From: a bacterium
GTDB lineage: Bacteria; JAJVIF01
Length of the DNA stretch: 64,000 nt
Direction of reading: 5' to 3'
NCBI GenBank assembly: GCA_022072165.1
Contig: JAJVIF010000001.1
Location: 1,240,001 to 1,304,000 of the forward strand
Each line of letters starts with the position of its first letter. The first letter of the stretch is position 1. Made by a program: the position numbers and the translations under genes. Below the pieces are notes generated by a model that had not been told where the DNA came from, did no database searches, and saw nothing but the letters and a program-made list of their open reading frames with translations. Shown piece after piece: positions 1 to 64,000 of the stretch.

Positions 1-303
1 GCCCCTGACCACGAGATTGCTGGGCCGCAAAAAATTCGCGATGTCCAGGTCAAAGACGAATCCCTGCGCGGCTCCGGCCCGATCAGGCAGCGGCTGGAGC
101 GACGCTTCCAGTGTGGTGGGATCCAGCGTGAGTTCATAGGGCAAGGCCAGCTGATCCGGCGTCAGCCCCGGACTGAGATGCACTGACGATGCACCGATGA
201 GATCTGCTTCAGCAGTGACAGGTGCGGAGCCTTTTCCAGAACAGGCAAGGCTGGCCAGCGCTAACAAACCACAGGCGGCTCCGAGATGCTGGAGACGAAG
301 CAT
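1..303 (-). CDS. Lipoprotein, N-terminal part only (runs off the left edge)
   Basis: The first 101 codons of a minus-strand gene whose 3' end lies left of base 1. The ATG at 301-303 has GGAGG eight bases upstream. The N-terminus is a type II signal peptide whose lipobox LASLAC puts the lipidated Cys at residue 21. Further in, YELTLDP and FDLDIANFF resemble the lipoproteins at 11732 (FDLDATEFF), 15630 (YDLDATQFF) and 38881 (YDLTIDP), so this is probably a fourth member of that family. Function unknown. Whether PKD repeats or a protease domain follow cannot be seen. Confidence 0.72.
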   Translation of the reverse strand, partial: MLRLQHLGAACGLLALASLACSGKGSAPVTAEADLIGASSVHLSPGLTPDQLALPYELTLDPTTLEASLQPLPDRAGAAQGFVFDLDIANFLRPSNLVVRG

Positions 304-492
304 GAGCAGGACCTCCGAATGAGGGTCAGCGCGTCGCAAGATGCAGACGCTCCGATGGCGAGAGGGATGCATTGGATTATAGGCTCTTTAAGTCACAGCC
401 TCATTTCATCGACCCCTGTCCGCTCCCTCGCCGATTCCGATTAGAATGTGAGTACTCACGTATCCCCGGCTTGTTTCGGACGGAGGTGCTTC

Positions 493-1365
493 GTGTCCCG
501 TTCCCTGCTCTGGCTACTCCCGCTGGCGCTGACAGCGCTCCTGGGCTGCAATGGTCCCAACGGTGAGAAGCTCGGTTCACTCCTCGGCGACTCCAGTGAG
601 CGACTGAGTCGCGAACTCTCCCGGGAAGAACTTGCGGCTCTCCCGACTCTCAACAGTATCGATGTCACGCAGCCCCTCACCGCAGCAGACTATGAGCTCT
701 TCGGCGACCACGCCCAGGCGTTCATCGTCAATGTGATGGGGAGTCACTGCCCGGAGACCGAGCCCGAAGCCCTCAATGCCGTCGTGAATCGGTATCGCCC
801 CAATCTGGGGAACATCGTGCAGCGACTGCAAGATGGCGAGCAGACGCCGGAAGAATTTCTGCGCTATGTCTCGTCGCTCCGCCTGAGTGCCTGGCAGGAT
901 GTCAGCACGTCGGCTTTCAGCGGTGACACCAAAGCCGACATGACCCGATTCTGGCAGCAGAATCAGGCGATGTGGCAGGACCTGGGGTACCCCCAGGGAC
1001 CGCCGGACCTCGCCGCTGATGCGGTCAAAGAAATCGGCATTACTGGACCGCAGGCCGCCGCCCTCCTCGAGATCGGCGTCAAGATGATGATCAAAAGCGG
1101 ACGAGTCGTGAATCCGGAAGGGCAGTCTTATGCTCCAGGTGCCATGCCCTTCGCCGGCCAGGAGCCGGATCAGGAAGCCTTCATCCGCATCGGCAACGAA
1201 GCGTGGAACGACATGATGAATGTCTTCACTGCGGAGCAGCGACGCAAAGCTTTCGGCTGGTACCGCAAGATCGATCGTCAGTTCACGACCTATGTGAAGC
1301 AGCATCCGGAACTGGCAGAAGCGCACGCCGAGCACGAAGCGCACTTCGCTCCCCGGACCCGCTAA
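493..1365 (+). CDS. Lipoprotein of unknown function
   Basis: A 290-residue protein. I start it at the GTG at 493 because CGGAGG lies six bases upstream and translation from there gives a compact lipoprotein signal (VSRSLLWLLP..., lipobox ALLGC). An in-frame ATG at 448 would put 15 non-signal residues in front. The mature part is mostly helical and rich in Trp, Gln and Glu, with no motif I recognise. It is the only plus-strand gene in this stretch and is followed by a strong hairpin terminator. Membrane anchoring is well supported; function is unknown. Confidence 0.8.
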   Translation: MSRSLLWLLPLALTALLGCNGPNGEKLGSLLGDSSERLSRELSREELAALPTLNSIDVTQPLTAADYELFGDHAQAFIVNVMGSHCPETEPEALNAVVNRYRPNLGNIVQRLQDGEQTPEEFLRYVSSLRLSAWQDVSTSAFSGDTKADMTRFWQQNQAMWQDLGYPQGPPDLAADAVKEIGITGPQAAALLEIGVKMMIKSGRVVNPEGQSYAPGAMPFAGQEPDQEAFIRIGNEAWNDMMNVFTAEQRRKAFGWYRKIDRQFTTYVKQHPELAEAHAEHEAHFAPRTR

Positions 1366-1395
1366 GTCGCGGATTGCTCCCTCAGCTGATACGCG

Positions 1396-1430
1396 AAAGC
1401 GGGACTCGCCTGGCGAGTCCCGCTTTTCGT
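1396..1430 (+). terminator. Rho-independent terminator
   Basis: A 12-bp GC-rich inverted repeat, GCGGGACTCGCC then GGCGAGTCCCGC, followed by TTTTCGTTT. It lies between convergent genes ending at 1365 (plus) and 1466 (minus) and may serve both, though the tail is better on the plus strand. Confidence 0.85.
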
Positions 1431-1465
1431 TTAGTGCTTCAGCTCAAAGGGCGGCACTGGCACTG

Positions 1466-2023
1466 CTACTTTGCGTTGTCCGCCTGCTTGATCGCTGCGA
1501 CCATGTCGGCCGTTGAGGGCACGCCCTTTGCGTAGAAAAGCACCGTGCCGTCCTTGCCGATGATGACAACTGTCCGGTCGACGAATGATTGCCCTTCCCG
1601 AGCCGCGCCATAGGAAGCCGCCACTTTCAGGCCGTGATCGACCAGCAGCGGGAACGGAAACTCCTGTTCTGCGACGAACTTCTCGTGGGACTCCATGGGG
1701 TCATCGTTAATGCCGAAACCCACAGCCCCCAGGTCCGAGAACTGACTGTAGTCATCCCGGAGCTGACAGAGCTGACGGGTACAGACGCTGGTGAAGTCCC
1801 GGGGATAGAAAATCAGCACGACATGCTTTTTGCCGGCGTAGTCGCCCAGCGAGACCTTCCGCTTCCCGGTCCCCTCCAGGGTCCATGCGGGGGCCTGATC
1901 CCCGACCTGCAGAGTGACGGCCTCGGTGTCGGTGGTATCAGCGGCCAGGCCAAGGACCGCGCCAGCCCCCAGGAGGAGCAGACTCCCCAGGCCCAGCAGA
2001 ATCCAGGTGCGTGGTCGCGACAT
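1466..2023 (-). CDS. Peroxiredoxin, BCP/AhpC-TSA family, membrane-anchored or exported
   Basis: 185 residues with a thioredoxin-fold peroxiredoxin domain from about residue 36. The peroxidatic site reads DFTSVCTRQLC: Cys81 is the peroxidatic Cys and Cys86, five residues on, is where atypical 2-Cys BCP enzymes carry the resolving Cys. The family would reduce hydroperoxides using thioredoxin-type donors. Residues 7-27 form a hydrophobic N-terminal segment, so unlike classical cytoplasmic BCP this copy is probably anchored in the membrane or exported. AAGGAG lies five bases before the ATG. The usual TPGC is TSVC here, a divergence that should still allow catalysis. Confidence 0.9.
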   Translation of the reverse strand: MSRPRTWILLGLGSLLLLGAGAVLGLAADTTDTEAVTLQVGDQAPAWTLEGTGKRKVSLGDYAGKKHVVLIFYPRDFTSVCTRQLCQLRDDYSQFSDLGAVGFGINDDPMESHEKFVAEQEFPFPLLVDHGLKVAASYGAAREGQSFVDRTVVIIGKDGTVLFYAKGVPSTADMVAAIKQADNAK

Positions 2024-2092
2024 GCGTTCTCCTTGTGTGCTGACCCACTCCAGCTGGGTGCGTCAGGCAACTGTAGTATCCATTCTACTGGC

Positions 2093-2130
2093 CAAAAAGA
2101 ACGGCAGGCGGGGTCCGCCTGCCGGTTTTT
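2093..2130. terminator. Bidirectional hairpin terminator
   Basis: A 10-bp stem, CGGCAGGCGG/CCGCCTGCCG with loop GGT, is flanked by an A run at 2094-2098 and a T run at 2126-2130. It sits just downstream of the minus-strand gene ending at 2150 and should terminate it before the peroxiredoxin gene. Confidence 0.85.
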
Positions 2131-2149
2131 GGAAGTCAGATGGCCGGGT

Positions 2150-2854
2150 TCAGGACGCTTCAGCGTCCTGCTCCTGCTCCCACTGCAGGCGGTAAAAGTG
2201 GAGCGTCAGCGGCAGTTCAGTCGCCTCGAAGTACTTGCAGGCGCCCAGAATCTGGAAGACCCCGCTCGCGACTGAGGAGCCATTCTCTTTGTAGGACTCC
2301 GTCATCTTGCTGCGGGTCAGCTCACCGTTCCAGTAAAGCTGCTTGATCGCCCACTCCAGGGCTGCCAGCGGTACGTCAGTGGTATCCCCTTTGGGAGTGG
2401 CGCGCTGGATCCCGGTCGGGGAGGTCCCGACGATCGTCACAGGCCCGCCCCGCTTGCCAGCATTGATGTTGGTGCCAACCAGGCGTCCGATGTCATTGAA
2501 GCAGGCTGCCAGGAACTTATCGATAGGGCGTCGGGATGTCGCCTCGAAGTGATGCACCGTCCCTCGGGGAGGAGCGACCACCTCTTCGGGAGTGGCTTCG
2601 GCCGCCATGATGGTTTCGACCACGTCATCAACCTGCACGACCGGTGCTGCCACATCGGGGCTGCTCACTTCAGCCTCAGCAAGCGCCGGGGTCTCCGCTT
2701 CCACCAGGGGATCCTGGGCGATGAGGTCGCTGGTGCCTGCCCCAACCGGATCAGGCTCCAGGGCTTCCGCGTCGGTGGTGGATTCGGGGGCTGGCACCGG
2801 GAGTGTGCTGATGGGGTCGGACTCCGGTGAGGCGGTCGGTGGCTGCCAGTTCAT
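2150..2854 (-). CDS. Hypothetical protein with acidic, Pro/Ala-rich N-terminus
   Basis: 234 residues, with AGGAG eight bases before the ATG. Residues 1-95 are low complexity (Pro, Ala, Glu, Asp, Val) and probably disordered. Residues about 98-228 look folded, with segments such as RPIDKFLAACFNDIGRLVG and ALEWAIKQLYWNGELTRSKM. There is no signal peptide or membrane segment, so it is probably cytoplasmic. I do not recognise the family. Confidence 0.75.
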   Translation of the reverse strand: MNWQPPTASPESDPISTLPVPAPESTTDAEALEPDPVGAGTSDLIAQDPLVEAETPALAEAEVSSPDVAAPVVQVDDVVETIMAAEATPEEVVAPPRGTVHHFEATSRRPIDKFLAACFNDIGRLVGTNINAGKRGGPVTIVGTSPTGIQRATPKGDTTDVPLAALEWAIKQLYWNGELTRSKMTESYKENGSSVASGVFQILGACKYFEATELPLTLHFYRLQWEQEQDAEAS

Positions 2855-2887
2855 GCGCGCTGCTCCTGCGATCGTGAGAGCCTGGAT

Positions 2888-3562
2888 TCAGGCGTCACCA
2901 GCCTGAGAGGCCGGGTGTGTAGGGGTGACTGCGTTCCGGGCCAGTTCCAGAATCTCTGGTGGGACTTCGGCCCGGGGCATCGTAAAGGTACTCCCGAGGG
3001 TACAGTATGCCCGTCCCCCGAGACGTCCGATGACCGGGTACAGCTCGATGTCGACTGTCAGGTCTGAGATGATTTTATCCGCGACGTGGTACCACAGGAC
3101 CCGTCCCAGAATCAGGCTGGTCGTGGAGTCCGGGATCGGGACTTCCTGCAACAGCGTGCACTCGAGGCTCACCGGCGATTCCGCGACCCGGGGAGCCCGG
3201 ACCTTCACGGACGGCACAGGCGTAAGCCCGACCTGCGCGAACTCGCTGATCCCGTGGGGGTAATCCGCGCTTGCCTGGTGCATGGAGGCCCCGATCGACT
3301 CGGTCACCATGTTCACCACGAATTCCCCCGTGTCGCGGATATTCCGGAGCGTATCTTTCGGGACACCGCCCGCCTTCTGGCCAATGGCAACCGAAACGAC
3401 CGGTGGATGCGATGACACCCCATTGAAGAAAGAAAATGGCGCCAGATTGGTGGAGTCATCCCGCCCCCGGGTGCTGATAAAGGCGATGGGTCGGGGGACG
3501 ATCATCGAAATGAGGAGTTTGTAGGCTTCGATGGGCGAGAGCTCCCCGGGGTCGATCTGCAT
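2888..3562 (-). CDS. Flavin reductase-like (FMN-binding split-barrel) protein
   Basis: 224 residues. The N-terminus follows the DIM6/NTAB flavin reductase pattern: VPRPIAFISTRG, then NLAPFSFFNGVSSHPPVVSV, then DTLRNIRDTGEFVVNMV. Members bind FMN in a split beta-barrel and reduce flavins or act as FMN-dependent oxidoreductases. The substrate cannot be inferred here. An AAGGAG lies 14 bases before the ATG, a long spacing. The next gene on the same strand (2150-2854) starts 33 bases downstream, so the two may be co-transcribed. Confidence 0.85.
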   Translation of the reverse strand: MQIDPGELSPIEAYKLLISMIVPRPIAFISTRGRDDSTNLAPFSFFNGVSSHPPVVSVAIGQKAGGVPKDTLRNIRDTGEFVVNMVTESIGASMHQASADYPHGISEFAQVGLTPVPSVKVRAPRVAESPVSLECTLLQEVPIPDSTTSLILGRVLWYHVADKIISDLTVDIELYPVIGRLGGRAYCTLGSTFTMPRAEVPPEILELARNAVTPTHPASQAGDA

Positions 3563-3804
3563 GGTCTGCGGCGGAACTCCTTCTGGATCGTACGAAAGCG
3601 CTGTCGTCCTGCAGCCGACGCTTTCTCGGACTGCACAGGCCGATTGTAGCGTGCAGCCAGCTGGGGTCGGAATTGGGGGTCGATTTCAGGGATGTCACGG
3701 ACTATGACAACCCCTCGCTGGCACCCTGCATGACGCCCCTCTGAGGCGTAGGAAACCGTGCCAAAAGGGCCTGAAAATCAGCATTTTTACTTCATTGATG
3801 CGTC

Positions 3805-3833
3805 TTGACGCCCTCAGGGGGGGCTCGTATATT
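3805..3833 (+). promoter_or_regulatory. Sigma-70-type promoter for the primary sigma factor gene
   Basis: TTGACG (3805-3810), 17-base spacer, TATATT (3828-3833). The start site would be near 3840, giving a leader of about 190 bases. Bases 3563-4028 otherwise hold no gene I can support. Confidence 0.7.
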
Positions 3834-4028
3834 CCACAAGTGCTGCAGTCACGCAGCCGGTTCAGAGCGCCCTTGCCACCCCCAGCGCCGCTCCGCCCGC
3901 CACTCCCCTTACGTTGGGAGCCCTTGAGCGCGGACAGTACGGAGCGCCCGGCGGTCGCCAGGACACCCAGCAACAGGACCCGCTAGATGGTCCTGGCATC
4001 CTCAACTCACCGGCGGTGATCACTCCTT

Positions 4029-5174
4029 ATGGAACGAACCCGGACCGAAACCTGGTTCAAACGGAATGTCCTTGGACACGACGAGTTCAAGGCCATTCTC
4101 GAAGGCGCCCGCTCGTTGGGCTACACCTTCGAGGAAAAAGTCGAAGAGTTTTGCCAGCTCGCCCCGAACGTCAACGAGACCGATGTCGACCTCGTCCGGT
4201 CGTATCTGAAGGACCAGGGCATCCTGGTCACGAATCGATCCGGACATGCGGTGCTGAAACCCAAGGCGAAGGCAGAACCCCGCGCCAAGCTCGACTCGGA
4301 CAATCGCTATGCCCCCGACGTCAAGATCGATGACTCGGTGAAGGTCTATCTGCGCGAGATCGGGTGGGTCCCCCTCCTGAAGTCCACCGAAGAAGTGGAA
4401 CTCGCCAAGACGATCAACGACGAGTCATTGCCTGACCGCCGTCGGCAAAAAGCCCGGGACAAGCTCACCATCGCGAACCTGCGACTGGTAGTCTCCATCG
4501 CCAAGAAGTACAAGACGCAGGGACTGAGCTTCCTGGACCTGGTCCAGGAAGGCAACCTCGGCCTCATGCGGGCGGTGCAGAAGTTCGACTACTCCAAGGG
4601 CTTCAAGTTCTCGACCTATGCGACGTGGTGGATCCGACAGGCCATCACCCGTGCGCTGGCGGACCAGGAAGACATCATCCGCAAGCCTGTCCACATCGTC
4701 GAGAAGATCAACAAGCTCAAGAAAGCCGCGAGCGAGTACTCCCAGCAGAACGGGATCGATCCGACTCCGGTCGAACTGGGCAAGAAGATCGGGATGTCGG
4801 CGAAAAAGGTGCAGGAGATCAAGAAGATCGCCCAGCGCCCCATCAGCCTCGAGACTCCCATCGGTGAAGACGACAACTCGCAGCTCCAGAACTTCCTGGA
4901 AGACAAGACCATCGCGGCGCCCGATGCAACGGTGATGAAGCGACTCCTCCGGGAAGAGCTCGACCGGGTGCTCAACACCCTGGCAGAGCGGGAGCGGGAA
5001 GTCATCCGCAAGCGCTTCGGCTTCGACGATGGCCATTCCTACACCCTGGAGGAAGTCGGACGCGAGTTCGGCGTCACCCGGGAGCGGATCCGGCAGATCG
5101 AGGCCAAGGCCCTCCGACGCCTCAAGTCCGTCAAGCGCTCCAAGCGGATCAAAGACTTTCTGGATCTGAACTAG
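4029..5174 (+). CDS. rpoD: RNA polymerase primary sigma factor (sigma-70/SigA type)
   Basis: 381 residues. Region 1.2 begins at [12 protein letters not shown]. Region 2 holds [26 protein letters not shown] and [12 protein letters not shown]. Region 3.0 reads [10 protein letters not shown] and region 4.2 reads [21 protein letters not shown] canonical acidic region 1.1 is not obvious; residues 1-95 are divergent. In the segment after WWIRQAITR the residues are [10 protein letters not shown] rather than the usual ADQARTIRIP, so a conserved Arg is replaced by Asp. Its own promoter and terminator make it a single-gene unit. The length and region 2/4 match mark it as the housekeeping factor, not an alternative one. 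Confidence 0.95.
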
Positions 5175-5248
5175 CGACGGGTTCCACCCCCGTCAGCGCA
5201 GAACGACTACGTTCTCTGCTCGAACTGGTCTGTCCTTGAGTGACAGAC

Positions 5249-5282
5249 GCCCCCCGGTTCCGCCCGGGGGGCATGTTTTTTT
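5249..5282 (+). terminator. Terminator of rpoD
   Basis: Nine-bp stem GCCCCCCGG/CCGGGGGGC (5249-5257 and 5264-5272) followed by a run of seven T at 5276-5282. Confidence 0.92.
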
Positions 5283-5319
5283 GGAGTTCCGTTAAACAGT
5301 GGAGATAGACGAGGGAATC

Positions 5320-5760
5320 CTACGCCCCGCCCGGGACCGGCCAGGGAGCCGGTGGCTCCAGGCCAATCCGCGGAGTCACCGCCACCTGGCCACCGAGACG
5401 GGTCTGGTGGATCGCGCCTTCCAGTCCTGAGGCCCGCTCTTCGATCGCCGCTGGCGCCCGGGGAATCCAGAGACCCTTCGCTCCGATCTCCCGGTTCACC
5501 TTTTCGTAGCACTCATTGAGCAGGATGCGGTCGGGCTGCTCATCGAGTTCCAGCTCCATTTCGGCCATCTGTCGACGGCTGGCGGTGTAGACCGCGAGCA
5601 ATTCATGCGGCAGGTCGTGGGTGTTGTGGACCTTGTTCACGATCTCCCGGAGGGCCAGGCCATGTGCATGAAAGGCGGTCACTAAGCCGGCATAGCGTAG
5701 GATGTCGGGATTGACGGAAGGCCGCATCCGGTTTTCATTCCAGAGGAGCAGGAACATCAC
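5320..5760 (-). CDS. Hypothetical protein
   Basis: Up to 146 residues from a GTG at 5758-5760, with ATGs at 5757 and 5727 as alternatives; no SD favours one. The central part (ALREIVNKVHNTHDLPHELL, QMAEMELELDEQPDRILLNE) is helical and charged, and the last 30 residues are Pro/Gly-rich. It follows the small membrane protein at 5779-5994 by 18 bases and is probably in its operon. No family recognised. Confidence 0.55.
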   Translation of the reverse strand: MMFLLLWNENRMRPSVNPDILRYAGLVTAFHAHGLALREIVNKVHNTHDLPHELLAVYTASRRQMAEMELELDEQPDRILLNECYEKVNREIGAKGLWIPRAPAAIEERASGLEGAIHQTRLGGQVAVTPRIGLEPPAPWPVPGGA

Positions 5761-5778
5761 GAGGACATACGCTATCGC

Positions 5779-5994
5779 TTAGTCCGGGAACGCCCAGGCG
5801 AGCATCAGCAGGCCCAAGGTCATCCCCAGTGCGAGGAGACCCGAGGATTTCGGCGCTTCCTGCGTGGCTTTCACCAGGCAGGCCTCGTAATACCGGCGGG
5901 TGAGTTGCGCCGTCCGATAAGCGTCGTAAATGTCCCGAAGTTGCGCGATCAGAACCACGTCCTGCGCAGCAGTGCGAGCAGCTGGAGAAGGCAT
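5779..5994 (-). CDS. Small tail-anchored membrane protein
   Basis: 71 residues: a charged helical N-terminal half (QLRDIYDAYRTAQLTRRYYE) and one C-terminal membrane helix (SGLLALGMTLGLLMLAWAF) ending two residues later. There is no SD. Instead TATACT lies six bases before the ATG, suggesting a leaderless transcript. Probably co-transcribed with 5320-5760. Function unknown. Confidence 0.6.
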   Translation of the reverse strand: MPSPAARTAAQDVVLIAQLRDIYDAYRTAQLTRRYYEACLVKATQEAPKSSGLLALGMTLGLLMLAWAFPD

Positions 5995-6000
5995 ACAGCG

Positions 6001-6006
6001 AGTATA
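6001..6006 (-). promoter_or_regulatory. -10 box TATACT for a leaderless gene
   Basis: On the minus strand TATACT is followed by six bases and then the ATG at 5994. No -35 consensus is visible. It belongs to the recurring pattern described in the findings. Confidence 0.5.
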
Positions 6007-6046
6007 GAACGACCCGCCTTATAACCGCTTAATCTCTTCAGTCCTG

Positions 6047-6940
6047 TTAGCGACTAATGTCCCAGGTGACGCCGGCGATTACCCGGACCGGGCGCTCTTC
6101 CCCCAGTTGCTGCTCCAGATTCATTCCGACACTGGCAAACCACCACCAGCCCTCATCTCCCCGAACGCGCAGTCCGGCATCCACCAGGAGGGCATCCCTC
6201 CGGTTGCGGGCCAGCGACTCTTCCCAGCCGAGTGAGAGGATGCCGGTGGTCGGCTGACTGAAGAGGTAGCGCACCGGTGAAGAGACACCAAAGTTGAGGC
6301 CGCTGAGTTCCTGCCGCACGGCTGTCCCCTGCTGCTCCTGGAACCGTTTGAATCCATTGAAGTGCAGAGTCAGGCCTCCGACATCCCGACTGATCATCCC
6401 CGTGATTGTCGTTCGCACATTGTCGTTGGTCGAACCCAGGTCCAACTGCAGCTTGGTGCCGTAAGCGGCGCGGTTTGGAGCCGGCGGGCGGAGCAGGTAG
6501 ATCGCCTCCACTGCGGTGTTCCCATCGGAGTTCCCCCGCACATTGTCCAGGCTCCCGGTAAAGGAGACCTGCCACCGGTCCGTGAGCCCCTGATGAATCT
6601 CAATATCCATGTACTCGCGGTGATACTCGTCAAGCAGATCGGGGACCCCAAAGACGACGGAAATCGTCTGGGTGTCAGGTGCCAGAATCCGGGCGTCTTC
6701 CAGTGGCATGGGATAGCCCGATTCCAGATTCCTGGCATCGAACGCCCGGACTTTCTCGCCCTCTGATATTCCAGGCGCGCCCCAGGCGGTCCCGCCATGC
6801 AGCAGCATGACGACACCGAGGACCACGCCGGGATGCAGATGACTCACGAGCGGATAGCTTACGGCACCCGGAGATAGCCCCGTCGCTGCGTGCTGAAGCC
6901 ATAGCGCTCCGGCCGGAGGAGTCTGGTAGAATCGGGTCAC
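6047..6940 (-). CDS. Predicted exported beta-rich protein (possible outer-membrane protein)
   Basis: Up to 297 residues from the GTG at 6938-6940, which has GGAGG eleven bases upstream. A later GTG (near 6848) would give a more compact signal peptide (GVVLGVVMLLHGGTAWGA). The mature part shows many alternating hydrophobic/polar strands (TISVVFGVP, RWQVSFTGSLD, KLQLDLGS, LTLHFNGFKRF, RVIAGVTWDISR), as in beta-barrels. The C-terminus ends in Arg rather than the classical Phe/Trp, so membrane insertion is uncertain. No family named. It is divergently arranged with the small Cys-rich protein at 6973. Confidence 0.6.
   Translation of the reverse strand: MTRFYQTPPAGALWLQHAATGLSPGAVSYPLVSHLHPGVVLGVVMLLHGGTAWGAPGISEGEKVRAFDARNLESGYPMPLEDARILAPDTQTISVVFGVPDLLDEYHREYMDIEIHQGLTDRWQVSFTGSLDNVRGNSDGNTAVEAIYLLRPPAPNRAAYGTKLQLDLGSTNDNVRTTITGMISRDVGGLTLHFNGFKRFQEQQGTAVRQELSGLNFGVSSPVRYLFSQPTTGILSLGWEESLARNRRDALLVDAGLRVRGDEGWWWFASVGMNLEQQLGEERPVRVIAGVTWDISR
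6927..6932 (+). promoter_or_regulatory. Putative -10 box (TAGAAT) for the gene at 6973
   Basis: TAGAAT would give a leader of about 35 bases containing the AAGGAG of the downstream gene. No good -35 is seen. Confidence 0.35.
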
Positions 6941-6972
6941 CGGTTACTCGACCCTCCAAGGAGTTCGTCCGC

Positions 6973-7218
6973 ATGAAAAACCTGCTGCTCGCCCTCGTCT
7001 TCGTCATCCTCATGGTCGGTGCGGCCCTGGCAGTCACCAGCAATCGCAATGCGGCTGCGGTCGGCACCTATGGTGTCCCGGCGGCAGCCGGTGTGGACCA
7101 GGCCGACAAAGCCTGCCCCACCACTGGCTCCTGTGCCACCAAGAAGGCCGAGAAGAAGTCCTGCTCCATGAGCAAGGGTGACAAGAAAGAATGCCCGCAG
7201 ACGGGCACAAAGCTCTAG
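6973..7218 (+). CDS. Small Cys-containing secreted protein
   Basis: 81 residues with AAGGAG ten bases before the ATG. Residues 1-20 are a clear signal peptide ending ALA. The mature chain of about 60 residues has a Gly/Ala/Val-rich part and then a Lys-rich tail with four Cys in two pairs, CPTTGSC and CSMSKGDKKEC. The cysteines could form disulfides or bind metal in the periplasm. No homologous family recognised. It is followed by its own terminator, so it appears to be monocistronic. Confidence 0.75.
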   Translation: MKNLLLALVFVILMVGAALAVTSNRNAAAVGTYGVPAAAGVDQADKACPTTGSCATKKAEKKSCSMSKGDKKECPQTGTKL

Positions 7219-7264
7219 ACCGACGTCATAGTCGGCCTGCCCAAAGCTCAGACCCGGTAGTGCT

Positions 7265-7301
7265 GCCGTCCGCTGGTTCCAGCGGGCGGCTTGTTTCTTT
7301 T
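7265..7301 (+). terminator. Terminator after the small secreted protein
   Basis: Imperfect stem GCCGTCCGCT/AGCGGGCGGC followed by TTGTTTCTTTT. Confidence 0.75.
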
Positions 7302-7340
7302 CCCCGCAGATCGCCTCCTGATAACCGATACTGTTCAGCC

Positions 7341-8564
7341 ATGGGTATGCACCTGCCACCAGAGGGGAGCCCCTTCTCGCCCGGACTTCCTGTGTCGGCC
7401 GAGTACTTCGTAGGTCGGCAGGATGAAATCAATCTTTTGCTTCAGCAGGTTGGTCAGGCAGTAGCCGGACGCTTCTCGGTTGCCTTCATCACTGGGGAGC
7501 GAGGCATCGGCAAAAGTTCGCTGGCAGCCATGGTGCGGCAGATCGCAGAACAGGAGTTTCAGATCGCAGCTGCGCATGCCTACATGGGTGGGGCCCACTC
7601 GGCAACTGACCTCGTCAAACGACTGTTGGAGCAACTGGTTAAGGACAACTACAGCCGTCCCTGGTATGAGGCCATCCAGCGCTCCTTTGGCAATCACATA
7701 CGGCAGGTGGGCCTTTGGGGCGTGTCAGTCGAACTTGCAGCGCCGCAGCAGGATATGGAAGCCATGGCCAGGACATTTCCTGCGACGCTGCAGGCACTCG
7801 CCGGGAAGCTGCAACCCGAACGACGTGGGCTGCTACTCATTGTCGACGACCTGAACGGCCTCGCGGCTCAGCCTGATTTCGCACATTGGATCAAGAGTGT
7901 CGTGGATGAAATCGGCACCACCTTCGCAGGCAAGCTGCCGGTCGCCCTGTGGCTGGTCGGGCTGGAAGAGCGACGACAGCAGCTCATTACCAGTCAGCCC
8001 TCCGTAGCACGCATCTTTCATCTGGTCACCCTCGCACCGTGGGACTCGGCAGAGTGCAGATCCTTTTACAAAGGTGCATTCCGCCGGGGAGGAGTGACAC
8101 TGGAAGAAGGTGCTCTGGATTTGCTCGTGGACTTTACTGGTGGATTGCCGGTCCTGGCTCACGAGATTGGTGATGCCTGCTGGCGACATGTCACCGAGGG
8201 TGTACTCACAGGCGACGCTGCCTTCAAAGGTGTGACGGAAGCTGCTGAGATCATCGGACGCAAGTTTCTGGACCCGCAAGTTTTTGATGCGATTCGCAGC
8301 CCTCGCTATCTGTCGATTCTTCGGAAGATTGCCGACAGCAACCTCTCCTTAAACTCGTTTCAACGACAGTCCATGCTTGCACTGCTAACCGAGGAGGAAG
8401 GCAAAGTCCTTGACAACTTCCTGCGAAAGATGCGCGACCTGGGTGTCATCATCTCGGATGCAGAAAGTGGTAGGGGTGTGTATCGATTTTCCAACCGGCT
8501 GTTCGCCGTGTACTTCATGATTGAAGCTCGTCGGGCACAAAAGGCCTGGCCCGGCCATTCCTGA
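7341..8564 (+). CDS. AAA/STAND-like ATPase with ORC/Cdc6-type layout
   Basis: 407 residues. A P-loop GERGIGKSS (Lys58) and a Walker B strand LLLIVDD (Asp169/170) lie in an AAA_16-like NTPase module that starts with EYFVGRQDEINLLLQQ. LVTLAPWD and DFTGGLPVLAHEIGDACW match the sensor and lid part of these ATPases. The last ~90 residues look like a winged-helix domain (MLALLTEEEGKVLDNFL). The family includes DNA-binding and signalling ATPases; no partner gene indicates which. The start is the ATG at 7341, with GATACT eight bases upstream and no SD; ATG 7347 is possible. It has no operon partner. Confidence 0.82.
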   Translation: MGMHLPPEGSPFSPGLPVSAEYFVGRQDEINLLLQQVGQAVAGRFSVAFITGERGIGKSSLAAMVRQIAEQEFQIAAAHAYMGGAHSATDLVKRLLEQLVKDNYSRPWYEAIQRSFGNHIRQVGLWGVSVELAAPQQDMEAMARTFPATLQALAGKLQPERRGLLLIVDDLNGLAAQPDFAHWIKSVVDEIGTTFAGKLPVALWLVGLEERRQQLITSQPSVARIFHLVTLAPWDSAECRSFYKGAFRRGGVTLEEGALDLLVDFTGGLPVLAHEIGDACWRHVTEGVLTGDAAFKGVTEAAEIIGRKFLDPQVFDAIRSPRYLSILRKIADSNLSLNSFQRQSMLALLTEEEGKVLDNFLRKMRDLGVIISDAESGRGVYRFSNRLFAVYFMIEARRAQKAWPGHS

Positions 8565-8574
8565 ATTAGCCTCC

Positions 8575-9393
8575 CTATAAACATTGCCTGGATGCGGCCA
8601 GGGCCGCTGCCGCGTCGTTCAGGGCGATGTCTCCGTGCTTGAGCCGGAAGTAGAGCTTCGCTTCCCACGGCAACATTCCTTCGGTCATCGCCCGCCCATC
8701 AATCACCTCTGTATTGGCCTCTTCCCCCAGCTGCTCCTGCACTGCCGGACTCATGCGCATGAACTCGAACACATGGGCCAGCCCCAGATAGCCCGTAAAG
8801 TCGCAGGTATGACAGCCCCGACCCTCGCGCAGATAAAACCCAGGGAAGGGAAACCCGAGTCGTCCAAAGGAGCTCTCAAACAACTCTTCCAGCGAGAAGC
8901 TGGGTGCCAGGTCGACCCGGCACAACGGACAGTTCTTTTTGATCGAATGCTGCGTGAGGATCGCCAGGACGCCTTCTCCCAGGAGGACCGGATCGATGCC
9001 GGCTTCAACCGCCTGCGCCAGATATGTCCCGCCATCTACGCCACCAGTGGATGCCAGCAGCAGGGTCGCTTGCCGCGCTGACCGGAGCAACGATTCCAGT
9101 TCCTGAAACGTGGTGATCTCAGGAGCCACTTCAACCCGGGCCTGATCACGCCAGGACTCCAGGACCCAGGGAGGCATGGCATGGCTGCTCCCGGATGTTG
9201 TCGCGGCGACTGCCCCGGCTGTGGAAATCTCCCGACGCTGGGACTGCAGATACATCTCGAGAATACGCAGGGTCTGCAGCCGGTGCTCGGCATCGGGTCC
9301 CACGATCAGCACCAGGCCTCGCCCGGTGTTGAGCAGTTTCAGTAACTCCGTATGCTCCGGCGCGGCAAGCCCCAGTTTCTCGGTAGACGGCAT
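8575..9393 (-). CDS. GspE/PilB-like protein lacking Walker motifs (probable pseudo-ATPase)
   Basis: 272 residues matching the C-terminal half of type II secretion/type IV pilus ATPases. CPLCRVDL and later GCHTCDFTGYLGLAHVFEFM reproduce the CxxC...CxxC zinc knuckle and the TGYxGRxxxFE segment. GRGLVLIVGPDAEHRLQTL aligns with the Walker A strand (GLxLVTGPTGSGKSTTL) but has lost the GxxGxGKS loop. The Walker B region (ILVGEIRD in the family) reads TLLLASTGG. It therefore probably cannot hydrolyse ATP and may be a regulatory or structural paralogue. The N-terminal domain of GspE is absent. No pilin or secretin genes are nearby. Confidence 0.75.
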   Translation of the reverse strand: MPSTEKLGLAAPEHTELLKLLNTGRGLVLIVGPDAEHRLQTLRILEMYLQSQRREISTAGAVAATTSGSSHAMPPWVLESWRDQARVEVAPEITTFQELESLLRSARQATLLLASTGGVDGGTYLAQAVEAGIDPVLLGEGVLAILTQHSIKKNCPLCRVDLAPSFSLEELFESSFGRLGFPFPGFYLREGRGCHTCDFTGYLGLAHVFEFMRMSPAVQEQLGEEANTEVIDGRAMTEGMLPWEAKLYFRLKHGDIALNDAAAALAASRQCL

Positions 9394-9488
9394 GCGATTA
9401 CCCCCTGACAGTCACCCCTGGCGGAACCTCTGGCACGTCACCACGTGCAGAGTCCGGTCATTCTACGCCAGCCCGAGGCTGCCCTGAC

Positions 9489-10019
9489 TCAGGGCGCTCG
9501 CAGCGCGGCCAACGGACCGATCGCCAAATCAATCACGCCCGCTTCATCGGTCTCACTGATCTGCACCGCCTCCGGCTCACCACTCACAAAGCAAATCGCC
9601 CGCCTTTTTCCGGTGGCAGGAATCACCGACTCGGCGTACTGCACTTTCTTCCCGAAATGCCCCAGGTAGTAGTCGCGGACCGCTTCGAACTCACCCTTTA
9701 CGGAGTAGCGCCAGTACGGTGTGTCACTGACATATGTCGCGCCGGGGAAGACGGGAGCATCTGGTGTCGGCGCAGGCCCCGGGGCTGGCACAGCCGCCCC
9801 TTCCAGGTCCGCCGCTCCGGTCTCCCGGGAGATGGTCTGTGGCGCAGACTGTGCTGGCGCTGCGGCGGGAGTCGCCCCATCAGGAGTCCGCAAGCCTGGT
9901 GGACTGGTGGGTGTCACCGCCGGACGTCCGAGCATCAGGAAGCCAGCAATGAAGACCAACGCCAGTACCGGCACCAGCCAGGTCGCGAGCGGTGGTGTCG
10001 CGGAACGACCAGATGTCAT
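9489..10019 (-). CDS. Hypothetical membrane-anchored protein
   Basis: 176 residues from the ATG at 10019, chosen because GGGAGGT lies just upstream and longer versions would run into the tRNA genes. One N-terminal membrane helix (ATWLVPVLALVFIAGFLML), then a Pro/Ala linker of about 60 residues, then a C-terminal domain (YWRYSVKGEFEAVRDYYLG..., RRAICFVSGEPEAVQISE). No family recognised. It lies directly downstream of the two tRNAs on the same strand, about 65 bases away. Confidence 0.7.
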   Translation of the reverse strand: MTSGRSATPPLATWLVPVLALVFIAGFLMLGRPAVTPTSPPGLRTPDGATPAAAPAQSAPQTISRETGAADLEGAAVPAPGPAPTPDAPVFPGATYVSDTPYWRYSVKGEFEAVRDYYLGHFGKKVQYAESVIPATGKRRAICFVSGEPEAVQISETDEAGVIDLAIGPLAALRAP

Positions 10020-10084
10020 GGCGCACCTCCCTGGGGCAGTAAGCGGACCGCCCCCGTACTCGACGGGGGCGGCCACAGTCTCAC

Positions 10085-10159
10085 TGGTAGCCCGTACGGG
10101 ATTTGAACCCGTGCTACAGCCTTGAGAGGGCTGCGTCCTAACCACTAGACGAACGGGCC
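10085..10159 (-). tRNA. tRNA-Glu (anticodon CTC)
   Basis: Cloverleaf on the minus strand: acceptor GGCCCGT/ACGGGCT, anticodon stem CAGCC/GGCTG around loop CTCTCAA, T-arm CGGGTTCAAATCCCG. The 3' CCA is encoded (10085-10087). Confidence 0.95.
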
Positions 10160-10160
10160 A

Positions 10161-10234
10161 TGGTTGGGGGACAAGGATTCGAACCCTGATAAGCAGAGCC
10201 AGAATCTGCTGTCCTACCGTTAGACGATCCCCCA
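10161..10234 (-). tRNA. tRNA-Gln (anticodon CTG)
   Basis: Acceptor TGGGGGA/TCCCCCA, anticodon stem GCAGA/TCTGC with loop TTCTGGC, T-arm with GGTTCGAATCC, encoded CCA at 10161-10163. It lies upstream of tRNA-Glu with a single base between the genes, so both come from one transcript. Confidence 0.95.
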
Positions 10235-10247
10235 ACGGCGAACGGCC

Positions 10248-10275
10248 AGTGTATCAGGTGTACCACGCTGGTCAA
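10248..10275 (-). promoter_or_regulatory. Promoter of the tRNA-Gln/tRNA-Glu unit
   Basis: On the minus strand: TTGACC (10270-10275), 16-base spacer, TACACT (10248-10253). Transcription would start a few bases before the tRNA at 10234. The -35 overlaps the stop codon of the upstream gene. Confidence 0.7.
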
Positions 10276-11405
10276 GGGGCAACGAGGACCATCCTGCTGT
10301 TATGTCGATCAGCGGCATCACCAGCTATCCATGCCCCCCAGGACTGCACTGATCCCCAGTGAGCAAAGCGCGTCTCCCAGTCAGCACCGGGCACGATGAC
10401 TCGCCAACTTGACGATGGCAGCTGTGACAGGTCGAGATCGCCACGAACTCGCCACTCATGCTCCTGCACAAATGAACCTCCCCCATGCCAGCGCCAGCGC
10501 TCATTTGAGGTCCGACTCGCCTGACCATACTGCACAGGCTCCCCCCCAAGTTCTCGGAGCATCTCAGGTAACACCGCGATCCCGAGCGGTTCCCACATTG
10601 GGGCGACCTTCCTCGCACACCAGCGAAAGTTGGTCCGCATGACCGCCGGAGTAGCCGCACTGAACGAGACGACCGGTACCCCGCCCGACGCCCTGAACCC
10701 GCTCGCCCGCAGCCGCCCCTCCCGAAGAATGCGCTCCAGGGTCGCTGGTGCATCACGCGGCCAGCTGGTATCGGACTCGAGGATGGCATCGCAAAACGAC
10801 GCCGGAGTCTCCCCGGGCCAAGGGCTGTAGCGACGACGAGTCCAGTGGACCAGCCACGCCTGCTCGCTGGACTCCCCTCGCACCTCGTCAGGTATCACCA
10901 GTTCGGGAACCCAGGGACGCCGCTCCCACGGCACCTCCCAAGTCCGGTCGACCCCTTTCCCAACAGTCAGCAGCCGACTCGCGAGCCGTCCACCAGGACG
11001 AAGGCTGATCGGGCAGACTTTGGCGGCCCGCTGCCACGCCAGATCATCCCGGAGCTGCCAGTCCCGCTTCTGACGTCTGGTAGAGGGCTGATGCACCATT
11101 TGCACCCGGTCATCACATAGCCCAAAGTCCGCCAGCAGCTGATTGCGATTCGCGGGGGGAGTGGTCGTGATGAGCACCACCGGCACTTTCGCCCTGGCAG
11201 CGAGGCGGAGGGTGAGATCCCAGGGGAGGGGTCCGCTCCCCGCCAGCAGAGAGTCGCCAGCGTCCCTGATTGACTCAACAGCCGCCTCCAGTCCCCTCAC
11301 CCACGGATCATGGCCTCGTGGTGTTTTCCCCTGGGCTGACACGGCCAGCAGGACCGGCGCGGCGGATCGCGCCAGGCTGGCAGGTCCAGAGGTCTCGCAT
11401 CTCAT
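10272..11405 (-). CDS. Unknown protein with a DUF2971-like C-terminal half
   Basis: 377 residues from the ATG at 11405, which has GAGGAG six bases upstream; a GTG 18 bases earlier would include the SD in the coding region. The N-terminal ~130 residues suggest a Rossmann-like strand set (APVLLAVSAQG, VPVVLITTTPPA). The C-terminal half has TLERILREGRLRASG, VPVVSFSAA, EPLGIAVL, GEPVQYG and HEWRVRGDL. This order recalls DUF2971/AbiGi-type proteins, in which an EWR motif follows a PV-Y strand. That family call is from memory and tentative. No membrane segment. Confidence 0.6.
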   Translation of the reverse strand: MRCETSGPASLARSAAPVLLAVSAQGKTPRGHDPWVRGLEAAVESIRDAGDSLLAGSGPLPWDLTLRLAARAKVPVVLITTTPPANRNQLLADFGLCDDRVQMVHQPSTRRQKRDWQLRDDLAWQRAAKVCPISLRPGGRLASRLLTVGKGVDRTWEVPWERRPWVPELVIPDEVRGESSEQAWLVHWTRRRYSPWPGETPASFCDAILESDTSWPRDAPATLERILREGRLRASGFRASGGVPVVSFSAATPAVMRTNFRWCARKVAPMWEPLGIAVLPEMLRELGGEPVQYGQASRTSNERWRWHGGGSFVQEHEWRVRGDLDLSQLPSSSWRVIVPGADWETRFAHWGSVQSWGAWIAGDAADRHNSRMVLVAP

Positions 11406-11731
11406 GTGAAGCTCCTCGGGCACACTGCAGGAGATGCCGCCCGAAAGGCAGAATCCGCGTGAAGAGAGCGAATAGGCGACACTTTTTGCACCAGTTAATG
11501 GAACTTAAAGATGCCTGATCGCGACACCGCCTGCCGCCTCACCAGCGGCCGCATGTCGTATCATTGCTGCATCCGCCTAATGCTGGCAATCTGCCTGCTC
11601 CCCAGGCCTGTAAAGCCCGTTGGAGCGCCCGGTTCAGGCCACCGGGGGCAGTGCGACCCGCGACGGCATCTCCAGGGGACGTCTCCCATCCGGTGATCCG
11701 AATACGCCCGCGCCTCTCAAGGAGGTCTCTC
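11406..11731. other. Intergenic region, no gene seen
   Basis: 326 bases between divergent genes. I see the SD of each neighbour (GAGGAG near 11413 on minus, AAGGAGGT at 11719-11726 on plus). TTGCAC at 11486 is a weak -35 candidate without a convincing -10. No RNA gene or clear hairpin. Confidence 0.5.
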
Positions 11732-14700
11732 GTGAGCCACCCTGTCACTCGCTCGCCGCTCCTCTTGCTCTGGAGCCTGCTGCTCATTGCTCTGACCATC
11801 GGCTGCTCCGGGAAGGGGGGAGCTCGCCAGCCCGCCTCGCCGGATTCGCCGCAGGAATCCTCCATCTCGGAAGCCGGTGCGGACTCCTGGGACACCACGG
11901 TCCTCGGCTTCCTCAGCGGCGTGATTCATCCTGATGGCACCGTAACGCTGGATGAGCTGACCCGTCAGGGCCTCGCCATTGGGGACACGTTTGACCTGGA
12001 TGCCACGGAGTTTTTCACCCAGTGGCCCTGTCGCGATTGCCTCCAGATGGGGGGCATTTCGCGTGATGGATTCGGCAACATTCGCCTCCCCTTCACGGCG
12101 CGCCATCCCTTCCAGTTAGGGCAAAACGGCCGGTATGACCTGCACATTTTTGATGTCCGCGGGATTCTGATCCTGAGAGGCAACACGCTCTTCCCCGGCA
12201 TTGGGACAGTCCCCATTAACAACAGCAACACGGCCTTTACGGAACAGGTGCTGCAGGGCGATCCGCAGTTGGTGCTCAACGCAGATGGCTACACCACCTA
12301 CTTCGACTGGCAGGCCGCGAATCCGGACTACGGCTCACCCCGCAATATCCCGGGAAATCTGAACCCCTTTAAGCGCTTTTTCACCGATCCTGACAACAGC
12401 CCCTTCGATCCCCTGACTCCCATCGGCTGGAATGTCATGCCGATGGGCTCCGCGGAAGAAACGCAGGAGTTCATCCTCAGCAGCAGCCGGCTCAGTGCAC
12501 TGGGCTCAGTCCCCTTCGCGTTCGTCCTCGATGCCTGCTACGGTCAGTCGGCGATCCGCACGACCCGCGGAAATCCCCAATATTTCCTGCCGGAGTTTAG
12601 CCGGAAGGAAGCCTGGGATGTACAGGTCCGGGTCCTGTCGAACAACCTGCAGGCCGGCGACCGCACGAGCCGGGCAGTCATCGAAGTCTCCGCTAAAGAC
12701 TGGCAGGAGCTTTCCTCCGTCAACGGCGCCTTCCCGACCAATAACCTGGGGAACTCTGTCCGCTTCCAGAGCCGGATCAAAGAGGTCCGCGCGACCATCC
12801 CCGGCGTATCGATCGCCGATGTCCGGACCTCGACTCCGTCCGGCGGTGGTGGGAGCAACGCCAATCCCTGGCGGTTCACCCTGACTCTGCGCAATGAGCT
12901 GCAAAACCTCTCGCAGGGACCGGTGTATGGACTGGTTGCAGTCCGTGATGACCTCTACAACGTCGCGACCGAAGGTCCTCAGCGGATCCCGGCCCCAGCG
13001 ACTCCTGGCGGTACCCCCAAAGAGGGGATGAACATCAAGGACTACACCGCCTATCAGTACTTCGAGACGGCGATCGGTCCGCCGGTCGATGACCCGCCGA
13101 TTGCGGACCTCTCCCTCACCCAACCCCGCATCGTGCTCACCGGAACCACCATCACGCTGAATGGTGCGTTGTCCGAAGATGACATCGGGGGCACCGGCGG
13201 CATCGTGATGTGGGAGTTTGATCCGGAAGGGACCGGCACCTGGATCGACAACTCCGCGGCGATCCCCCCGTGGGAGTACGCCCATGTCTACACCACCCCG
13301 CCGAATACCCAGACGATCTACAATGCGGCCCTCCGTGTCTGGGACAGTGGTGGACAGAGCGCCACGACCTCCATCCAGATTTCGGTCACCACGACGCCCG
13401 ATGCGCCGCCGGTGGCGGTCCTGACTCCTCCTGCGAACCCCTGGGAAATCTTCACCGGGGACTCCACGACGATTAACGGCTCACTCTCCACCGATGACTT
13501 CGGGATCATCAAATACGAGATGAATCCCGGGGATGGCACCGGGTGGGTCGATAACGGCCTCAACCCAATCCTGAATCACACCTACAACGCGCCAGGTGTC
13601 ACCACGGTGTACACCGTCCAGCTCCGGGTCACTGATACCGCCCTGCAGACCCATACGGTTTCGCGCAACCTCACGGTGATCGTCATCGATGACCCGCCAG
13701 TGGCGAATCTGATTGCTTCGCCGAACAATGGCAACGCTCCGCTACTGGTGAACTTTGATGCCTCCGGGTCCACCGATGACAACGCGGTCATCGAGTACCG
13801 CATGGACTTCGGCGATGGTGGCGGCTTTGGAGCCTGGCAGGCGTCGCCCTTTTTCACGTACACCTACATTCCATTCCTGGATCAGAACTTCACGGCGACT
13901 GTCCAGGTCCGGGATGCGAGCCTGCAGGTGGACAGCGCGACCGCAAACATCAGCGTGACCGTCCCCGGCGGCTGTCTCATCACCGGTGTCACTGGCCCGG
14001 TCTCGTTGAATGTCGGGGAGTCCGCGAACTACAGCGTGGTCGGTGCAGGGCTGGTCACTTACCAGTGGACCGAAACCAGCCCCAACATCCAGTTTGTGGG
14101 TCCCACCAACGGTCCGACGGTCACGGTCCTGGCCCTGACGAACTCCGCCGTTCTCGGTGGGACACAGTTCACGATCTCCGGGAACGGTGGCACCTGCTCG
14201 ATTAACCAGGACATCACAGTCTTTGATCTGGTGGTCACCGGACCGGCGCACAGCCGGCAGTACGTCAACCGGGCCGAGAACGGCAACGACACCGACAGCA
14301 TCGGCACGCGGGTCACCGTGAACGCGGCCGTGGTGCCGGGTCTGGCCGGCATCAATGTGACCTACAACTTCCAGGACCCCGATGAGCCGTCGTATCAGTA
14401 CATCGATGACCTCGGGATTCACTCGCTGGAAACTGATGTCCTGGACAACGACAACCGCGGTGATGCCCGTCGACCCGATGGCACGGCGAATCCGCTGGAC
14501 CCCACCAGCACCAAGTATCAGAACGGCTACGAGGAACTCCCCGGACCGGTCTATGTCAGCCAGACGATCCGGTCCACCAACGGCATCGGCACGACTTCTG
14601 CGGTCTATGCCACCAGTCGCTTTGGCGGTGACAACTATCAGTTCGCCGCGAGCGCCGACCCGGCGGGGAATGGCTTCCAGATCAGCCGGACCGCCGCCGG

Positions 14701-15442
14701 CACCCTGACAGTCTGGCGCTGGTACGGTGTCCCGGTGTACAGCATGTGGGATGTCGGACTGACCAACGCGCTTTTCTACCTGCCGGACTACTCCATGGTG
14801 AACGCGCAGTTTGGTCCGACCTACATCGAGTGGAACTTTTCCTCCCCCACTGCACCGTCTGCACCGACCCCGCAGGGCTACGGCGGGATGGCGTATCTGG
14901 ATCCCCTCGATGCCACCGCCGCCGCTCAGATCGGCTATGTCGATACGGTCGCGAACTACGGCGCCCCGGCAGAGGCATACACCGTCGGGAATGGCAACAA
15001 GGTCCGTCCGAACATCTTTTGCTTCGGACTGAACACCTACAACCCAGCGGGGGTCATCGGGCTCAACACGGTGAGCTTCAATCCCCTCCTGGTGCCGCCA
15101 CCGAATCAGCTCATCACGAACAAGCCCTACTCCACCACGGACTATGTCGGAGTGGCGCGGGGCCGGATGAACGCGCTGGCCTTCTCGGTCGCGAACCAGA
15201 ACAAAGTGCTGACCCACGAACTGGGACACGCCCTCGGAGTCCGTCATTCCGACACCGGGTCCGCCGGGTCCTCGCCGGATACGGTGAAGTACGGGGCCGC
15301 TGGTGTTGGAATCATGCGACCGGCGGTCAACACCACGGAAGCTGCTCTCTGGACCGCCAGCGAGATCGACCTCATGCGGGGCATCGATCGGGATGTGGTC
15401 AACAACAACATCATGCGTGGTCCTTACTACGAAGGCGGCTAA
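11732..15442 (+). CDS. Giant PKD-repeat lipoprotein with C-terminal metzincin-type protease motif
   Basis: 1236 residues. The GTG at 11732 is preceded by AAGGAGGT five bases upstream and opens a lipoprotein signal ending ALTIGC. Residues ~50-440 hold the family-specific domain (FDLDATEFF, FDVRGILIL, ADGYTTYFDW). Three PKD domains follow at about 449, 559 and 653, each with the DP/PGDGTGW turn or a variant. An Ig-like stretch comes next, and near residue 1160 HELGHALGVRH, the zinc-binding HExxHxxGxxH of metzincins. GVGIMRP downstream fits the Met-turn. It is probably an anchored surface or periplasmic protease; substrate unknown. It is a tandem paralogue of 15630-19271. Confidence 0.85.
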   Translation: MSHPVTRSPLLLLWSLLLIALTIGCSGKGGARQPASPDSPQESSISEAGADSWDTTVLGFLSGVIHPDGTVTLDELTRQGLAIGDTFDLDATEFFTQWPCRDCLQMGGISRDGFGNIRLPFTARHPFQLGQNGRYDLHIFDVRGILILRGNTLFPGIGTVPINNSNTAFTEQVLQGDPQLVLNADGYTTYFDWQAANPDYGSPRNIPGNLNPFKRFFTDPDNSPFDPLTPIGWNVMPMGSAEETQEFILSSSRLSALGSVPFAFVLDACYGQSAIRTTRGNPQYFLPEFSRKEAWDVQVRVLSNNLQAGDRTSRAVIEVSAKDWQELSSVNGAFPTNNLGNSVRFQSRIKEVRATIPGVSIADVRTSTPSGGGGSNANPWRFTLTLRNELQNLSQGPVYGLVAVRDDLYNVATEGPQRIPAPATPGGTPKEGMNIKDYTAYQYFETAIGPPVDDPPIADLSLTQPRIVLTGTTITLNGALSEDDIGGTGGIVMWEFDPEGTGTWIDNSAAIPPWEYAHVYTTPPNTQTIYNAALRVWDSGGQSATTSIQISVTTTPDAPPVAVLTPPANPWEIFTGDSTTINGSLSTDDFGIIKYEMNPGDGTGWVDNGLNPILNHTYNAPGVTTVYTVQLRVTDTALQTHTVSRNLTVIVIDDPPVANLIASPNNGNAPLLVNFDASGSTDDNAVIEYRMDFGDGGGFGAWQASPFFTYTYIPFLDQNFTATVQVRDASLQVDSATANISVTVPGGCLITGVTGPVSLNVGESANYSVVGAGLVTYQWTETSPNIQFVGPTNGPTVTVLALTNSAVLGGTQFTISGNGGTCSINQDITVFDLVVTGPAHSRQYVNRAENGNDTDSIGTRVTVNAAVVPGLAGINVTYNFQDPDEPSYQYIDDLGIHSLETDVLDNDNRGDARRPDGTANPLDPTSTKYQNGYEELPGPVYVSQTIRSTNGIGTTSAVYATSRFGGDNYQFAASADPAGNGFQISRTAAGTLTVWRWYGVPVYSMWDVGLTNALFYLPDYSMVNAQFGPTYIEWNFSSPTAPSAPTPQGYGGMAYLDPLDATAAAQIGYVDTVANYGAPAEAYTVGNGNKVRPNIFCFGLNTYNPAGVIGLNTVSFNPLLVPPPNQLITNKPYSTTDYVGVARGRMNALAFSVANQNKVLTHELGHALGVRHSDTGSAGSSPDTVKYGAAGVGIMRPAVNTTEAALWTASEIDLMRGIDRDVVNNNIMRGPYYEGG

Positions 15443-15472
15443 ACCGGTCGCCTGACCCATGAATAACTCGCA

Positions 15473-15499
15473 CGCCCCGGCCCACTGCCGGGGCGTTTT
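15473..15499 (+). terminator. Terminator after the first PKD-protease gene
   Basis: Eight-bp stem CGCCCCGG/CCGGGGCG followed by TTTT. Confidence 0.8.
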
Positions 15500-15534
15500 G
15501 CTGCACGACGCGCTGGAGTCCCGATCAAGAGGGA

Positions 15535-15562
15535 TTGACCCCGATAAATCTCCCTTTAGAAG
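15535..15562 (+). promoter_or_regulatory. Putative promoter of the second PKD-protease gene
   Basis: TTGACC (15535-15540), 16-base spacer, TAGAAG (15557-15562), about 68 bases before the ATG at 15630. Together with the preceding terminator it suggests independent transcription of the two paralogues. Confidence 0.5.
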
Positions 15563-15629
15563 CGTGCATGGACAGTAATTCGAGTCCCTACCTGTTTCAG
15601 GGACCGATCGACCACGAGGTGGCGCACGT

Positions 15630-18600
15630 ATGTCCCGCACGTCGGCTGCTGGTTCCCTCTTCTTCGGACTGCTGAGCCGGATCAGCCTGCTCCTCCTCTT
15701 CATCGCGCTGGGACTGATGAGCTGTGGACGTGGCGCGGGCTCTCCCCTCGCCCCCGGCACACCATCGGCTGGGTTGCCCTCACCGGAGGCTCCGACGGCT
15801 CTTGCACAGGCATCCTGGCAGAGCGGAGCTTCATCCCTCTTCGGCCTGGTGACCGGCACCATCCATCCGGATGGCACGGTTGAGGTCGATCCTCCACGTC
15901 AGGCGGTGGCGGTCGGCAACATTTATGACCTCGATGCCACACAATTCTTCACCAATGCCCCCTGTCGCGACTGCGCCCGGCTCTCAGGATTCGCCGGGGT
16001 CGCGCCACAACGACTCGGCCTCGATTTCACGATCCGGCATCCCTTCCCGGACACCCTGCCCCGTCGCGATCTGCATGTCTTTGATGTACGGGGCATTTTG
16101 ATCCTCCCGGGCACCACCACCATCGAGGGACTCACCGCGCCGGTGAATACCGGCCTCACGACCATCGAAACGCAAATCCTGCAGGGTGCCCCCGGCCTCG
16201 TGACCAATGCCGATGGCTTCACCACGCACTTTGACTACCACGGCGATGACCCCCGGTATCGTCCGGGTGCGCCGCCCATTCCCGGCAATCTCAATGCGTT
16301 TAAACGCTTCTTCGAGGACGCTGCCACTCCCCTCTTCCAGCCCGCGACCCCCAGCGGCTGGAACGTGCTCGCGATGGGCGCAGGGCCTGAGACACAGCGC
16401 TACATCCTGGACACGACCCGCATGACGCAGCCTCTGAGTTTCGCGTTCGTGGTCGATGCCCGGTGGGGGGAGTCAGCGATTAAGGCGACCCGGACGAATC
16501 CCACCTACTATCTGCCAGCCTTCAATCGGCAAGAGGCCTGGCGTGTTGATTGCGCGATCACAGGCAACAATCTCCAGGGAGGCGACATGACCTCCAGTGC
16601 CACCCTGGAGCTCACGGTCTATGACTGGCAGGCAAATGCTGAGGTGGCATCACAGTTCCCGGATCCGTCCCAACCGGGCGAAGTCCCCTGGGCAGGGGAT
16701 GTGGGGAAAGTGGAAGCCATCGTGCCGGGGCTCAGCACCCTCGATGAAGCCACAGACCCAGTGAGCGGCGGCGGAACGCCGGCGAGTCCCTACCTGTACC
16801 GGCTCACCATCAACAATGATCAGCAGGCGGTGGCCGGTACTTACTGGGGCGTTGCGGCGGTCCGGGATCAGCTCTATCTGGCAGGCCTCTCCGGCCCCGG
16901 AGGCATCCCGGAGCTACCGGGTGTCAACCAGGGGTTTGATCTCAAGGACTACTCCACCTATGTGGTCTTTCAGCTGGCGGTCGCGCCACCAGTCGATGAT
17001 CCGCCCGTGGCAGATGCCACCGCGACCGCCCCCACCAGTGTCCTGATGGGCGAGGCTGTGCTGCTGGATGGCTCCCGTTCGGCGGATGACGGCGCGATCA
17101 CGAAGTACGAATGGGATCCTGGGGATGGGTCCGGGTGGCAGGATCGGGGGCTTACGCCCACCCTGTCGGTCAGCTACTCCCTGCCGGTGGGTATAAACCA
17201 GCAGATTTTCACCGCGCAGCTGCGGGTCACTGATGACGCCGCCCAGAGCAGCACAGCCAGCGTAGACATCACCGTGAGTCGCGTGGTCGACAACCCGCCG
17301 ACCGCGGTCGCGTCATCATCGCCTGCGAATCCGGCACCCGGACAGCAGGTGACCCTCATTGGGTCGGCCTCCACCGATGACTTCGGGATTGTGAAGTACC
17401 GCTGGAACCCGGGGGATGGCACGGGCTGGGTCGACAACGGCGCGACCCCGAATCGGCAGCACACCTACAGTCCCACGACCACCACCAGCTACACCGCCAC
17501 GCTGGAAGTCACCGACACGTCGAACCAGACCGCCACCACCAGCACGCAGATTACGGTGACTGTCGCGAATCAGGGGCCAATCGCGAGTCTCACCGGGACC
17601 ACCCCCACCAGTGGCGCGTCGCCGCTCCAGGTCACCTTCGATGGCTCAACCTCCAGTGATGATCAGGGAATCGTGAAATTCGAGTTTGACCCCGGGGATG
17701 GCACCGGCTGGGTGGATCGCGGCCTGGTACCTACCTATCAGCACACCTACACCGTAGCCGGCAGCACCGACTTCACCGCCCGGCTCCGGGTCACGGATGG
17801 TCCCGGACTCACTCACACGGCCCAGACCACGATCTCCGTATCCGCCGCAGCTCCCTGCTCGCTGACCGGTATTAGTGGTGTCTCGGTGCTGAACAACGGA
17901 CAGACCATCACCCTGACAGCCCAGGGGAGTTCCGCGTCCTACGAATGGACCGAGAATTCGCCGAAGATCAGCTTTGTTGGCCCCACCAATCAGTCTTCGG
18001 TCCAGGTGGCGGCCATCGCGGGTTCCGCGAGTCTCAACGACATCACAGTGACTCTCACTGGCAGCACCCCCGGCTGTACGTTTAACAAAACCCTGACGGT
18101 CTACACAGTCGAGCTGACCGCGCCTGCTGCAACACGGAAGCAGTACGTGAACTTCTCCAACGGGGGACCGTCCAACGAAGGAACCAATGTCCAGGTGACT
18201 GCCCGTGTGGTCCCGGCCAAGAGTGGCGTGAATCTCGCCTTCACCTTTGTCGATCCCGACCTGCCGACCTTCAGCTATGTCTCCGGCACCTCCTGGACCA
18301 GTGGCGGCGAAGTCGTGCAGACCGGCGACACCGACACGACAGGCAACGACAACCTGGGCGATAACCTCCGTCCCAATGGCTCATCCACCGGGCAGCCCTA
18401 CACCATCGGCTACGACAACGGCGGGGGCATCTACAAAGAGAATCTGACAGTCGCCACCGATGGGAGCGGCAACGCGTCGGCCATCTTCCGGGTCTCGCGC
18501 TATGGCGGCGACAACTACCAGTTTGTTGCTACCGGCGACCCGGCAGGCGGGGGTGTCGCCATCAACGCCACCAGTCCGACGGTCACGGTCTGGCGCAAGT

Positions 18601-19271
18601 ACATCGTGCCGGTCTACTCCATGAAGAACTCCAGCGGCACCGACCCGGTCTTCTACAAACCCGACACCACCCAGGTGAACAACTACTTCTCCCACGCCTA
18701 CATCGAGGCGGTCAACATGCCGAACGGCTTTGGTGGGATGACCTACCTCTCCCCGCTGAACCTCTCAGTGACCGACCAGTTCAACTATGTTGAAACCACC
18801 GGGAACTACGCTGCACCGGCGGAGAAGTACAGCCAGACTCCCCACGGGCAATTCTGTGGTGGCATCGACCGGTACTCTTCCAGCGGCACCATCGGACTCT
18901 GGACCGGGTCCTATAACCCCTCCAAAGTCCCCCCGACCGGCGTCGGCCTGAACGACAAGCCCTACAACACCCGGAACTATTTTACAGTCGCCACCGGCCG
19001 CATCAAAGACCTCTGGAGCGGTGGGACCTACACCGAGCTCATCAACCATGTCTTTGTCCACGAGATGGGGCATTCCCTGGGACTCCCCCACAACAGTTCC
19101 AGCACCACCGGTAATCCGCAACTCTCCAAGCATGGCAGCAATGGTATCGGGATCATGGCGCCAGCGACCGGTCCCGGGGTGTCACACCTTTTCACCCTGT
19201 CCGAACTCCAGTTCCTGAGAGGCGCGGATACGGTCGACTCGGTGATCTATCGCGGCCCGTACTACGAGTAG
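15630..19271 (+). CDS. Giant PKD-repeat lipoprotein with C-terminal metzincin-type protease motif (second copy)
   Basis: 1213 residues with GAGGTG upstream. The lipoprotein signal ends LGLMSC. The N-terminal family domain (YDLDATQFF, FDVRGILIL, ADGFTTHFDY) is followed by three PKD domains near residues 453, 553 and 647. An Ig-like segment comes next and then HEMGHSLGLPH near residue 1142, with GIGIMAP as the candidate Met-turn. Both copies end in an RGPYYE motif. Order and motif spacing match the gene at 11732 throughout, so this is an old tandem duplication, not a recent one. The role is probably extracellular or periplasmic proteolysis; the PKD modules would present the protease away from the membrane. 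Confidence 0.85.
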   Translation: MSRTSAAGSLFFGLLSRISLLLLFIALGLMSCGRGAGSPLAPGTPSAGLPSPEAPTALAQASWQSGASSLFGLVTGTIHPDGTVEVDPPRQAVAVGNIYDLDATQFFTNAPCRDCARLSGFAGVAPQRLGLDFTIRHPFPDTLPRRDLHVFDVRGILILPGTTTIEGLTAPVNTGLTTIETQILQGAPGLVTNADGFTTHFDYHGDDPRYRPGAPPIPGNLNAFKRFFEDAATPLFQPATPSGWNVLAMGAGPETQRYILDTTRMTQPLSFAFVVDARWGESAIKATRTNPTYYLPAFNRQEAWRVDCAITGNNLQGGDMTSSATLELTVYDWQANAEVASQFPDPSQPGEVPWAGDVGKVEAIVPGLSTLDEATDPVSGGGTPASPYLYRLTINNDQQAVAGTYWGVAAVRDQLYLAGLSGPGGIPELPGVNQGFDLKDYSTYVVFQLAVAPPVDDPPVADATATAPTSVLMGEAVLLDGSRSADDGAITKYEWDPGDGSGWQDRGLTPTLSVSYSLPVGINQQIFTAQLRVTDDAAQSSTASVDITVSRVVDNPPTAVASSSPANPAPGQQVTLIGSASTDDFGIVKYRWNPGDGTGWVDNGATPNRQHTYSPTTTTSYTATLEVTDTSNQTATTSTQITVTVANQGPIASLTGTTPTSGASPLQVTFDGSTSSDDQGIVKFEFDPGDGTGWVDRGLVPTYQHTYTVAGSTDFTARLRVTDGPGLTHTAQTTISVSAAAPCSLTGISGVSVLNNGQTITLTAQGSSASYEWTENSPKISFVGPTNQSSVQVAAIAGSASLNDITVTLTGSTPGCTFNKTLTVYTVELTAPAATRKQYVNFSNGGPSNEGTNVQVTARVVPAKSGVNLAFTFVDPDLPTFSYVSGTSWTSGGEVVQTGDTDTTGNDNLGDNLRPNGSSTGQPYTIGYDNGGGIYKENLTVATDGSGNASAIFRVSRYGGDNYQFVATGDPAGGGVAINATSPTVTVWRKYIVPVYSMKNSSGTDPVFYKPDTTQVNNYFSHAYIEAVNMPNGFGGMTYLSPLNLSVTDQFNYVETTGNYAAPAEKYSQTPHGQFCGGIDRYSSSGTIGLWTGSYNPSKVPPTGVGLNDKPYNTRNYFTVATGRIKDLWSGGTYTELINHVFVHEMGHSLGLPHNSSSTTGNPQLSKHGSNGIGIMAPATGPGVSHLFTLSELQFLRGADTVDSVIYRGPYYE

Positions 19272-19294
19272 CTCCCCAGATGCCCGGAGTGCGC

Positions 19295-19300
19295 TACGCT
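19295..19300 (+). promoter_or_regulatory. -10-like TACGCT seven bases before a GTG start
   Basis: TACGCT-N7-GTG(19308), no SD. Same arrangement as TACGCT at 47709-47714. Confidence 0.35.
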
Positions 19301-19307
19301 ATGGCGC

Positions 19308-20480
19308 GTGGCACCCCAGGGAAGTAAAAGCGGGAAATCTGGGAAGTCCGGGAAGTCGGGCTCCAAAGGCTCCAGCAGTACGAAGGGTCCCCTGACCCAG
19401 CGGATGGAGTCCGTGAAAGTCGATGCCCGGGACAATGTCCCGCGCACCGACGACTCTGCGGGACCGCTGATCTTCTTCCTGGTGCTGGTCTTTTTCGCAG
19501 TCGGTGCAGTCGCCTGGCACTATTTCTCCCGCCTCATCGCCCCGGCTCCCCCGCCGGCCACTGTGGTCCCGACCGACACCGAACTCATCCAGGCTCCCGC
19601 GACCACCCTCCCCCTGGCGGTGCCATCGGCATCGGTCGTCACGAGCTTTGGCTACGACGACAGCGGGCGGTATCTGGTCCCCCTGCAGTCCACCGCTTCG
19701 GCGGACCCGGTCGCGACACTGAAAGCCCAGCTCAACGCGCTGGATCCGGCACCCGGCATTGAGCGGCTGCTCCCTGGCCAGACCCAGCTCCGTGACCTCC
19801 GACGCGAAGGCTCGCTGGTCCTCTGTGATCTCCCAGCGGAGCTGTTCGAACTCCTCCCTGGCGAAGGGGCCGCTCATGGGTTGCTGGAAGCCCTGACCCA
19901 TGCCATCACCGGCCTCGAAGGGGTCACCAAAGTGCAGTTTTTGATCGATGGGCAGGTCGAAGAAACCACTGAAGGGGGCATCGCTCTGGGAGAACCCTGG
20001 ACTGTCCGCAATCCGCTGAACGTCATTGACGGGGGGCGGACAGGCACCGCCACCGGCACCTACTACTTTCTCGACGACACCAGCCGCTGGCTGGTGCCCG
20101 TGACACTGTCGTATTCCCCCGGCACTGCACCGTTGCGCTCCCGTCTCAATCGACTCATGGAAGGGCCACCCGCAGGCTCTGACCTGAAAAGCGTCATTCC
20201 ACCGCAACTCTCCCTCGAGAGCATCGAGTACGACAACGCCACCAGCACGCTCGGCCTCGCCTGGACAACCACAGAGCCACCGCAATCCTGGGGACTCTTC
20301 GACCCGCCCCACATGATGCAGGCGATACTCCGGACACTCAGCGAGGCAACTCCCATCCGGTCGGTCTGGATGACCATCAACGGCCAGGATGTCTGGACAG
20401 TCGAGAGCTTCGCTCAGCACAAGTCCGCCATCAGCCAGTACCAGCTGATCAATCCAGTGAGTCCGCCAGCTACGCCGTAG
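19308..20480 (+). CDS. GerMN-domain membrane protein
   Basis: 390 residues, start GTG 19308. The N-terminus is a Ser/Gly/Lys repeat (GSKSGKSGKSGKSGSKG), then one membrane helix (LIFFLVLVFFAVGAVAWHYF), then a Pro/Thr linker and two GerMN-like modules: residues ~115-235 (YLVPLQST... GLLEALTHAITGLEGVTKVQFLIDGQ) and ~240-375 (YYFLDDTSRWLVPVTLSY... MMQAILRTLSEATPIRSVWMTINGQ). GerMN occurs in spore germination proteins and in LpqB-like envelope proteins; sporulation should not be inferred from it alone. Its 3' end overlaps the convergent gene at 20470 by 11 bases. Confidence 0.75.
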   Translation: MAPQGSKSGKSGKSGKSGSKGSSSTKGPLTQRMESVKVDARDNVPRTDDSAGPLIFFLVLVFFAVGAVAWHYFSRLIAPAPPPATVVPTDTELIQAPATTLPLAVPSASVVTSFGYDDSGRYLVPLQSTASADPVATLKAQLNALDPAPGIERLLPGQTQLRDLRREGSLVLCDLPAELFELLPGEGAAHGLLEALTHAITGLEGVTKVQFLIDGQVEETTEGGIALGEPWTVRNPLNVIDGGRTGTATGTYYFLDDTSRWLVPVTLSYSPGTAPLRSRLNRLMEGPPAGSDLKSVIPPQLSLESIEYDNATSTLGLAWTTTEPPQSWGLFDPPHMMQAILRTLSEATPIRSVWMTINGQDVWTVESFAQHKSAISQYQLINPVSPPATP

Positions 20481-21675
20481 TGGTCCCCGGTGCCGGGGGG
20501 GCCAGATTAAACAGCGCCCAGGCATCCTCTTTGAGACGCAGCACAACGAAGTGTGTCACCTGCGGCTGACTGATCCCCTCTTCCATCAGATAGTGCTCCA
20601 GCCCCGGGCAGGCCCAGGTCAGGGTGTCATCAGGATTCACACGTCGAATGCGGGTCTTCAGCGGACGCAGCTTCAGATTTTTCACCGGTGTAAACGGCAG
20701 GATCGGCACGACATCCCAGACCGTAAAGGCCGGCTCCCGTGGGAGTAAGGGCAGGATGGTGTCCGCTGCACCGACCGCGATCGGCGTGTAGCGATCCCGG
20801 AAGTCCTGGTATTCCTGCCAGGCTTTGGGAGTCCGTTCCAGCACTGGCAGCCCTTCGAGTGCGATCATCCAGTCGGCCCGCACACTGGCGAGATACTCCG
20901 CATCCCGCGCCCGTCGATCTGCTTCCTTCACCTCCAGTTCGATCAGTCGTCGGAGTCGACGCTCCAGCCGGGATCCCAGGCTTCCCCGCTCGCTGTCCGG
21001 CAGATCCGCAGCTGCCAGCTGGGACAACGCGGCTTCGATCTCGCTCCGACTGTCGCTGTACACCGCGAGTCGGACCTCAATCGCCGACCACCAGGCGGGC
21101 ATCGGCCCCGCAGCGAGCAGGACTTCCCGGGCGCTGTTCAGCCAGTCACGAATGATGGGATAGACGATCCACTCCGGGGCTACGGCGCGTTCCACGGCGG
21201 CCTGCGGCCAGCCCTGATCCGCCAGCCAGCGATTCCCGGAGGCGAAGAGGAGGTCGCGATGCACGGCGAAACGCTCCGCCGTGATCAGAGCGACCCGGTC
21301 GCGCTTCAGCTTGGTGGCATACGCGCTCAGCGGTACTCGTCGCTTGAGCGCGAACAGACGCAGCATCTCCAGCAGCAGGCTCATGCAATCAACAGGAGAA
21401 TGGTGCAAATGCTGGCAGGTCGCCTCGAAGGCCCGGATGGCGCGCGGAATCTGACTATTCCGGACATACAGCAACGGAAAGAGGGGGTACTGCCCGAAAT
21501 CCGCCACCTGCGCCTGGAGCTGGGATCGCCAGGCGGCTTCCAGCGCCGGGTTCCAGACCGCGTGGCCGTTCCCCTGCGCCATCAGCTCGACCAGCGCCTC
21601 CGCCTCGCAGACCCGCTGCTCTTCCACCAGAAATGTCAGGGTTGCTGGCAACAGCGTGGTAGCCGTCCGTGGCAT
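20470..21675 (-). CDS. Hypothetical helical protein
   Basis: 401 residues from the ATG at 21675, which has GGAGGA six bases upstream. Nearly all helical, with Trp/Arg-rich segments (RLERRLRRLIELEVKEADRR, DWMIALEGLPVLERTPKAW). No signal peptide or membrane helix. I do not recognise the family and the neighbours give no hint. Confidence 0.7.
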   Translation of the reverse strand: MPRTATTLLPATLTFLVEEQRVCEAEALVELMAQGNGHAVWNPALEAAWRSQLQAQVADFGQYPLFPLLYVRNSQIPRAIRAFEATCQHLHHSPVDCMSLLLEMLRLFALKRRVPLSAYATKLKRDRVALITAERFAVHRDLLFASGNRWLADQGWPQAAVERAVAPEWIVYPIIRDWLNSAREVLLAAGPMPAWWSAIEVRLAVYSDSRSEIEAALSQLAAADLPDSERGSLGSRLERRLRRLIELEVKEADRRARDAEYLASVRADWMIALEGLPVLERTPKAWQEYQDFRDRYTPIAVGAADTILPLLPREPAFTVWDVVPILPFTPVKNLKLRPLKTRIRRVNPDDTLTWACPGLEHYLMEEGISQPQVTHFVVLRLKEDAWALFNLAPPAPGTTTA

Positions 21676-21875
21676 GCCGCGTCCTCCGTCCGATACTGCT
21701 GAAGTTTCTGCCGGACAGCCCCTCCGATCAGGGCAGCCTCTCCTCCGACCCACTGAAAGCGGGCCGGAAGCTCTACCATAGTATCGGGAGCATTCAGTCG
21801 AATTAACCCCCGGAACAGAAAACTCCAGCCGTCGTCTGATGCTCTGTCACCTACTAGTCAGCCGGAGCCCCGCCC

Positions 21876-22838
21876 GTGATCCGACTTTCCCGCTTCATTT
21901 GGCCCCTCGTGGGGCTGTTGAGCCTCCTGTTGATGCTGCAGGCCAATGCCGGCAGCGGTGGACTTCTCCGTGGAGCAAAGGCCCCCACTCCAGGCGCGGG
22001 CACCACCCGGGAGTCGCTGACCATCGATGGTCGACAGCGGACCTATCTCGTCCACTTGCCCCGGGGATATGACGGCTCCGAGCCCCTCCCGCTGGTCCTG
22101 GTCTTCCACGGCGGGGGCGGTTCCGGTCCGAACGCTGAAACGATGAGCCAGTTCAGCCCCAAAGCGGATCGCGAGCACTTCATCGTGGTGTACCCCGAGG
22201 GGACCAATCGTCGCCACACCGACAAACTGTTGACCTGGAACGCCGGGCAATGCTGTGGCTATGCCGCAGACGCCCAGGTCAATGATGTCGGCTTCATTCG
22301 AACTCTCCTCGACACACTGACCCGGCAATACGCCGTTGACCCCGCCCGGATCTATGCCACTGGGCTCTCCAATGGCGGGGCGATGACGCATCGACTGGGC
22401 CTGGAGCTCAGCGACCGGCTGGCGGCAATCGCGCCGGTCGGAGCGCCGGGAGAAGTCGTGGGGAAAGCAGGGGGTCAGCCCATCTCAGTGCTCATCATCC
22501 ACGGCACCGAGGATCAGCATGTCCCGGTCGCCGGTGGAGTGGGCCGCAAGTCCGTGGCAAAGCTGGTCTGGACCCCGCTCGCGGATACCGTGGCGTACTG
22601 GGTTCAGGCAAGCCATGCCACGACTCCGCCCCGTATCACGGAAACCAGCATCCTGCGCAAAGAGGAATACCCTGCCAGCGCCAGGGGAGAGGACGTCATG
22701 CTGGTCCTGGTAAAGGGGCTTGGGCATACCTGGCCTGGCGGAGTCGCGGGCTGGAAAGGCGCGGATGAACCGGGGACCGCCTTCAACGCCACCGATTTCA
22801 TCTGCGAATTCTTCTGGGACCACCCGAAGCGTCACTAA
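21876..22838 (+). CDS. Secreted alpha/beta-hydrolase, PHB depolymerase/feruloyl esterase (LpqC) family
   Basis: 320 residues. Signal peptide of about 25 residues ending ANA. Family hallmarks: RTYLVHLPRGYDG, VFHGGGGSG (oxyanion region), nucleophile Ser165 in ATGLSNGGAM, Asp213 in IIHGTEDQHVP, His284 in GLGHTWPGG. The CCGYA and NDVGFI segments are typical of the CE1-like polyhydroxybutyrate depolymerase/feruloyl esterase group, which cleaves carboxylic esters outside the cytoplasm. The true substrate cannot be told from sequence. Start GTG 21876 with a modest GGAG upstream. Confidence 0.88.
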   Translation: MIRLSRFIWPLVGLLSLLLMLQANAGSGGLLRGAKAPTPGAGTTRESLTIDGRQRTYLVHLPRGYDGSEPLPLVLVFHGGGGSGPNAETMSQFSPKADREHFIVVYPEGTNRRHTDKLLTWNAGQCCGYAADAQVNDVGFIRTLLDTLTRQYAVDPARIYATGLSNGGAMTHRLGLELSDRLAAIAPVGAPGEVVGKAGGQPISVLIIHGTEDQHVPVAGGVGRKSVAKLVWTPLADTVAYWVQASHATTPPRITETSILRKEEYPASARGEDVMLVLVKGLGHTWPGGVAGWKGADEPGTAFNATDFICEFFWDHPKRH

Positions 22839-23010
22839 CCCGGAGATCAGGCGTCGGCCTGCGGGAACTTCCGTGCTGGCATGACGTCTCATGCACAAAA
22901 AGCACCGTCGGGCAGCAATGGTCGACGGGTTCCCGGGCTCCCTGGTGCCAGACAGGGGGCCCTCCTTGCGTTGGGGGGAACCAGGCTGGCAGCAGGAGAT
23001 GTGTGCAGGG

Positions 23011-23493
23011 CTAGTGCAGACTCTGCAAGGTGCCATCGTGGGGATGGACCTGCCCATCCCGGCCCGTGGTCCCCTCCAGATGGGCGATGCGGGCTTCCAG
23101 CGACTCCAGCTGTCCGTTGATGATGCCAAGCACCTGATCGACAAGCTGATTGACGATAGCAGGGCGTTCCAGCGCGGCCTGGATCATCTGGGTGAGAGCT
23201 TCACGCAGCAGGTGATCGGAGGGTGTCCCGGGAACAGCACGATGCAGTCTGGTCTCCTCGGGCATCAGGAGCGCCCCATCGGTCTGCTCATCGATGAACT
23301 CTTTGAGGGGACAGTCCAGCACTTCGGCGATCCGCTGGAGCGCTTTGAGGCTGGGGAACTCCTCCCCCCGTTCAATGGCGGAGATGTACCCCTGTGAGAG
23401 TCCGGCGGCTTCCGCCAGCTTCTTCTGGGTCCACATTTTTCCTCGGGAAAAGCGAGCGCGGCGCACTTTGTCGCCGATTGCATGGGTGTCCAC
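23011..23493 (-). CDS. XRE-family transcriptional regulator
   Basis: 160 residues from the GTG at 23493, with AAGGAGG about eight bases upstream. Residues ~5-68 form a Cro/CI helix-turn-helix: QKKLAEAAGLSQGYISAIER followed by FPSLKALQRIAEVLDCPLKEF. The rest is helical (LLREALTQMIQAALERP, a heptad-like QLESLEARIAHLEG) and probably mediates oligomerisation. No obvious target operon adjoins it. An inverted repeat upstream (23539-23607) could be an autoregulatory site. Confidence 0.85.
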   Translation of the reverse strand: MDTHAIGDKVRRARFSRGKMWTQKKLAEAAGLSQGYISAIERGEEFPSLKALQRIAEVLDCPLKEFIDEQTDGALLMPEETRLHRAVPGTPSDHLLREALTQMIQAALERPAIVNQLVDQVLGIINGQLESLEARIAHLEGTTGRDGQVHPHDGTLQSLH

Positions 23494-23538
23494 CTGACCA
23501 CCCTCCTTGCGCCTGTTGTTGTTATCCGGGGAGACCAG

Positions 23539-23607
23539 TAGTGGCCTGGAGTGTCGTCTGGTATCCCGTGCGCCTACTGCGAGGGAGGGTAGCAATGGGG
23601 GCCACTA
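23539..23607. repeat. Inverted repeat TAGTGGCC...GGCCACTA upstream of the XRE gene
   Basis: Perfect 8-base inverted repeat at 23539-23546 and 23600-23607, with a further TAGTG on the minus strand near 23614. It lies in a relatively AT-rich spacer of about 270 bases (23494-23766). On the minus strand TATAGT at 23614-23619 is a plausible -10 for the regulator. Confidence 0.35.
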
Positions 23608-23766
23608 AAAGCAACACTATAGAGAGAGTCGCTGCTATGTACGACTTCGAGATGCGAGGCCAAAATCCGCTCAAATGCCGATTCTGGCTACACATCCGAT
23701 GTCAGGTGTGTGGTCAAAAATGCCCTAATCTTTGTCAGGACTTCTGAGATCAATCACGTATTATGT

Positions 23767-25740
23767 CTACTCCTGGTCCTCCTGCTGTTCGGGTTCCCCC
23801 GACTCATCCCCCTCGCTTTTGGGCTCGCGTTCCTCATCAGTGGATGCTGGCTCCCCGGACTCGGGCTTCTTCGCTTCTTCCTCGGCAGCGCTCCCCGAAG
23901 CCGGAACGTCCTTTGACTCACCCGCTACTGCGCCTGCCGAGCCTTCCGCTGCTGGGGCTTCCGGTGCTTCTTCCGCAACGTTGGGATCCCGCAGCGTATG
24001 CGCACTTTCGCCGGGCAGGGGACTTAAGGTGACACCTCCCTCGATGTCGCTCGGCTTTTGATCATCGGTGTTCACGATCAGTGCACTTTCGACATGCCCA
24101 TACGCCTCGAACACATCGCTGGAAAGATGCAGGATCCCCAGGTCCGCCAGCACCATCTGCTTGTCGCGTCGACGCATCTGCACTTCGCCGGTGAGTGTCA
24201 GCTGGTCGCTGCCCTTCTCGTAACTGATGGCGTCGGCCCGGCTCCACTGGTGGGGCTGCCGCATCCGGACATTCCCCTCCGCTTCGAGATCTTCGGTGTC
24301 CAGGCGTACCACCACGCGCTCGGCCCAGCCTTCTGCTGGACGACGCGCGTCTTCTTTGACCTTCTCGTCCTCATCGGGCTCGATGACCTCATAGGTGAAG
24401 AGCCAGTCGCCACTCGTCTGCTGCCCCCAGACTGCGCCTTCAGCGATCAGCACCTGGCCTCCATACTCGCTTGGTGGAATCGCTTCGAGGTCTGTGGCTT
24501 CGGCCGAAGGGTTCCCCTCCTCATCCACAAACGCCCCCGGCTGGAACGTGATGCCCTGTTCCCGGACCTGCTCCGGTGTGAGATGCACCGTTTCCTGGCC
24601 CACCAGCATGATGGCTGGCGGGGCGTCGGCGGGGTCCTCCCACACGCGGGGGGAGTCATCCAGGATGACTTTGGCCGCCTTCGCTTCTTTATCGGCCTGT
24701 TTCCAGTGGACCGCCCCATCGAAGTGGGTCAGCTTCCGGTGCTCCTCATGTAGCAGCTTGTCGCAGGTGAGCGTACTGGCCACTGCCAGCAGTGCTTTGA
24801 GGAGCTTAGAGTCTCTCTTTTCCACCAGATCGTGGGTGTAGAGCCATTGGCCATCGACCTGCCAGAGTTCCACGGCCCCATCCATGACCAGTTGCTCATC
24901 GGGAGTTTTAACGTAGTGAATATCCCGGGCTTTGGCGGTCCGCCCTTCCTGGACGATGGTCGCGACTCCGGGAGTCTCCGGCTCGACCCACAGATGGAAC
25001 TCTTTCGTCCCCCACCAGTAGTGCAGGTTGTCCCCGGTGAGGGTGGTCTCCCGCTCCCGGAGGGCGTTTTCCAGTTTTTGACGTCGCGAGGGCTTCGCCG
25101 GCAGGGGCTTCGGTTGCTTGGCATACACCAGGGCTTTGACCGCCCCAACAGCGGTCATTTTCTTCACGTCATCGGAATACTCCAGGGTCAGGTCGAGCGT
25201 GTTCAACACGCCATCCTTGCTCTCGACCTCTACCCCCCCCTCGCCCCAGAACATCGCGACTTCATGCTTTTCATCCAGGAATCCCTGAGCCGCCCGGACA
25301 ATGGTGTCTTCGTAAGTAACCACGACATTCCCTTCGAGGGTCACCAGTTCCTCAACCCGGTCCTGGATGATCAGGTCAGCCTGGATGTCGGCGAACTTCG
25401 TCCCTGGTCGCGCCTGGATCGTGACATTGGGAGGCGGCGGCAGGGGCCCGGGCATGGCTGAAGGGTCGAAGAAGATTTCAGGATCCAGCGATGGGAGGTC
25501 GCTCAGATTGGGGAGCGGCGGACCTGCGATCCCCTCCCGGGACTCTTGATACGTGATCGCCGGGGGGGTGTACGGCGGCGGCACCGTCTGATCAGGCGTC
25601 ACTTCCGCCTCCACCTCTGGAGTGGTTTCGTCTTGCTCCTCCGATTCCAGCGGCTCAATGAGCCCCTGACCATAAGCCGCTCCCAGCGGCAGATGGAGGG
25701 CCAGGCAGAGGAGACTCAGCGACAGGGGGAGGCGACGCAT
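23767..25740 (-). CDS. LptA/OstA-like periplasmic protein, long form with acidic tail
   Basis: About 657 residues from the ATG at 25740 (GTG 25743 possible; AGGAGG just upstream). Signal peptide ending GAAYG. OstA-type repeats recur: LVTLEGNVVVTYEDTIVRA, VKKMTAVGAVKALV, QLVMDGAVELWQ and DLEAEGNVRMRQP, including GDNLHYWWGTKEF. These form the jellyroll of LptA-type lipopolysaccharide bridge proteins, so a role in moving glycolipid to the outer membrane is likely. It is three to four times the usual LptA length and ends in ~90 residues rich in Glu, Pro, Ala. Its start overlaps the LptC-like gene's stop, so the two are translationally coupled. Confidence 0.78.
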   Translation of the reverse strand: MRRLPLSLSLLCLALHLPLGAAYGQGLIEPLESEEQDETTPEVEAEVTPDQTVPPPYTPPAITYQESREGIAGPPLPNLSDLPSLDPEIFFDPSAMPGPLPPPPNVTIQARPGTKFADIQADLIIQDRVEELVTLEGNVVVTYEDTIVRAAQGFLDEKHEVAMFWGEGGVEVESKDGVLNTLDLTLEYSDDVKKMTAVGAVKALVYAKQPKPLPAKPSRRQKLENALRERETTLTGDNLHYWWGTKEFHLWVEPETPGVATIVQEGRTAKARDIHYVKTPDEQLVMDGAVELWQVDGQWLYTHDLVEKRDSKLLKALLAVASTLTCDKLLHEEHRKLTHFDGAVHWKQADKEAKAAKVILDDSPRVWEDPADAPPAIMLVGQETVHLTPEQVREQGITFQPGAFVDEEGNPSAEATDLEAIPPSEYGGQVLIAEGAVWGQQTSGDWLFTYEVIEPDEDEKVKEDARRPAEGWAERVVVRLDTEDLEAEGNVRMRQPHQWSRADAISYEKGSDQLTLTGEVQMRRRDKQMVLADLGILHLSSDVFEAYGHVESALIVNTDDQKPSDIEGGVTLSPLPGESAHTLRDPNVAEEAPEAPAAEGSAGAVAGESKDVPASGSAAEEEAKKPESGEPASTDEEREPKSEGDESGEPEQQEDQE

Positions 25741-27470
25741 CACTCCTCCTCCCGGGCTTCATCGATCTTGCGGGCGTACTTCTCCGGCATCTCGATGGTC
25801 ACTTTACGCGCCTGGTAGACTTCGTACCGCCGGACATCGAGGAACAGCCGCAGTTCATCGGCATCGATCCGCTCCCCCTTGGTGTTGGAGAAGTCGACGT
25901 TTCCTTTGAGGGTCATCCATTCATCCCGATCGTGATACTCCCCGTATTCCGCCCAGGCCCGCTGGTCCTTCTGGACGACCTTGACCTGCCCGACACAGTA
26001 GAGGTATCCCGGCTCGGTGTAGGACATCGCCGCATCACAGTAGATGGTCGTCGCTTTCCGGGCATCCTCCCGGGCGCGTTCCTCTTCGACATCATCCAGC
26101 ATCCCCGCTTTGGCCATCCAGTCGCCGGACGCCTGATGAATCACGACCTCGCCATCGGCTTCCATCACGCCGATTTCGTCGTGATTGATGATGTACCTGG
26201 CGGTCAGCCGCTTGTCCTTTTGGACCGCTTCCACGCCTCCCCAGGCTTCCACCAGTCCCTGCTTCCACCAGACCCGCATCTGATCCCCATAGAGGCTGGT
26301 GGTTTCCTTCGCGATGGCCCGCGCCGCCTTCTTGGCGTCCTTTTTCACCCGGTCTTCCAGCGACTCGGCATAAAACAGGACATCCTGGCGGGGCTCCAGG
26401 CGCTTGGCCTTCATGTCGATGTCCAGCAAATCGGCAAAGAGTCGCTTGTTCTTTTGCCAGGCGAAGACCTGCCGCTCGCGACGTTCAATCAGAGGCTGCG
26501 GAATCAGGGGGCCATAGAAGCGATCGATTTCCTCAGCGGATTTCTCCTGCCCTGCCAGGTACTCTTCGACCGCCTCCAGCTCCACCATCAGCGGGTTGCG
26601 ATTTTTGTTCTCCGGCCGCAGGAGCCGCTGACTCGCGGGCTGGAACGCCCCGATCCGCCAGCGACGCAGCGCGGTGGCGGGGACATAGGGGTAGCAGGTC
26701 GCCTGGCGGGTGGTCTTGTCGTAGTAGACATACTCTGCGGCCACCCAGAGCCCTGCTTTGTCGTCGTCTTCGCCCGGTTTGGCGTCTTCAGGGTCCAGAA
26801 TCCCTTCACGGGTCAGCAGATTCGGACGCTCGATTCCCCGCAGATACATCCGGACCGACCCGATGAACTCCAGGTGCGTGAGATCCCGGTCAGCGTAGAG
26901 GGAGTCCGCGATGATGTGATTCTCCTCAATCCGCATATCGACTGCGCCTGGACAGCGCAGTTCCTCGGTGTTTTCGTACCACGTCAGGTGGTTTGTCAGG
27001 AGGCGGGTGCTCCCCTCCCGGTCAATGAGCGACACGTTGTCATAGAGATGCAGCACCTTCACACGATTCTCAAATGCTGCCCGGTCCGCCTGTCCCGTGA
27101 GGTTAATCTGCCCATCCTTGAAGATGTGGAGCTGCTGCAGCGACTCCAGGCGGTTTTCCTGCAGTTCTCCGAACTTCACGGCCTTCACCGAGAAGACTTC
27201 CCACGTTTTGCCCTTGTCGTCGTAGCCCGCAGCCCGAAGCCGCTCCACCTCGCTGACATCCGTCCGGTCTTCAGTGAAGACTGTTTGCAACTGCTCCCGG
27301 GAGCGGACCGTCGAGAGCCAGATCATCCAGGTCAGACTCCCCAAAATCAGAAACGCCACCAGCCCATCCCGGAGACCAACCAGCCATGGATACCGCCGCA
27401 ACAGATCGACCGGCCCGTCATCAGCGGGCGGTTCGATCAGCGGAATCACATGGCGCTGGGTCTCTTCCAT
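25740..27470 (-). CDS. LptC-like inner-membrane protein fused to OstA-like repeats
   Basis: 576 residues. One membrane helix (GLVAFLILGSLTWMIWLS, residues ~35-52) leads into a periplasmic region with the LptC pattern (KTWEVFSVKAVKFGEL, HIFKDGQINLTGQADRAAF, EELRCPGAVDMRIEENHIIA). After a middle helical segment, more OstA-like strands follow (QMRVWWKQGLVEAWGGVEAV, GYLYCVGQVKVVQKD, WMTLKGNVDFSNTKG). Typical LptC is under 200 residues, so this looks like LptC merged with LptA-type modules. A TAGAAT at 27508-27513 on the minus strand may be the operon -10. It confirms a diderm envelope; LptB/D/F/G are not in the window. Confidence 0.75.
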   Translation of the reverse strand: MEETQRHVIPLIEPPADDGPVDLLRRYPWLVGLRDGLVAFLILGSLTWMIWLSTVRSREQLQTVFTEDRTDVSEVERLRAAGYDDKGKTWEVFSVKAVKFGELQENRLESLQQLHIFKDGQINLTGQADRAAFENRVKVLHLYDNVSLIDREGSTRLLTNHLTWYENTEELRCPGAVDMRIEENHIIADSLYADRDLTHLEFIGSVRMYLRGIERPNLLTREGILDPEDAKPGEDDDKAGLWVAAEYVYYDKTTRQATCYPYVPATALRRWRIGAFQPASQRLLRPENKNRNPLMVELEAVEEYLAGQEKSAEEIDRFYGPLIPQPLIERRERQVFAWQKNKRLFADLLDIDMKAKRLEPRQDVLFYAESLEDRVKKDAKKAARAIAKETTSLYGDQMRVWWKQGLVEAWGGVEAVQKDKRLTARYIINHDEIGVMEADGEVVIHQASGDWMAKAGMLDDVEEERAREDARKATTIYCDAAMSYTEPGYLYCVGQVKVVQKDQRAWAEYGEYHDRDEWMTLKGNVDFSNTKGERIDADELRLFLDVRRYEVYQARKVTIEMPEKYARKIDEAREEE

Positions 27471-27625
27471 GCGGTGGTCTGACGCCTTCGCTCCCTCCTG
27501 CGGAGCATTCTAACGAGGCCCGGAGGCAGCGGCACCTCTGAGCTTATGTAGCTTAGGCAATAGGAGGGCCAGAATCAGCGGGACGTTCAGCAGTTGCTGG
27601 CCTCTTCCTGTGCCGGTACCCATGG

Positions 27626-27654
27626 GAAAGCCCCCACCGTTACGCGATGGGGGC
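27626..27654 (-). terminator. Terminator downstream of the STAS gene
   Basis: Stem GCCCCCATCG/CGGTGGGGGC read on the minus strand, followed by TTTCCC. Confidence 0.65.
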
Positions 27655-27689
27655 TGGAAGGTGTCGTGGCGGGACTCCGTGGGACGTTG

Positions 27690-28028
27690 CTAGGCGGCGT
27701 AGCTCGCCATCGCCTGCTCTTCGGTGTCGTAAATCTGGAACACCTTATTCAGCCGGGTGAGCTGGAAGATGTTCTTGACCTCATCCTGAGGACCCCACAT
27801 CCGCAAGTCGCCATTCTGGCGGGTCGCGAGTTTGAGGCCACTCACGAGCACCCCAAGGCCAGCGGAGTCGAGATAGGAGATGTCAGACAGGTTCACCAGG
27901 ACGCGGTGATAGCCGGAGTTGATCTTCTCCATGAGGCGTTCTTTGAGGTCGGGAGCCGCCTTCGCATCGAGCTCGCCCTTGATATCGAAGATCAGGACGG
28001 TTTCGTGCTCACGGGTAGCGATGTCCAT
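27690..28028 (-). CDS. Anti-sigma factor antagonist (STAS domain, SpoIIAA/RsbV type)
   Basis: 112 residues from the ATG at 28028 with AAGGAGG ten bases upstream. Single STAS domain: ETVLIFDIKGELDAKAAPDL, then VNLSDISYLDSAGLGVLVSG with phosphorylatable Ser55 in the DSAGLG loop. When unphosphorylated, such proteins bind the RsbW-type kinase and release its sigma factor. A HATPase protein with the RsbW layout lies two genes upstream on the same strand (29100-31061) and is the obvious candidate partner. Confidence 0.92.
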   Translation of the reverse strand: MDIATREHETVLIFDIKGELDAKAAPDLKERLMEKINSGYHRVLVNLSDISYLDSAGLGVLVSGLKLATRQNGDLRMWGPQDEVKNIFQLTRLNKVFQIYDTEEQAMASYAA

Positions 28029-28078
28029 ACGTACGAGTCCTCCTTGCAGGGTCCCTGACAGCACACAGCAGGCCAGCG

Positions 28079-28999
28079 CTACTGCAGCTTGAGTTGCGAT
28101 CCGGTGGAGCCGCCCAACATGATCATCATGAAGAGCTCCCCGATGACCTCATCAGCGGTCTTGGGGACCGGCTGGCCGGTGGTCATCGTCTGGGCACCAG
28201 TCTCCGCGCTGGAAATCAGTTCCAGCTTGACCTGGTTCGCGCCACCGACCGCCTGACCGGACATGTTGGCCACGACTTTGGCGACAGGCAGCAGCGGAAT
28301 AGTGTCGTGCAGATTGATGTGCACGTTACCTGCGCCGCCGGTGTCGCTGTAGTCCGCATGCCAGAACGGACTGTCATTAAATATCCCGGCCGGGACCTGC
28401 ACTTTTTCCTTCCCGGTCCGCCAGTCGAAGGTGCCACTTGGTTCGGGAATCGTCGCGGGCTTCCCATCGGGAGTCATTTCCCCAACGGCGATGGCTGTTC
28501 CCTGCTTGGCGAGGTCTTTGAAAGAGACTTCATAGAGGGGCTGGCCCATGACCTGGAACTGAAATCGCTGCACCATGCTGGAAACAGGGTCCGGGCTGAG
28601 TTTCTGCACGCCATCGATGGCCTTTTTCCAGGCGGCATCATCGGTCTGGGTGGTCAGGAAGCGGAGGGTGAAACCACCAACGTAGGGCGCGATGGACTGC
28701 CCCATGCTCCCTCCCGGATTGGTGAAGTTCCACTCGTACCAGTACGCCCCCCCTTCTTCACCGGTCAGGGCGAGGCGGACATCCAGCTGGAGGGTCCCCT
28801 GCTGGCCGGCATCCCAGGTCAGACGATGAGTCGCCTGCTGCCCAACTTTCCATGCCTTGGTCTGCGGGAAGACCATCCCGGACTTCAGAGCATCAAAAAT
28901 TCCGGCTTTCGTCGCCGGTTCGGCAGACACCGGACCGCCCAACAGGCTGATCAGCCCACTCAGGGCCAGGATCCCAGTCATCCGGGAAAGTGATCGCAT
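28079..28999 (-). CDS. Secreted protein of unknown function
   Basis: 306 residues from the ATG at 28999 with AAAGGAG upstream. Signal peptide ending GGPVSA. The mature part is beta-rich (QQATHRLTWDAGQQGTLQL, YWYEWNFTNPGGSMGQSI, GNVHINLHDTIPLLPVAKV) with a Met-rich C-terminal helix (LFMMIMLGG). It lies between the HATPase regulator and the STAS gene, with about 50-100 bases on either side. No family recognised. Confidence 0.75.
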   Translation of the reverse strand: MRSLSRMTGILALSGLISLLGGPVSAEPATKAGIFDALKSGMVFPQTKAWKVGQQATHRLTWDAGQQGTLQLDVRLALTGEEGGAYWYEWNFTNPGGSMGQSIAPYVGGFTLRFLTTQTDDAAWKKAIDGVQKLSPDPVSSMVQRFQFQVMGQPLYEVSFKDLAKQGTAIAVGEMTPDGKPATIPEPSGTFDWRTGKEKVQVPAGIFNDSPFWHADYSDTGGAGNVHINLHDTIPLLPVAKVVANMSGQAVGGANQVKLELISSAETGAQTMTTGQPVPKTADEVIGELFMMIMLGGSTGSQLKLQ

Positions 29000-29099
29000 G
29001 GTGTCAGACTCCTTTGGTACCTCGGCAGATGTCGTGCCCGCCGCCAACTGTCAGCGCGGGGCGTCAAGTATACGTTCCGCCCTGTCAGGTGGAACGTCC

Positions 29100-31061
29100 C
29101 TAAGACTCCATTACTGCCGCCGACGTTGAACCCTGACGGGGGGGCAGGAGCGGCGCTGCCAGGTCTGGCAGGTACTTGGTCAACACGATGTGATTCGTGC
29201 CGGCCCCAAACTCCACCTGGTCCATCATCTGGCAGGTCAAAAAAATGCCCCGACCGCCATTTTCCTGCAAATGTTCGGTGGCCCGGGGGTCCTTCAACGC
29301 CAGCGGGTCATAGCCGAGCCCCTGATCCTGGATGCTTAGGCGCAGACACCCCGGCTCCAGCAGGAGCTGGACCGCTATCGGGCGGCTGGCATCCCCCTGA
29401 TGCCCGTGCCGGAAGGCGTTGGTCAGGACCTCATCGAGAGCCAGTCTGACCTGATACTGGATATGGTCAGAAATCCCGCGCGACGCCAGCCGCATCCGGA
29501 GGGTGTCCGCGAACAGCCCGAAGTCGGTGGGATAGAGCAGGCGCTCCTCCCGGACACCAATCGTGCAGCGGAGCAGCCATCCCCCCGCCCCACCAAGCTC
29601 CCCGACCACCTGTCGCAGGACATCCCAGTGCTGATGCGGAAAGGCCTGGGGGAGCCCCTGTAACTGATCGCGCACTGATTCGGCACTGCCGGGCTCGCCT
29701 GACGGGAGAATGCAGAAGCCCTCTCCTGGCAGCGCTTCCTGCTGCCAGACCTGCAGCACAGGACAACCGTGGGCGAGGTAGAGGGTCCGGTCGGGTACCA
29801 GCGGCTGCCAGCTGCGACGCCGATGGGTCCAGGCGGAGAGGCCGACCGGGCCGAGTCCCGCGCATTCCATCGTTCGCCAGTCCGCTGAGAGGCGACCGGC
29901 GAGAATCCACCCCGGAAAGCCATCGGCCCGGGGCAACAGACAGGTGGAAATGAGTTCCTGCAGGACCTCCGGCACGGGGGTCAGTGGCCCGAGTCCGGCC
30001 CGGAGTCGTTGCGCGACTTCCCGCACCCAGGGCATCCATTCCTCATGACCCGCAGGGACCCCCACATGAATAAAGCCCTGCACTCCGCCCCCTAGGGGCC
30101 ACCAGTCCTGCACCAGCGAGGTACCGGTGGTCACCGGCAACGCCTGGATGGTCCAGGGACCGGTCCAGAGCGATGGCGCGAGGGTTTGCTCCAGCGCTGG
30201 CGGTCCGGCCTGCATGAACGGCACGAGTTGTGAACTCGCCAGGTCCGCGCGCATGACGTCCTGGAAGAGGCATTCCACTAAAAGCCCCCCCCGCTCCAGC
30301 AGCCGACCACTCAGGATGACCGAAATGGCGGTGTCTCCGCGGCGATACTCCGCCCCCCGGCGGAACGGCTGCGGCTGCCCGAGCATCCCCTGCAGGAGAC
30401 TGCGGGTGGCGTGGTCGAAGGGGAGTGTCAGCAGGGAGCGTCCACAGATGGTCAGCGGCTCCAGCTGGAGTCCCTCAGCCGCACTGGGATTGATGTGCCT
30501 GACAGTCAGATCGGCGTCACACAGGAGGAGTCCATGCTGGAGGGCTTCCGCCAGTGACTCCCAGGTGCGCAGATGGAGCGCACTCGGCACAGGGGCCGGT
30601 CGCGACACCATCGCCTCCTGCGCCGCCCGCAGCCGCAGATCCAGCGGATGGCCGCTCGCGGCGAGGGTGTGACCTGTGTGCGCGAGGTAGAGGACCAGGA
30701 GCTGTGTCGGGTCCCGGTCAGAGTCGAGACGGAGGATGAGGAGTTGCGGTTGCTCCGCACGCCGTCCCGGGAGGGCGAATCGACGCGGCGTGGCGGGCAT
30801 CGGGAGCGGCCAAGTGAAGCGACGATCGTGGCTCGCCCGGGTCCAGAACTCCGGCAACCATTGCTCAATGAGGTCGGGGCTCAGGCCGCTTTGCGCGAAG
30901 AAGCGGTCATCGGGCAGGGGAATGAGGTCCGTGCCGAAGCCGCTCCGGGAAAGGAGCAGTCCGGTCTCGGCCTCGACTGCCGCGAGGAGTTGCACCACCC
31001 GCGCTGGGGAGAGTCCCAACGCACCGGACAGGGGTCCGGCGGTCCCTGGCTCAGAGGTCAT
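29100..31061 (-). CDS. PAS-HATPase partner-switching regulator with degenerate SpoIIE-like middle
   Basis: 653 residues from the ATG at 31061. A PAS-like domain spans ~160-270 (ALQHGLLLCDADLTVRHINP). Residues ~330-500 follow the layout of a SpoIIE/PP2C phosphatase, but the metal-binding Asp motifs are not there (GEGFCILPSG where GDLLLLYTDG is expected). The C-terminal ~130 residues are an RsbW-type HATPase: N box DEVLTNAFRHG, G1 DQGLGYDP, G2 NGGRGIFL. It probably phosphorylates a STAS protein and/or binds a sigma factor, most simply the STAS protein at 27690. Rich in Trp and Leu, no membrane helix, so cytoplasmic. Confidence 0.75.
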   Translation of the reverse strand: MTSEPGTAGPLSGALGLSPARVVQLLAAVEAETGLLLSRSGFGTDLIPLPDDRFFAQSGLSPDLIEQWLPEFWTRASHDRRFTWPLPMPATPRRFALPGRRAEQPQLLILRLDSDRDPTQLLVLYLAHTGHTLAASGHPLDLRLRAAQEAMVSRPAPVPSALHLRTWESLAEALQHGLLLCDADLTVRHINPSAAEGLQLEPLTICGRSLLTLPFDHATRSLLQGMLGQPQPFRRGAEYRRGDTAISVILSGRLLERGGLLVECLFQDVMRADLASSQLVPFMQAGPPALEQTLAPSLWTGPWTIQALPVTTGTSLVQDWWPLGGGVQGFIHVGVPAGHEEWMPWVREVAQRLRAGLGPLTPVPEVLQELISTCLLPRADGFPGWILAGRLSADWRTMECAGLGPVGLSAWTHRRRSWQPLVPDRTLYLAHGCPVLQVWQQEALPGEGFCILPSGEPGSAESVRDQLQGLPQAFPHQHWDVLRQVVGELGGAGGWLLRCTIGVREERLLYPTDFGLFADTLRMRLASRGISDHIQYQVRLALDEVLTNAFRHGHQGDASRPIAVQLLLEPGCLRLSIQDQGLGYDPLALKDPRATEHLQENGGRGIFLTCQMMDQVEFGAGTNHIVLTKYLPDLAAPLLPPRQGSTSAAVMES

Positions 31062-31274
31062 CCGTGTCCTGCTGGCGAAGCGCATGCGCCTGTGTGGGAT
31101 GCGGTACGGCGGTAGCTGGTGGGGATACGCGCCCCAGTATAAGTTCGATGAGGCCCAGTGTGCATTCTTTTGACACACCCGGCCGAGGTCGCTGCCACCC
31201 GGAGAGTCAGTGCAAGAACTGCGCCCAAACTGGACGTCGCTGCTGGCGGCTGGGGTCTGCTGCCGCAAAGAGAC

Positions 31275-31937
31275 TTAAAGCAGATAAAACGCCATCGCAG
31301 CGGCTCCCAGGGGGATGAGCAGATTGTCCGTACCACGCAGCGCGACGGCTTCCAGCAGGGTCGACCCCACGGCAATGACAGTCGCGGCGATGGTCCGGTC
31401 CAGGAGGGGCTGCCCGGGGAGTTCCAGGGACAGGACCGTCATAGTCGCGAGGAACGCGAAGAGGTACATCGCGAAGCTCCCCTCCAGGCTCCGCTCTTCA
31501 CCAAAGACCCGGTACTTCAGACGCCCATAGCGACGTCCGATGATCGCTGCAAAGGCATCCCCCCAGGCGAGCACGAAGAGACCGATCATCGCCGGTGCCC
31601 GCTGGTCGGCGTCCCAGAAGGCCAGCAGCAGGATCACGAAACTGACAGGGAAGAGGATGGTCCCCAGATTGCCGGTCTCGGATTCCTCAATCGCCGCGAA
31701 GAACTTCAGCTTGTAGCTCGCGAAATTGATTCCGATGAACAGCGCTGGCAACACCACCGCCCAGCGGACATCCGTAAAGAGATGAAAGGTCGGCCAGATC
31801 CAGGTCCCGATGGCGATGTGCACGAACTTCCGGGTGAAGTCGCCGGGGAGTTTGAGCCACGCCCGGACCCCTTCCGCGATGGTCAGCACCAGCGCGACAT
31901 AGCCCAGCGACAGGAGAAAGGCGACCGGGTTCGACAT
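31275..31937 (-). CDS. Dolichol/phytol kinase-like (SEC59/VTE5 family) membrane protein
   Basis: 220 residues, 6-7 membrane helices. Conserved pieces: RKFVHIAIGTW near the N-terminus, LAWGDAFAAIIGRRYGR, then FGEERSLEGSFAMYLFAF, matching the CTP-binding DxxA...GKRSxEGS pattern of polyprenol kinases and CDP-diglyceride synthetase relatives. It probably phosphorylates an isoprenoid alcohol using CTP. Start ATG 31937; TACTAT lies nine bases upstream with no SD. It is divergent from the macro-domain gene with 53 bases between starts. Confidence 0.82.
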   Translation of the reverse strand: MSNPVAFLLSLGYVALVLTIAEGVRAWLKLPGDFTRKFVHIAIGTWIWPTFHLFTDVRWAVVLPALFIGINFASYKLKFFAAIEESETGNLGTILFPVSFVILLLAFWDADQRAPAMIGLFVLAWGDAFAAIIGRRYGRLKYRVFGEERSLEGSFAMYLFAFLATMTVLSLELPGQPLLDRTIAATVIAVGSTLLEAVALRGTDNLLIPLGAAAMAFYLL

Positions 31938-31946
31938 GACTGCTGG

Positions 31947-31952
31947 ATAGTA
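31947..31952 (-). promoter_or_regulatory. -10-like TACTAT for the kinase-like gene
   Basis: Minus strand TACTAT-N9-ATG(31937), no SD. Confidence 0.4.
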
Positions 31953-31976
31953 CCCCCCCTCGCCCTGCCACCCGGC

Positions 31977-31982
31977 TATACT
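31977..31982 (+). promoter_or_regulatory. -10 box TATACT for the leaderless macro-domain operon
   Basis: TATACT-N8-ATG(31991). The start site would fall at or within a base or two of the ATG. Confidence 0.5.
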
Positions 31983-31990
31983 CCGTCGCA

Positions 31991-32539
31991 ATGACCGCAG
32001 GACTCCCCCTCAATCGCATCCTGATAGTGCAGGCGGACCTGCTCAAAATCGCGGCGAGTGCCATTGTGAATGCTGCCAACACCGAACTCTGGCTGGGGGG
32101 TGGAGTCGCGGGGGCGATTGCTGCTGCGGGCGGACCGCAGATCGAAGCGGATGCCATGACCCAGGGTCCTATCGCACCCGGTGCCGCTGTGATCACCCGG
32201 AGCGGCCACCTGGGCAAGGAGGGCATCCTCTACGTCATCCATGCCGCCACCATGGAACCGGGCAGCCCCTCCTCCCCCGAACTCATCGCCAAAGCGACCT
32301 TCAGCGCTCTTGAGCTGGCGACCCAGAAACGACTCCCCAGCGTCGCCTTCCCCGCACTGGGCACTGGTGTGGGGGGGGTCGCATTGCCCGATTGCGCCAT
32401 GGCAATGCTCACCACCATGCAGAGCTATCTGAGCAGCAACGCCTACCCCAAGCTCGTACACATCGCCTGCTGGAATCAGGATGCACTACAGGCCTTTCGG
32501 GCAATCGCACAGAGTCTGACCGCTGGACCTCCATCATGA
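31991..32539 (+). CDS. Macro-domain protein (ADP-ribose binding/hydrolase)
   Basis: 182 residues, a single macro domain: DLLKIAASAIVNAANTELW, LGGGVAGAIAAAGGPQI, GAAVITRSGHL, YVIHAA and VAFPALGTGVGGVAL. The NAAN and GGGVAGA loops, which bind ADP-ribose in MacroD/Af1521-type proteins, are intact. The likely role is removing mono-ADP-ribose from proteins or O-acetyl-ADP-ribose deacetylation. Its stop overlaps the next ATG (ATGA), so it heads a four-gene unit with three membrane proteins. The linkage is unusual and may be fortuitous. Confidence 0.9.
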   Translation: MTAGLPLNRILIVQADLLKIAASAIVNAANTELWLGGGVAGAIAAAGGPQIEADAMTQGPIAPGAAVITRSGHLGKEGILYVIHAATMEPGSPSSPELIAKATFSALELATQKRLPSVAFPALGTGVGGVALPDCAMAMLTTMQSYLSSNAYPKLVHIACWNQDALQAFRAIAQSLTAGPPS

Positions 32540-35205
32540 GCCGCTGGCGCTGGCTCCTGCCGATCCTGCTGCTGGCTCTCCTGGTCCTGCCCGCCATCGG
32601 TCAGCCGGGGGGGGAATCAGCCGAAGACGTGGCTGATGTTGCGGAGTCGGAAGTGGCAGATCCTGCGCCGGAAATCCTGGACCCCAATATTCAGATCCAG
32701 GTGAATGAAGACCTGTTGGGGCTCATCAGAGCTGGACAGACTTTTCCGATCGTCGTGGAGCTCACCACCCTCGAAAAACCGATCAATGGGATGCTCGAGA
32801 TCCATCTGCCGGGCGAGCCCATGATGCAGTTGCCGTTGAGCCTCGCGCCTCCTGCGACGCACCGGCAAGTCTTTATCGGACGGCAGCAACCGCAGGCCAT
32901 GAACTACAACCCGATGAGCGGTACCAGTGGTTCCGCTCCACCTCGCCTGACGATCATCCTGCGGGCAGGCAACCGTATCCTGGTGCGACGTCAGGTGGAG
33001 CTGAGCGTCAATCAGGGGGGCGTGCAGTGGGGCGAGCTGACCAGCCAGATTCCGCTGCTACAAGTCGCCGCCGGCGTGCTGCAGGTCGAGACGCCTCTCA
33101 ATGGCATGACTCCCGAACGGCTGATGGAAGAACTGACCCGGGAGCGCTACGACCCCAGTGCCAGTAATCCGGCATCTGTGCCGACCGCCAGCTTGCCGAT
33201 GAGCCAGGACCCGCCATTGGTCCAGGGCTTGCCGGCCGGCGGCTTCGCCATCCCCGGGGCCTATGGCGGTTTCGATCTGCTCTATCTGCATGGGGTCGAC
33301 CCACGCCTCTGGTCGGCAGAGCATCAGGCGACCCTACAGGATTGGGTACTGCAGGGGGGCGTCCTCCTGCTGCATCCCGGGTCCGCGGTGGACTGGAACC
33401 CCTGGAGCCTGGTGGGACTGACGCCTGAGGGGCGGGTGCCCGCCAGTGAACGCCCGGTCGGGTCCATCGCCGCCCTGGGCGACTTTCTCAGCACGCCGAC
33501 GCCGATCCCCAGTTTGCAAACCGAGCGCTACACCCTCCCCGCATCGATGCGTCCGCTGGTGCTGGCCGAGGATGGCGCGCCGCTCCTGGGCTGGCAACCC
33601 TATGGCCGGGGCTGCATCGTGGCTTGTACTATTGACCTGCTCCATCCGGAGTTGCGGGGCTGGCCGGACCTCCCTGCGGTCCTTCAGTGGATGGCCGACT
33701 GGGGCGCTTCCCACCGCCTCACGACCGACCAGTCCCCTGGCTTGCAGGCGGCGATGCTACTGGGGCAGTCCGGATACTCTCCCTACGGGTACTACCGAAC
33801 CCCTCAACCCGGACCGTCGGCTGCACTCGCGCTGCCTGTCTTAGGCTACGCCACCACCTACCAGGCATCACACGGCATACGACCTGCGCAGTACTTTCTC
33901 GGCGCGTATCTCGTGTTGCTGATCGTGACACTGCCCCTGCTGCGCAGCCGCAGCTCCTGGCGTCCGCTGACCACCCTCTGGGGCGTGGCGATGCTTTCCA
34001 GTCTGATCATGAGTCCCATCATCCAGCCACAGCCGATCCAGTGGCGGGCGGGGTCGGTGCGGTTGGGCGGCCCGGAAATGGTGCGGCAGCAGCCGACTGC
34101 CATCGAACTCTATGCCCACCGGGGGCAATACGACTCCCGATTCCAGTTGCCAGATGCTGTCACTGCCCCCCGGCCGATACCGGGGGGCATCAGGCTCGCG
34201 CCCCGAGTTGGTGAGTTTGGCGAGGGGCTGACCACCGCCCCCAATCAGTATCAACTGCGGCTCCAGTCTCCCTCCCGACTGGAGGCCCTGACCCTCCCGA
34301 TCTGGATGCGCATGACCCTGGAGGATGTGAAGCCGCCAGTCGCCGGCACACCGGGGTTCACCGCCCAGCTGGTCTCCATAGGCGAAGCGCCGCCTGCCGT
34401 ACAGATCGACATCACAGACCCCACATTCAAACCGAATGCGCTGTACGCGCTGGCGGGACAGGGACGGTCGCTGATTTCCTGCCGGGTGGCTCTCAAAGAC
34501 GTGTTTGTCCCAAGCCAGACCTGGCCCCTTGAGTTAGAGCGCCAGGATCGCGGAAGCGTGGACCAGCCCGAAGCGGTGGACTATGACTCCCAACGCTACT
34601 GGTGGGAGCATCAGACTCCCGCATGGTCGATCGCTTCCGGCAACACCGTGAGTACAGAACAGCGGAAGCGCCTCGAGTGGCTCAACAGCTATGCCAGCGC
34701 CTTCACGCCCTGGGTGACACATCTGGGAGGGCTGGTGGTAGTCCTGGCCAGGCTGCCGGACCCCGAGTCCGGGGAGTTGCCAGACATTCGCATCTGGTTG
34801 GATTCATCAGCCTCATCGGTCGCCAGTAGTAACCCATTGGTCCGTCTGGGCTGGTCGCATCAAGTGTTGTTGGAGACGGTCGGCTCGGCGCTTCAGCTCC
34901 GCATGGAACCGGGGGGCATCCTGATGTGGCACACCGAGTCCCCGATGGCAGACTCGGTGGTTCTGAGTCTGACGCTGAACGACGATCCTGCATCGGTCGT
35001 GCTCGAAGCCTGGCGACCAGCGAGTGGCTGGAGCATGGTCGCGCCTCTCCCGATCACCTACGAAGACCGGGCGCGCTTTCCGGTCGGGACCAGTGGGAGT
35101 GCTGAAGCCCCGACGCTCTATCGGATCCGGGCGCTCCGGCCAACACAAATCACAAACCTGCAGTTCACCGACCTTGGCTATCCCGCTTTGGACTCCCCCG
35201 AATGA
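32536..35205 (+). CDS. Large exported/membrane protein with GATase1-like domain
   Basis: 889 residues from the ATG at 32536, overlapping the macro gene's stop. Signal peptide (LLPILLLALLVLPAIG). Residues ~230-400 hold a Rossmann-like segment (GFDLLYLHGVDPRLWSAEHQ, LQDWVLQGGVLLLHPGS, GRGCIVACTIDLLHPEL) resembling the class I glutamine-amidotransferase fold without a catalytic Cys that I can identify. Two membrane helices lie near 445-490, and the C-terminal half is beta-rich and periplasmic. The same layout occurs in the protein at 35975, so they are distant paralogues. Function unknown; perhaps envelope assembly. Confidence 0.75.
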   Translation: MSRWRWLLPILLLALLVLPAIGQPGGESAEDVADVAESEVADPAPEILDPNIQIQVNEDLLGLIRAGQTFPIVVELTTLEKPINGMLEIHLPGEPMMQLPLSLAPPATHRQVFIGRQQPQAMNYNPMSGTSGSAPPRLTIILRAGNRILVRRQVELSVNQGGVQWGELTSQIPLLQVAAGVLQVETPLNGMTPERLMEELTRERYDPSASNPASVPTASLPMSQDPPLVQGLPAGGFAIPGAYGGFDLLYLHGVDPRLWSAEHQATLQDWVLQGGVLLLHPGSAVDWNPWSLVGLTPEGRVPASERPVGSIAALGDFLSTPTPIPSLQTERYTLPASMRPLVLAEDGAPLLGWQPYGRGCIVACTIDLLHPELRGWPDLPAVLQWMADWGASHRLTTDQSPGLQAAMLLGQSGYSPYGYYRTPQPGPSAALALPVLGYATTYQASHGIRPAQYFLGAYLVLLIVTLPLLRSRSSWRPLTTLWGVAMLSSLIMSPIIQPQPIQWRAGSVRLGGPEMVRQQPTAIELYAHRGQYDSRFQLPDAVTAPRPIPGGIRLAPRVGEFGEGLTTAPNQYQLRLQSPSRLEALTLPIWMRMTLEDVKPPVAGTPGFTAQLVSIGEAPPAVQIDITDPTFKPNALYALAGQGRSLISCRVALKDVFVPSQTWPLELERQDRGSVDQPEAVDYDSQRYWWEHQTPAWSIASGNTVSTEQRKRLEWLNSYASAFTPWVTHLGGLVVVLARLPDPESGELPDIRIWLDSSASSVASSNPLVRLGWSHQVLLETVGSALQLRMEPGGILMWHTESPMADSVVLSLTLNDDPASVVLEAWRPASGWSMVAPLPITYEDRARFPVGTSGSAEAPTLYRIRALRPTQITNLQFTDLGYPALDSPE

Positions 35206-35918
35206 ACCGGGCTGCTGCGACCCGACTCGACCAGGTGCTCGGTGATCCGGCGCTGAGCCTGCTGCTGGTGCTCTTTGTGCTGGTGGGCTACCTGATCGTC
35301 CGGGTCCCCTGGGTGGACATGCAGGACGCGACGCAGACCACTGGGCTGGACTGGATCATGCGCCCCGTGCTCATGCCTGATCAGCGATCAGGCGATGGCT
35401 CACTGACTGGCGCAGTTCTGCTCTTGCAGGGACTTATCTGCGGGATGCTCCTGCTGCTGCGGGGCGCCGCCTTGCAGCTGCCAGGGGACATCCCGACTCG
35501 CGCGGGAACTCTTCAGCAGCGCGCCATGTCCGACCTGTGGCTCCTGATCGCGATCAGCCTCGGTCTGGGCTTGCTGCTCTTTCCGGTGGTCTGGGTCGGG
35601 CAGCCGGGCGACGCGGAGGCAGCCTGGCAACATTGGTGGCCTCTGCAAACGGCCCTGCTGGGTCAGGCCGCGACGCTGTCCTGCTGGGTCATTCTCTGGT
35701 ACGCCCCTCGTCCCGCCCGATTGTTCCAGTACCTCGGTGCCTGGCTGGGGATGGTGGCCCTGACTGTTCTCTGGCTCCAGCAGGCCCTCCCTGAGAGCGG
35801 GGCCGGCGCGGACTGGCTGGTGCCGACTGTCGGATTGCCCCTCGCCCTGGGACTCGCCTGCTACCTGAAGTGGTCGCACTGGCAACTCTCGACTCCTTCG
35901 GAGTCCCGCCTGCCGTGA
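35202..35918 (+). CDS. Polytopic membrane protein
   Basis: 238 residues, about six membrane helices (LSLLLVLFVLVGYLIVRVP, LLLQGLICGMLLLLRGAAL, LWLLIAISLGLGLLLFPVVW, and so on). The start overlaps the previous stop in an ATGA, indicating translational coupling. It probably forms a complex with the two large neighbours. Family not recognised. Confidence 0.75.
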   Translation: MNRAAATRLDQVLGDPALSLLLVLFVLVGYLIVRVPWVDMQDATQTTGLDWIMRPVLMPDQRSGDGSLTGAVLLLQGLICGMLLLLRGAALQLPGDIPTRAGTLQQRAMSDLWLLIAISLGLGLLLFPVVWVGQPGDAEAAWQHWWPLQTALLGQAATLSCWVILWYAPRPARLFQYLGAWLGMVALTVLWLQQALPESGAGADWLVPTVGLPLALGLACYLKWSHWQLSTPSESRLP

Positions 35919-35962
35919 CCGATCACCCCTCCCCTGCCACGCCAGAGCGGAGCAGACCTTGG

Positions 35963-35968
35963 CATACT
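35963..35968 (+). promoter_or_regulatory. -10-like CATACT before the gene at 35975
   Basis: CATACT-N6-ATG. It could add an internal leaderless start for the last gene of the operon. Confidence 0.3.
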
Positions 35969-35974
35969 CTCAGG

Positions 35975-38401
35975 ATGCCGCGTTGTCTGACCGCACGACT
36001 GCTGACGCTCTGCTTCCTCCTGTGCAGCAGCCTGTTGTTTGCGCCAGCCGTGCTGGCGCAGGGCGATGGCGCATCCGGGGTGGAAGAGACCGAAGCCACC
36101 GCGGCGACCGATGCCAGTGGCGCGTTCCGGATGCAGGTGGAGGTCCCCTTCGGGACCGCCCGGCAGGAGAGCGTGAATCATCTGGTGGTCCTGCTGGAGA
36201 ATGCCGGGCCCGATTTCTCCGGGACACTGATCCTGAGTACGGTGAGCTGGATTCCGCACACCCAGTATTTCCAGCAGGTCGAACTGGCTTCCGGCACCAC
36301 CAAGCGGTTCACTTTTAATGCCTTCGAAGGGACCCAGCCATCGTTCCAGGCGATCCTGCTCGACAGCCAGGGCAACGAAGTCTTGCGGCAACCGGTGACG
36401 CCCTTCGCCAGCGCTTCCAGCGATGTGCAGATGGTGCAGTTGGGAGGGCATCGGTCGGACTTCGCCGCGCTTCAGGGCGACAGCCTGGCCCTGCGGATGA
36501 GCATCGCGGATCTCATCGATGATGCGGGCGCGATCAAGAACAGCTTCGCCCTCTCCGCGATGCAGATGCAGGAGCCGGACATTCCGCTCCTCGCGTACCG
36601 ATACCTCCCGCCAGAAGCCCTCCCCTCGCAGTTGCTGGACCTGCTGGGGCTCAATCTCATCGCCATCGACCTGGGACAGTGGCAACGCCTGGCTCCCGCC
36701 CAGCAGGAGCTGCTCACCAGCTATGTCCGGTTCGGCGGACGCCTCCTCCTGTATCCAGCGCTGGATTATGGGTACCCCAATCAGACTCTGGAGCATACTT
36801 TGCTGCCGGTGCCTCTGGAAGTCGGTTTCGACCCGGCAGCGCCGGCTGACTTAAGCGGGATGCTGGCACTCTTTCCGCAATGGCGCGGATCGCCTGATCG
36901 TCCACTCCGCTTCCTGCGACCGAAATCCCCACCAGCGGAAGCTGAGCTACTCCTTTCCAGACTTTCCTTTCCTGGTGGTCGCACCCTCCTGCTGAGCCGC
37001 CCGGAGGGCTTCGGACGTGTCGCGCTGCTCACTATGCAACCAGCCCTCCTGAGTGATGGGGCGGGGGGCGACAAGTATCTGATGCAATTGCTGGACCGGA
37101 CCGGGCTCCTGGAATCGAGCGGGGTCCAGTTCTATCGCTCCGGGACCGGAGGGTTCAGTATGGGGAGTGGCGCGGTACGTCCACGGGGACGTTTCTGGCG
37201 CGCCGCAACTCCCCGCTTCAATTTCTGGCTGGCGAACTACGCCCAGGCCATGAATCCCGGCAGCTTTCGCCCGTTTAGGGGAACGCAATCGACCTTCAGA
37301 CTCACCGCAGTCCCCCTCGCTTTTCTGCAACAGGAAGGCTGGAAATTGCTGATCTGGGGGGTGCTGGTCGCGGGAGTAATGCAGCTGATCGTGACCGTGC
37401 GACGTCGCATACCCCTGGTCTGGCTCGCCCTGCCGCTGGCCGCTGCCCTCTTCGTGCTGACCTTCACCCCGGTCGCCGTACAGATCGAGACCCCGTACCG
37501 CTACGAGGCCTGGAACATTCTCCGCTTCCCCGGGACCGGAAGTCAGGCGTTCCTCGCCTCAGCGTCCTGGGTAGCGAATCTCTCGCGCCACGGGACGCCG
37601 CAGGTCCTGAGCAGCACCCAGAGTGACTTCTTCTTCGATGAGTTTGTCTATCGCGATGACCCGCTGTTCCGGTCGGCGGTGCCGCAGGATTACCCGACTG
37701 TCCAGCATCGCCAGGGCGCGACTCCGGCCATCGTGCAGCTGCAGCCGCATCTGCTCGGCGATCCCCGGCTCCTGCTGGGATGGGGTCCGGTCACCACGGA
37801 TGGCCAGCTCTCAGGCGTGATGCGAGTGAACGGTCCCGATCAGGGAGTCCAGCTGGTGCTGACCAATGACACCCCCTGGCCAGTCCGCGGAGGGCTCCTT
37901 CTGCTGGAGAGCGAGTATCTCTACATCGAAGGGGCGGCAGTTCCGGCGGTCCCGGCCGGTGACAGCATCACGATCACGCTTGATCCCAAAGCAGTGACCT
38001 ACCGGCTGGATCAGACCACCAAGCGGCACATGCCGACGCCCATCTTCGATTTGCCCATTCGTGATCTGCCGCAGATCCTGCGGGGCTGGGCGTATGAGCA
38101 GTCGCAGGTGCTGTATGAGGAGGTGCGGCTGCAACAGGACCTGGAGTTCACCAAACCCACTCCCGAGCACACCTTCCTGCCGACTGAAGCCCTGTTTGTC
38201 GGTGAGCTCGAGGGGGGCGTGTTGCCCCTGGAACTGGATGGCCGGACGCCCGAGGGGCGACGCTTCACGCTGGCGACCTGTCCGGTCCGGATCGAATGGC
38301 ATCCCGCGCTCGGATTACGTCAGCCTCCCTTCACCTGGGAGTACTACCCCGGAGGGGCAGCGACTGTCCTGGAGCGCTTTCCTGCAGAGCGTCGGGAGTA
38401 A
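35975..38401 (+). CDS. Large exported/membrane protein, paralogue of 32536-35205
   Basis: 808 residues from the ATG at 35975, chosen because it opens directly into a signal peptide (LLTLCFLLCSSLLFAPAVLA|Q); an upstream GTG at 35870 would precede it by 35 residues. Residues ~35-160 are beta-rich. About 215-375 hold a GATase1-like region (LIAIDLGQWQRLAPAQQELL, SYVRFGGRLLLYPALDYG, GFGRVALLTMQPALLS). Two membrane helices follow near 455-505 and then a periplasmic beta domain. No active-site Cys/His is evident. Confidence 0.75.
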   Translation: MPRCLTARLLTLCFLLCSSLLFAPAVLAQGDGASGVEETEATAATDASGAFRMQVEVPFGTARQESVNHLVVLLENAGPDFSGTLILSTVSWIPHTQYFQQVELASGTTKRFTFNAFEGTQPSFQAILLDSQGNEVLRQPVTPFASASSDVQMVQLGGHRSDFAALQGDSLALRMSIADLIDDAGAIKNSFALSAMQMQEPDIPLLAYRYLPPEALPSQLLDLLGLNLIAIDLGQWQRLAPAQQELLTSYVRFGGRLLLYPALDYGYPNQTLEHTLLPVPLEVGFDPAAPADLSGMLALFPQWRGSPDRPLRFLRPKSPPAEAELLLSRLSFPGGRTLLLSRPEGFGRVALLTMQPALLSDGAGGDKYLMQLLDRTGLLESSGVQFYRSGTGGFSMGSGAVRPRGRFWRAATPRFNFWLANYAQAMNPGSFRPFRGTQSTFRLTAVPLAFLQQEGWKLLIWGVLVAGVMQLIVTVRRRIPLVWLALPLAAALFVLTFTPVAVQIETPYRYEAWNILRFPGTGSQAFLASASWVANLSRHGTPQVLSSTQSDFFFDEFVYRDDPLFRSAVPQDYPTVQHRQGATPAIVQLQPHLLGDPRLLLGWGPVTTDGQLSGVMRVNGPDQGVQLVLTNDTPWPVRGGLLLLESEYLYIEGAAVPAVPAGDSITITLDPKAVTYRLDQTTKRHMPTPIFDLPIRDLPQILRGWAYEQSQVLYEEVRLQQDLEFTKPTPEHTFLPTEALFVGELEGGVLPLELDGRTPEGRRFTLATCPVRIEWHPALGLRQPPFTWEYYPGGAATVLERFPAERRE

Positions 38402-38422
38402 ATGCGTAGTTGGTGGGAAAAC

Positions 38423-38499
38423 TGGCGCGCCAGGCAGGACTCGAACCTGCGACCATCGGCTTAGAAGGCCGGTGCTCTATCCAACTGAGCTACTGGCGC
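38423..38499 (-). tRNA. tRNA-Arg (anticodon TCT)
   Basis: Acceptor GCGCCAG/CTGGCGC, D-arm GCTCAGTTGGATAGAGC, anticodon stem CCGGC/GCCGA (last pair mismatched) with loop CTTCTAA, T-arm GCAGGTTCGAGTCCTGC, encoded CCA. Confidence 0.96.
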
Positions 38500-38518
38500 G
38501 AATCAGAATTGGCACTGT

Positions 38519-38812
38519 TTAATGCGCCGGGGGTCTGGGCGCGCCACCGTGGGATTCCAGTGAGGGCTTGTACCGCTTAATATCGGTGGACTGGCAGTGC
38601 GGACAGGCCATAGAGGCGGCGGCACCGACACCCATCAGCAGGGTGATGACCCCAATGATGAGGAGCACAATCCCAATCCAGGCCGGCAGGCTCTTGAGCG
38701 CCAGGAGCAGCACCAGCCCCCCAACCAGCAGCAGTCCACCAGTGACCTTTTCGCTTTTCCCCGCGTTGTTTTCTCCCTGCCAGCCGCAGTTCAGGCAGTG
38801 CATCCAGGACAT
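38519..38812 (-). CDS. Small membrane protein with split zinc ribbon
   Basis: 97 residues with TAAGGAG seven bases before the ATG. HCLNCGWQG at the N-terminus and CPHCQSTDIKRYK near the C-terminus together make four Cys in CxxC pairs, as in zinc ribbons. Here they are separated by a hydrophobic hairpin of two membrane helices (GLLLVGGLVLLLALKSL, IGIVLLIIGVITLLMGVGAA). Both CxxC pairs should be on the cytoplasmic side. Function unknown. Confidence 0.78.
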   Translation of the reverse strand: MSWMHCLNCGWQGENNAGKSEKVTGGLLLVGGLVLLLALKSLPAWIGIVLLIIGVITLLMGVGAAASMACPHCQSTDIKRYKPSLESHGGAPRPPAH

Positions 38813-38880
38813 GCTCAGACACTCCTTACGGGGTCGCTGCTCACTGAGGTCGATTATAGAAGCCCAGTTGCGGGCAGGGC

Positions 38881-40098
38881 TCAGGGCGCGACTTCGATAA
38901 AGGCAATACGGAACGCCCGGAGGTCATCGAGGCTGGTGCGGCTGTCGAGATCCGCAGGCTGTCGCTGATCCGAGACCGTCACCAGCAACGGGTAACGCCC
39001 GGCAAGCGGGACCTCGAAGGGGACCGCGAAGGTCCAGACGCGGGGACTGGCGAGGGTTCCCAGGCCCGTCGTGGTGCTCGGCGCGTCGTCATAGAGGAAG
39101 ATCACCGGGACTTCCAGCGTGACCCCGCCCAGCCCACCTAAACCCTTGGCAGGATTCAGCCCGGCAGGATTGCTGAGATTGGGGAAGTTGGCATCGGTGA
39201 AGAAGCCCGCCTGCCAGTCCATGGCGGTAACCCGGATCGTGAGGTTGCTCGGTGCGCCAACCTGGACCGGCCCCCCTTCGATGGCGACAGTCACGCTGAA
39301 GGGCTCGTCCTGATGCCCCTCGGGCAGGAAGTAGACCGGGTTGGCTGTCCCTCCAGGGAGTTCCGGGTCCCGGTCATCGGCAGCGACCACATAGCTCGCT
39401 TCCAGCACCATCCGGAGCGTGAAGGGGCTGGATGACGGAGGCACGATGAGCATCCGCTGTTCATCCCATTGCCCGTAGGCCATCCGGTGATCCGGAATCA
39501 TCGCGCCGATCGCGACCGGGTCCGGGTTGTCTTCGGTAAAGAACGGAATGAACGGGTGGACGGTCGCCCGGAAGAGGCCGGGAATGCGTTCGGTGTAGTG
39601 GGTGGTGTACCCCACCGCGTTCGTGATGATCTGGGCATTCGTGGCAATGATGCCGTTTGCACCAGGGGGTGTTTCGTTGAACGCCTCCGCTCCCAGAGAG
39701 ACCAGGACAATCGCCCGGACATCAAAGACGTCGTATTGCTTCCGTGGAAAGGTGTCCGGGAAGGGATGCCGTAACCTGAAGTCCACGGCGATCTCCTGCT
39801 GCGGGGTCAATGCGATTCGTCGGGCCTGGAAGCAGTCGAAGCAGATCGGATGCAAGGTCGCGCCGAGATCCAGCAGCAGCTCATCGCCGATCCCCTGCAC
39901 CTGCTGGACCCGGGTGAGATCCACCGTCAGTGACTCCGGGTCGATGGTCAGGTCGTACTCCCCCAGCACCGCAGGACGATTGGCGACCTCGGCATCGAAC
40001 ACTCGGGCAGCAGGAACGCTGGGGAGGCCGGATTGGGCGCAGCCAGCCAGCAGGGCTCCGAGCATCAGTCCAGCCAGGGGAAGCAGGGAAGAACGCAT
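38881..40098 (-). CDS. Lipoprotein of the YDLD/FDVR family, without PKD or protease
   Basis: 405 residues. Lipobox ALLAGC. Shares with the two giant lipoproteins LRHPFPDTFPRKQYDVFDVR (RHPFPDTLPRRDLHVFDVR at 15630), a CFDC pair where the others have CRDC, ITNAVGYTTHYT (TNADGFTTHF), VYFLPEGHQDEPFSVTV (YYLPAFNRQEAWRVD) and a C-terminal beta domain. It is thus the stand-alone form of their N-terminal ~440 residues. Start ATG 40098, no SD; TAGAAT six bases upstream. Confidence 0.8.
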   Translation of the reverse strand: MRSSLLPLAGLMLGALLAGCAQSGLPSVPAARVFDAEVANRPAVLGEYDLTIDPESLTVDLTRVQQVQGIGDELLLDLGATLHPICFDCFQARRIALTPQQEIAVDFRLRHPFPDTFPRKQYDVFDVRAIVLVSLGAEAFNETPPGANGIIATNAQIITNAVGYTTHYTERIPGLFRATVHPFIPFFTEDNPDPVAIGAMIPDHRMAYGQWDEQRMLIVPPSSSPFTLRMVLEASYVVAADDRDPELPGGTANPVYFLPEGHQDEPFSVTVAIEGGPVQVGAPSNLTIRVTAMDWQAGFFTDANFPNLSNPAGLNPAKGLGGLGGVTLEVPVIFLYDDAPSTTTGLGTLASPRVWTFAVPFEVPLAGRYPLLVTVSDQRQPADLDSRTSLDDLRAFRIAFIEVAP

Positions 40099-40104
40099 AG
40101 GTCG

Positions 40105-40110
40105 ATTCTA
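40105..40110 (-). promoter_or_regulatory. -10 box TAGAAT of the lipoprotein gene
   Basis: Minus strand TAGAAT-N6-ATG(40098), no SD; leaderless-type arrangement. Confidence 0.45.
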
Positions 40111-40152
40111 CTCCCCTGCGTTGCTGGAGACTCGCCAGCAACAGCCCCCTAC

Positions 40153-40185
40153 AAAACAAGAACCCATCTGCCTGAGCAGATGGGT
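40153..40185 (-). terminator. Terminator of the LysM-NlpC/P60 gene
   Basis: Ten-bp stem ACCCATCTGC/GCAGATGGGT with a four-base loop; on the minus strand it is followed by TCTTGTTTTG. Confidence 0.8.
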
Positions 40186-40213
40186 CGCTGGAAGTGGGTG
40201 CCAGGCTGCTGGA

Positions 40214-41557
40214 CTAAAGAATCCGACGCGCCGTCACATAACCCTTGTCGTAATAGGGATCGCTCAGGGAGTCGATCTGGACTTTGCGGCCCCGGGTGCT
40301 GGCATGGACAAACTGGTTGTTGCCGATGTAGATCCCCACATGGCTGATCCCTGGACGGGTCGTGTGGAAGGCTATGACATCGCCTGGCTGGAGTTCACTC
40401 CGTTTCACGGCCTGCCCGACCTTGGCCTGCGCCTTGGAGTTATGCGGCAGGTTGTGGCCGAAGTTTTTGTAGACTGCCAGCACGAAGCCGGAGCAGTCCA
40501 CGCCTTTGGTGAGGCTCTCCCCCGCCCAGACATATCGGGTGCCGAGGTGGGAGACGGCGAACTTGGCGACCCGCTGTCCCAGGGTGCTGTTGCGGCTGGG
40601 GAGGTCGTTTTTGCTGCGGGTGTTGTCCTGCGCCGCCGCGATCCGGTCGCGCTGGGCATCGAGAGTGTTGCTGGGGATGACGATCTTCTGCCCGGCAGCG
40701 AGGACATCACGGGTCCCGATGCGGTTGGCCGAGAAGATCGCCTGACGGGTCGTGCGGTACTTCACCGCGAGGTGAGAGACGGTGTCGCCGCTCTCCACCA
40801 CATGCACCACATCGCCCTCGGGCAGGAATCCTTCATCGACGGCCGTGGAGCTCTCCAGGGAGAGGATCCCGCCGATCGGTGCCTGGGCATCGATGTCGGC
40901 TGCCGCGAAGCGGACCTTGCCTTCTCCTTCGCCGGGGATCAGCAGTGCCTGTCCTGGCATCAGCACCTGGCTAAGACTGATCCGGTTGTGCCGGGCCAGA
41001 TCCTCCACCTGGATGCCGTACTTCTTGGCGACGGTCCAGAGGGACTCGCCCTTCACCAGGGTATGGCTCACCGGGTCGGGATTCGGGTCCAGCTGCTCGA
41101 TGGCAGCGGCCGTCTCCACCGGAATCCGAAGCACCAGTCCCACCTTGATCATGCTGCGCTCGGTCAGGCCGTTGGCCTCCAGCAACTCCAGGAGGGAAAT
41201 CTCGTGGGCTTCAGCGATCTGGGAGAGGGTGTCGCCCTTGCGGACCTGGTACTCGACTGTCTCTTGCGTGGGAGTGGTGGTGGCGGGGGACTCGCTTCCC
41301 GCTACCGGGATGGTGAGTTGCTGCCCAATGTGCAGCACCGAGTCCGCCTTCAGATTGTTGGCGGCCAGCAGTGACTCCACCGGGACACCAAACTTGCGGG
41401 AAATGGTCCAGGGGTTATCACCGGACTTGACCGTGTAGGTCACGGATGCGGCGAGGGCAGCGCCCGTCAGCAGCATCGTGCAGAGGCCCCAACTGCAGAG
41501 GGCTCGCCCCAGGTGGGCTGGCCGCAGTGCGCGGAGGTAGCGTGCGAAGCGGATCAT
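40214..41557 (-). CDS. Secreted peptidoglycan hydrolase, four LysM repeats + NlpC/P60
   Basis: 447 residues from the ATG at 41557 (AAGGAG 13 bases upstream). Signal peptide ending AALAA. Four LysM repeats start at TYTVKSGDNPWTISRKFG, EYQVRKGDTLSQIAEAHE, SHTLVKGESLWTVAKKYG and VHVVESGDTVSHLAVKYR; they bind peptidoglycan glycan chains. The NlpC/P60 domain has Cys355 in VDCSGFVLAVYK, His406 in GISHVGIYIG and His418 in FVHAST, the complete Cys-His-His triad of gamma-D-glutamyl-diaminopimelate endopeptidases. It probably cleaves stem peptides during growth. The upstream region is unusually structured, which suggests regulated expression. Confidence 0.93.
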   Translation of the reverse strand: MIRFARYLRALRPAHLGRALCSWGLCTMLLTGAALAASVTYTVKSGDNPWTISRKFGVPVESLLAANNLKADSVLHIGQQLTIPVAGSESPATTTPTQETVEYQVRKGDTLSQIAEAHEISLLELLEANGLTERSMIKVGLVLRIPVETAAAIEQLDPNPDPVSHTLVKGESLWTVAKKYGIQVEDLARHNRISLSQVLMPGQALLIPGEGEGKVRFAAADIDAQAPIGGILSLESSTAVDEGFLPEGDVVHVVESGDTVSHLAVKYRTTRQAIFSANRIGTRDVLAAGQKIVIPSNTLDAQRDRIAAAQDNTRSKNDLPSRNSTLGQRVAKFAVSHLGTRYVWAGESLTKGVDCSGFVLAVYKNFGHNLPHNSKAQAKVGQAVKRSELQPGDVIAFHTTRPGISHVGIYIGNNQFVHASTRGRKVQIDSLSDPYYDKGYVTARRIL

Positions 41558-41972
41558 AGACAGCGTGTGACTCCTTCTCGTAGTCCCCCGGTCAGGGGAG
41601 GTCCCATGCCGGTCACATGGCGGGACCCCGATGACAGCCTGCCCCGAATGCGGGGCTGCGGCGGAAAACCGTAACACCCACCCCCCGGAGTCGCAACCAG
41701 TCAATGTGAGTTTCGTTACATTGACGTGATCCCGAAGAAACGTACAGCAGCAGGCTCACGGCATGATCCGTGCTTTGTCTGCCGGGGCCGATGTCTGAGT
41801 CTCCCCTCCGGAATCCGCTATTGATGCGGCTGAGCGGGCCATTTGTCACTTGTGAGAGTGACACCGCTCGCTACGGCTGCGCCCTCAGCCCGCCTGCTTC
41901 CGCAGAAAACGCCCAAACCGACTTTTCGTGAAAGAAGGCGCAAGGATCACGGAATCCCCCTCACCGCCGGTC
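41558..41972. promoter_or_regulatory. Structured intergenic region upstream of the peptidoglycan hydrolase
   Basis: About 415 bases between divergent genes with no coding sequence I can support. It holds several hairpins in the minus-strand leader: a near-perfect pairing around 41609-41636, GCCCC/GGGGC at 41641-41656, and the dyad at 41700-41725. I compared it with the c-di-AMP (ydaO) riboswitch often found before such genes and could not match its conserved motifs. Confidence 0.4.
41700..41725. repeat. Perfect dyad GTCAATGT-N10-ACATTGAC
   Basis: Eight-base perfect inverted repeat with a ten-base spacer, about 145 bases upstream of the hydrolase start; either an operator or an RNA stem. Confidence 0.6.
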
Positions 41973-43940
41973 ATGTCGCGTGCTCTGATCCGCTGGGGAC
42001 TCCCCGGCGGCCTCCTGGCGCTCGCCTGCTGGATCATCGCGCTGCTGCCTCCGAGGGGCAGCGGCATCCTCGCGAGCCCGCCCTTCGCCCTGCCCCTCGA
42101 CTCCGGGGGAGTCCTCCTCCAGCTACGGACCACAGTCCCGGAATTGCTCCTCGCGCTGGCGATCATCTCCCTCCTTGGCACTCTCATCGGACTGAGCGTC
42201 AGGATTCCTGACACTCCCTGGGAGCGTCACTCCTTCGCTGGCGGCGTCCTGACCCTGGCGGCGAGCAGTTTCGGGGTGCTGATCCTTATAGGTATGCAGC
42301 GGCATCTCACCCTGCATTCCAATGCGTACGACCTCGGCATCTTTACGCAGACCTTCGCGAATCTTGCGGCCGGACGCGGGCTGCAGTCGTCGATCCGCGG
42401 GCTGGATCACATGCTGGCGGATCATGCCCTCTTCACCTGGTGGGCCTTCGCACCCCTTTTTCGCCTGTGGCCCGATGCCCGGCTGCTCATCCTTCTGCAG
42501 GGACTGCTGCTAATGCTGGCCTGCTGGCCCCTCTGGTTACTGGCGCGTTCCCGGCTCTCGAGTGCCGGTGCTTCACTGGTGGTGCTGACCTATGCTGCCT
42601 CACCTATCCTGCACTGGTTCGGGCTCTTCGATGTTCACGAACATGCGCTGACCCCGGTCCTGGCGTTCGCCCTGGTCTGGTGCTGGGAGCAGCGCCACTG
42701 GGGATGGGTCTGGGTTTGGGGACTGCTCTGGCTGGGGGTCAAAGAAGAAGTCGGCATCGTGTTATGCGCACTGGGACTGCTGCTGGCGTGGCGGGACCCC
42801 GAGGGACGCGGGCACGGACTCGGTCTGGCGGTCGTGGCTTTCAGCTGGCTGCTGCTTTACACGCTGGTGATCCAGCCCGCGTTCCGGGCTGACCAGACGT
42901 ATTACTACGTCCATCGCTACGCCTGGCTGGGGGATTCGATGGGCGAGATCCTCCGGACCCTGCTGACTCGTCCGGATCGCTGGCTCCCCCGCTTCTTTGA
43001 TCTGCGTCCCTGGTTCTTTGTGGGGCTCCTGCTCCTTCCACTGGCGTTGCTGCCACTGCGAGGCTGGCGCTGGTTGCTGGTGATGGTCCCGACGTTCTTC
43101 TACTCGGTTCTCTCCAACGAGCCGCTGCAAACCTCCATCTATGCCCAGTACACCGCGCCGTATGTGCCATTCCTGTTCATGGCGCTGCTCGAAGGACTCG
43201 CGACTCCGGGTCCTGGCACCCTCACGGCCGACCGGGGAGCCGCACTGGCAGCGAGCCTGACGCTCGCGACCTCGCTGGTGTTCAGCCCCCTCCCGTGGGG
43301 ACGCCCGGACATGCGGGTCGCCTGGCTCCGGGATCCCGTTGTTACCCCCGATCGACTGACGGAACTCCTGCGCTTAGCCCAGTCGGATTCCGCTATGCCT
43401 GCGCTGCTTTCCAGTCATCTGGTGCCTCATGTGGCGACCTTGCCCAACGTGCAGGTCGCGACCATGACCGCTCTGCAGAAGATGGCGCCATCACCCGGCA
43501 GCACCCCGTGGATCCTGTTCGACCCGGTCCGGATGAAGTCCGCCGAGGAGCGGGAAGCGATGGTCTGGCTCCACACGGACACCCTGCCAGATACGGCAGA
43601 CGCGACTCCTGCCCCACGGCACCTGGAGCCTGGGGAAGTACAGATACACCTGACACCCCAGGGATGGGCGCTGACAGAGCCCCGGATCTCCGATGCGGCA
43701 GGGCCGCATCGGATGCTGGTGGGATGGCGAGGTCCCCTCACACGCCGGAATCTGTCGCATGTCATTCCGCTGGTGGAGATCGCGGGGATGCCGAGCTGGG
43801 TGGAAGCAGAGTTCCCCGGGGTCCCGCCCGACACGCTGGCGGTCGTCACGGTTCCCGGATCCTGGCGCCTCTCGCCTGAAGAATGGCTCCTGGATCATTG
43901 GGATCTGTGGGCTCCCCCGCTGATCGCAGCGCCGCAGTAG
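41973..43940 (+). CDS. DUF2079 polytopic membrane protein
   Basis: 655 residues from the ATG at 41973 (a GTG at 41928 is the alternative; neither has an SD). Ten or more membrane helices in the N-terminal 450 residues. DUF2079 signatures: SNAYDLGIFTQTFANLAAG, GLDHMLADHALFTWW, FDVHEHALTPVLAFALVWCW and GVKEEVGIVL. The acidic/His loop residues (YDLGIF, DVHEH, KEE) recall GT-C glycosyltransferases, so a lipid-linked sugar transfer role is possible but unproven. The C-terminal ~200 residues are soluble. Confidence 0.85.
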   Translation: MSRALIRWGLPGGLLALACWIIALLPPRGSGILASPPFALPLDSGGVLLQLRTTVPELLLALAIISLLGTLIGLSVRIPDTPWERHSFAGGVLTLAASSFGVLILIGMQRHLTLHSNAYDLGIFTQTFANLAAGRGLQSSIRGLDHMLADHALFTWWAFAPLFRLWPDARLLILLQGLLLMLACWPLWLLARSRLSSAGASLVVLTYAASPILHWFGLFDVHEHALTPVLAFALVWCWEQRHWGWVWVWGLLWLGVKEEVGIVLCALGLLLAWRDPEGRGHGLGLAVVAFSWLLLYTLVIQPAFRADQTYYYVHRYAWLGDSMGEILRTLLTRPDRWLPRFFDLRPWFFVGLLLLPLALLPLRGWRWLLVMVPTFFYSVLSNEPLQTSIYAQYTAPYVPFLFMALLEGLATPGPGTLTADRGAALAASLTLATSLVFSPLPWGRPDMRVAWLRDPVVTPDRLTELLRLAQSDSAMPALLSSHLVPHVATLPNVQVATMTALQKMAPSPGSTPWILFDPVRMKSAEEREAMVWLHTDTLPDTADATPAPRHLEPGEVQIHLTPQGWALTEPRISDAAGPHRMLVGWRGPLTRRNLSHVIPLVEIAGMPSWVEAEFPGVPPDTLAVVTVPGSWRLSPEEWLLDHWDLWAPPLIAAPQ

Positions 43941-43975
43941 CCCGACTGCCCGACGGGCCAGCGCCGGTTGGCGGG

Positions 43976-43981
43976 TACACT
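43976..43981 (+). promoter_or_regulatory. -10 box TACACT for a leaderless gene
   Basis: TACACT-N7-ATG(43989), no SD. Confidence 0.45.
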
Positions 43982-43988
43982 CCACGAC

Positions 43989-44819
43989 ATGCTTCTGGCA
44001 GTCCTCGGTGATGTCCACGGCAACTTCCAGCTCGCCGCTGCCCTCCTGCAGGGGTGGATGGAAGTCCATGGCCAGCCCCTGAACGCCTGCCTGCAGGTCG
44101 GCGACCTGATGCCGAATCGGGACGCCATGGACATGGAGTTCTCAGCCGCGCAGGAGAAGAAGTACCGCTACCCCGGGGACTTCGCCCGGTACTGGTCCGG
44201 GGAACTCCGCTTCCCGTGCCCACTCCTCTTCATTGGGGGGAACCACGATCCCTGGAACTGGCTGGATGAAACCCTGACGGGCGGCTGGCTCACTGACTGG
44301 CTCTACTACCTCGGCCGAGCGACCTCTACGGAGCATGAGGGCCTCAATATCTGCGCGCTCTCGGGGATTTATCACCCGAAGAAAAGTCTCGTCCCTGATC
44401 GCAATCTGATGCCGCCGGCCCATACCGCATCCGACCGGAAGTCCTTCACCTATTTTGTGGAGGGGGAGATGGAGAGCCTGATCGAGCATCAGAAGACCGA
44501 TGTCCCCTGCGATGTCCTGCTCCTGCATGACTGGCCCGCCGGTCTGGATCGCCGGAGCTTCATCGGGAATCCCCTGTCGCGACGGCTGATCCTGGAGATC
44601 GGACCCCGCCGGACGTTCTGCGGTCACATGCACCGCTACGAACAGGGATATGTCGGGGGGTACCCGGTGGTCTGCCTGAATGCGGTGAACGGTCCGGGGG
44701 ATGATGCCGGCGTTGGACGGGGCCACCCGCTTTATGTCTTCGATCCGGCGGACCCGGAGTCTGGTGCGCCCTGGACCCCACCGCCGGGGCTGCTGGCGTC
44801 TTTGGGTGGTGTACGCTGA
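43989..44819 (+). CDS. Metallophosphoesterase resembling RNA lariat debranching enzyme (Dbr1)
   Basis: 276 residues from the ATG at 43989. Calcineurin-like metal motifs: GDVHG (Asp8, His10), GDLM (Asp39), GGNHD (Asn85, His86), LLHDWP and GHMH. The intervening sequence is not generic: KKYRYPGDFARYWSGE, PLLFIGGNHDPWNWL, TGGWLTDWLYYLG and ICALSGIYH follow eukaryotic Dbr1 almost segment by segment (KYRHMQTFYRYYSGE, LFIGGNHEASNHLQE, YGGWVAPNIYYLG, GGISGIF). The Dbr1 Cys in GCCHG is Asp here, as in ordinary two-metal phosphoesterases. A phosphodiesterase activity is very likely; a 2',5' RNA substrate is only a suggestion. Confidence 0.85.
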   Translation: MLLAVLGDVHGNFQLAAALLQGWMEVHGQPLNACLQVGDLMPNRDAMDMEFSAAQEKKYRYPGDFARYWSGELRFPCPLLFIGGNHDPWNWLDETLTGGWLTDWLYYLGRATSTEHEGLNICALSGIYHPKKSLVPDRNLMPPAHTASDRKSFTYFVEGEMESLIEHQKTDVPCDVLLLHDWPAGLDRRSFIGNPLSRRLILEIGPRRTFCGHMHRYEQGYVGGYPVVCLNAVNGPGDDAGVGRGHPLYVFDPADPESGAPWTPPPGLLASLGGVR

Positions 44820-44857
44820 GTCCTGCTGCCTGACCATCGCTTCCGGAAGGTGCCCTC

Positions 44858-45298
44858 ATGCCCCAGCCTGTCCCTGATACCGGCCACCCCTTCGATGATC
44901 TGGTCGCGCTGATGGCCACGTTGCGCCATCCGGAGGGGGGCTGTCCCTGGGATCTGGAGCAGACCCTGGAGTCGCTGAAGCCCTATGTCCTGGAAGAAGC
45001 CCAGGAAGTGGTGGATGCCATCGACAGCGGCGACCGGGAAGAACTGATGGGAGAAATCGGCGATCTGATCTTCGAGGCGGTCTTCCTCGCGCAGCTCCTG
45101 GCGGAGGAAGGAACTTTCAGCATCCAGGACTCCCTGCGGCATATGAAAGCCAAGATGGTGCGTCGACATCCCCATGTCTTTGGCGAGGGGGAGGCCCAGA
45201 CCCCGGCGGATGTCATGCGGACCTGGGCAGAAATCAAGGCACAGGAAAAGGCAGACAAGGCCGCCCGTGACGCGGGGAAATCCGGAGGGTCTGCCTGA
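44858..45298 (+). CDS. mazG: MazG-family nucleoside triphosphate pyrophosphohydrolase
   Basis: 146 residues with AAGGTG before the ATG. Single MazG domain: LRHPEGGCPWDLEQTLESLK, YVLEEAQEVVDAI (EExxE-type Mg-binding helix), GEIGDLIFEAVFLAQLLAEE (ExxD helix) and SLRHMKAKMVRRHPHVFG. It hydrolyses NTPs to NMP and PPi, cleaning the pool of non-canonical nucleotides or ppGpp. E. coli MazG has two such domains; this is the single-domain form. Its stop shares a base with the start of the mscS-like gene. Confidence 0.95.
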   Translation: MPQPVPDTGHPFDDLVALMATLRHPEGGCPWDLEQTLESLKPYVLEEAQEVVDAIDSGDREELMGEIGDLIFEAVFLAQLLAEEGTFSIQDSLRHMKAKMVRRHPHVFGEGEAQTPADVMRTWAEIKAQEKADKAARDAGKSGGSA

Positions 45299-46323
45299 TG
45301 CCCTGGCTGTACCTGGCGCAGGCGTCCGGTGAAAACACCAGTCCGGAAAGTGCCCTGCTCAGCATTAACTGGAATCTGGTGCTGTTTAACCTGACCACCC
45401 ACAGCCTCCGGATTCTGCTGATTTTGGTGCTGACCACGGGCGGCTTGTGGCTCCTCCGACGCATCTTTCGCCGCCTCGGGCTCCGGGATAACGCGTTCGA
45501 GCTGAGCAAGGCCGATGATCGCGTACGTCGCACCAGCACGATCCTCCGACTGACCTACACCTTCATCCTTGTGGTCGCCTGGCTCATTTCGGGCCTGACG
45601 ATCCTGAGTCTGCTGGGCATCAACATCACACCTCTTCTTGCCGGTGCCGGGGTGGTCGGTATTGCTCTCGGCTTCGGTGCCCAGAGTCTGGTGCAGGACA
45701 TCATCGCCGGGCTCTTCATCCTCCTGGAAGAAAAAGTGAGGGTCGGGGATGTCCTACAGGTGAATGGTGTCACCGGGGTGGTGGAGCGGCTCGATTTGCG
45801 GACCCTGACCCTGCGGGACTTCAACGGCGATGCCCATTTCATACAGTGGGGCAAGCTGGACCGGGTGACCAATCTGACACTTCACTGGTCGCGGATGATG
45901 ATCGAAGTCAGCGCGCCGTATGACGCCGAGCCGGACCAGGTCATCACCGTACTGCAGGCGACCGCGCTGTCGCTCCATGATGATCCGGAATGGACCGATT
46001 ACTTTCTGGAAGAACCCCAGGTGCTCGGCATCACCAATCTGGCGGACTCCGCGATCGTCTATCGCATTACCTGCCGGGTCCGGGCCAGCTATCAGTGGAC
46101 CCTCGCCCGGGAGTTACGGCGTCGTGTCTGGTATGGCTTCCGGGATGCAGGTCTGAGCTTTCCCTTCCCGCAACAAACTCAGTCCTTCGATGCCAGCACC
46201 CCCCTGCGCATTCAGGTACTGGAGGGTGAGGCCGAAGGCCTGCTGGCACGTCCCACGCCCGCGCACGATGCCACGTCGCGTCCGGCACCGGTGGTCGATC
46301 AGATTCCCGAAAGCGTGGACTAG
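45298..46323 (+). CDS. MscS-family small-conductance mechanosensitive channel
   Basis: 341 residues. Three membrane helices, the last being the pore-lining TM3 (LLAGAGVVGIALGFGAQSLVQ, rich in Gly/Ala) continuing into DIIAGLFILLEEKVRVGDVL, the classic MscS signature. The beta domain (VNGVTGVVERLDLRTLTLRD) and C-terminal domain follow; the last ~40 residues are disordered. It would open on hypo-osmotic shock. It is coupled to mazG by a one-base overlap and converges on 46320-47702 with a four-base overlap of stop codons. Confidence 0.93.
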   Translation: MPWLYLAQASGENTSPESALLSINWNLVLFNLTTHSLRILLILVLTTGGLWLLRRIFRRLGLRDNAFELSKADDRVRRTSTILRLTYTFILVVAWLISGLTILSLLGINITPLLAGAGVVGIALGFGAQSLVQDIIAGLFILLEEKVRVGDVLQVNGVTGVVERLDLRTLTLRDFNGDAHFIQWGKLDRVTNLTLHWSRMMIEVSAPYDAEPDQVITVLQATALSLHDDPEWTDYFLEEPQVLGITNLADSAIVYRITCRVRASYQWTLARELRRRVWYGFRDAGLSFPFPQQTQSFDASTPLRIQVLEGEAEGLLARPTPAHDATSRPAPVVDQIPESVD

Positions 46324-47702
46324 CGGATCTCGGAGTCCGAGAGCGAAAAGATGTCGGGTTCGTCACTGATGATTGGCGCTGCTTCGACGGGTAGCTTCAG
46401 ACGGGACTGAGTGGTCCGGGAGACGGGGGACCATGAGGCCAGTCCACTACTTCCTGCCACGATGACTTCGTCCCAGCCATCGCCATCCATGTCACAGGCC
46501 CCGAGGGAAGCGACGCCCTCCAGGATGCCGGGTTGATGCAGTTCGAGCGCCACAGGCTCTGTCGCTGTTGGCATGGTCACCAGTGCCAGCCAGGTTTCGC
46601 TCCCCACGCGGAGGGCGAGGGCGAGTTGCGGTCCGGCAGCTCCGGGCAGCGCCCTGATCCAGGTAGCCCCCTTGAGTGCGGCATTCCAGGGGAAGGTCAG
46701 GTCCAGTGCCTGCTGCGGCTTGCCAGCTGCATCGAGCCGCAGGGTGGTCAGATGGGTTTTTGGCGGAGTCCCTTTAGGATCGGTCCAGAGAAAATGCACA
46801 CCCGGTGCGCGGGAGTCAGCGGGGAGGAGCGTGATGTCATTGCCTCGTCCCACTGGTGCGTTCTCGAAGAAGCCCTTGTCATTGAGTCGCTGGGCCCAGA
46901 GTTGCTGCCGGTAGCTCTCCTGCGGAAACGACCGCAGGCTCACGAGTTGCGGATTGCCGGTGCCCGTCAGATCGACAGTCTGCAGCGCGAGCATCGGAAC
47001 TGGAGTCATCACCAGATCTGGCAGACGTGTCAGCATTCCGCCGCCGGTGGCATCCGCCCGGTACCGGAGCCAGGCATCGGGAGCGGCGGTCGAGCCGCCG
47101 GCATAGCCGCCGAACGATGCGATCACCAGGTCATTGCTGGTCGCGGACGGCAGGAGGCCGGGAAACTCTTTGATGTCCTTCGGGGCATCCTGCTGCAGGA
47201 GGACCTGGGGCGGGGAGTCGGCAAGATTCAGCACTGTCGTACGCATCATCACGGACCCGGCAGTTGGCTTGCGCCCAGAGTACGGCACCTGGGGCCCCGT
47301 GGAAGCCGGATCAAGGGTCACCTGACAGCGGACCAGGAGCTCATCGGCCCGGTCGCCGGTGAGGTCGCCGAGCAGCCAGCTCTCCGGTGTCCCTTCCAGC
47401 AAGAGCGGTGGAGCCAGCGCCCGGAAGCCCCCAGCGCTACCGGACATCCGGTGCACGGCCGTCGCACCGCCTCCAGTGCCCTGGCGTAACGTCCCTTTCA
47501 GGAGCACGAGACACTCGGACCCCGCCGGGGTCTGGCGCGATCTGACTGCCGCTGGAGTCCAGTTGAAATCGGCGTATTGCCCCCGAAAAACCGTGGTTTC
47601 TCCCGATGGGAGCACAGGAGTCCCGGGGTCGAGGACCTCGAACTGTGCACTGGCGGACTGCACCAGCAGCAACAGCAGCAGGAAAGGCAGCAATGGGCGC
47701 AT
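46320..47702 (-). CDS. Secreted FG-GAP/VCBS-like repeat protein
   Basis: 460 residues. Signal peptide ending SASA. Several FG-GAP/VCBS-type blades: LLGDLTGDRADELLVRC, LQTVDLTGTGNPQLVSL and GACDMDGDGWDEVIVAG, the last with a full calcium-binding DxDGDG loop. It probably forms a beta-propeller outside the cytoplasm. No enzymatic motif. Start ATG 47702, no SD; TACGCT lies six bases upstream. It is divergent from the microcompartment operon. Confidence 0.75.
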   Translation of the reverse strand: MRPLLPFLLLLLLVQSASAQFEVLDPGTPVLPSGETTVFRGQYADFNWTPAAVRSRQTPAGSECLVLLKGTLRQGTGGGATAVHRMSGSAGGFRALAPPLLLEGTPESWLLGDLTGDRADELLVRCQVTLDPASTGPQVPYSGRKPTAGSVMMRTTVLNLADSPPQVLLQQDAPKDIKEFPGLLPSATSNDLVIASFGGYAGGSTAAPDAWLRYRADATGGGMLTRLPDLVMTPVPMLALQTVDLTGTGNPQLVSLRSFPQESYRQQLWAQRLNDKGFFENAPVGRGNDITLLPADSRAPGVHFLWTDPKGTPPKTHLTTLRLDAAGKPQQALDLTFPWNAALKGATWIRALPGAAGPQLALALRVGSETWLALVTMPTATEPVALELHQPGILEGVASLGACDMDGDGWDEVIVAGSSGLASWSPVSRTTQSRLKLPVEAAPIISDEPDIFSLSDSEIR

Positions 47703-47708
47703 GGAAGA

Positions 47709-47714
47709 AGCGTA
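47709..47714 (-). promoter_or_regulatory. -10-like TACGCT for the FG-GAP gene
   Basis: Minus strand TACGCT-N6-ATG(47702), no SD. Confidence 0.4.
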
Positions 47715-47829
47715 GCACTCCCCGTGCCGGGAGAGTGGAGCCGGTGGGGCGGGTTTGTTATTATCCCGGCATCCCCGGGAGCACGCTCAAGCCTGCGCCG
47801 GGAGTCAGGACAAAGGAGCACCGCGAGAC

Positions 47830-48123
47830 GTGCCACGCAATGACTACGAAAGTGCCCTGGGCATGATTGAAACCAAAGGGCTGGTCGGCGCCATTGAAGC
47901 GGCTGACGCTATGGTGAAGGCGGCCCGGGTCACGCTGACCGGCAAAGAAACCATCGGCGGGGGGTATGTGACCGTCTTTGTCCGCGGCGAAGTCGGCGCG
48001 GTCCGGGCAGCCACCGATGCCGGAGCTGCGGCGGCGCAGCGGGTGGGCGAACTGGTGTCCGTCCATGTGATCCCGCGTCCGCACGACGAAGTGGAAATGC
48101 TCCTCCCCCAGCCCAAGGGCTAG
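47830..48123 (+). CDS. Microcompartment shell protein, BMC-H (PduA/EutM type)
   Basis: 97 residues from the GTG at 47830 (AGGAG at 47814-47818). A single BMC domain nearly the length of Pdu[75 protein letters not shown]. It should form hexamers that tile shell facets. The pore loop is TIGGG (KIGSG in PduA), so the Ser lining the PduA pore is Gly here, giving a wider or less polar pore. First gene of the BMC locus. Confidence 0.95.
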
Positions 48124-48141
48124 GCGACGAAGGGACTCCTC

Positions 48142-48714
48142 ATGGCCACAGGACAGGGATCCCAGCCCATGGCGGCGCTGGGCCTCATTGAGACTATCGG
48201 TGCCGTCGGTGGCATCGAAGCGGCGGATGCTGCGCTGAAAGCAGCCAGGGTCCGGCTGATTGGCAAGGAATACGCCGATGCCGGACTCCACCTGATCAAG
48301 CTGGTCGGCGAAGTAGCGGCGGTCCGTGCGGCGGTGGATGCTGGCGCGGCGGCGGCGCAGCGGGTCGGACAGCTCGCCGGGACCCATGTGATTCCCCGTC
48401 CCGACATCCAACTCGAAGCCTGGATGTTTGCTCCTACCGGCAGCCCCAAAGCGATGGCCTTTACTCGTGCTCCCGAACTTGGCCAGCGTGCCACCGGGAG
48501 TGGCGATGATGATGGGAGCACGGATGAAGCGCCGGCAGCCACTCCTGGCGTGCTCCCAGCAGACTTTGCCGAGCTCCCGGTCCGGGAACTCCGGGGCGTC
48601 GTCCGGACCTTGCCGGATTTCCCGCTCCAGGGACGGCAGGTCTCGACCGCCACCCGCGAACAGTTACTTGATGCCATCCGCGAATGGCAGGCACGTCCGG
48701 GCGCTGGGGGGTAA
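48142..48714 (+). CDS. BMC-H shell protein with extra C-terminal SAP/Rho-N-like domain
   Basis: 190 residues. Residues ~10-95 are a BMC domain ([55 protein letters not shown]) with an unusual pore loop YADAG. A linker rich in Gly, Asp and Ser follows. Residues ~139-183 form a small helical unit (FAELPVRELRGVVRTLPDFP, STATREQLLDAIREWQA) that resembles SAP/Rho N-terminal helix-extended-helix domains. PduK and EutK are also BMC proteins with C-terminal extras; EutK's is a nucleic-acid-binding type. The extension could bind cargo or nucleic acid. It starts 18 bases after the first shell gene. Confidence 0.88.
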   Translation: MATGQGSQPMAALGLIETIGAVGGIEAADAALKAARVRLIGKEYADAGLHLIKLVGEVAAVRAAVDAGAAAAQRVGQLAGTHVIPRPDIQLEAWMFAPTGSPKAMAFTRAPELGQRATGSGDDDGSTDEAPAATPGVLPADFAELPVRELRGVVRTLPDFPLQGRQVSTATREQLLDAIREWQARPGAGG

Positions 48715-48717
48715 GCC

Positions 48718-50256
48718 ATGCCCCTGGACCGCGATCTCGCCTCGATGCAGGAAGTCCGCGATCTGGTCGGACGGGCGGTGGCCGCCCAGCAGCAGATGAT
48801 GGGGCTGGATCAGGCCGCGATTGACCGCATTGTCGAGGCGATGGCAGAAGCGGGATACCGGGCTTCCGCGCAGTTGGGACAGCTCGCCTGGGAAGAGACC
48901 ACCTACGGCAATCCGGGCGACAAGCGGGTCAAGAATGAGTTTGGATCCCGGTCCATCGGCGAAGCGATCCGGGGGATGCGGACCATCGGGTATCTCGGGG
49001 AGCAACCAGCCACCCGGATCCGGGAATTCGCCTGGCCCTATGGGGTCATCGGGGCCATCACTCCGACGACCAATCCCACCAGCACAATCATGTACAAGGC
49101 GATCATCGCCGTGAAGTCGGGCAACGCGCTGGTGGCGTCGCCGCATCCCCATGCGGTCCGCTCCAGTTGCGCCGCCATGGATGTCGTGGGCCGGGCCGCG
49201 GAAGCGGCGGGCCTCCCCAGTGGTGCACTCGGCTGTATCTCGCAGCCGACCATGGCGGGAACCCAGGAGTTGATGCGTCATCCGCAGGTCGATCTGATCC
49301 TGGCGACCGGCGGCAAGGAGATGGTGAAGGCTGCCTATTCCTCAGGAAAGCCCGCTTATGGAGTCGGGCCGGGGAATGTCCCGGTCTATGTCGACCGGTC
49401 AGCGGATGTCGCCACCGCCGCCCAAAGAATTGTTCAGGGGAAAACCTTCGACTGGGGCACCCTCTGTTCGTCCGAGCAGTGCATCGTCGCGGATCGTCCC
49501 ATCGCCGATGCCCTGCGGCGGGCACTGGAAGAAACGGGAGGCTACTTCCTCTCGCCGGAGCAAAAACGGGCGGTGGAGCAGGTCCTCATTGAGCCGAGCG
49601 GCCGGGTGAATGTGAAGCTGATCGGTCATCCTCCACAGGCCATCGCCGAGGCGGCAGGCTTTCGGGTGGAAAGCCAGGTCCGGGCGCTGATTGCGCCGAT
49701 CGATGAAGTAGGGCGTCGCGAGCCCCTGTCGCTGGAAAAGCTGTCGCCGGTCCTGGCCTTTACGGTCCGGGAGGGCTGGGAAGCCGGCTGTCATACCTGC
49801 ATCGACCTGCTGCATGTGGGAGGCGAGGGGCATACCCTGGGTCTCTACTGCCAGGATGAGCAAATCATCATGGAGTTCGGACTCAAAAAGCCGGTGTTCC
49901 GTATTTGTGTGAATACCCCCACGTCGATCGGTGCGGTGGGCGTCACGACCGGCCTCTTCCCGGCGATGACCCTCGGGTGTGGTGCCCCGGGGGGCAACAT
50001 CACGTCGGACAACATCGGCCCGCAGCATCTCTACAACAAGAAGCGTCTGGCGTTTCATTTGCGCGATGTCGCGCCAGCCGCCGCGCCGTCACCAACGGCG
50101 ATGGCTCCAGGACGCCCTGGTCCAGGTGGGGGTTTCTCAGCGGTCACCGCCTGTTCGCCGCTGCATCCCACCGGATGCGACACCTCCAGCTTCCACGGGC
50201 TGACTGAGCGGGACATCGAAGCGATCCTCGCGCAGATGTCCGGCGGACGGCGCTAG
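48718..50256 (+). CDS. CoA-acylating aldehyde dehydrogenase (PduP/EutE-like) with C-terminal encapsulation-type helix
   Basis: 512 residues, four bases after the preceding stop. ALDH-superfamily features: PYGVIGAITPTTNPTSTIMY, LATGGKEMVKAAYSSGKPAY, GVGPGNVPVYVD and catalytic Cys250 in FDWGTLCSSEQ, the pattern of CoA-dependent enzymes (PduP, EutE, AdhE N-half). It converts an aldehyde, NAD+ and CoA to acyl-CoA. After ~455 comes a Pro/Gly/Ala linker with two Cys, then LTERDIEAILAQMSGGRR, a short amphipathic helix like the peptides that target enzymes into BMC shells. PduP carries its peptide at the N-terminus; here it is C-terminal. Confidence 0.93.
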   Translation: MPLDRDLASMQEVRDLVGRAVAAQQQMMGLDQAAIDRIVEAMAEAGYRASAQLGQLAWEETTYGNPGDKRVKNEFGSRSIGEAIRGMRTIGYLGEQPATRIREFAWPYGVIGAITPTTNPTSTIMYKAIIAVKSGNALVASPHPHAVRSSCAAMDVVGRAAEAAGLPSGALGCISQPTMAGTQELMRHPQVDLILATGGKEMVKAAYSSGKPAYGVGPGNVPVYVDRSADVATAAQRIVQGKTFDWGTLCSSEQCIVADRPIADALRRALEETGGYFLSPEQKRAVEQVLIEPSGRVNVKLIGHPPQAIAEAAGFRVESQVRALIAPIDEVGRREPLSLEKLSPVLAFTVREGWEAGCHTCIDLLHVGGEGHTLGLYCQDEQIIMEFGLKKPVFRICVNTPTSIGAVGVTTGLFPAMTLGCGAPGGNITSDNIGPQHLYNKKRLAFHLRDVAPAAAPSPTAMAPGRPGPGGGFSAVTACSPLHPTGCDTSSFHGLTERDIEAILAQMSGGRR

Positions 50257-50269
50257 GGCACCGGGCTCT

Positions 50270-50926
50270 ATGGACCCGCTGCCCGGTATGCTGGAACCGA
50301 AAGGCTCCTTCGATGCCTGGATGATGGTGAATGGAGCCTACTTAGGGGGTGGGTTCCTCGGACTGATCGCCCTCGTCATTCTCTCTATCGCGATTCTGAG
50401 CTTCCTTGAAATCCGACTCTCCCGGCGGGTGGATAGCAGGATGGAGTTCTATGCCCAGACGGTCGGGGAAGTGTTGAAATCAAAACTGATTGAAGGGCGC
50501 AGTCGCCACGGCACCCGGTACTACGTCCCCGTCATTGAGTATCAGTATCAGGTGGACGGCAAAACCTACAAGAGTCACCGCATTTACCCTGCGGAGTTCG
50601 GCGAGAGTGTCGATAAAGCCTGGGGCGAGCAGCTGGTCGCGAATTTTCCAGTCGGCCTACATTTCATGGTCTACTTCGACCCGGAGCGACCACGAGACTG
50701 CGTGGTGATCCGCGACCCCTCCATGGTGAAGCGGTCTGTCACCGGCCACCTGGTCATGGGGATCCTGATGGTGATTACCGCTGTCTGGATCATCTGGGCG
50801 GTCTTCACCAAAATCCTGCCCGAGGCGGGGAAGCCGCTGCCGCAGGACTGGTATGGCGAGAATGTGCAGGTGGAATCCCCCTGGACCATGGAACCTGTGC
50901 CGCAAATCTTGCAGCCATCGCCCTGA
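50270..50926 (+). CDS. DUF3592 membrane protein inside the BMC locus
   Basis: 218 residues. Membrane helices at ~25-47 (GGFLGLIALVILSIAILSFL) and ~160-182 (GHLVMGILMVITAVWIIWAV) flank an extracytoplasmic DUF3592-type domain (TVGEVLKSKLIEGRSRHGTR, PVIEYQYQVDGKTYKSHRIY, VYFDPERPRDCVVI). The family has no known function and no known microcompartment link. It lies 13 bases after the aldehyde dehydrogenase and before the third shell gene on the same strand, so it is probably co-transcribed. Weak SD. Confidence 0.8.
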   Translation: MDPLPGMLEPKGSFDAWMMVNGAYLGGGFLGLIALVILSIAILSFLEIRLSRRVDSRMEFYAQTVGEVLKSKLIEGRSRHGTRYYVPVIEYQYQVDGKTYKSHRIYPAEFGESVDKAWGEQLVANFPVGLHFMVYFDPERPRDCVVIRDPSMVKRSVTGHLVMGILMVITAVWIIWAVFTKILPEAGKPLPQDWYGENVQVESPWTMEPVPQILQPSP

Positions 50927-50987
50927 ACAGGCATCATTCCCCCCAGACGCTGCGAGATCGCAGTCTGCAGTCTGAAAGGACCCCGCC

Positions 50988-51296
50988 ATGACCGCTCCGC
51001 ATGAGACCGCCCTCGGACTGGTGGAAACCAAAGGACTCATCGCCGCCATCGAGGCGGCTGATGCGATGGTGAAGGCTGCGCGGGTGACCCTGGTCGGCAA
51101 AGAGAAAATTGGTGCGGGGTTTGTCACGGTCATGGTGCGCGGCGATGTCGGGGCGGTCCGGGCTGCCACAGATGCCGGGGCTGCCGCTGCGGATCGCGTA
51201 GGGCAGCTGGTGTCGGTGCATGTGATTCCGCGTCCGCATGGCGATGTTGAAGAGATCCTGCCGAATCACGGCCAGCCGCCTGCCCCAGCTAAATAG
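50988..51296 (+). CDS. Microcompartment shell protein, BMC-H (PduA/EutM type, second copy)
   Basis: 102 residues with AAAGGA before the ATG. Closely similar to 47830-48123: [55 protein letters not shown]. The pore loop is KIGAG (Ala where PduA has Ser), so the two PduA-like paralogues differ mainly at the pore (GGG versus GAG). The C-terminal tail is Pro/Ala-rich. It probably arose by local duplication. Confidence 0.95.
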
Positions 51297-51298
51297 GG

Positions 51299-52153
51299 AT
51301 GCATGTAGCGACCCTTGGGTCTCCCTGGACAGGGTCAGCACCGCGCCGCAGGTGGCATGTATTCGCACTACTCCTAACCTGCCTCATCACTGGGCCAGTC
51401 AGCGCTGATCCCCTCCCCTTTCCCACCGCCGCAGAACTCGGTCGCACCATTGATCAGTTCAATGGTCCCTGCGGTCATGCCGATGGCGATGGTGTCCTCT
51501 CCGGCACACTCCTCCTGCTGGCCCCCTTGGGGCATCACTTCACTTTCACGGCCACCATCGTCGAGTGCGACTCTATGCAGCGTCGCCCACTGACTGAACG
51601 GGAAGCGCTGTTTGAATGGCTGGGTGTGTATGACCAGCGTCGGGATGAAGCCTGGACCTGGCTCGCCGACGCGCTGCAATCGCAACCGCAACAGGTGGGG
51701 TCCACCCTGCGTCGTGGGGCACTGATCCTGTTGCTCCAGGAATCCCCGGAACGGGTCGCGCAAATGCGCCCACTGCTGCGTCAGCAGGCTGATCCCGCCA
51801 CGATTCGGCTGGCCCTGACCATGGAGGGGGGGCAGTATCTGGACCCCTTCGCCCGAGGACTCGGTCGGGACCTGGATGCCACCGGCACGCTCTATCGCGC
51901 AGCATTTGCTGACCTTGGGATCCTTCCGCTGTGCGACAACTGCCCCTCAGAGCCGCGTGGCACTGATGTGGAACAAGCCTGGGCGTTTATGTTCCTTTCA
52001 CTCCACCCGCGTCAGCAACCCCGGGAGCTGCCTGCTCGCCTGGCAGAGAGCTGGTACCGCCCCTATTTGCAGCAATACACCGACGGCTCACTGCTGGAGC
52101 GATCGCTGGCGGCCGTGGTACTCTGGCGGCTGCATCCGACGGAGTCACGCTAA
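51299..52153 (+). CDS. Secreted helical protein of unknown function within the BMC locus
   Basis: 284 residues; the ATG lies two bases after the previous stop, and the next gene follows three bases after its own stop, so it is firmly embedded in the operon. Signal peptide (WHVFALLLTCLITGPVSA|DP). The mature part is helical, with repeats that might be HEAT-like (STLRRGALILLLQESPERVA, DPATIRLALTMEGGQYLDPF, LLERSLAAVVLWRLHPTES), plus Cys at CGHAD, VECD and CDNCP. A protein exported through Sec cannot be shell cargo, so its role is puzzling. No family recognised. Confidence 0.75.
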   Translation: MHVATLGSPWTGSAPRRRWHVFALLLTCLITGPVSADPLPFPTAAELGRTIDQFNGPCGHADGDGVLSGTLLLLAPLGHHFTFTATIVECDSMQRRPLTEREALFEWLGVYDQRRDEAWTWLADALQSQPQQVGSTLRRGALILLLQESPERVAQMRPLLRQQADPATIRLALTMEGGQYLDPFARGLGRDLDATGTLYRAAFADLGILPLCDNCPSEPRGTDVEQAWAFMFLSLHPRQQPRELPARLAESWYRPYLQQYTDGSLLERSLAAVVLWRLHPTESR

Positions 52154-52155
52154 CT

Positions 52156-52959
52156 ATGCCCACCTCGCCCTGCGCCTGTGTCGCCCCGCTTCCGGGCCTG
52201 CCGCCGATCCCAATTCGGCGGATACGGGCCTATGCCCAGCTTTCCCGTGAAGCGATGGACGCCCTCTTTGGTCGAGGGAGCACGCTGACAGTGCTCCGCG
52301 ATTTGGGTGAGCGTCCGTTCTTTGTCGCGAATCAGCAGATTCGGCTCTGCGGGATCGATGGGAGCACACAGGCGATCTCGGTTGTCGGGCCGATTGCGGC
52401 TATGACAGAGATCGTGCTGAGTCCGCTGGTGGCTGCTGCTGCTCGACTCGCGCCGCCCGTGCGGGTGCCCGGCGATCAGGACGAAACCGATGGGGGCTGC
52501 CTGCGGGGACCGTCGGGGGATTACCACCTGGATGACGGCATCCTGGTGCTCCGGCCACATCTCGTGCTCCCAGCGCAGCTTGCCGCAGCGACTGGGATGG
52601 CTCAGGGTGATGAAGTCGCGGTCTGGCTGCCAGGAAGCGCGCCAATCGTGCTCCCGCAGGTTCCGTGCATGCTCCGTGATGTCCGGGATCCGGAGATGCG
52701 CGTGGATGCTGATCTCGCGAACCGGGTGCAAACGCCAGATGGGGCGACCGCCACCGTGCTCCCGCGCCTCAGCGAACCGGTTGCGCCTGGGATCGGGGGG
52801 GTGCATGCCCCGCTGCCGGTCATCACGGAGGCCGATATCGTCAGGGCACACCTCGCTGGCAAGACCCTTCGGGCGGATCAGGGGACCATCGTGACCCCTG
52901 CAGCACAGGAAGCGGACCGGCGGTACCATGTGCTCGTGCCCCCACCAGCGGGGCGGTAA
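52156..52959 (+). CDS. PduL-fold phosphotransacylase homologue lacking the zinc ligands
   Basis: 267 residues. The backbone matches PduL: SREAMDALFGRGSTLTVLRD (family LSRxDLExLFGPGYELTxxKD), ISVVGPIAAMTEIVLS, APPVRVPGD and MAQGDEVAV. The zinc ligands do not. The NRHVHLS motif is RAYAQLS (24-30), the AKRHIHMT motif is VLRPHLVL (131-138), the Glu of QVEIS is Val, and the late His is Arg182 (EMRVDADLAN). PduL normally turns acyl-CoA into acyl-phosphate; this copy probably cannot. Residues 222-257 (VITEADIVRAHLAGKTL, GTIVTPAAQEADR) resemble a segment of EutT, an addition to the usual PduL. No N-terminal encapsulation helix is evident. Confidence 0.82.
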   Translation: MPTSPCACVAPLPGLPPIPIRRIRAYAQLSREAMDALFGRGSTLTVLRDLGERPFFVANQQIRLCGIDGSTQAISVVGPIAAMTEIVLSPLVAAAARLAPPVRVPGDQDETDGGCLRGPSGDYHLDDGILVLRPHLVLPAQLAAATGMAQGDEVAVWLPGSAPIVLPQVPCMLRDVRDPEMRVDADLANRVQTPDGATATVLPRLSEPVAPGIGGVHAPLPVITEADIVRAHLAGKTLRADQGTIVTPAAQEADRRYHVLVPPPAGR

Positions 52960-52984
52960 TCAGGGATCACAGGGAGGCAGTCGC

Positions 52985-53317
52985 ATGTTTCTGGGACGCG
53001 TGGTGGGGTCAGTCTGGGCCACCAAGAAGACCGAAAGCCTTGAGGGCCTCCGGCTGCTGATCGTGCAACCATTTGATTTGCGGCTCGACCCCAACACCGC
53101 AGTAGTCGTCGCTGCCGACACTATCGGCGCAGGCGTGGATGAAGTCGTCATCGTCGCCTATGGACGGGCGGCACGGCTGGCGACCGGCAATGTCAATGCC
53201 GCGTTGGAAGCGGCGGTCGTCGGGATTGTCGATGCGGTGGACCTCCAGCGCCTGGAAGGTGCTCCAGAACTCTCTGCGGCAGCGCAGTCCTTCCTCGCTC
53301 CTCGCTCCCGGAGCTGA
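52985..53317 (+). CDS. BMC vertex protein (EutN/CcmL, BMC-P)
   Basis: 110 residues with GGGAGG upstream. Typical EutN/CcmL: MFLGRVVGSVWATKKTESLEG at the start, LRLLIVQPFD, VVVAADTIGAGVDEVVIVAYGRAAR, and AVVGIVDAVDL near the end. These pentamers close the vertices of the icosahedral shell. It is the only vertex gene here and the last of the operon; two hairpins follow. Confidence 0.95.
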   Translation: MFLGRVVGSVWATKKTESLEGLRLLIVQPFDLRLDPNTAVVVAADTIGAGVDEVVIVAYGRAARLATGNVNAALEAAVVGIVDAVDLQRLEGAPELSAAAQSFLAPRSRS

Positions 53318-53331
53318 GCATCTCCCCCTTC

Positions 53332-53353
53332 CCTTGACTGATTTCAGTCAGGG
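53332..53353 (+). repeat. Hairpin after the vertex gene, without T run
   Basis: Nine-bp dyad CCTTGACTG-ATTT-CAGTCAGGG (one T-G pair), 15 bases after the stop. It could protect the 3' end or be an operator. Confidence 0.5.
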
Positions 53354-53380
53354 CTGCGAGGGCAACCTCTAGAGGCTGCG

Positions 53381-53407
53381 AAAGAGGACCGCGAGGTCCT
53401 TTTTTTA
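53381..53407 (+). terminator. Terminator of the BMC operon
   Basis: Stem AGGACC/GGTCCT with loop GCGA, then TTTTTT; the preceding AAAG can extend the pairing. Confidence 0.85.
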
Positions 53408-53432
53408 TGAGATCAGCATCTGGACTTATACC

Positions 53433-53445
53433 GTTCAAAATGAAC
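53433..53445. promoter_or_regulatory. Dyad GTTCA-AAA-TGAAC, candidate PadR operator
   Basis: Perfect 5+5 dyad lying 22 bases upstream of the -35 of the padR-like gene and just past the BMC operon terminator. Confidence 0.4.
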
Positions 53446-53467
53446 TAGTGGTGCGCTACGAAAGCGC

Positions 53468-53496
53468 TTGTCATTGTGTGCTTTTCAGGGTACAAA
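53468..53496 (+). promoter_or_regulatory. Promoter of the PadR-type regulator gene
   Basis: TTGTCA (53468-53473), 17-base spacer, TACAAA (53491-53496). The start site would be near 53503, giving a 46-base leader. Confidence 0.55.
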
Positions 53497-53548
53497 GGAG
53501 GTGCTCCGCCCATTAGACACGTCGTAAGTTATCAGGGTCCGTACATCA

Positions 53549-54196
53549 ATGCCGTCACAAGGCCTGTCCAAAAGCGACCGGGGTGATCTCTTGGTGCTGG
53601 GTTTGCTGCAAAGCAGGCCGCGTCATGGTTATGAGTTAAAGCGTCTGCTGGGACAGTCCCTGGCGGGCATCGGACGCCCGGTGGCATCCACGCTGTACTA
53701 CACCCTGAAACGGCTGCACCGGGCGGGGAGCATCACTACTGAGAGTGCCCTCGGACCCACCGGGCAGTTTGCGCCCCGGAGTATCTGGGAAATGACCGCC
53801 ACCGGTCGGGGATCGTTGGAGACCCTGTGTCATAAAGCGCTAGACGATCTGACCTGCCCCGCGCCGCTGACCTTCGGGGTCCTGCTGGCTGAAGAACGCT
53901 CTGCAGCGGAACTGCGCCGGTTGCTGCAACAGCGACATGCCCGTCTGCTCCGCGAAACGCAGCTGCTCGTCAGAGATTCCAACAACCAGGCTGACCGGTG
54001 CCTGATTTCGATGTATCAGCTCTGTCAGCAGCAACTCGGGCTCGAACTGGGATGGATCGATGGCTTGCTGCAGCACCCGGCGATGGGGACACCGGCAGAC
54101 CATGGGTCGGAATCTGCACCAGCTGACACGAACTGGCTGGAGGCCTTCGCCCCGCCTTCGCTCGCATGTGCTCCCACCATGTCCGAGGGCCACTAA
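53549..54196 (+). CDS. PadR-family transcriptional regulator
   Basis: 215 residues. The N-terminal winged helix has the PadR pattern: DRGDLLVLGLLQSRPRHGYE, LKRLLGQSL, VASTLYYTLKRLHRAGSITT, WEMTATGRGSLE. The C-terminal ~110 residues are helical and would dimerise (RRLLQQRHARLLRETQLLV). PadR proteins repress neighbouring operons and respond to small ligands such as phenolic acids. Its place just after the BMC terminator makes the BMC operon a candidate target. The start at 53549 is forced by an in-frame stop at 53525; no SD at a normal distance. Confidence 0.85.
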   Translation: MPSQGLSKSDRGDLLVLGLLQSRPRHGYELKRLLGQSLAGIGRPVASTLYYTLKRLHRAGSITTESALGPTGQFAPRSIWEMTATGRGSLETLCHKALDDLTCPAPLTFGVLLAEERSAAELRRLLQQRHARLLRETQLLVRDSNNQADRCLISMYQLCQQQLGLELGWIDGLLQHPAMGTPADHGSESAPADTNWLEAFAPPSLACAPTMSEGH

Positions 54197-54223
54197 CCCC
54201 GAGGTTGTCGCACTAGTGACGTG

Positions 54224-55528
54224 CTACTCGATGATCTGACTCACACCCTCGACGTCAAACAATTCGGCATCTCCATGGACTCCCTCGGCGAGACGACCGG
54301 GGGTCCGGAGCACCTTTTGTCCCGCCTGGATTTTGCCGTAGGTGGCAGCCTGCCCCATCCGGGTGAGATCTGCTTCCGCTTTGGCCAAAGGCTCGGACAT
54401 ATTCAGGGTTTCGAAGTGCGCCCGGAGGTTGAGGGTCAGGTCCCGGTTGTCCTTCGCGGCTTCCAGCGATGCGAGATAGGTCTCCCGCGCCTCGGCATCC
54501 CGGCCGAGCCGTTCCTGCATTTCGCCGACCCGCGCCAGGTAGTAGCCGTAGTGCGGCTCCCCAGGCCCCTGCTGCTCCTGCAGTGCTGCCGCTTTCCTGT
54601 AGTGCTCCAGGGCCTGCTCGAAGGTGGCACCGCTGCTGGGATCCCGAGCCTGCAGTTCGGTGACCCAGCCCAGCAGGAAATGCACGTCGGGTCGCTTCTC
54701 CCACTGCTTCTGGCTACCTTCAAGGGCTGTACGAGCCTCGCTGAGGAGACCCTGCTCTTTCGTGGTGTCCCCGGCGGCGCTGGCATCCCGGGCTTCCCGG
54801 AGGCGGGTAATCGCCAGCATCGCGGGATCGGTAATGGCGACCCTGCTGGAGGCGAGGTCTTCCTCCTTCACCTTCTTGCGACCCGCTTCTTTATCGAACG
54901 GAATGAAGAACGAGTCCGCCTGCACCCGCTCCACATCCCCCTCCAGGGTCTCTTTCTTCACGATGCGGAGAATGTAGTACCCCCCCGAGGGGTCTTCGAT
55001 GATGTCCGTGATCTCCCCGACAGGCGTGCTGAAGGCTTCCGCCCGGTACGCCGGCTGAATCTGTCCGGTGGAGAGGAGGTCGACATAGACCTGCGCGGGT
55101 TCGCGATACACCCCATCGATGTACTGGTCGAGGACTTCTGCGGTAGTTGCGCCATCAAGGAGTGCCTGACGCACTTCCCGTGCTCGCTTGAGGGTCAATT
55201 CCCGGGTATGGGTTACGGCCCTGCTTTTGGAGAACTGGACAGAGGGCTGCTTGTAGACCGCGTTTAGCAGGAGGGTATGGAGAGCGGCCTCGCGAAGAAA
55301 GGCCATCTCTTCGGGGGAGGGGCGGGCGAAGATCCCTTCGGCGTTTCGAATCCGCTTCACTTCAGCATCCACCAGTCGCTCGACTTCCAGGGCGTAGATC
55401 GGTTCGTTGCCGACCGTGGCAATGACCCGCTCAGGGTTGGTCCCCTGGGAGGTCTGGGGTGCGCCACAGCCCAGTAGTCCAATGGTCAGCAGGAGCAACA
55501 GGACGGACAAGTGGTGACGGATGCTCAA
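54224..55528 (-). CDS. SurA/PpiC-like lipoprotein with TPR-type C-terminus
   Basis: 434 residues. Lipoprotein signal ending GLLGCG. The N-terminus has ATVGNEPIYALEVERLVDAE, as in SurA/PrsA N-domains. FSTPVGEITDIIEDPSGGYY followed by ILRIVKKE matches the end of a PpiC parvulin domain, but the first half of that domain is hard to see, so isomerase activity is doubtful. The C-terminal ~190 residues are helical repeats of TPR character (EQALEHYRKAAALQEQQGPG, ARVGEMQERLGRDAEARETY). A likely periplasmic chaperone for exported or outer-membrane proteins. Confidence 0.78.
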   Translation of the reverse strand: MSIRHHLSVLLLLLTIGLLGCGAPQTSQGTNPERVIATVGNEPIYALEVERLVDAEVKRIRNAEGIFARPSPEEMAFLREAALHTLLLNAVYKQPSVQFSKSRAVTHTRELTLKRAREVRQALLDGATTAEVLDQYIDGVYREPAQVYVDLLSTGQIQPAYRAEAFSTPVGEITDIIEDPSGGYYILRIVKKETLEGDVERVQADSFFIPFDKEAGRKKVKEEDLASSRVAITDPAMLAITRLREARDASAAGDTTKEQGLLSEARTALEGSQKQWEKRPDVHFLLGWVTELQARDPSSGATFEQALEHYRKAAALQEQQGPGEPHYGYYLARVGEMQERLGRDAEARETYLASLEAAKDNRDLTLNLRAHFETLNMSEPLAKAEADLTRMGQAATYGKIQAGQKVLRTPGRLAEGVHGDAELFDVEGVSQIIE

Positions 55529-55629
55529 GGTAACGGAAGCCTCCCTTTCGATGCCTCACGGAGCAGACAGTGTCCGGACCCGGCGTACGACAGGTCCACT
55601 CTCCACGCAAGTATGCCCGACACCGCAGG

Positions 55630-56922
55630 TTAACGTCGCAGTCGATTCCAGACCCGCTGCAAGAGTCCGGGCACCGGAGGTGCCTGATCCGGCAGCGCCG
55701 TCAGCGCGCTGCTCCAGGGACCATCAGGATGGAGCGTCAGACCCGCTGCCAGCGACGCCACCAGCGCCTCGCAGGAGGTCTCCCAGGAGTAGTACTGCTG
55801 CAGGACGCTCCAGGGGGGTATCTCGCCCGCTGCGACCTCTTCCAGCGTCGCCAGGACTGCGCCAGCAAAGCCCTCAGGATCACCAGGCAGGGCCACCGCA
55901 GCGACTCCCTGCAGCTCCAGCTGACGACCCAACGGGTCCTCGCCGCTCACGACCAGACGCCGGCTATGCCGTACCGCTTCCAGATACCGGGTCCGGTGGC
56001 TGCAGGTGGCTTCCGGGCTCGGCCGATGCGCACTGATATGGAGAATCGCCCCCTCCGCGACCGCCGGCCAGTCGGCAGCGGGAATCCAGTCGAGCAGGTG
56101 GACCCGGTCCTGCAGCGCGGCTGAAGCGACCAACTCACGCGCTGCATCAGCCATCGCTGCTTCCGGACCTGCTGCATGGGGTGAGTCGAGTCCGGGGAGG
56201 AGGAGATGGAGCGCGGGCTGCTCTTCCCAGATGGTGGGCATCGCCTGGATGACCAGCAGGGGGTCCATCCAGGGCCAGAGGCCCCCACTCCAGAGGAGAT
56301 AGGGCGTGGTGGCCGGAAGGCCGAGGCGGTCGAGGAGCGTAATTCGTGGTGCCGGATCGGGAAGTGCTTCCAGCGGGGAGATGCCATACGGACACCAGAG
56401 GACCCGGTCGTGACTTCCCCAGTCAGTATGGAGACTGGGGCTCACCCGCCCCAGGAGTGTGAGGAGCCCCAACAGCCAGGCTTCCTGCGCCTCGTTGGAA
56501 GCCAGCCAGTAATCCCCAGCACTGACCGCCCGGGCCATGGCCCAGGCCTGCAATTTCGTGACCTGACGGACTTCATCGGCGGGGTGTCCCTGCAACAACG
56601 CCGCCGTCTCCAGCGGAAAGGGTGCGGTGCAGTCAATGACCCGGGGACAGGGGAGGTCAAACACGCTCTGTTCCCGCAGGGCAGCCTGCGCTGGCAAGAG
56701 GATGCCGACGTAGTGACCCGCTCTGGCCTGCAGCGCGGCGAGGTCGAAGGGGTGCCAGGTGATGAGAGGGCTTGGGGGTGGGGAGTCGCCGTCGTACCAG
56801 CCTTCAATGGGAACACCGGCGGCAGCGAGCTGCTGCGCGATCGCGAGAGAACGTCGCGCCGGACCAGCCATGCGGGGTCCGAAGGGGTCAGCGGCCAGGA
56901 GTCCGAAGGGGCGGGCATCCAT
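55630..56922 (-). CDS. Glycosyltransferase, GT4-like (GT-B fold)
   Basis: 430 residues from the ATG at 56922 (GTG at 56940 possible). The N-domain starts FGLLAADPFGPRMAGPARRS, a typical acceptor-binding opening. The C-domain has PYLLWSGGLWPWMDPLLVIQ, LHLLLPGLDSP, VHLLDWIPAADWPAVA and HRTRYLEAVRHSRRLVVSG, which parallels the donor-binding half. The usual EGxxxxxxE is reduced, so substrate and activity are uncertain. No signal peptide; probably cytoplasmic, perhaps for surface polysaccharide. Confidence 0.75.
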   Translation of the reverse strand: MDARPFGLLAADPFGPRMAGPARRSLAIAQQLAAAGVPIEGWYDGDSPPPSPLITWHPFDLAALQARAGHYVGILLPAQAALREQSVFDLPCPRVIDCTAPFPLETAALLQGHPADEVRQVTKLQAWAMARAVSAGDYWLASNEAQEAWLLGLLTLLGRVSPSLHTDWGSHDRVLWCPYGISPLEALPDPAPRITLLDRLGLPATTPYLLWSGGLWPWMDPLLVIQAMPTIWEEQPALHLLLPGLDSPHAAGPEAAMADAARELVASAALQDRVHLLDWIPAADWPAVAEGAILHISAHRPSPEATCSHRTRYLEAVRHSRRLVVSGEDPLGRQLELQGVAAVALPGDPEGFAGAVLATLEEVAAGEIPPWSVLQQYYSWETSCEALVASLAAGLTLHPDGPWSSALTALPDQAPPVPGLLQRVWNRLRR

Positions 56923-56985
56923 GGGGGGGAACGCTAGCACAGGCGAATTGGCGCTGGGGGGGGTCGGATTTTCGCCTGCTGGGCC

Positions 56986-57013
56986 TTGACAGGCCCCGCC
57001 CTTATTGTATTAT
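56986..57013 (+). promoter_or_regulatory. Consensus sigma-70 promoter of the ECF sigma factor gene
   Basis: TTGACA (56986-56991), 16-base spacer, TATTAT (57008-57013). The best promoter match in the window; leader of about 43 bases. Confidence 0.8.
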
Positions 57014-57062
57014 TGCCCTAGTACACTCAGTCAAAGCAGGTTCCGCAGACAGGAGACACCGC

Positions 57063-57692
57063 ATGACTACCCTCGCACTCTCGCTTGCTCCCCGCCGGTC
57101 GCTGCTCGCCGGGGGACCCACGGATGACCAGTTGGTCAGCGCGGCTCGTCAGGGACGGGCCGAGGCGTTCGATGCCCTGTTAAGCCGCCACCACCAGACC
57201 GCCAGGGCGATCGCGGGCCGGATCCTTCACCGGGATACGGCGGGGCTGGAGGATGTCCTGGCCGAGGCGGCCTGCCGCGCCTGGGTCCACCTCCCCCGGC
57301 TGCGGGATGGGGTCCGGTTCCGGTCGTGGTACTGCACCATTGTCCGCAACGCGGCTCTCGATTTCGCCTACAAGGTGGGCCGGGAGCGGGGTCCGGTGGG
57401 CCACGACGATTCCGGGGAACTCCCGGAGTTCTGGTGGGATCGCCTGGAGTCCCAGTCCCTCTCGCCGATGGAGTCGCTGGAGCAGACCGAGACCCTGTCG
57501 CTGCTGCAGCAGGCGCTGGGAGACCTGGAGCCCCTCTACGCCATCCCGGTGCGACGCCGCTGCCTGGAGGAGGCGTCGTATCAGGAAATCGCCCGGGAGC
57601 TCGACAAGCCGGTGGGGACGGTCAAGAGCCTGGTCCACCGGGGGAAGGCGCTGATCGAGCAGCGACTCCGGGAGCAGCATGTGCTGCTGTAG
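57063..57692 (+). CDS. ECF-type RNA polymerase sigma factor
   Basis: 209 residues from the ATG at 57063 with AGGAG upstream. Region 2: DDQLVSAARQGRAEAFDALL, LEDVLAEAACRAWVHLPRLR and FRSWYCTIVRNAALDFAYK. Region 4: VRRRCLEEASYQEIARELDK with PVGTVKSLVHRGKALIEQRL. There is no adjacent anti-sigma gene with a membrane helix, so control may be transcriptional. Its promoter looks like a housekeeping (RpoD) one and not an autoregulated ECF site. Confidence 0.92.
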   Translation: MTTLALSLAPRRSLLAGGPTDDQLVSAARQGRAEAFDALLSRHHQTARAIAGRILHRDTAGLEDVLAEAACRAWVHLPRLRDGVRFRSWYCTIVRNAALDFAYKVGRERGPVGHDDSGELPEFWWDRLESQSLSPMESLEQTETLSLLQQALGDLEPLYAIPVRRRCLEEASYQEIARELDKPVGTVKSLVHRGKALIEQRLREQHVLL

Positions 57693-57716
57693 CGGTACAA
57701 TCCAGTGTCCTACTCT

Positions 57717-57743
57717 CTCCTGTCAATGACAGGAGCTTTTGTT
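57717..57743 (+). terminator. Terminator of the ECF sigma gene
   Basis: Eight-bp stem CTCCTGTC/GACAGGAG (57717-57724, 57728-57735) followed by CTTTTGTT. Confidence 0.78.
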
Positions 57744-57793
57744 ACATCCCGGCGCAGCAGAAGCTGCTGTGACCATCTCCTGCAGGAGCCTGT

Positions 57794-58189
57794 ATGCCAT
57801 CCATCGACCGTCTGGCACTCCGCCTGGATCTGCGAGGGCATACCCCGATTTTCGTGCAGTTGGTTGACGGGATTAAGTACCACATTGCCACAGGCGGGTT
57901 GGTGCCCGGCGACCAGCTCCCACCAGTCCGGCGGCTGGCCGATCATCTTGGGATCAACCCTAACACGGTCGATCGGGCGTATCAGGAGCTGATTCGCCTG
58001 CAACTGGCAGAGTCTCAGCATGGGCGTGGGACATTCATTACCGGGACCCTGCCGCCGGAGACGCCCCCCAAGGACCGGGAAGCGCGTCGAGACGCCGCAA
58101 TCCGCGACCTCGTGACCTCTCTCTCGGAGCTGGGCTTCAGCAAAACGGAGATTTTGACGGCGGTGATTCAGCAGCTGCATCTGGAGTAG
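57794..58189 (+). CDS. GntR-family regulator, YtrA subfamily
   Basis: 131 residues with AGGAG before the ATG. The winged helix has the GntR pattern: TPIFVQLVDGIKYHIATGGL, PGDQLPPVRRLADHLGINPN and TVDRAYQELIRLQLAESQHG, then RGTFI. The short C-terminal tail (~50 residues, AIRDLVTSLSELGFSKTEIL) lacks a ligand-binding domain, which is typical of YtrA members. These usually repress neighbouring ABC transporter operons; none follows here. Confidence 0.9.
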   Translation: MPSIDRLALRLDLRGHTPIFVQLVDGIKYHIATGGLVPGDQLPPVRRLADHLGINPNTVDRAYQELIRLQLAESQHGRGTFITGTLPPETPPKDREARRDAAIRDLVTSLSELGFSKTEILTAVIQQLHLE

Positions 58190-58267
58190 CGGTCCCCACT
58201 CCCCCTCTTGATTGCCCATATGTATCAGGTCACCGGTACAATATTAACCTTCGCGCTTCACACGCCG

Positions 58268-58273
58268 TATACT
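58268..58273 (+). promoter_or_regulatory. -10 box TATACT for a leaderless gene
   Basis: TATACT-N7-ATG(58281), with TTAACC 18 bases upstream as a partial -35. No SD. Confidence 0.5.
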
Positions 58274-58280
58274 CCCTCCA

Positions 58281-59261
58281 ATGTCCGCCGACCTCGCCCG
58301 CTTCGCCATTCCGGTCACGACCCCGGCCGATCCGGGGGCCTGGCGGGATGATCCGTTTCTCTGGGGCATCGAAGCACTTGCGCTGACCAACGGGACCGGG
58401 GTCCCGTCTGATTCTTTGCTGCGCCTCCTGGGAGGCGGAGCCTTTGTGTTCGCGGCTTGCATTAGCTGTTGTCCCTACTGGTGGCTTGGGGCAGGGAAGG
58501 CACGACGCCGTTATGCCCTGGGGACCGCTTTGGGATGGAACATCACGCACATCACCGCCGATGGGACACAAGCTGCCTACGAAGCGCTCCTGAAGGGTCC
58601 CCTGACCCAGGAACTGACCTTTGGGCGCGCCCTGCTGGCCTACGGGGGCTGGCCCGGCGAAGCGCAGTATCACTGGGGTCTGGTGACCGCCACCGCCGAG
58701 GGGCATTGTCCTGCGGGACTCACCCCCTTCACCGGCGAGGAACTCGTCGTGATGCCCAGCTGGCCCTATCGCCTGGTGCTGGCGGACCCGGTGGGGCAGC
58801 CGGTGCCGCCCCTCGCCGCGACACTGGAGCAGGCACTGAGCGATGCGTCGCGGCACTGGGACGACGTAGTGGGGCAGGAGGCTGGCGATGCCGCCCCGGA
58901 ATCGCAGTGGCATTCTGGTGCGGCGGCGCTGCAGATCCTGCAGAAGCGGCTGGCCAGGCAGGACCCGTTCTGTGATCAGTGCGCAGACTCCTCGTGCCTG
59001 TCGGCGCTGATTCAGGGGTGGGCCGCGAACCTGAAGCAGGGAAGCGCATGTCTTATAGCGGCAGATGCGGTGCTGCAGGCACCAGAACTGACGAACCTCG
59101 CCAGCGACTGGCGCACGATGGGGGAAGACCTGCAGTCCGCAGCAACAGTTCCAGCCGATCCAGGCGCACTGGCACGAGTGGTGGATCGCTGGAGTGAGAT
59201 GTACACCGAGTGCAGAGCCCGTCTGGACACCTGGCTTCAGACACGGGCAGGAGGTGAATGA
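58281..59261 (+). CDS. Hypothetical protein (faint BtrH/C39-like resemblance)
   Basis: 326 residues, start ATG 58281. The N-terminal ~190 residues contain GVPSDSLLRLLGGGAFVFAA, ADGTQAAYEALLKGPLTQEL, FGRALLAYGGW and YHWGLVTATAEG. This order loosely recalls cysteine-protease-fold proteins of the BtrH/C39 type, but I cannot identify a catalytic triad. The Cys-rich spot ACISCCPYW is notable. The C-terminal ~110 residues are helical with CDQCADSSC. Cytoplasmic. It overlaps the aldo/keto reductase start (ATGATG), so the two are probably coupled. Confidence 0.65.
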   Translation: MSADLARFAIPVTTPADPGAWRDDPFLWGIEALALTNGTGVPSDSLLRLLGGGAFVFAACISCCPYWWLGAGKARRRYALGTALGWNITHITADGTQAAYEALLKGPLTQELTFGRALLAYGGWPGEAQYHWGLVTATAEGHCPAGLTPFTGEELVVMPSWPYRLVLADPVGQPVPPLAATLEQALSDASRHWDDVVGQEAGDAAPESQWHSGAAALQILQKRLARQDPFCDQCADSSCLSALIQGWAANLKQGSACLIAADAVLQAPELTNLASDWRTMGEDLQSAATVPADPGALARVVDRWSEMYTECRARLDTWLQTRAGGE

Positions 59262-60265
59262 TGCGATACGTGCAGTTGGGACGCACTGGACTCTCCACCA
59301 GTGAAATCGGATTCGGTGCCTGGGCCATCGGCGGCAATCAGTACGGCAACTCCTATGGCCACACCGATGATGTCACGAGCAAGGCCGCTGTTCATGCGGC
59401 CCTGGAGTGCGGCATCAACTTCTTTGATACCGCCGATGTGTATGGCTACGGCCATTCCGAGGAGGTCCTGGGAGCAGCCCTCAAGGGAGCCGACTTTGGA
59501 CTCCCCCCCATCATCGCGACCAAAGTGGGCGGCAATTTTTATCAGGGCCAGACGCGGATGGACTTCAGTCCGGACTATCTCCGCTTCGCAGTCGACCAGT
59601 CGTTGCGCCGGTTGCAGATCGACCGGATCGATCTCTATCAGTTGCATAACCCCAGCGCTGAGATCATCGCGGCGGGCGCGGTCATCGACACCCTCGAGGA
59701 GCTGCAGGCTGCCGGCAAGATCGGACACATTGGCGTGTCGGTGTTCACGCCGGACGAGGCGATGGCCTGTCTTGGGGATGACCGGGTCGCATCGATTCAG
59801 CTGGTCTACAACCTGCTGCGACGGGAGATGGAGTCGCAGGTCCTCGAAACCGCGCAATTGCGCCATGTGGCCATCATTGCCCGGGAGCCGCTGGCCAACG
59901 GGTTCCTGGCGGGACGCCGGTCGCCGCAGGACGAGTTTGAGCCTGGCGACATCCGGTACTCGATGCCGGCGGGGTACAAATCGCAGCTGGCGGGAGCGGC
60001 CGCCTATGTCCGGGAGGTTCTGGAAGCCATCGATGGGCCACAGGGAGTCCGGACGCTGGCGCAGGTTGCCCTGCAGTTCGTGATTCGCCATCCTGCGGTG
60101 AGCGTGGTGATCCCGGGGGCAAAGAAGGCCAGCCAGGTGATCGAAAATGCCCATGTCAGCGACCTTGGTCCGCTGGAAGGGGCCTTCATCACCTCCCTCT
60201 TCGGTCCGGACTACCAGCAGGCGGACCCAGCCCAAAAGCCCTATCAGGAGCTCCCCATCGCATGA
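59261..60265 (+). CDS. Aldo/keto reductase
   Basis: 334 residues. Of the two consecutive ATGs (59258, 59261) the second is better placed after GGAGGT. TIM-barrel AKR: RTGLSTSEIGFGAWAIGG, NFFDTADVYGYGHSEEVLG, IIATKVGG and DRIDLYQLHNP give the tetrad Asp56, Tyr61, Lys88, His129. The NADP(H)-binding end is VVIPGAKKASQVIENAHVSD. It reduces aldehydes or ketones, substrate unknown. It overlaps the Nudix gene by four bases (ATGA), forming an operon with 58281 and 60262. Confidence 0.93.
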   Translation: MRYVQLGRTGLSTSEIGFGAWAIGGNQYGNSYGHTDDVTSKAAVHAALECGINFFDTADVYGYGHSEEVLGAALKGADFGLPPIIATKVGGNFYQGQTRMDFSPDYLRFAVDQSLRRLQIDRIDLYQLHNPSAEIIAAGAVIDTLEELQAAGKIGHIGVSVFTPDEAMACLGDDRVASIQLVYNLLRREMESQVLETAQLRHVAIIAREPLANGFLAGRRSPQDEFEPGDIRYSMPAGYKSQLAGAAAYVREVLEAIDGPQGVRTLAQVALQFVIRHPAVSVVIPGAKKASQVIENAHVSDLGPLEGAFITSLFGPDYQQADPAQKPYQELPIA

Positions 60266-60705
60266 CAGCAGCTATCGAAGTGATTGCCCGGGCCGTGATA
60301 CAGCGCGAAGGACATGTACTGCTGACACGACGGGTCGGGGGGAGCTATGTCTTTCTGCCGGGAGGACACATCGAGCCGGGCGAAGCAGCGGTGACCGCCC
60401 TGGTCCGGGAGATCGACGAAGAACTGGGAACGCAACTCGACGTCCGGCGCTTTTTGGGGGTCGTTGAGCACCAGTACAGCCGCGGCGACACCACCACACA
60501 CGAGGTGAATCTGCTCTTTGAGGGGAGTGCTCCGGCGCTCCCCTTCCCTGCTTCCCCGGAAAGCCGGGAGCCCCGATTCGAGTTTTGGTGGGAGCGTGTC
60601 GATGGCCTGGCCGAGTGCGGGCTGGAACCCTCTGTACTTCGGGACGATCTGGCGACGTGGCTCTTCGCACAAGGAGCAGGGCGCTTCGGCAGCACTCTGC
60701 GGTAG
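60262..60705 (+). CDS. Nudix hydrolase
   Basis: 147 residues. The complete Nudix box runs from GGHIEPGEAAVTALV to REIDEELG, giving the G-x5-E-x7-REUxEExGU metal site. The preceding strands (EVIARAVIQREGHVLLTRRV) are typical. It hydrolyses a nucleoside-diphosphate-linked substrate, not definable from sequence. Translationally coupled to the aldo/keto reductase. Confidence 0.93.
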   Translation: MTAAIEVIARAVIQREGHVLLTRRVGGSYVFLPGGHIEPGEAAVTALVREIDEELGTQLDVRRFLGVVEHQYSRGDTTTHEVNLLFEGSAPALPFPASPESREPRFEFWWERVDGLAECGLEPSVLRDDLATWLFAQGAGRFGSTLR

Positions 60706-60707
60706 CG

Positions 60708-61142
60708 TCAGTCGTCTGCGACGTCGGTGGTATCGCGCTGAAACACCGAGCGAGCCTCCGGCAGCACTTCCCGACGGGGCTGGACCAGCAAAATGGTCAT
60801 CAGACCGATGACCCCGAAGGTCGCGAGCCAGAAGAGTCCCGGTTGTCGCCAAAAGAGGCTGAGTCCAGAAACCCAGGCGGTGGCACTGAGGAGCAATAGC
60901 TGTACTTCTACCCGGAGTTGCGTCGTGGCCTCCGGGTCCGTGAGCAGACGTCGCAATCGACGAGTCGCCAGCCCCAGCGTCAGTATCACGATCCCCAACG
61001 CGACCCAGTCACCGGGCGTCACGCTCTGGGCGGAGAGCATCGGGAACTGCAGCCGGACCCCTGCCGCCACGATGGCGGCGTTGAGAAGGCCGACCTGCCC
61101 CCACCAGCGTCCATCTTTGGCAGCAGTAGACTGTGTCTGCAC
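60708..61142 (-). CDS. Hypothetical membrane protein
   Basis: Up to 144 residues from the GTG at 61140-61142; about four membrane helices (LLNAAIVAAGVRLQ, WVALGIVILTLGLATRRL, LLLLSATAWVSGLSLFW, LFWLATFGVIGLMTILLV). The GTG abuts the divergent ATG at 61143, so the true start may be further in. Family unknown. Confidence 0.65.
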   Translation of the reverse strand: MQTQSTAAKDGRWWGQVGLLNAAIVAAGVRLQFPMLSAQSVTPGDWVALGIVILTLGLATRRLRRLLTDPEATTQLRVEVQLLLLSATAWVSGLSLFWRQPGLFWLATFGVIGLMTILLVQPRREVLPEARSVFQRDTTDVADD

Positions 61143-62372
61143 ATGAGCCCCCGTCGCCTCCCATTATTGCTGCTCTGCTGCTGGCTGGGGCTGCCGGGGA
61201 CCGGAGCGACCGCGCCCCCGCCGGTGGAGGTCACGATGGCAGCGACCATCGTCCGCGAACAGGGGGCTTCGGGCATGGCAGAGTCGTTTCTGACGCTCGT
61301 GAGTCTGGATCAGCAGCCCCATACGTTCAGCGTGATGCTGCCACCGGATCAGACCCTCACCCCGATCGTCTGGACTTTCCGGGGCTGGTGGACCAGCGAG
61401 GAAATCACCCACGCGGAGCAGCTGCAGCTCGCGCTCCGCACAGAACAGGCGACCTTACGACAGCTGGACCATCAGCGCTGGATCGTCATCGGCGCCATCG
61501 CCCCCGCACTCTGGCCGGTCGCGGCGGGCTACGGCAGCGTGCTGGCGCATCCGCAGAGCGCTGAACTGGGGATGCAGCCCTACGAGTTGCCGTTCGAGTT
61601 GTACTACAACCCCGTGCCGGAAACAGAACAGGCCGACGAGGCACTGACCCTCGCCGAGGACCCTACGCGGCCGGGTCACTGGCAGGTGACACTGCGTCCT
61701 TCGCCCCTGGCAACACCGCTGTCGGGGCTGGGGCTCCGGGTGCAGCATCCCGCCGATGCCGTGCCTTCGCTGCTGATGACCAGCCACGATGGAACGGAAC
61801 TGGCGACTCCGATGCCCCTGCCGGTCCGGTTCCAGCGCATCTATGGCGCCTCCGGGGAGCATCAGGAACACAGGTGGCATCAGTCAGGGATCCGTCAGCT
61901 GGAGCACCTGCTGGCCGCCTGGGAGAGTGGGTCCACCGCGAGCCTGACTTCGGTCAGTCTGCCTCAGGATGCCCTATTGCTCTACCGGGGCCATGAGGGA
62001 CCCGGAATGCCCATCCAGGTGGTCGGCGACAGGCTGCCACGATGGTGGAGTCCGGGATTCGTGTTGTGCATAGGGCTGATGATCGCCCTGGGCGGGGGGT
62101 GGCTGCTGACCGCGCAGTCTGCGACGGTATCCACTGGCACACGATGGCTGAAGCTGGCCTTGGGCTGGCTGGCAGGCTGGGGTGTCGCGGTGCTGGGGTT
62201 CCCCCTCTTCGGACTCGGTTTCCTGGCGGGGGCTGCAGTGACCGACCAGTACTGGGCACGTCAGGGACTGGGAGGAGCCTCCTGGGGACGGTGGCTCGGG
62301 CTGGTGGGTCTCTGGCTCCTGCTCAGCGCATTGGCGTTGCCGCTTTTACTGACCCAAAGCCTGCTTTCTTAA
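61143..62372 (+). CDS. Exported/membrane protein of unknown function
   Basis: 409 residues. Signal peptide (LLLLCCWLGLPGTGATA). A periplasmic beta-rich region of ~280 residues (VEVTMAATIVREQ, HTFSVMLPPDQTLTPIVW, WQVTLRPSPLATPLSGLGLR) resembles a carboxypeptidase-regulatory or nickel-export-like Ig module. It is followed by three C-terminal membrane helices (SPGFVLCIGLMIALGGGWLL, LALGWLAGWGVAVLGFPLFG, LGLVGLWLLLSALALPLLL). TAGACT lies ten bases before the ATG. No family recognised. Confidence 0.72.
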   Translation: MSPRRLPLLLLCCWLGLPGTGATAPPPVEVTMAATIVREQGASGMAESFLTLVSLDQQPHTFSVMLPPDQTLTPIVWTFRGWWTSEEITHAEQLQLALRTEQATLRQLDHQRWIVIGAIAPALWPVAAGYGSVLAHPQSAELGMQPYELPFELYYNPVPETEQADEALTLAEDPTRPGHWQVTLRPSPLATPLSGLGLRVQHPADAVPSLLMTSHDGTELATPMPLPVRFQRIYGASGEHQEHRWHQSGIRQLEHLLAAWESGSTASLTSVSLPQDALLLYRGHEGPGMPIQVVGDRLPRWWSPGFVLCIGLMIALGGGWLLTAQSATVSTGTRWLKLALGWLAGWGVAVLGFPLFGLGFLAGAAVTDQYWARQGLGGASWGRWLGLVGLWLLLSALALPLLLTQSLLS

Positions 62373-62503
62373 AGGGAACCGAACGGTTATGGCGGTTGCG
62401 GGAAGGCCCTGAAACGCGCACACTACGGGGGTTACTGCCAGATGTCAGTGCTGAGACGCTGACGCTGTTGTCAGGATCACAGGAAAGGCCGGGCAAACAG
62501 GTC

Positions 62504-63553
62504 GTGCTGGTACTGCTGGCGGCTCACGCCACAGAAGCCGACATCGCGCAGGCCATCGCGACCCTGGAGGGTCGGGGTGCCAGTGTGCAGCCCCTCCAGC
62601 ATGGAGGGCAGACCTGCCTGCTGGTGACCGGCCTGCCGCCGGGGACCTCCCAGTCGGGGCTGGGTGCCCTGGCGGGAGTCGAGCAGGTCCTCCCAGTCAC
62701 CCGACCGTATGTCCTCGCCAGCCGGACCTTTACCACGGAAAACTCGATAGTCCCGGTTGGTGGACTCCCGGTCGGTGGCCCGGGCTTGCTGGTGGTGGCG
62801 GGTCCCTGCGCGGTGGAAAGCCGGGCGCAGACACTCACCGTTGCTGATGGTGTTTCGCGCGATGGAGCACAAGCGCTCCGGGGGGGGGCGTACAAGCCAC
62901 GGACATCCCCCTACTCCTTCCAGGGACTTGGCCCCGAGGGGCTGGAGATTCTCGCTGAAGCCCGGGCCCGTACGGGGCTGCGGATCATCACGGAAGCGAT
63001 GGATCAGGAGCAGCTCGATCTGGTCGCGCCGGTGGCGGATGCGGTCCAGATCGGGGCGCGCAATATGCAGAACTTTCCGCTGCTCAAGGCGTGCGGGGAG
63101 ATCGGGAAGCCGGTCGTGCTGAAGCGTGGGATGTCGGCGACTCTCACCGACTGGCTTTTGGCGGCGGAGTACATCCTCGACGCGGGGAATCCGCATGTGA
63201 TTTTGTGTGAGCGGGGCATCCGGACCTTTACGGATCACAGTCGCAACACCCTCGACCTGTCGATCATCCCGGCGGCGAAGGCGGAGACGCACCTCCCGGT
63301 GATCGTGGACCCCTCCCATGCCACCGGGCGACGCCTGCTCGTGCCGGCCATGGCCCGGGCGGCGATCGCCGCGGGGGCTGATGGCCTGCTGATTGAAGTG
63401 CATGGGAATCCGTCAGAAGCGCAGTCCGATGGCGAGCAGGCGATTCTGCCAGCAGAGTTTCGGGCTTTAATGCGCGATCTGGAGTCCCTGGCTCCGTTGC
63501 TGGGACGGCATCTGCTGCCAGCCCCAGTAGCCCTCCCCGCTCCGGCGGAGTAG
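62504..63553 (+). CDS. aroF: 3-deoxy-7-phosphoheptulonate (DAHP) synthase, class I-beta with ferredoxin-like N-domain
   Basis: About 349 residues from the GTG at 62504, chosen because VLVLLAAHATEADIAQAI aligns with the usual N-terminus (MIIVLKPGATEEDI) of this subfamily. In-frame TTGs at 62396 or 62468 would add 12-36 residues, and no start has a good SD. The ACT-like domain (~75 residues) is followed by the barrel: VVAGPCAVESRAQT, LRGGAYKPRTSPYSFQGLG, QIGARNMQNFPLL, LKRGMSAT, CERGIRTF and VDPSHATGRR. It condenses PEP and erythrose-4-phosphate, the first step of aromatic amino-acid synthesis. The N-domain mediates feedback inhibition in relatives. Confidence 0.95.
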   Translation: MLVLLAAHATEADIAQAIATLEGRGASVQPLQHGGQTCLLVTGLPPGTSQSGLGALAGVEQVLPVTRPYVLASRTFTTENSIVPVGGLPVGGPGLLVVAGPCAVESRAQTLTVADGVSRDGAQALRGGAYKPRTSPYSFQGLGPEGLEILAEARARTGLRIITEAMDQEQLDLVAPVADAVQIGARNMQNFPLLKACGEIGKPVVLKRGMSATLTDWLLAAEYILDAGNPHVILCERGIRTFTDHSRNTLDLSIIPAAKAETHLPVIVDPSHATGRRLLVPAMARAAIAAGADGLLIEVHGNPSEAQSDGEQAILPAEFRALMRDLESLAPLLGRHLLPAPVALPAPAE

Positions 63554-63568
63554 CATCTTCCGCTGTTC

Positions 63569-64000
63569 ATGGACTGCTCCATCATCATCCCCAACTTCAA
63601 CGGTCGGCATGTGCTCGGCACCTGCCTGGCTGCGCTGTATGAACAGACCAGCACCCGGCTGATCGAACGGGAAATCATTGTGGTGGACAACGGGTCCACC
63701 GATGATTCACGTCAGTTCGTGACGGCGGAGTACCCGGAAGTCTCGGTCATCAGCCTGCCGCGAAACACCGGCTTCACCGGGGGCATCGCCGCCGGCGTGG
63801 AGGCGGCTCGGGGCGACACGCTGGTCTTCCTCAACAACGACACGCGTCCGGACTTTGTCTGGCTGGAATCGCTCCTGCAGCCGCTGCGGGATCCGGCAGT
63901 GGCAGCAGTCGGGAGCCTGATGCTGAATGCGTCGGAGGAAGCGATTGATTTCGCAGGCGGGACCGCCAATCTCTTTGGGTGGGGCTTTCAGCAGGGACAT
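63569..64000 (+). CDS. Family 2 glycosyltransferase, N-terminal part (cut by the right edge)
   Basis: 144 codons, continuing past base 64000. GT-A fold: SIIIPNFNGRHVLGTCLAAL, EIIVVDNGSTDDSRQFV, LPRNTGFTGGIAAGVEAARG and TLVFLNNDTRPDFVWLE, with the metal-binding NNDT (DxD equivalent). It is the rhamnosyltransferase-like GT2 group that builds polysaccharides or glycolipids. Start ATG 63569, 15 bases after the DAHP synthase stop. Confidence 0.92.
   Translation, partial: MDCSIIIPNFNGRHVLGTCLAALYEQTSTRLIEREIIVVDNGSTDDSRQFVTAEYPEVSVISLPRNTGFTGGIAAGVEAARGDTLVFLNNDTRPDFVWLESLLQPLRDPAVAAVGSLMLNASEEAIDFAGGTANLFGWGFQQGH

Follow-up and report, generated by a model that had tools for sequence, protein, structure and literature searches.

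A small microcompartment locus with an acylating aldehyde dehydrogenase and a PduL homologue lacking most catalytic residues

The window (the whole 64,000-nucleotide stretch of DNA that was analysed, from an uncultured bacterium) carries a bacterial microcompartment (BMC) locus in which genes for shell proteins and a CoA-acylating aldehyde dehydrogenase (AldDh) are joined by a gene for a PduL homologue that has lost nearly all of its phosphotransacylase (PTAC) active site. Comparison with the residues of functional PduL makes the loss of PTAC chemistry well supported, and this dead PduL is the unusual feature of the locus. A search of the open-access literature found no report of PduL pseudoenzymes.

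Gene content of the locus and the genome

The locus comprises eight intact, tightly packed open reading frames (Table 1). These had been named by family, as a same-strand run followed by a terminator and a PadR regulator, in an earlier sequence-only reading, and the open reading frames and their Pfam and NCBIfam matches agreed with that description, including the protein it had called PduL-fold, which is a genuine PTAC homologue. Only the predicted secreted protein had zero Pfam or NCBIfam matches. The GTG start of BMC-H1 is preceded by AAAGGAG and lies in frame, unlike an ATG at 47840; a frameshifted start was thus ruled out. The start of BMC-P is most likely the ATG at 52985 rather than 52928. 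Terminator and promoter sites from a scanner were at chance level and did not include the hairpin downstream of BMC-P; the hairpin and its T run are nevertheless clearly legible, which ruled out a reading without a terminator. The PadR gene is possibly tied to the operon. No BMC link was identified for the flanking genes, which encode a metallophosphoesterase, an FG-GAP protein, a glycosyltransferase, a sigma factor and an aldo/keto reductase.

Table 1. Features of the microcompartment locus and its 3' boundary (positions in the window)
Feature	Position	Strand	Evidence
BMC-H1, 97 aa, GTG start	47830..48123	+	PF00936 4.1e-29; basal-type hexamer (KAA...PRPH)
BMC-H2, 190 aa, C-terminal extension of ~90 aa	48142..48714	+	PF00936 3.4e-23
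CoA-acylating aldehyde dehydrogenase, EutE/type I	48718..50256	+	TIGR02518 532 bits (below curated cut-off 620); C-terminal encapsulation peptide GLTERDIEAILAQMSG
DUF3592 membrane protein	50270..50926	+	PF12158 1.9e-14
BMC-H3, 102 aa, EutM-like basal hexamer	50988..51296	+	PF00936 3.6e-29; EutM model 135.7 bits (cut-off 133)
Predicted secreted protein, 284 aa, no family	51299..52153	+	Sec-type signal peptide judged by eye
Degenerate PduL (putative pseudo-phosphotransacylase), 267 aa	52156..52959	+	PF06130 2.5e-24; 5CUO 2.7e-20
BMC-P (EutN/CcmL) pentamer, 110 aa	52985..53317	+	PF03319 2.4e-27; best solved relative 4i7a 1.4e-19
Intrinsic terminator-like hairpin and T run	53385..53406	+	Read from sequence: AGGACC-GCGA-GGTCCT
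PadR-family regulator, 3' of terminator	53549..54196	+	PF03551 5.2e-12

Across the whole assembly (3.26 Mb, 4 contigs, 99.1% complete), PF00936 domains number three and PF03319 domains one, and every one of them lies within the locus. The genome therefore has no BMC-T and no second or satellite BMC locus, in line with the minimal shell proposed earlier; the second BMC cluster that would have supplied missing components was sought and rejected. No BMC domains were detected in the three other species genomes examined from the same phylum. The end of the BMC-H2 extension is conserved in two related loci (L067 and L068), and weak SAP/HeH-like matches were confined to the two homologous tails and did not extend to the tail in the window.

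The AldDh matched PF00171 and, below the curated cut-off, the TIGR02518 model for EutE-type enzymes (ACDH). It retains the cysteine motif GTxCxSEQ, aligned with the solved acylating enzymes 5j78 and 3k9d, and its C-terminal peptide fits the encapsulation peptide conserved across its clade; a type I AldDh with such a peptide is a feature of EUT2 loci. Phylogeny of AldDh put the window enzyme inside a 15-row group (support 90/90) separate from the EUT2-like enzymes, with no closer well-supported partner within it. As judged from sequence, AldDh is the only recognisable working enzyme of the locus.

The absence of a signature enzyme had been read from the locus alone; in the genome as a whole, single-sequence queries gave no matches to EutB, FucA, PflB, PduC or a YbiW-type glycyl radical enzyme, nor to acetate kinase (AckA) or a FucO-type Fe-ADH. 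EutBC, required in EUT2, was likewise not found in the locus, and the genome-wide blank was obtained with E. coli EutB. The queries were mostly single E. coli or Listeria proteins that could miss divergent enzymes; because each of these absences rests on one query sequence, all are provisional except that of Pta (PF01515), which had zero matches in the genome in a search whose control was positive in 10 of 14 genomes. No alcohol dehydrogenase (AlcDH) is encoded in the locus. Enzymes present elsewhere include DeoC, threonine aldolase (LtaE), an AMP-forming acetyl-CoA synthetase (Acs, 61% identity) and weak Zn-ADHs. The suggestion that enzymes encoded elsewhere feed the locus thus gained candidate aldehyde producers in DeoC and LtaE, but neither of these, nor a Zn-ADH, matched the encapsulation-peptide model of the AldDh clade.

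Active-site loss and retention of the PduL homologue

In Rhodopseudomonas palustris PduL, two zinc ions are held by His48, His50 and Glu109 together with His157, His159 and His204, and Arg103 contacts phosphate; the metal ligands were called absolutely conserved in the 2016 structural work (PMC4784909). The window PduL has Tyr48, Gln50, Ala103, Val109, His157, Val159 and Arg204 at these positions (YQAVHVR compared with HHREHHH) and so keeps one of the seven residues that comprise the six zinc ligands and Arg103. This loss had escaped the sequence-only reading. An AlphaFold model built from a two-row alignment was of no use (pLDDT 30), and retention of the fold therefore rests on sequence similarity.

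A survey of 385 genomes, 66 of which had a PTAC domain, placed this loss in context. In all 62 ordinary PduLs (from 60 survey genomes, a Cetobacterium plasmid and a Clostridia locus) every scorable zinc or phosphate residue is present; one of these proteins was partial, with 6/6 scorable residues, and a short fragment from genome G314 was left unscored. Six PduLs were degenerate: the window protein and that of G385 retain 1/7 residues, those of G054, G327 and G196 retain 2/7 each, and that of G257 retains 4/7. The G385 protein was added from a separate PTAC search. The six genomes span three families, and PTAC domain scores were 87-129 bits for the degenerate proteins compared with 174-282 bits for full-length ordinary PduLs. 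Each degenerate PduL shares its locus with a type I AldDh, and its genome yielded no other PTAC domain; in family f54 all four genomes carry one, with one PTAC domain each. The replacement residues differ by lineage, being YQAVHVR in the window, of RF type in f54 and QRVEHHH in G257.

Residues outside the active site were kept more often. Of the residues that form the active site or contact CoA the window PduL retains 2 of 13, and of the remaining conserved residues 13 of 19 (Fisher P = 0.005); the same test gave P = 4e-5 to 2e-3 for the four f54 proteins and was not significant for G257. In the f54 lineage, where it was measured across the four genomes, the degenerate PduL is under purifying selection, with dN/dS of 0.17-0.41 compared with 0.17-0.33 for AldDh (rough Nei-Gojobori values, some close to saturation). 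A C-terminal motif, ITExDVRxAxxxGxxIxVxxGxIxTPAARDL, is common to the degenerate and intact PduLs of the group, the window protein among them, and it also occurs, with lower scores, at the N terminus of non-PduL open reading frames in EUT-type loci. The motif points to a module that may serve a purpose other than phosphate transfer.

Related loci and the number of losses

Two genomes of one family from another phylum (G120 and G257) have the same gene order: BMC-H, a second BMC-H with a homologous tail, AldDh, PduL. BMC-P is also found at the G120 locus, and the G257 contig stops at the end of PduL; no homologues of the DUF3592 protein or the secreted protein were identified at the related loci. 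A core order that recurs in this way argues for a small recurring layout rather than visible decay. Within the 15-row AldDh group, an intact PduL adjoins AldDh in G323, G120 and G107 and shares its locus in G123; the window, G257 and f54 have the degenerate form, and no PduL was found in G056, G330 and G199. A search for related loci seeded with AldDh alone yielded one Clostridia locus. Since AldDh pairs G257 with G120 as sisters (support 100/99) while the G120 PduL is intact, the active site has been lost at least twice, and probably three times, independently. The AldDh tree argues against a single clade of all degenerate PduLs; the PduL tree was unable to settle this question because of its long branches.

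By the published definition, and on its gene content, the locus is a metabolosome with incomplete core (MIC): it has a core AldDh (TIGR02518/PF00171) and an incomplete core, with no AlcDH and a PTAC homologue without catalytic residues. As described in Axen 2014 (PMC4207490) and Sutter 2021 (PMC8217296), MIC loci share with it the combination of AldDh and shell, the missing core enzymes and the absence of a signature enzyme; they differ in that here a PduL homologue is present minus its catalytic residues. Many AldDh loci without a signature enzyme are already catalogued in the 2021 work, and a numbered published type may already contain this layout. EUT2 with a type I AldDh (a Cetobacterium somerae plasmid, locus L119) has the AldDh class, an EutM-like BMC-H, PduL and EutN in common with the window, which however lacks EutABC, EutL, EutH and alcohol dehydrogenase and has its AldDh in the separate 15-row group. 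Two further types described in Sutter 2021 were compared. FRAG resembles f54, where AldDh-PduL pairs stand away from the shell genes; in the window, by contrast, shell and core genes form one operon-like run. ARO has a similarly simple shell, of one BMC-P and two BMC-H, but the window has another AldDh class and no aromatic enzymes. The earlier proposal of a new minimal type holds only in part, given the MIC definition and the precedent of ARO; what sets the locus apart is the dead PduL.

Proposed working of the compartment and alternative readings

We see about an even chance that this is a complete single-locus MIC metabolosome with AldDh as cargo, a non-catalytic PduL, exchange of CoA and an external supply of aldehyde. 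The C-terminal encapsulation peptide would carry the AldDh into the compartment, where the enzyme would convert acetaldehyde, or a similar short aldehyde, with CoA and NAD to acetyl-CoA; the aldehyde would come from threonine aldolase, DeoC or an alcohol dehydrogenase encoded outside the locus. With a PduL that lacks phosphotransacylase activity, acetyl-CoA would not be converted to acetyl phosphate inside the compartment, and CoA would be exchanged with the cytosol or freed by another enzyme. The PduL homologue would be retained as a non-catalytic assembly or scaffold part, with its conserved C-terminal module as the probable means of action. In Salmonella, an N-terminal encapsulation peptide attaches PduL to the enzyme core (PMC9132943), and by analogy a role in core assembly is conceivable for the window protein. 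We infer the assembly of the compartment, its substrate, the role of the dead PduL and the exchange of CoA from these observations.

Decay of the locus, raised as an option in the sequence-only reading, would make it the vestige of an ancestral EUT/SPU-like metabolosome that has shed its signature enzyme, AlcDH, BMC-T and PTAC activity. The vanished PduL active site, the failure to find a signature enzyme, Pta or acetate kinase, and the lack of BMC genes in the three other species genomes examined from the phylum speak for this reading; every open reading frame is intact, however, the AldDh has kept its cysteine motif and encapsulation peptide, gene order and the BMC-H2 tail are common to two genomes of another phylum, and the degenerate PduL of f54 is under purifying selection. 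We consider decay unlikely. The altered residues could in principle reflect a new activity instead of none, and rather than a structural pseudoenzyme the PduL homologue might have become a new catalyst or a ligand-binding protein, acting for instance on another acyl-CoA or sensing CoA. The gene is still open and alignable despite strong divergence (2.9 changes per column on the end branch of the window protein), H157 and N211 are retained, and R97P is common to f54 and G257, as is Q107R except in G196; lineage-specific replacements nevertheless fit relaxed constraint better than a single new active site, and we regard a new function as quite improbable. A similarly low probability attaches to an ordinary acetaldehyde metabolosome running on deoxyribose phosphate, with DeoC making the acetaldehyde as proposed for SPU/HO in the 2021 catalogue (PMC8217296). 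The genome does encode DeoC; its gene (C1:33343-34155) adjoins separate non-BMC aldehyde dehydrogenase genes, however, the protein has no match to the clade encapsulation-peptide model, and the dead PduL would be left unexplained. The N-terminal extension of DeoC, which we take to resemble that of long DERA forms, also speaks against this use.

For the wider EutE-type clade, we tentatively suggest, at somewhat under even chances, that PduL repeatedly became a conserved organelle-building pseudoenzyme, giving compartments without a phosphotransacylase in which acetyl-CoA and CoA would pass to and from the cytosol and no private CoA pool would be held. Axen and co-workers proposed that cofactor recycling is perhaps not absolutely required in MIC loci (PMC4207490). 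The metabolosome paradigm is one of private CoA recycling by a phosphotransacylase; with the gene kept and the active site lost, whether CoA recycling within the shell is needed becomes directly testable.

Aldehyde-handling genes in the genome of the locus

No evidence tied the aldo/keto reductase gene of the window to the BMC locus. Elsewhere in the same genome, two genes came after DeoC: one for a full-length aldehyde dehydrogenase, and a shorter one (289 aa) that was aldehyde-dehydrogenase-like but comprised the N-terminal part only. This layout was similar to a DeoC/ALDH16-like arrangement.

Coordinates of the features discussed
Feature	Location	Position
Aldo/keto reductase gene	window 59258-60265	~5 kb downstream of PadR
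DeoC and aldehyde dehydrogenase genes	L114:6856-10300	C1 of the same genome, ~31-34 kb
AldDh-like match, two in-frame TGA stops	G069:C5:64342-65679	
AldDh-like match, one in-frame TAA stop	G240:C80:92691-93722	
Motif-bearing non-PduL ORF	L119, from 16433	

Aldehyde dehydrogenases in other genomes

Type I (EutE-type) AldDh with a C-terminal extension was identified in genomes G056 (L072), G330 (L074) and G199 (L075); no PF06130 domain was detected in these genomes, and no shell gene was found near the enzyme at these loci. The in-frame stops in the G069 and G240 matches reflect either gene disruption or sequencing error.

PduL substitutions and C-terminal motif

R97P was common to the degenerate PduLs (catalytic residues lost) of G257, an other-phylum relative (L090), and family f54 (L091-L093, L095), as was Q107R, G196 of f54 excepted; either convergence or common origin would account for this sharing. 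EUT-type loci (the Cetobacterium somerae plasmid locus L119, L079 and L077) also carried non-PduL ORFs whose N-terminal end bore the PduL C-terminal motif, and this recurrence suggests that the motif is a general BMC module.
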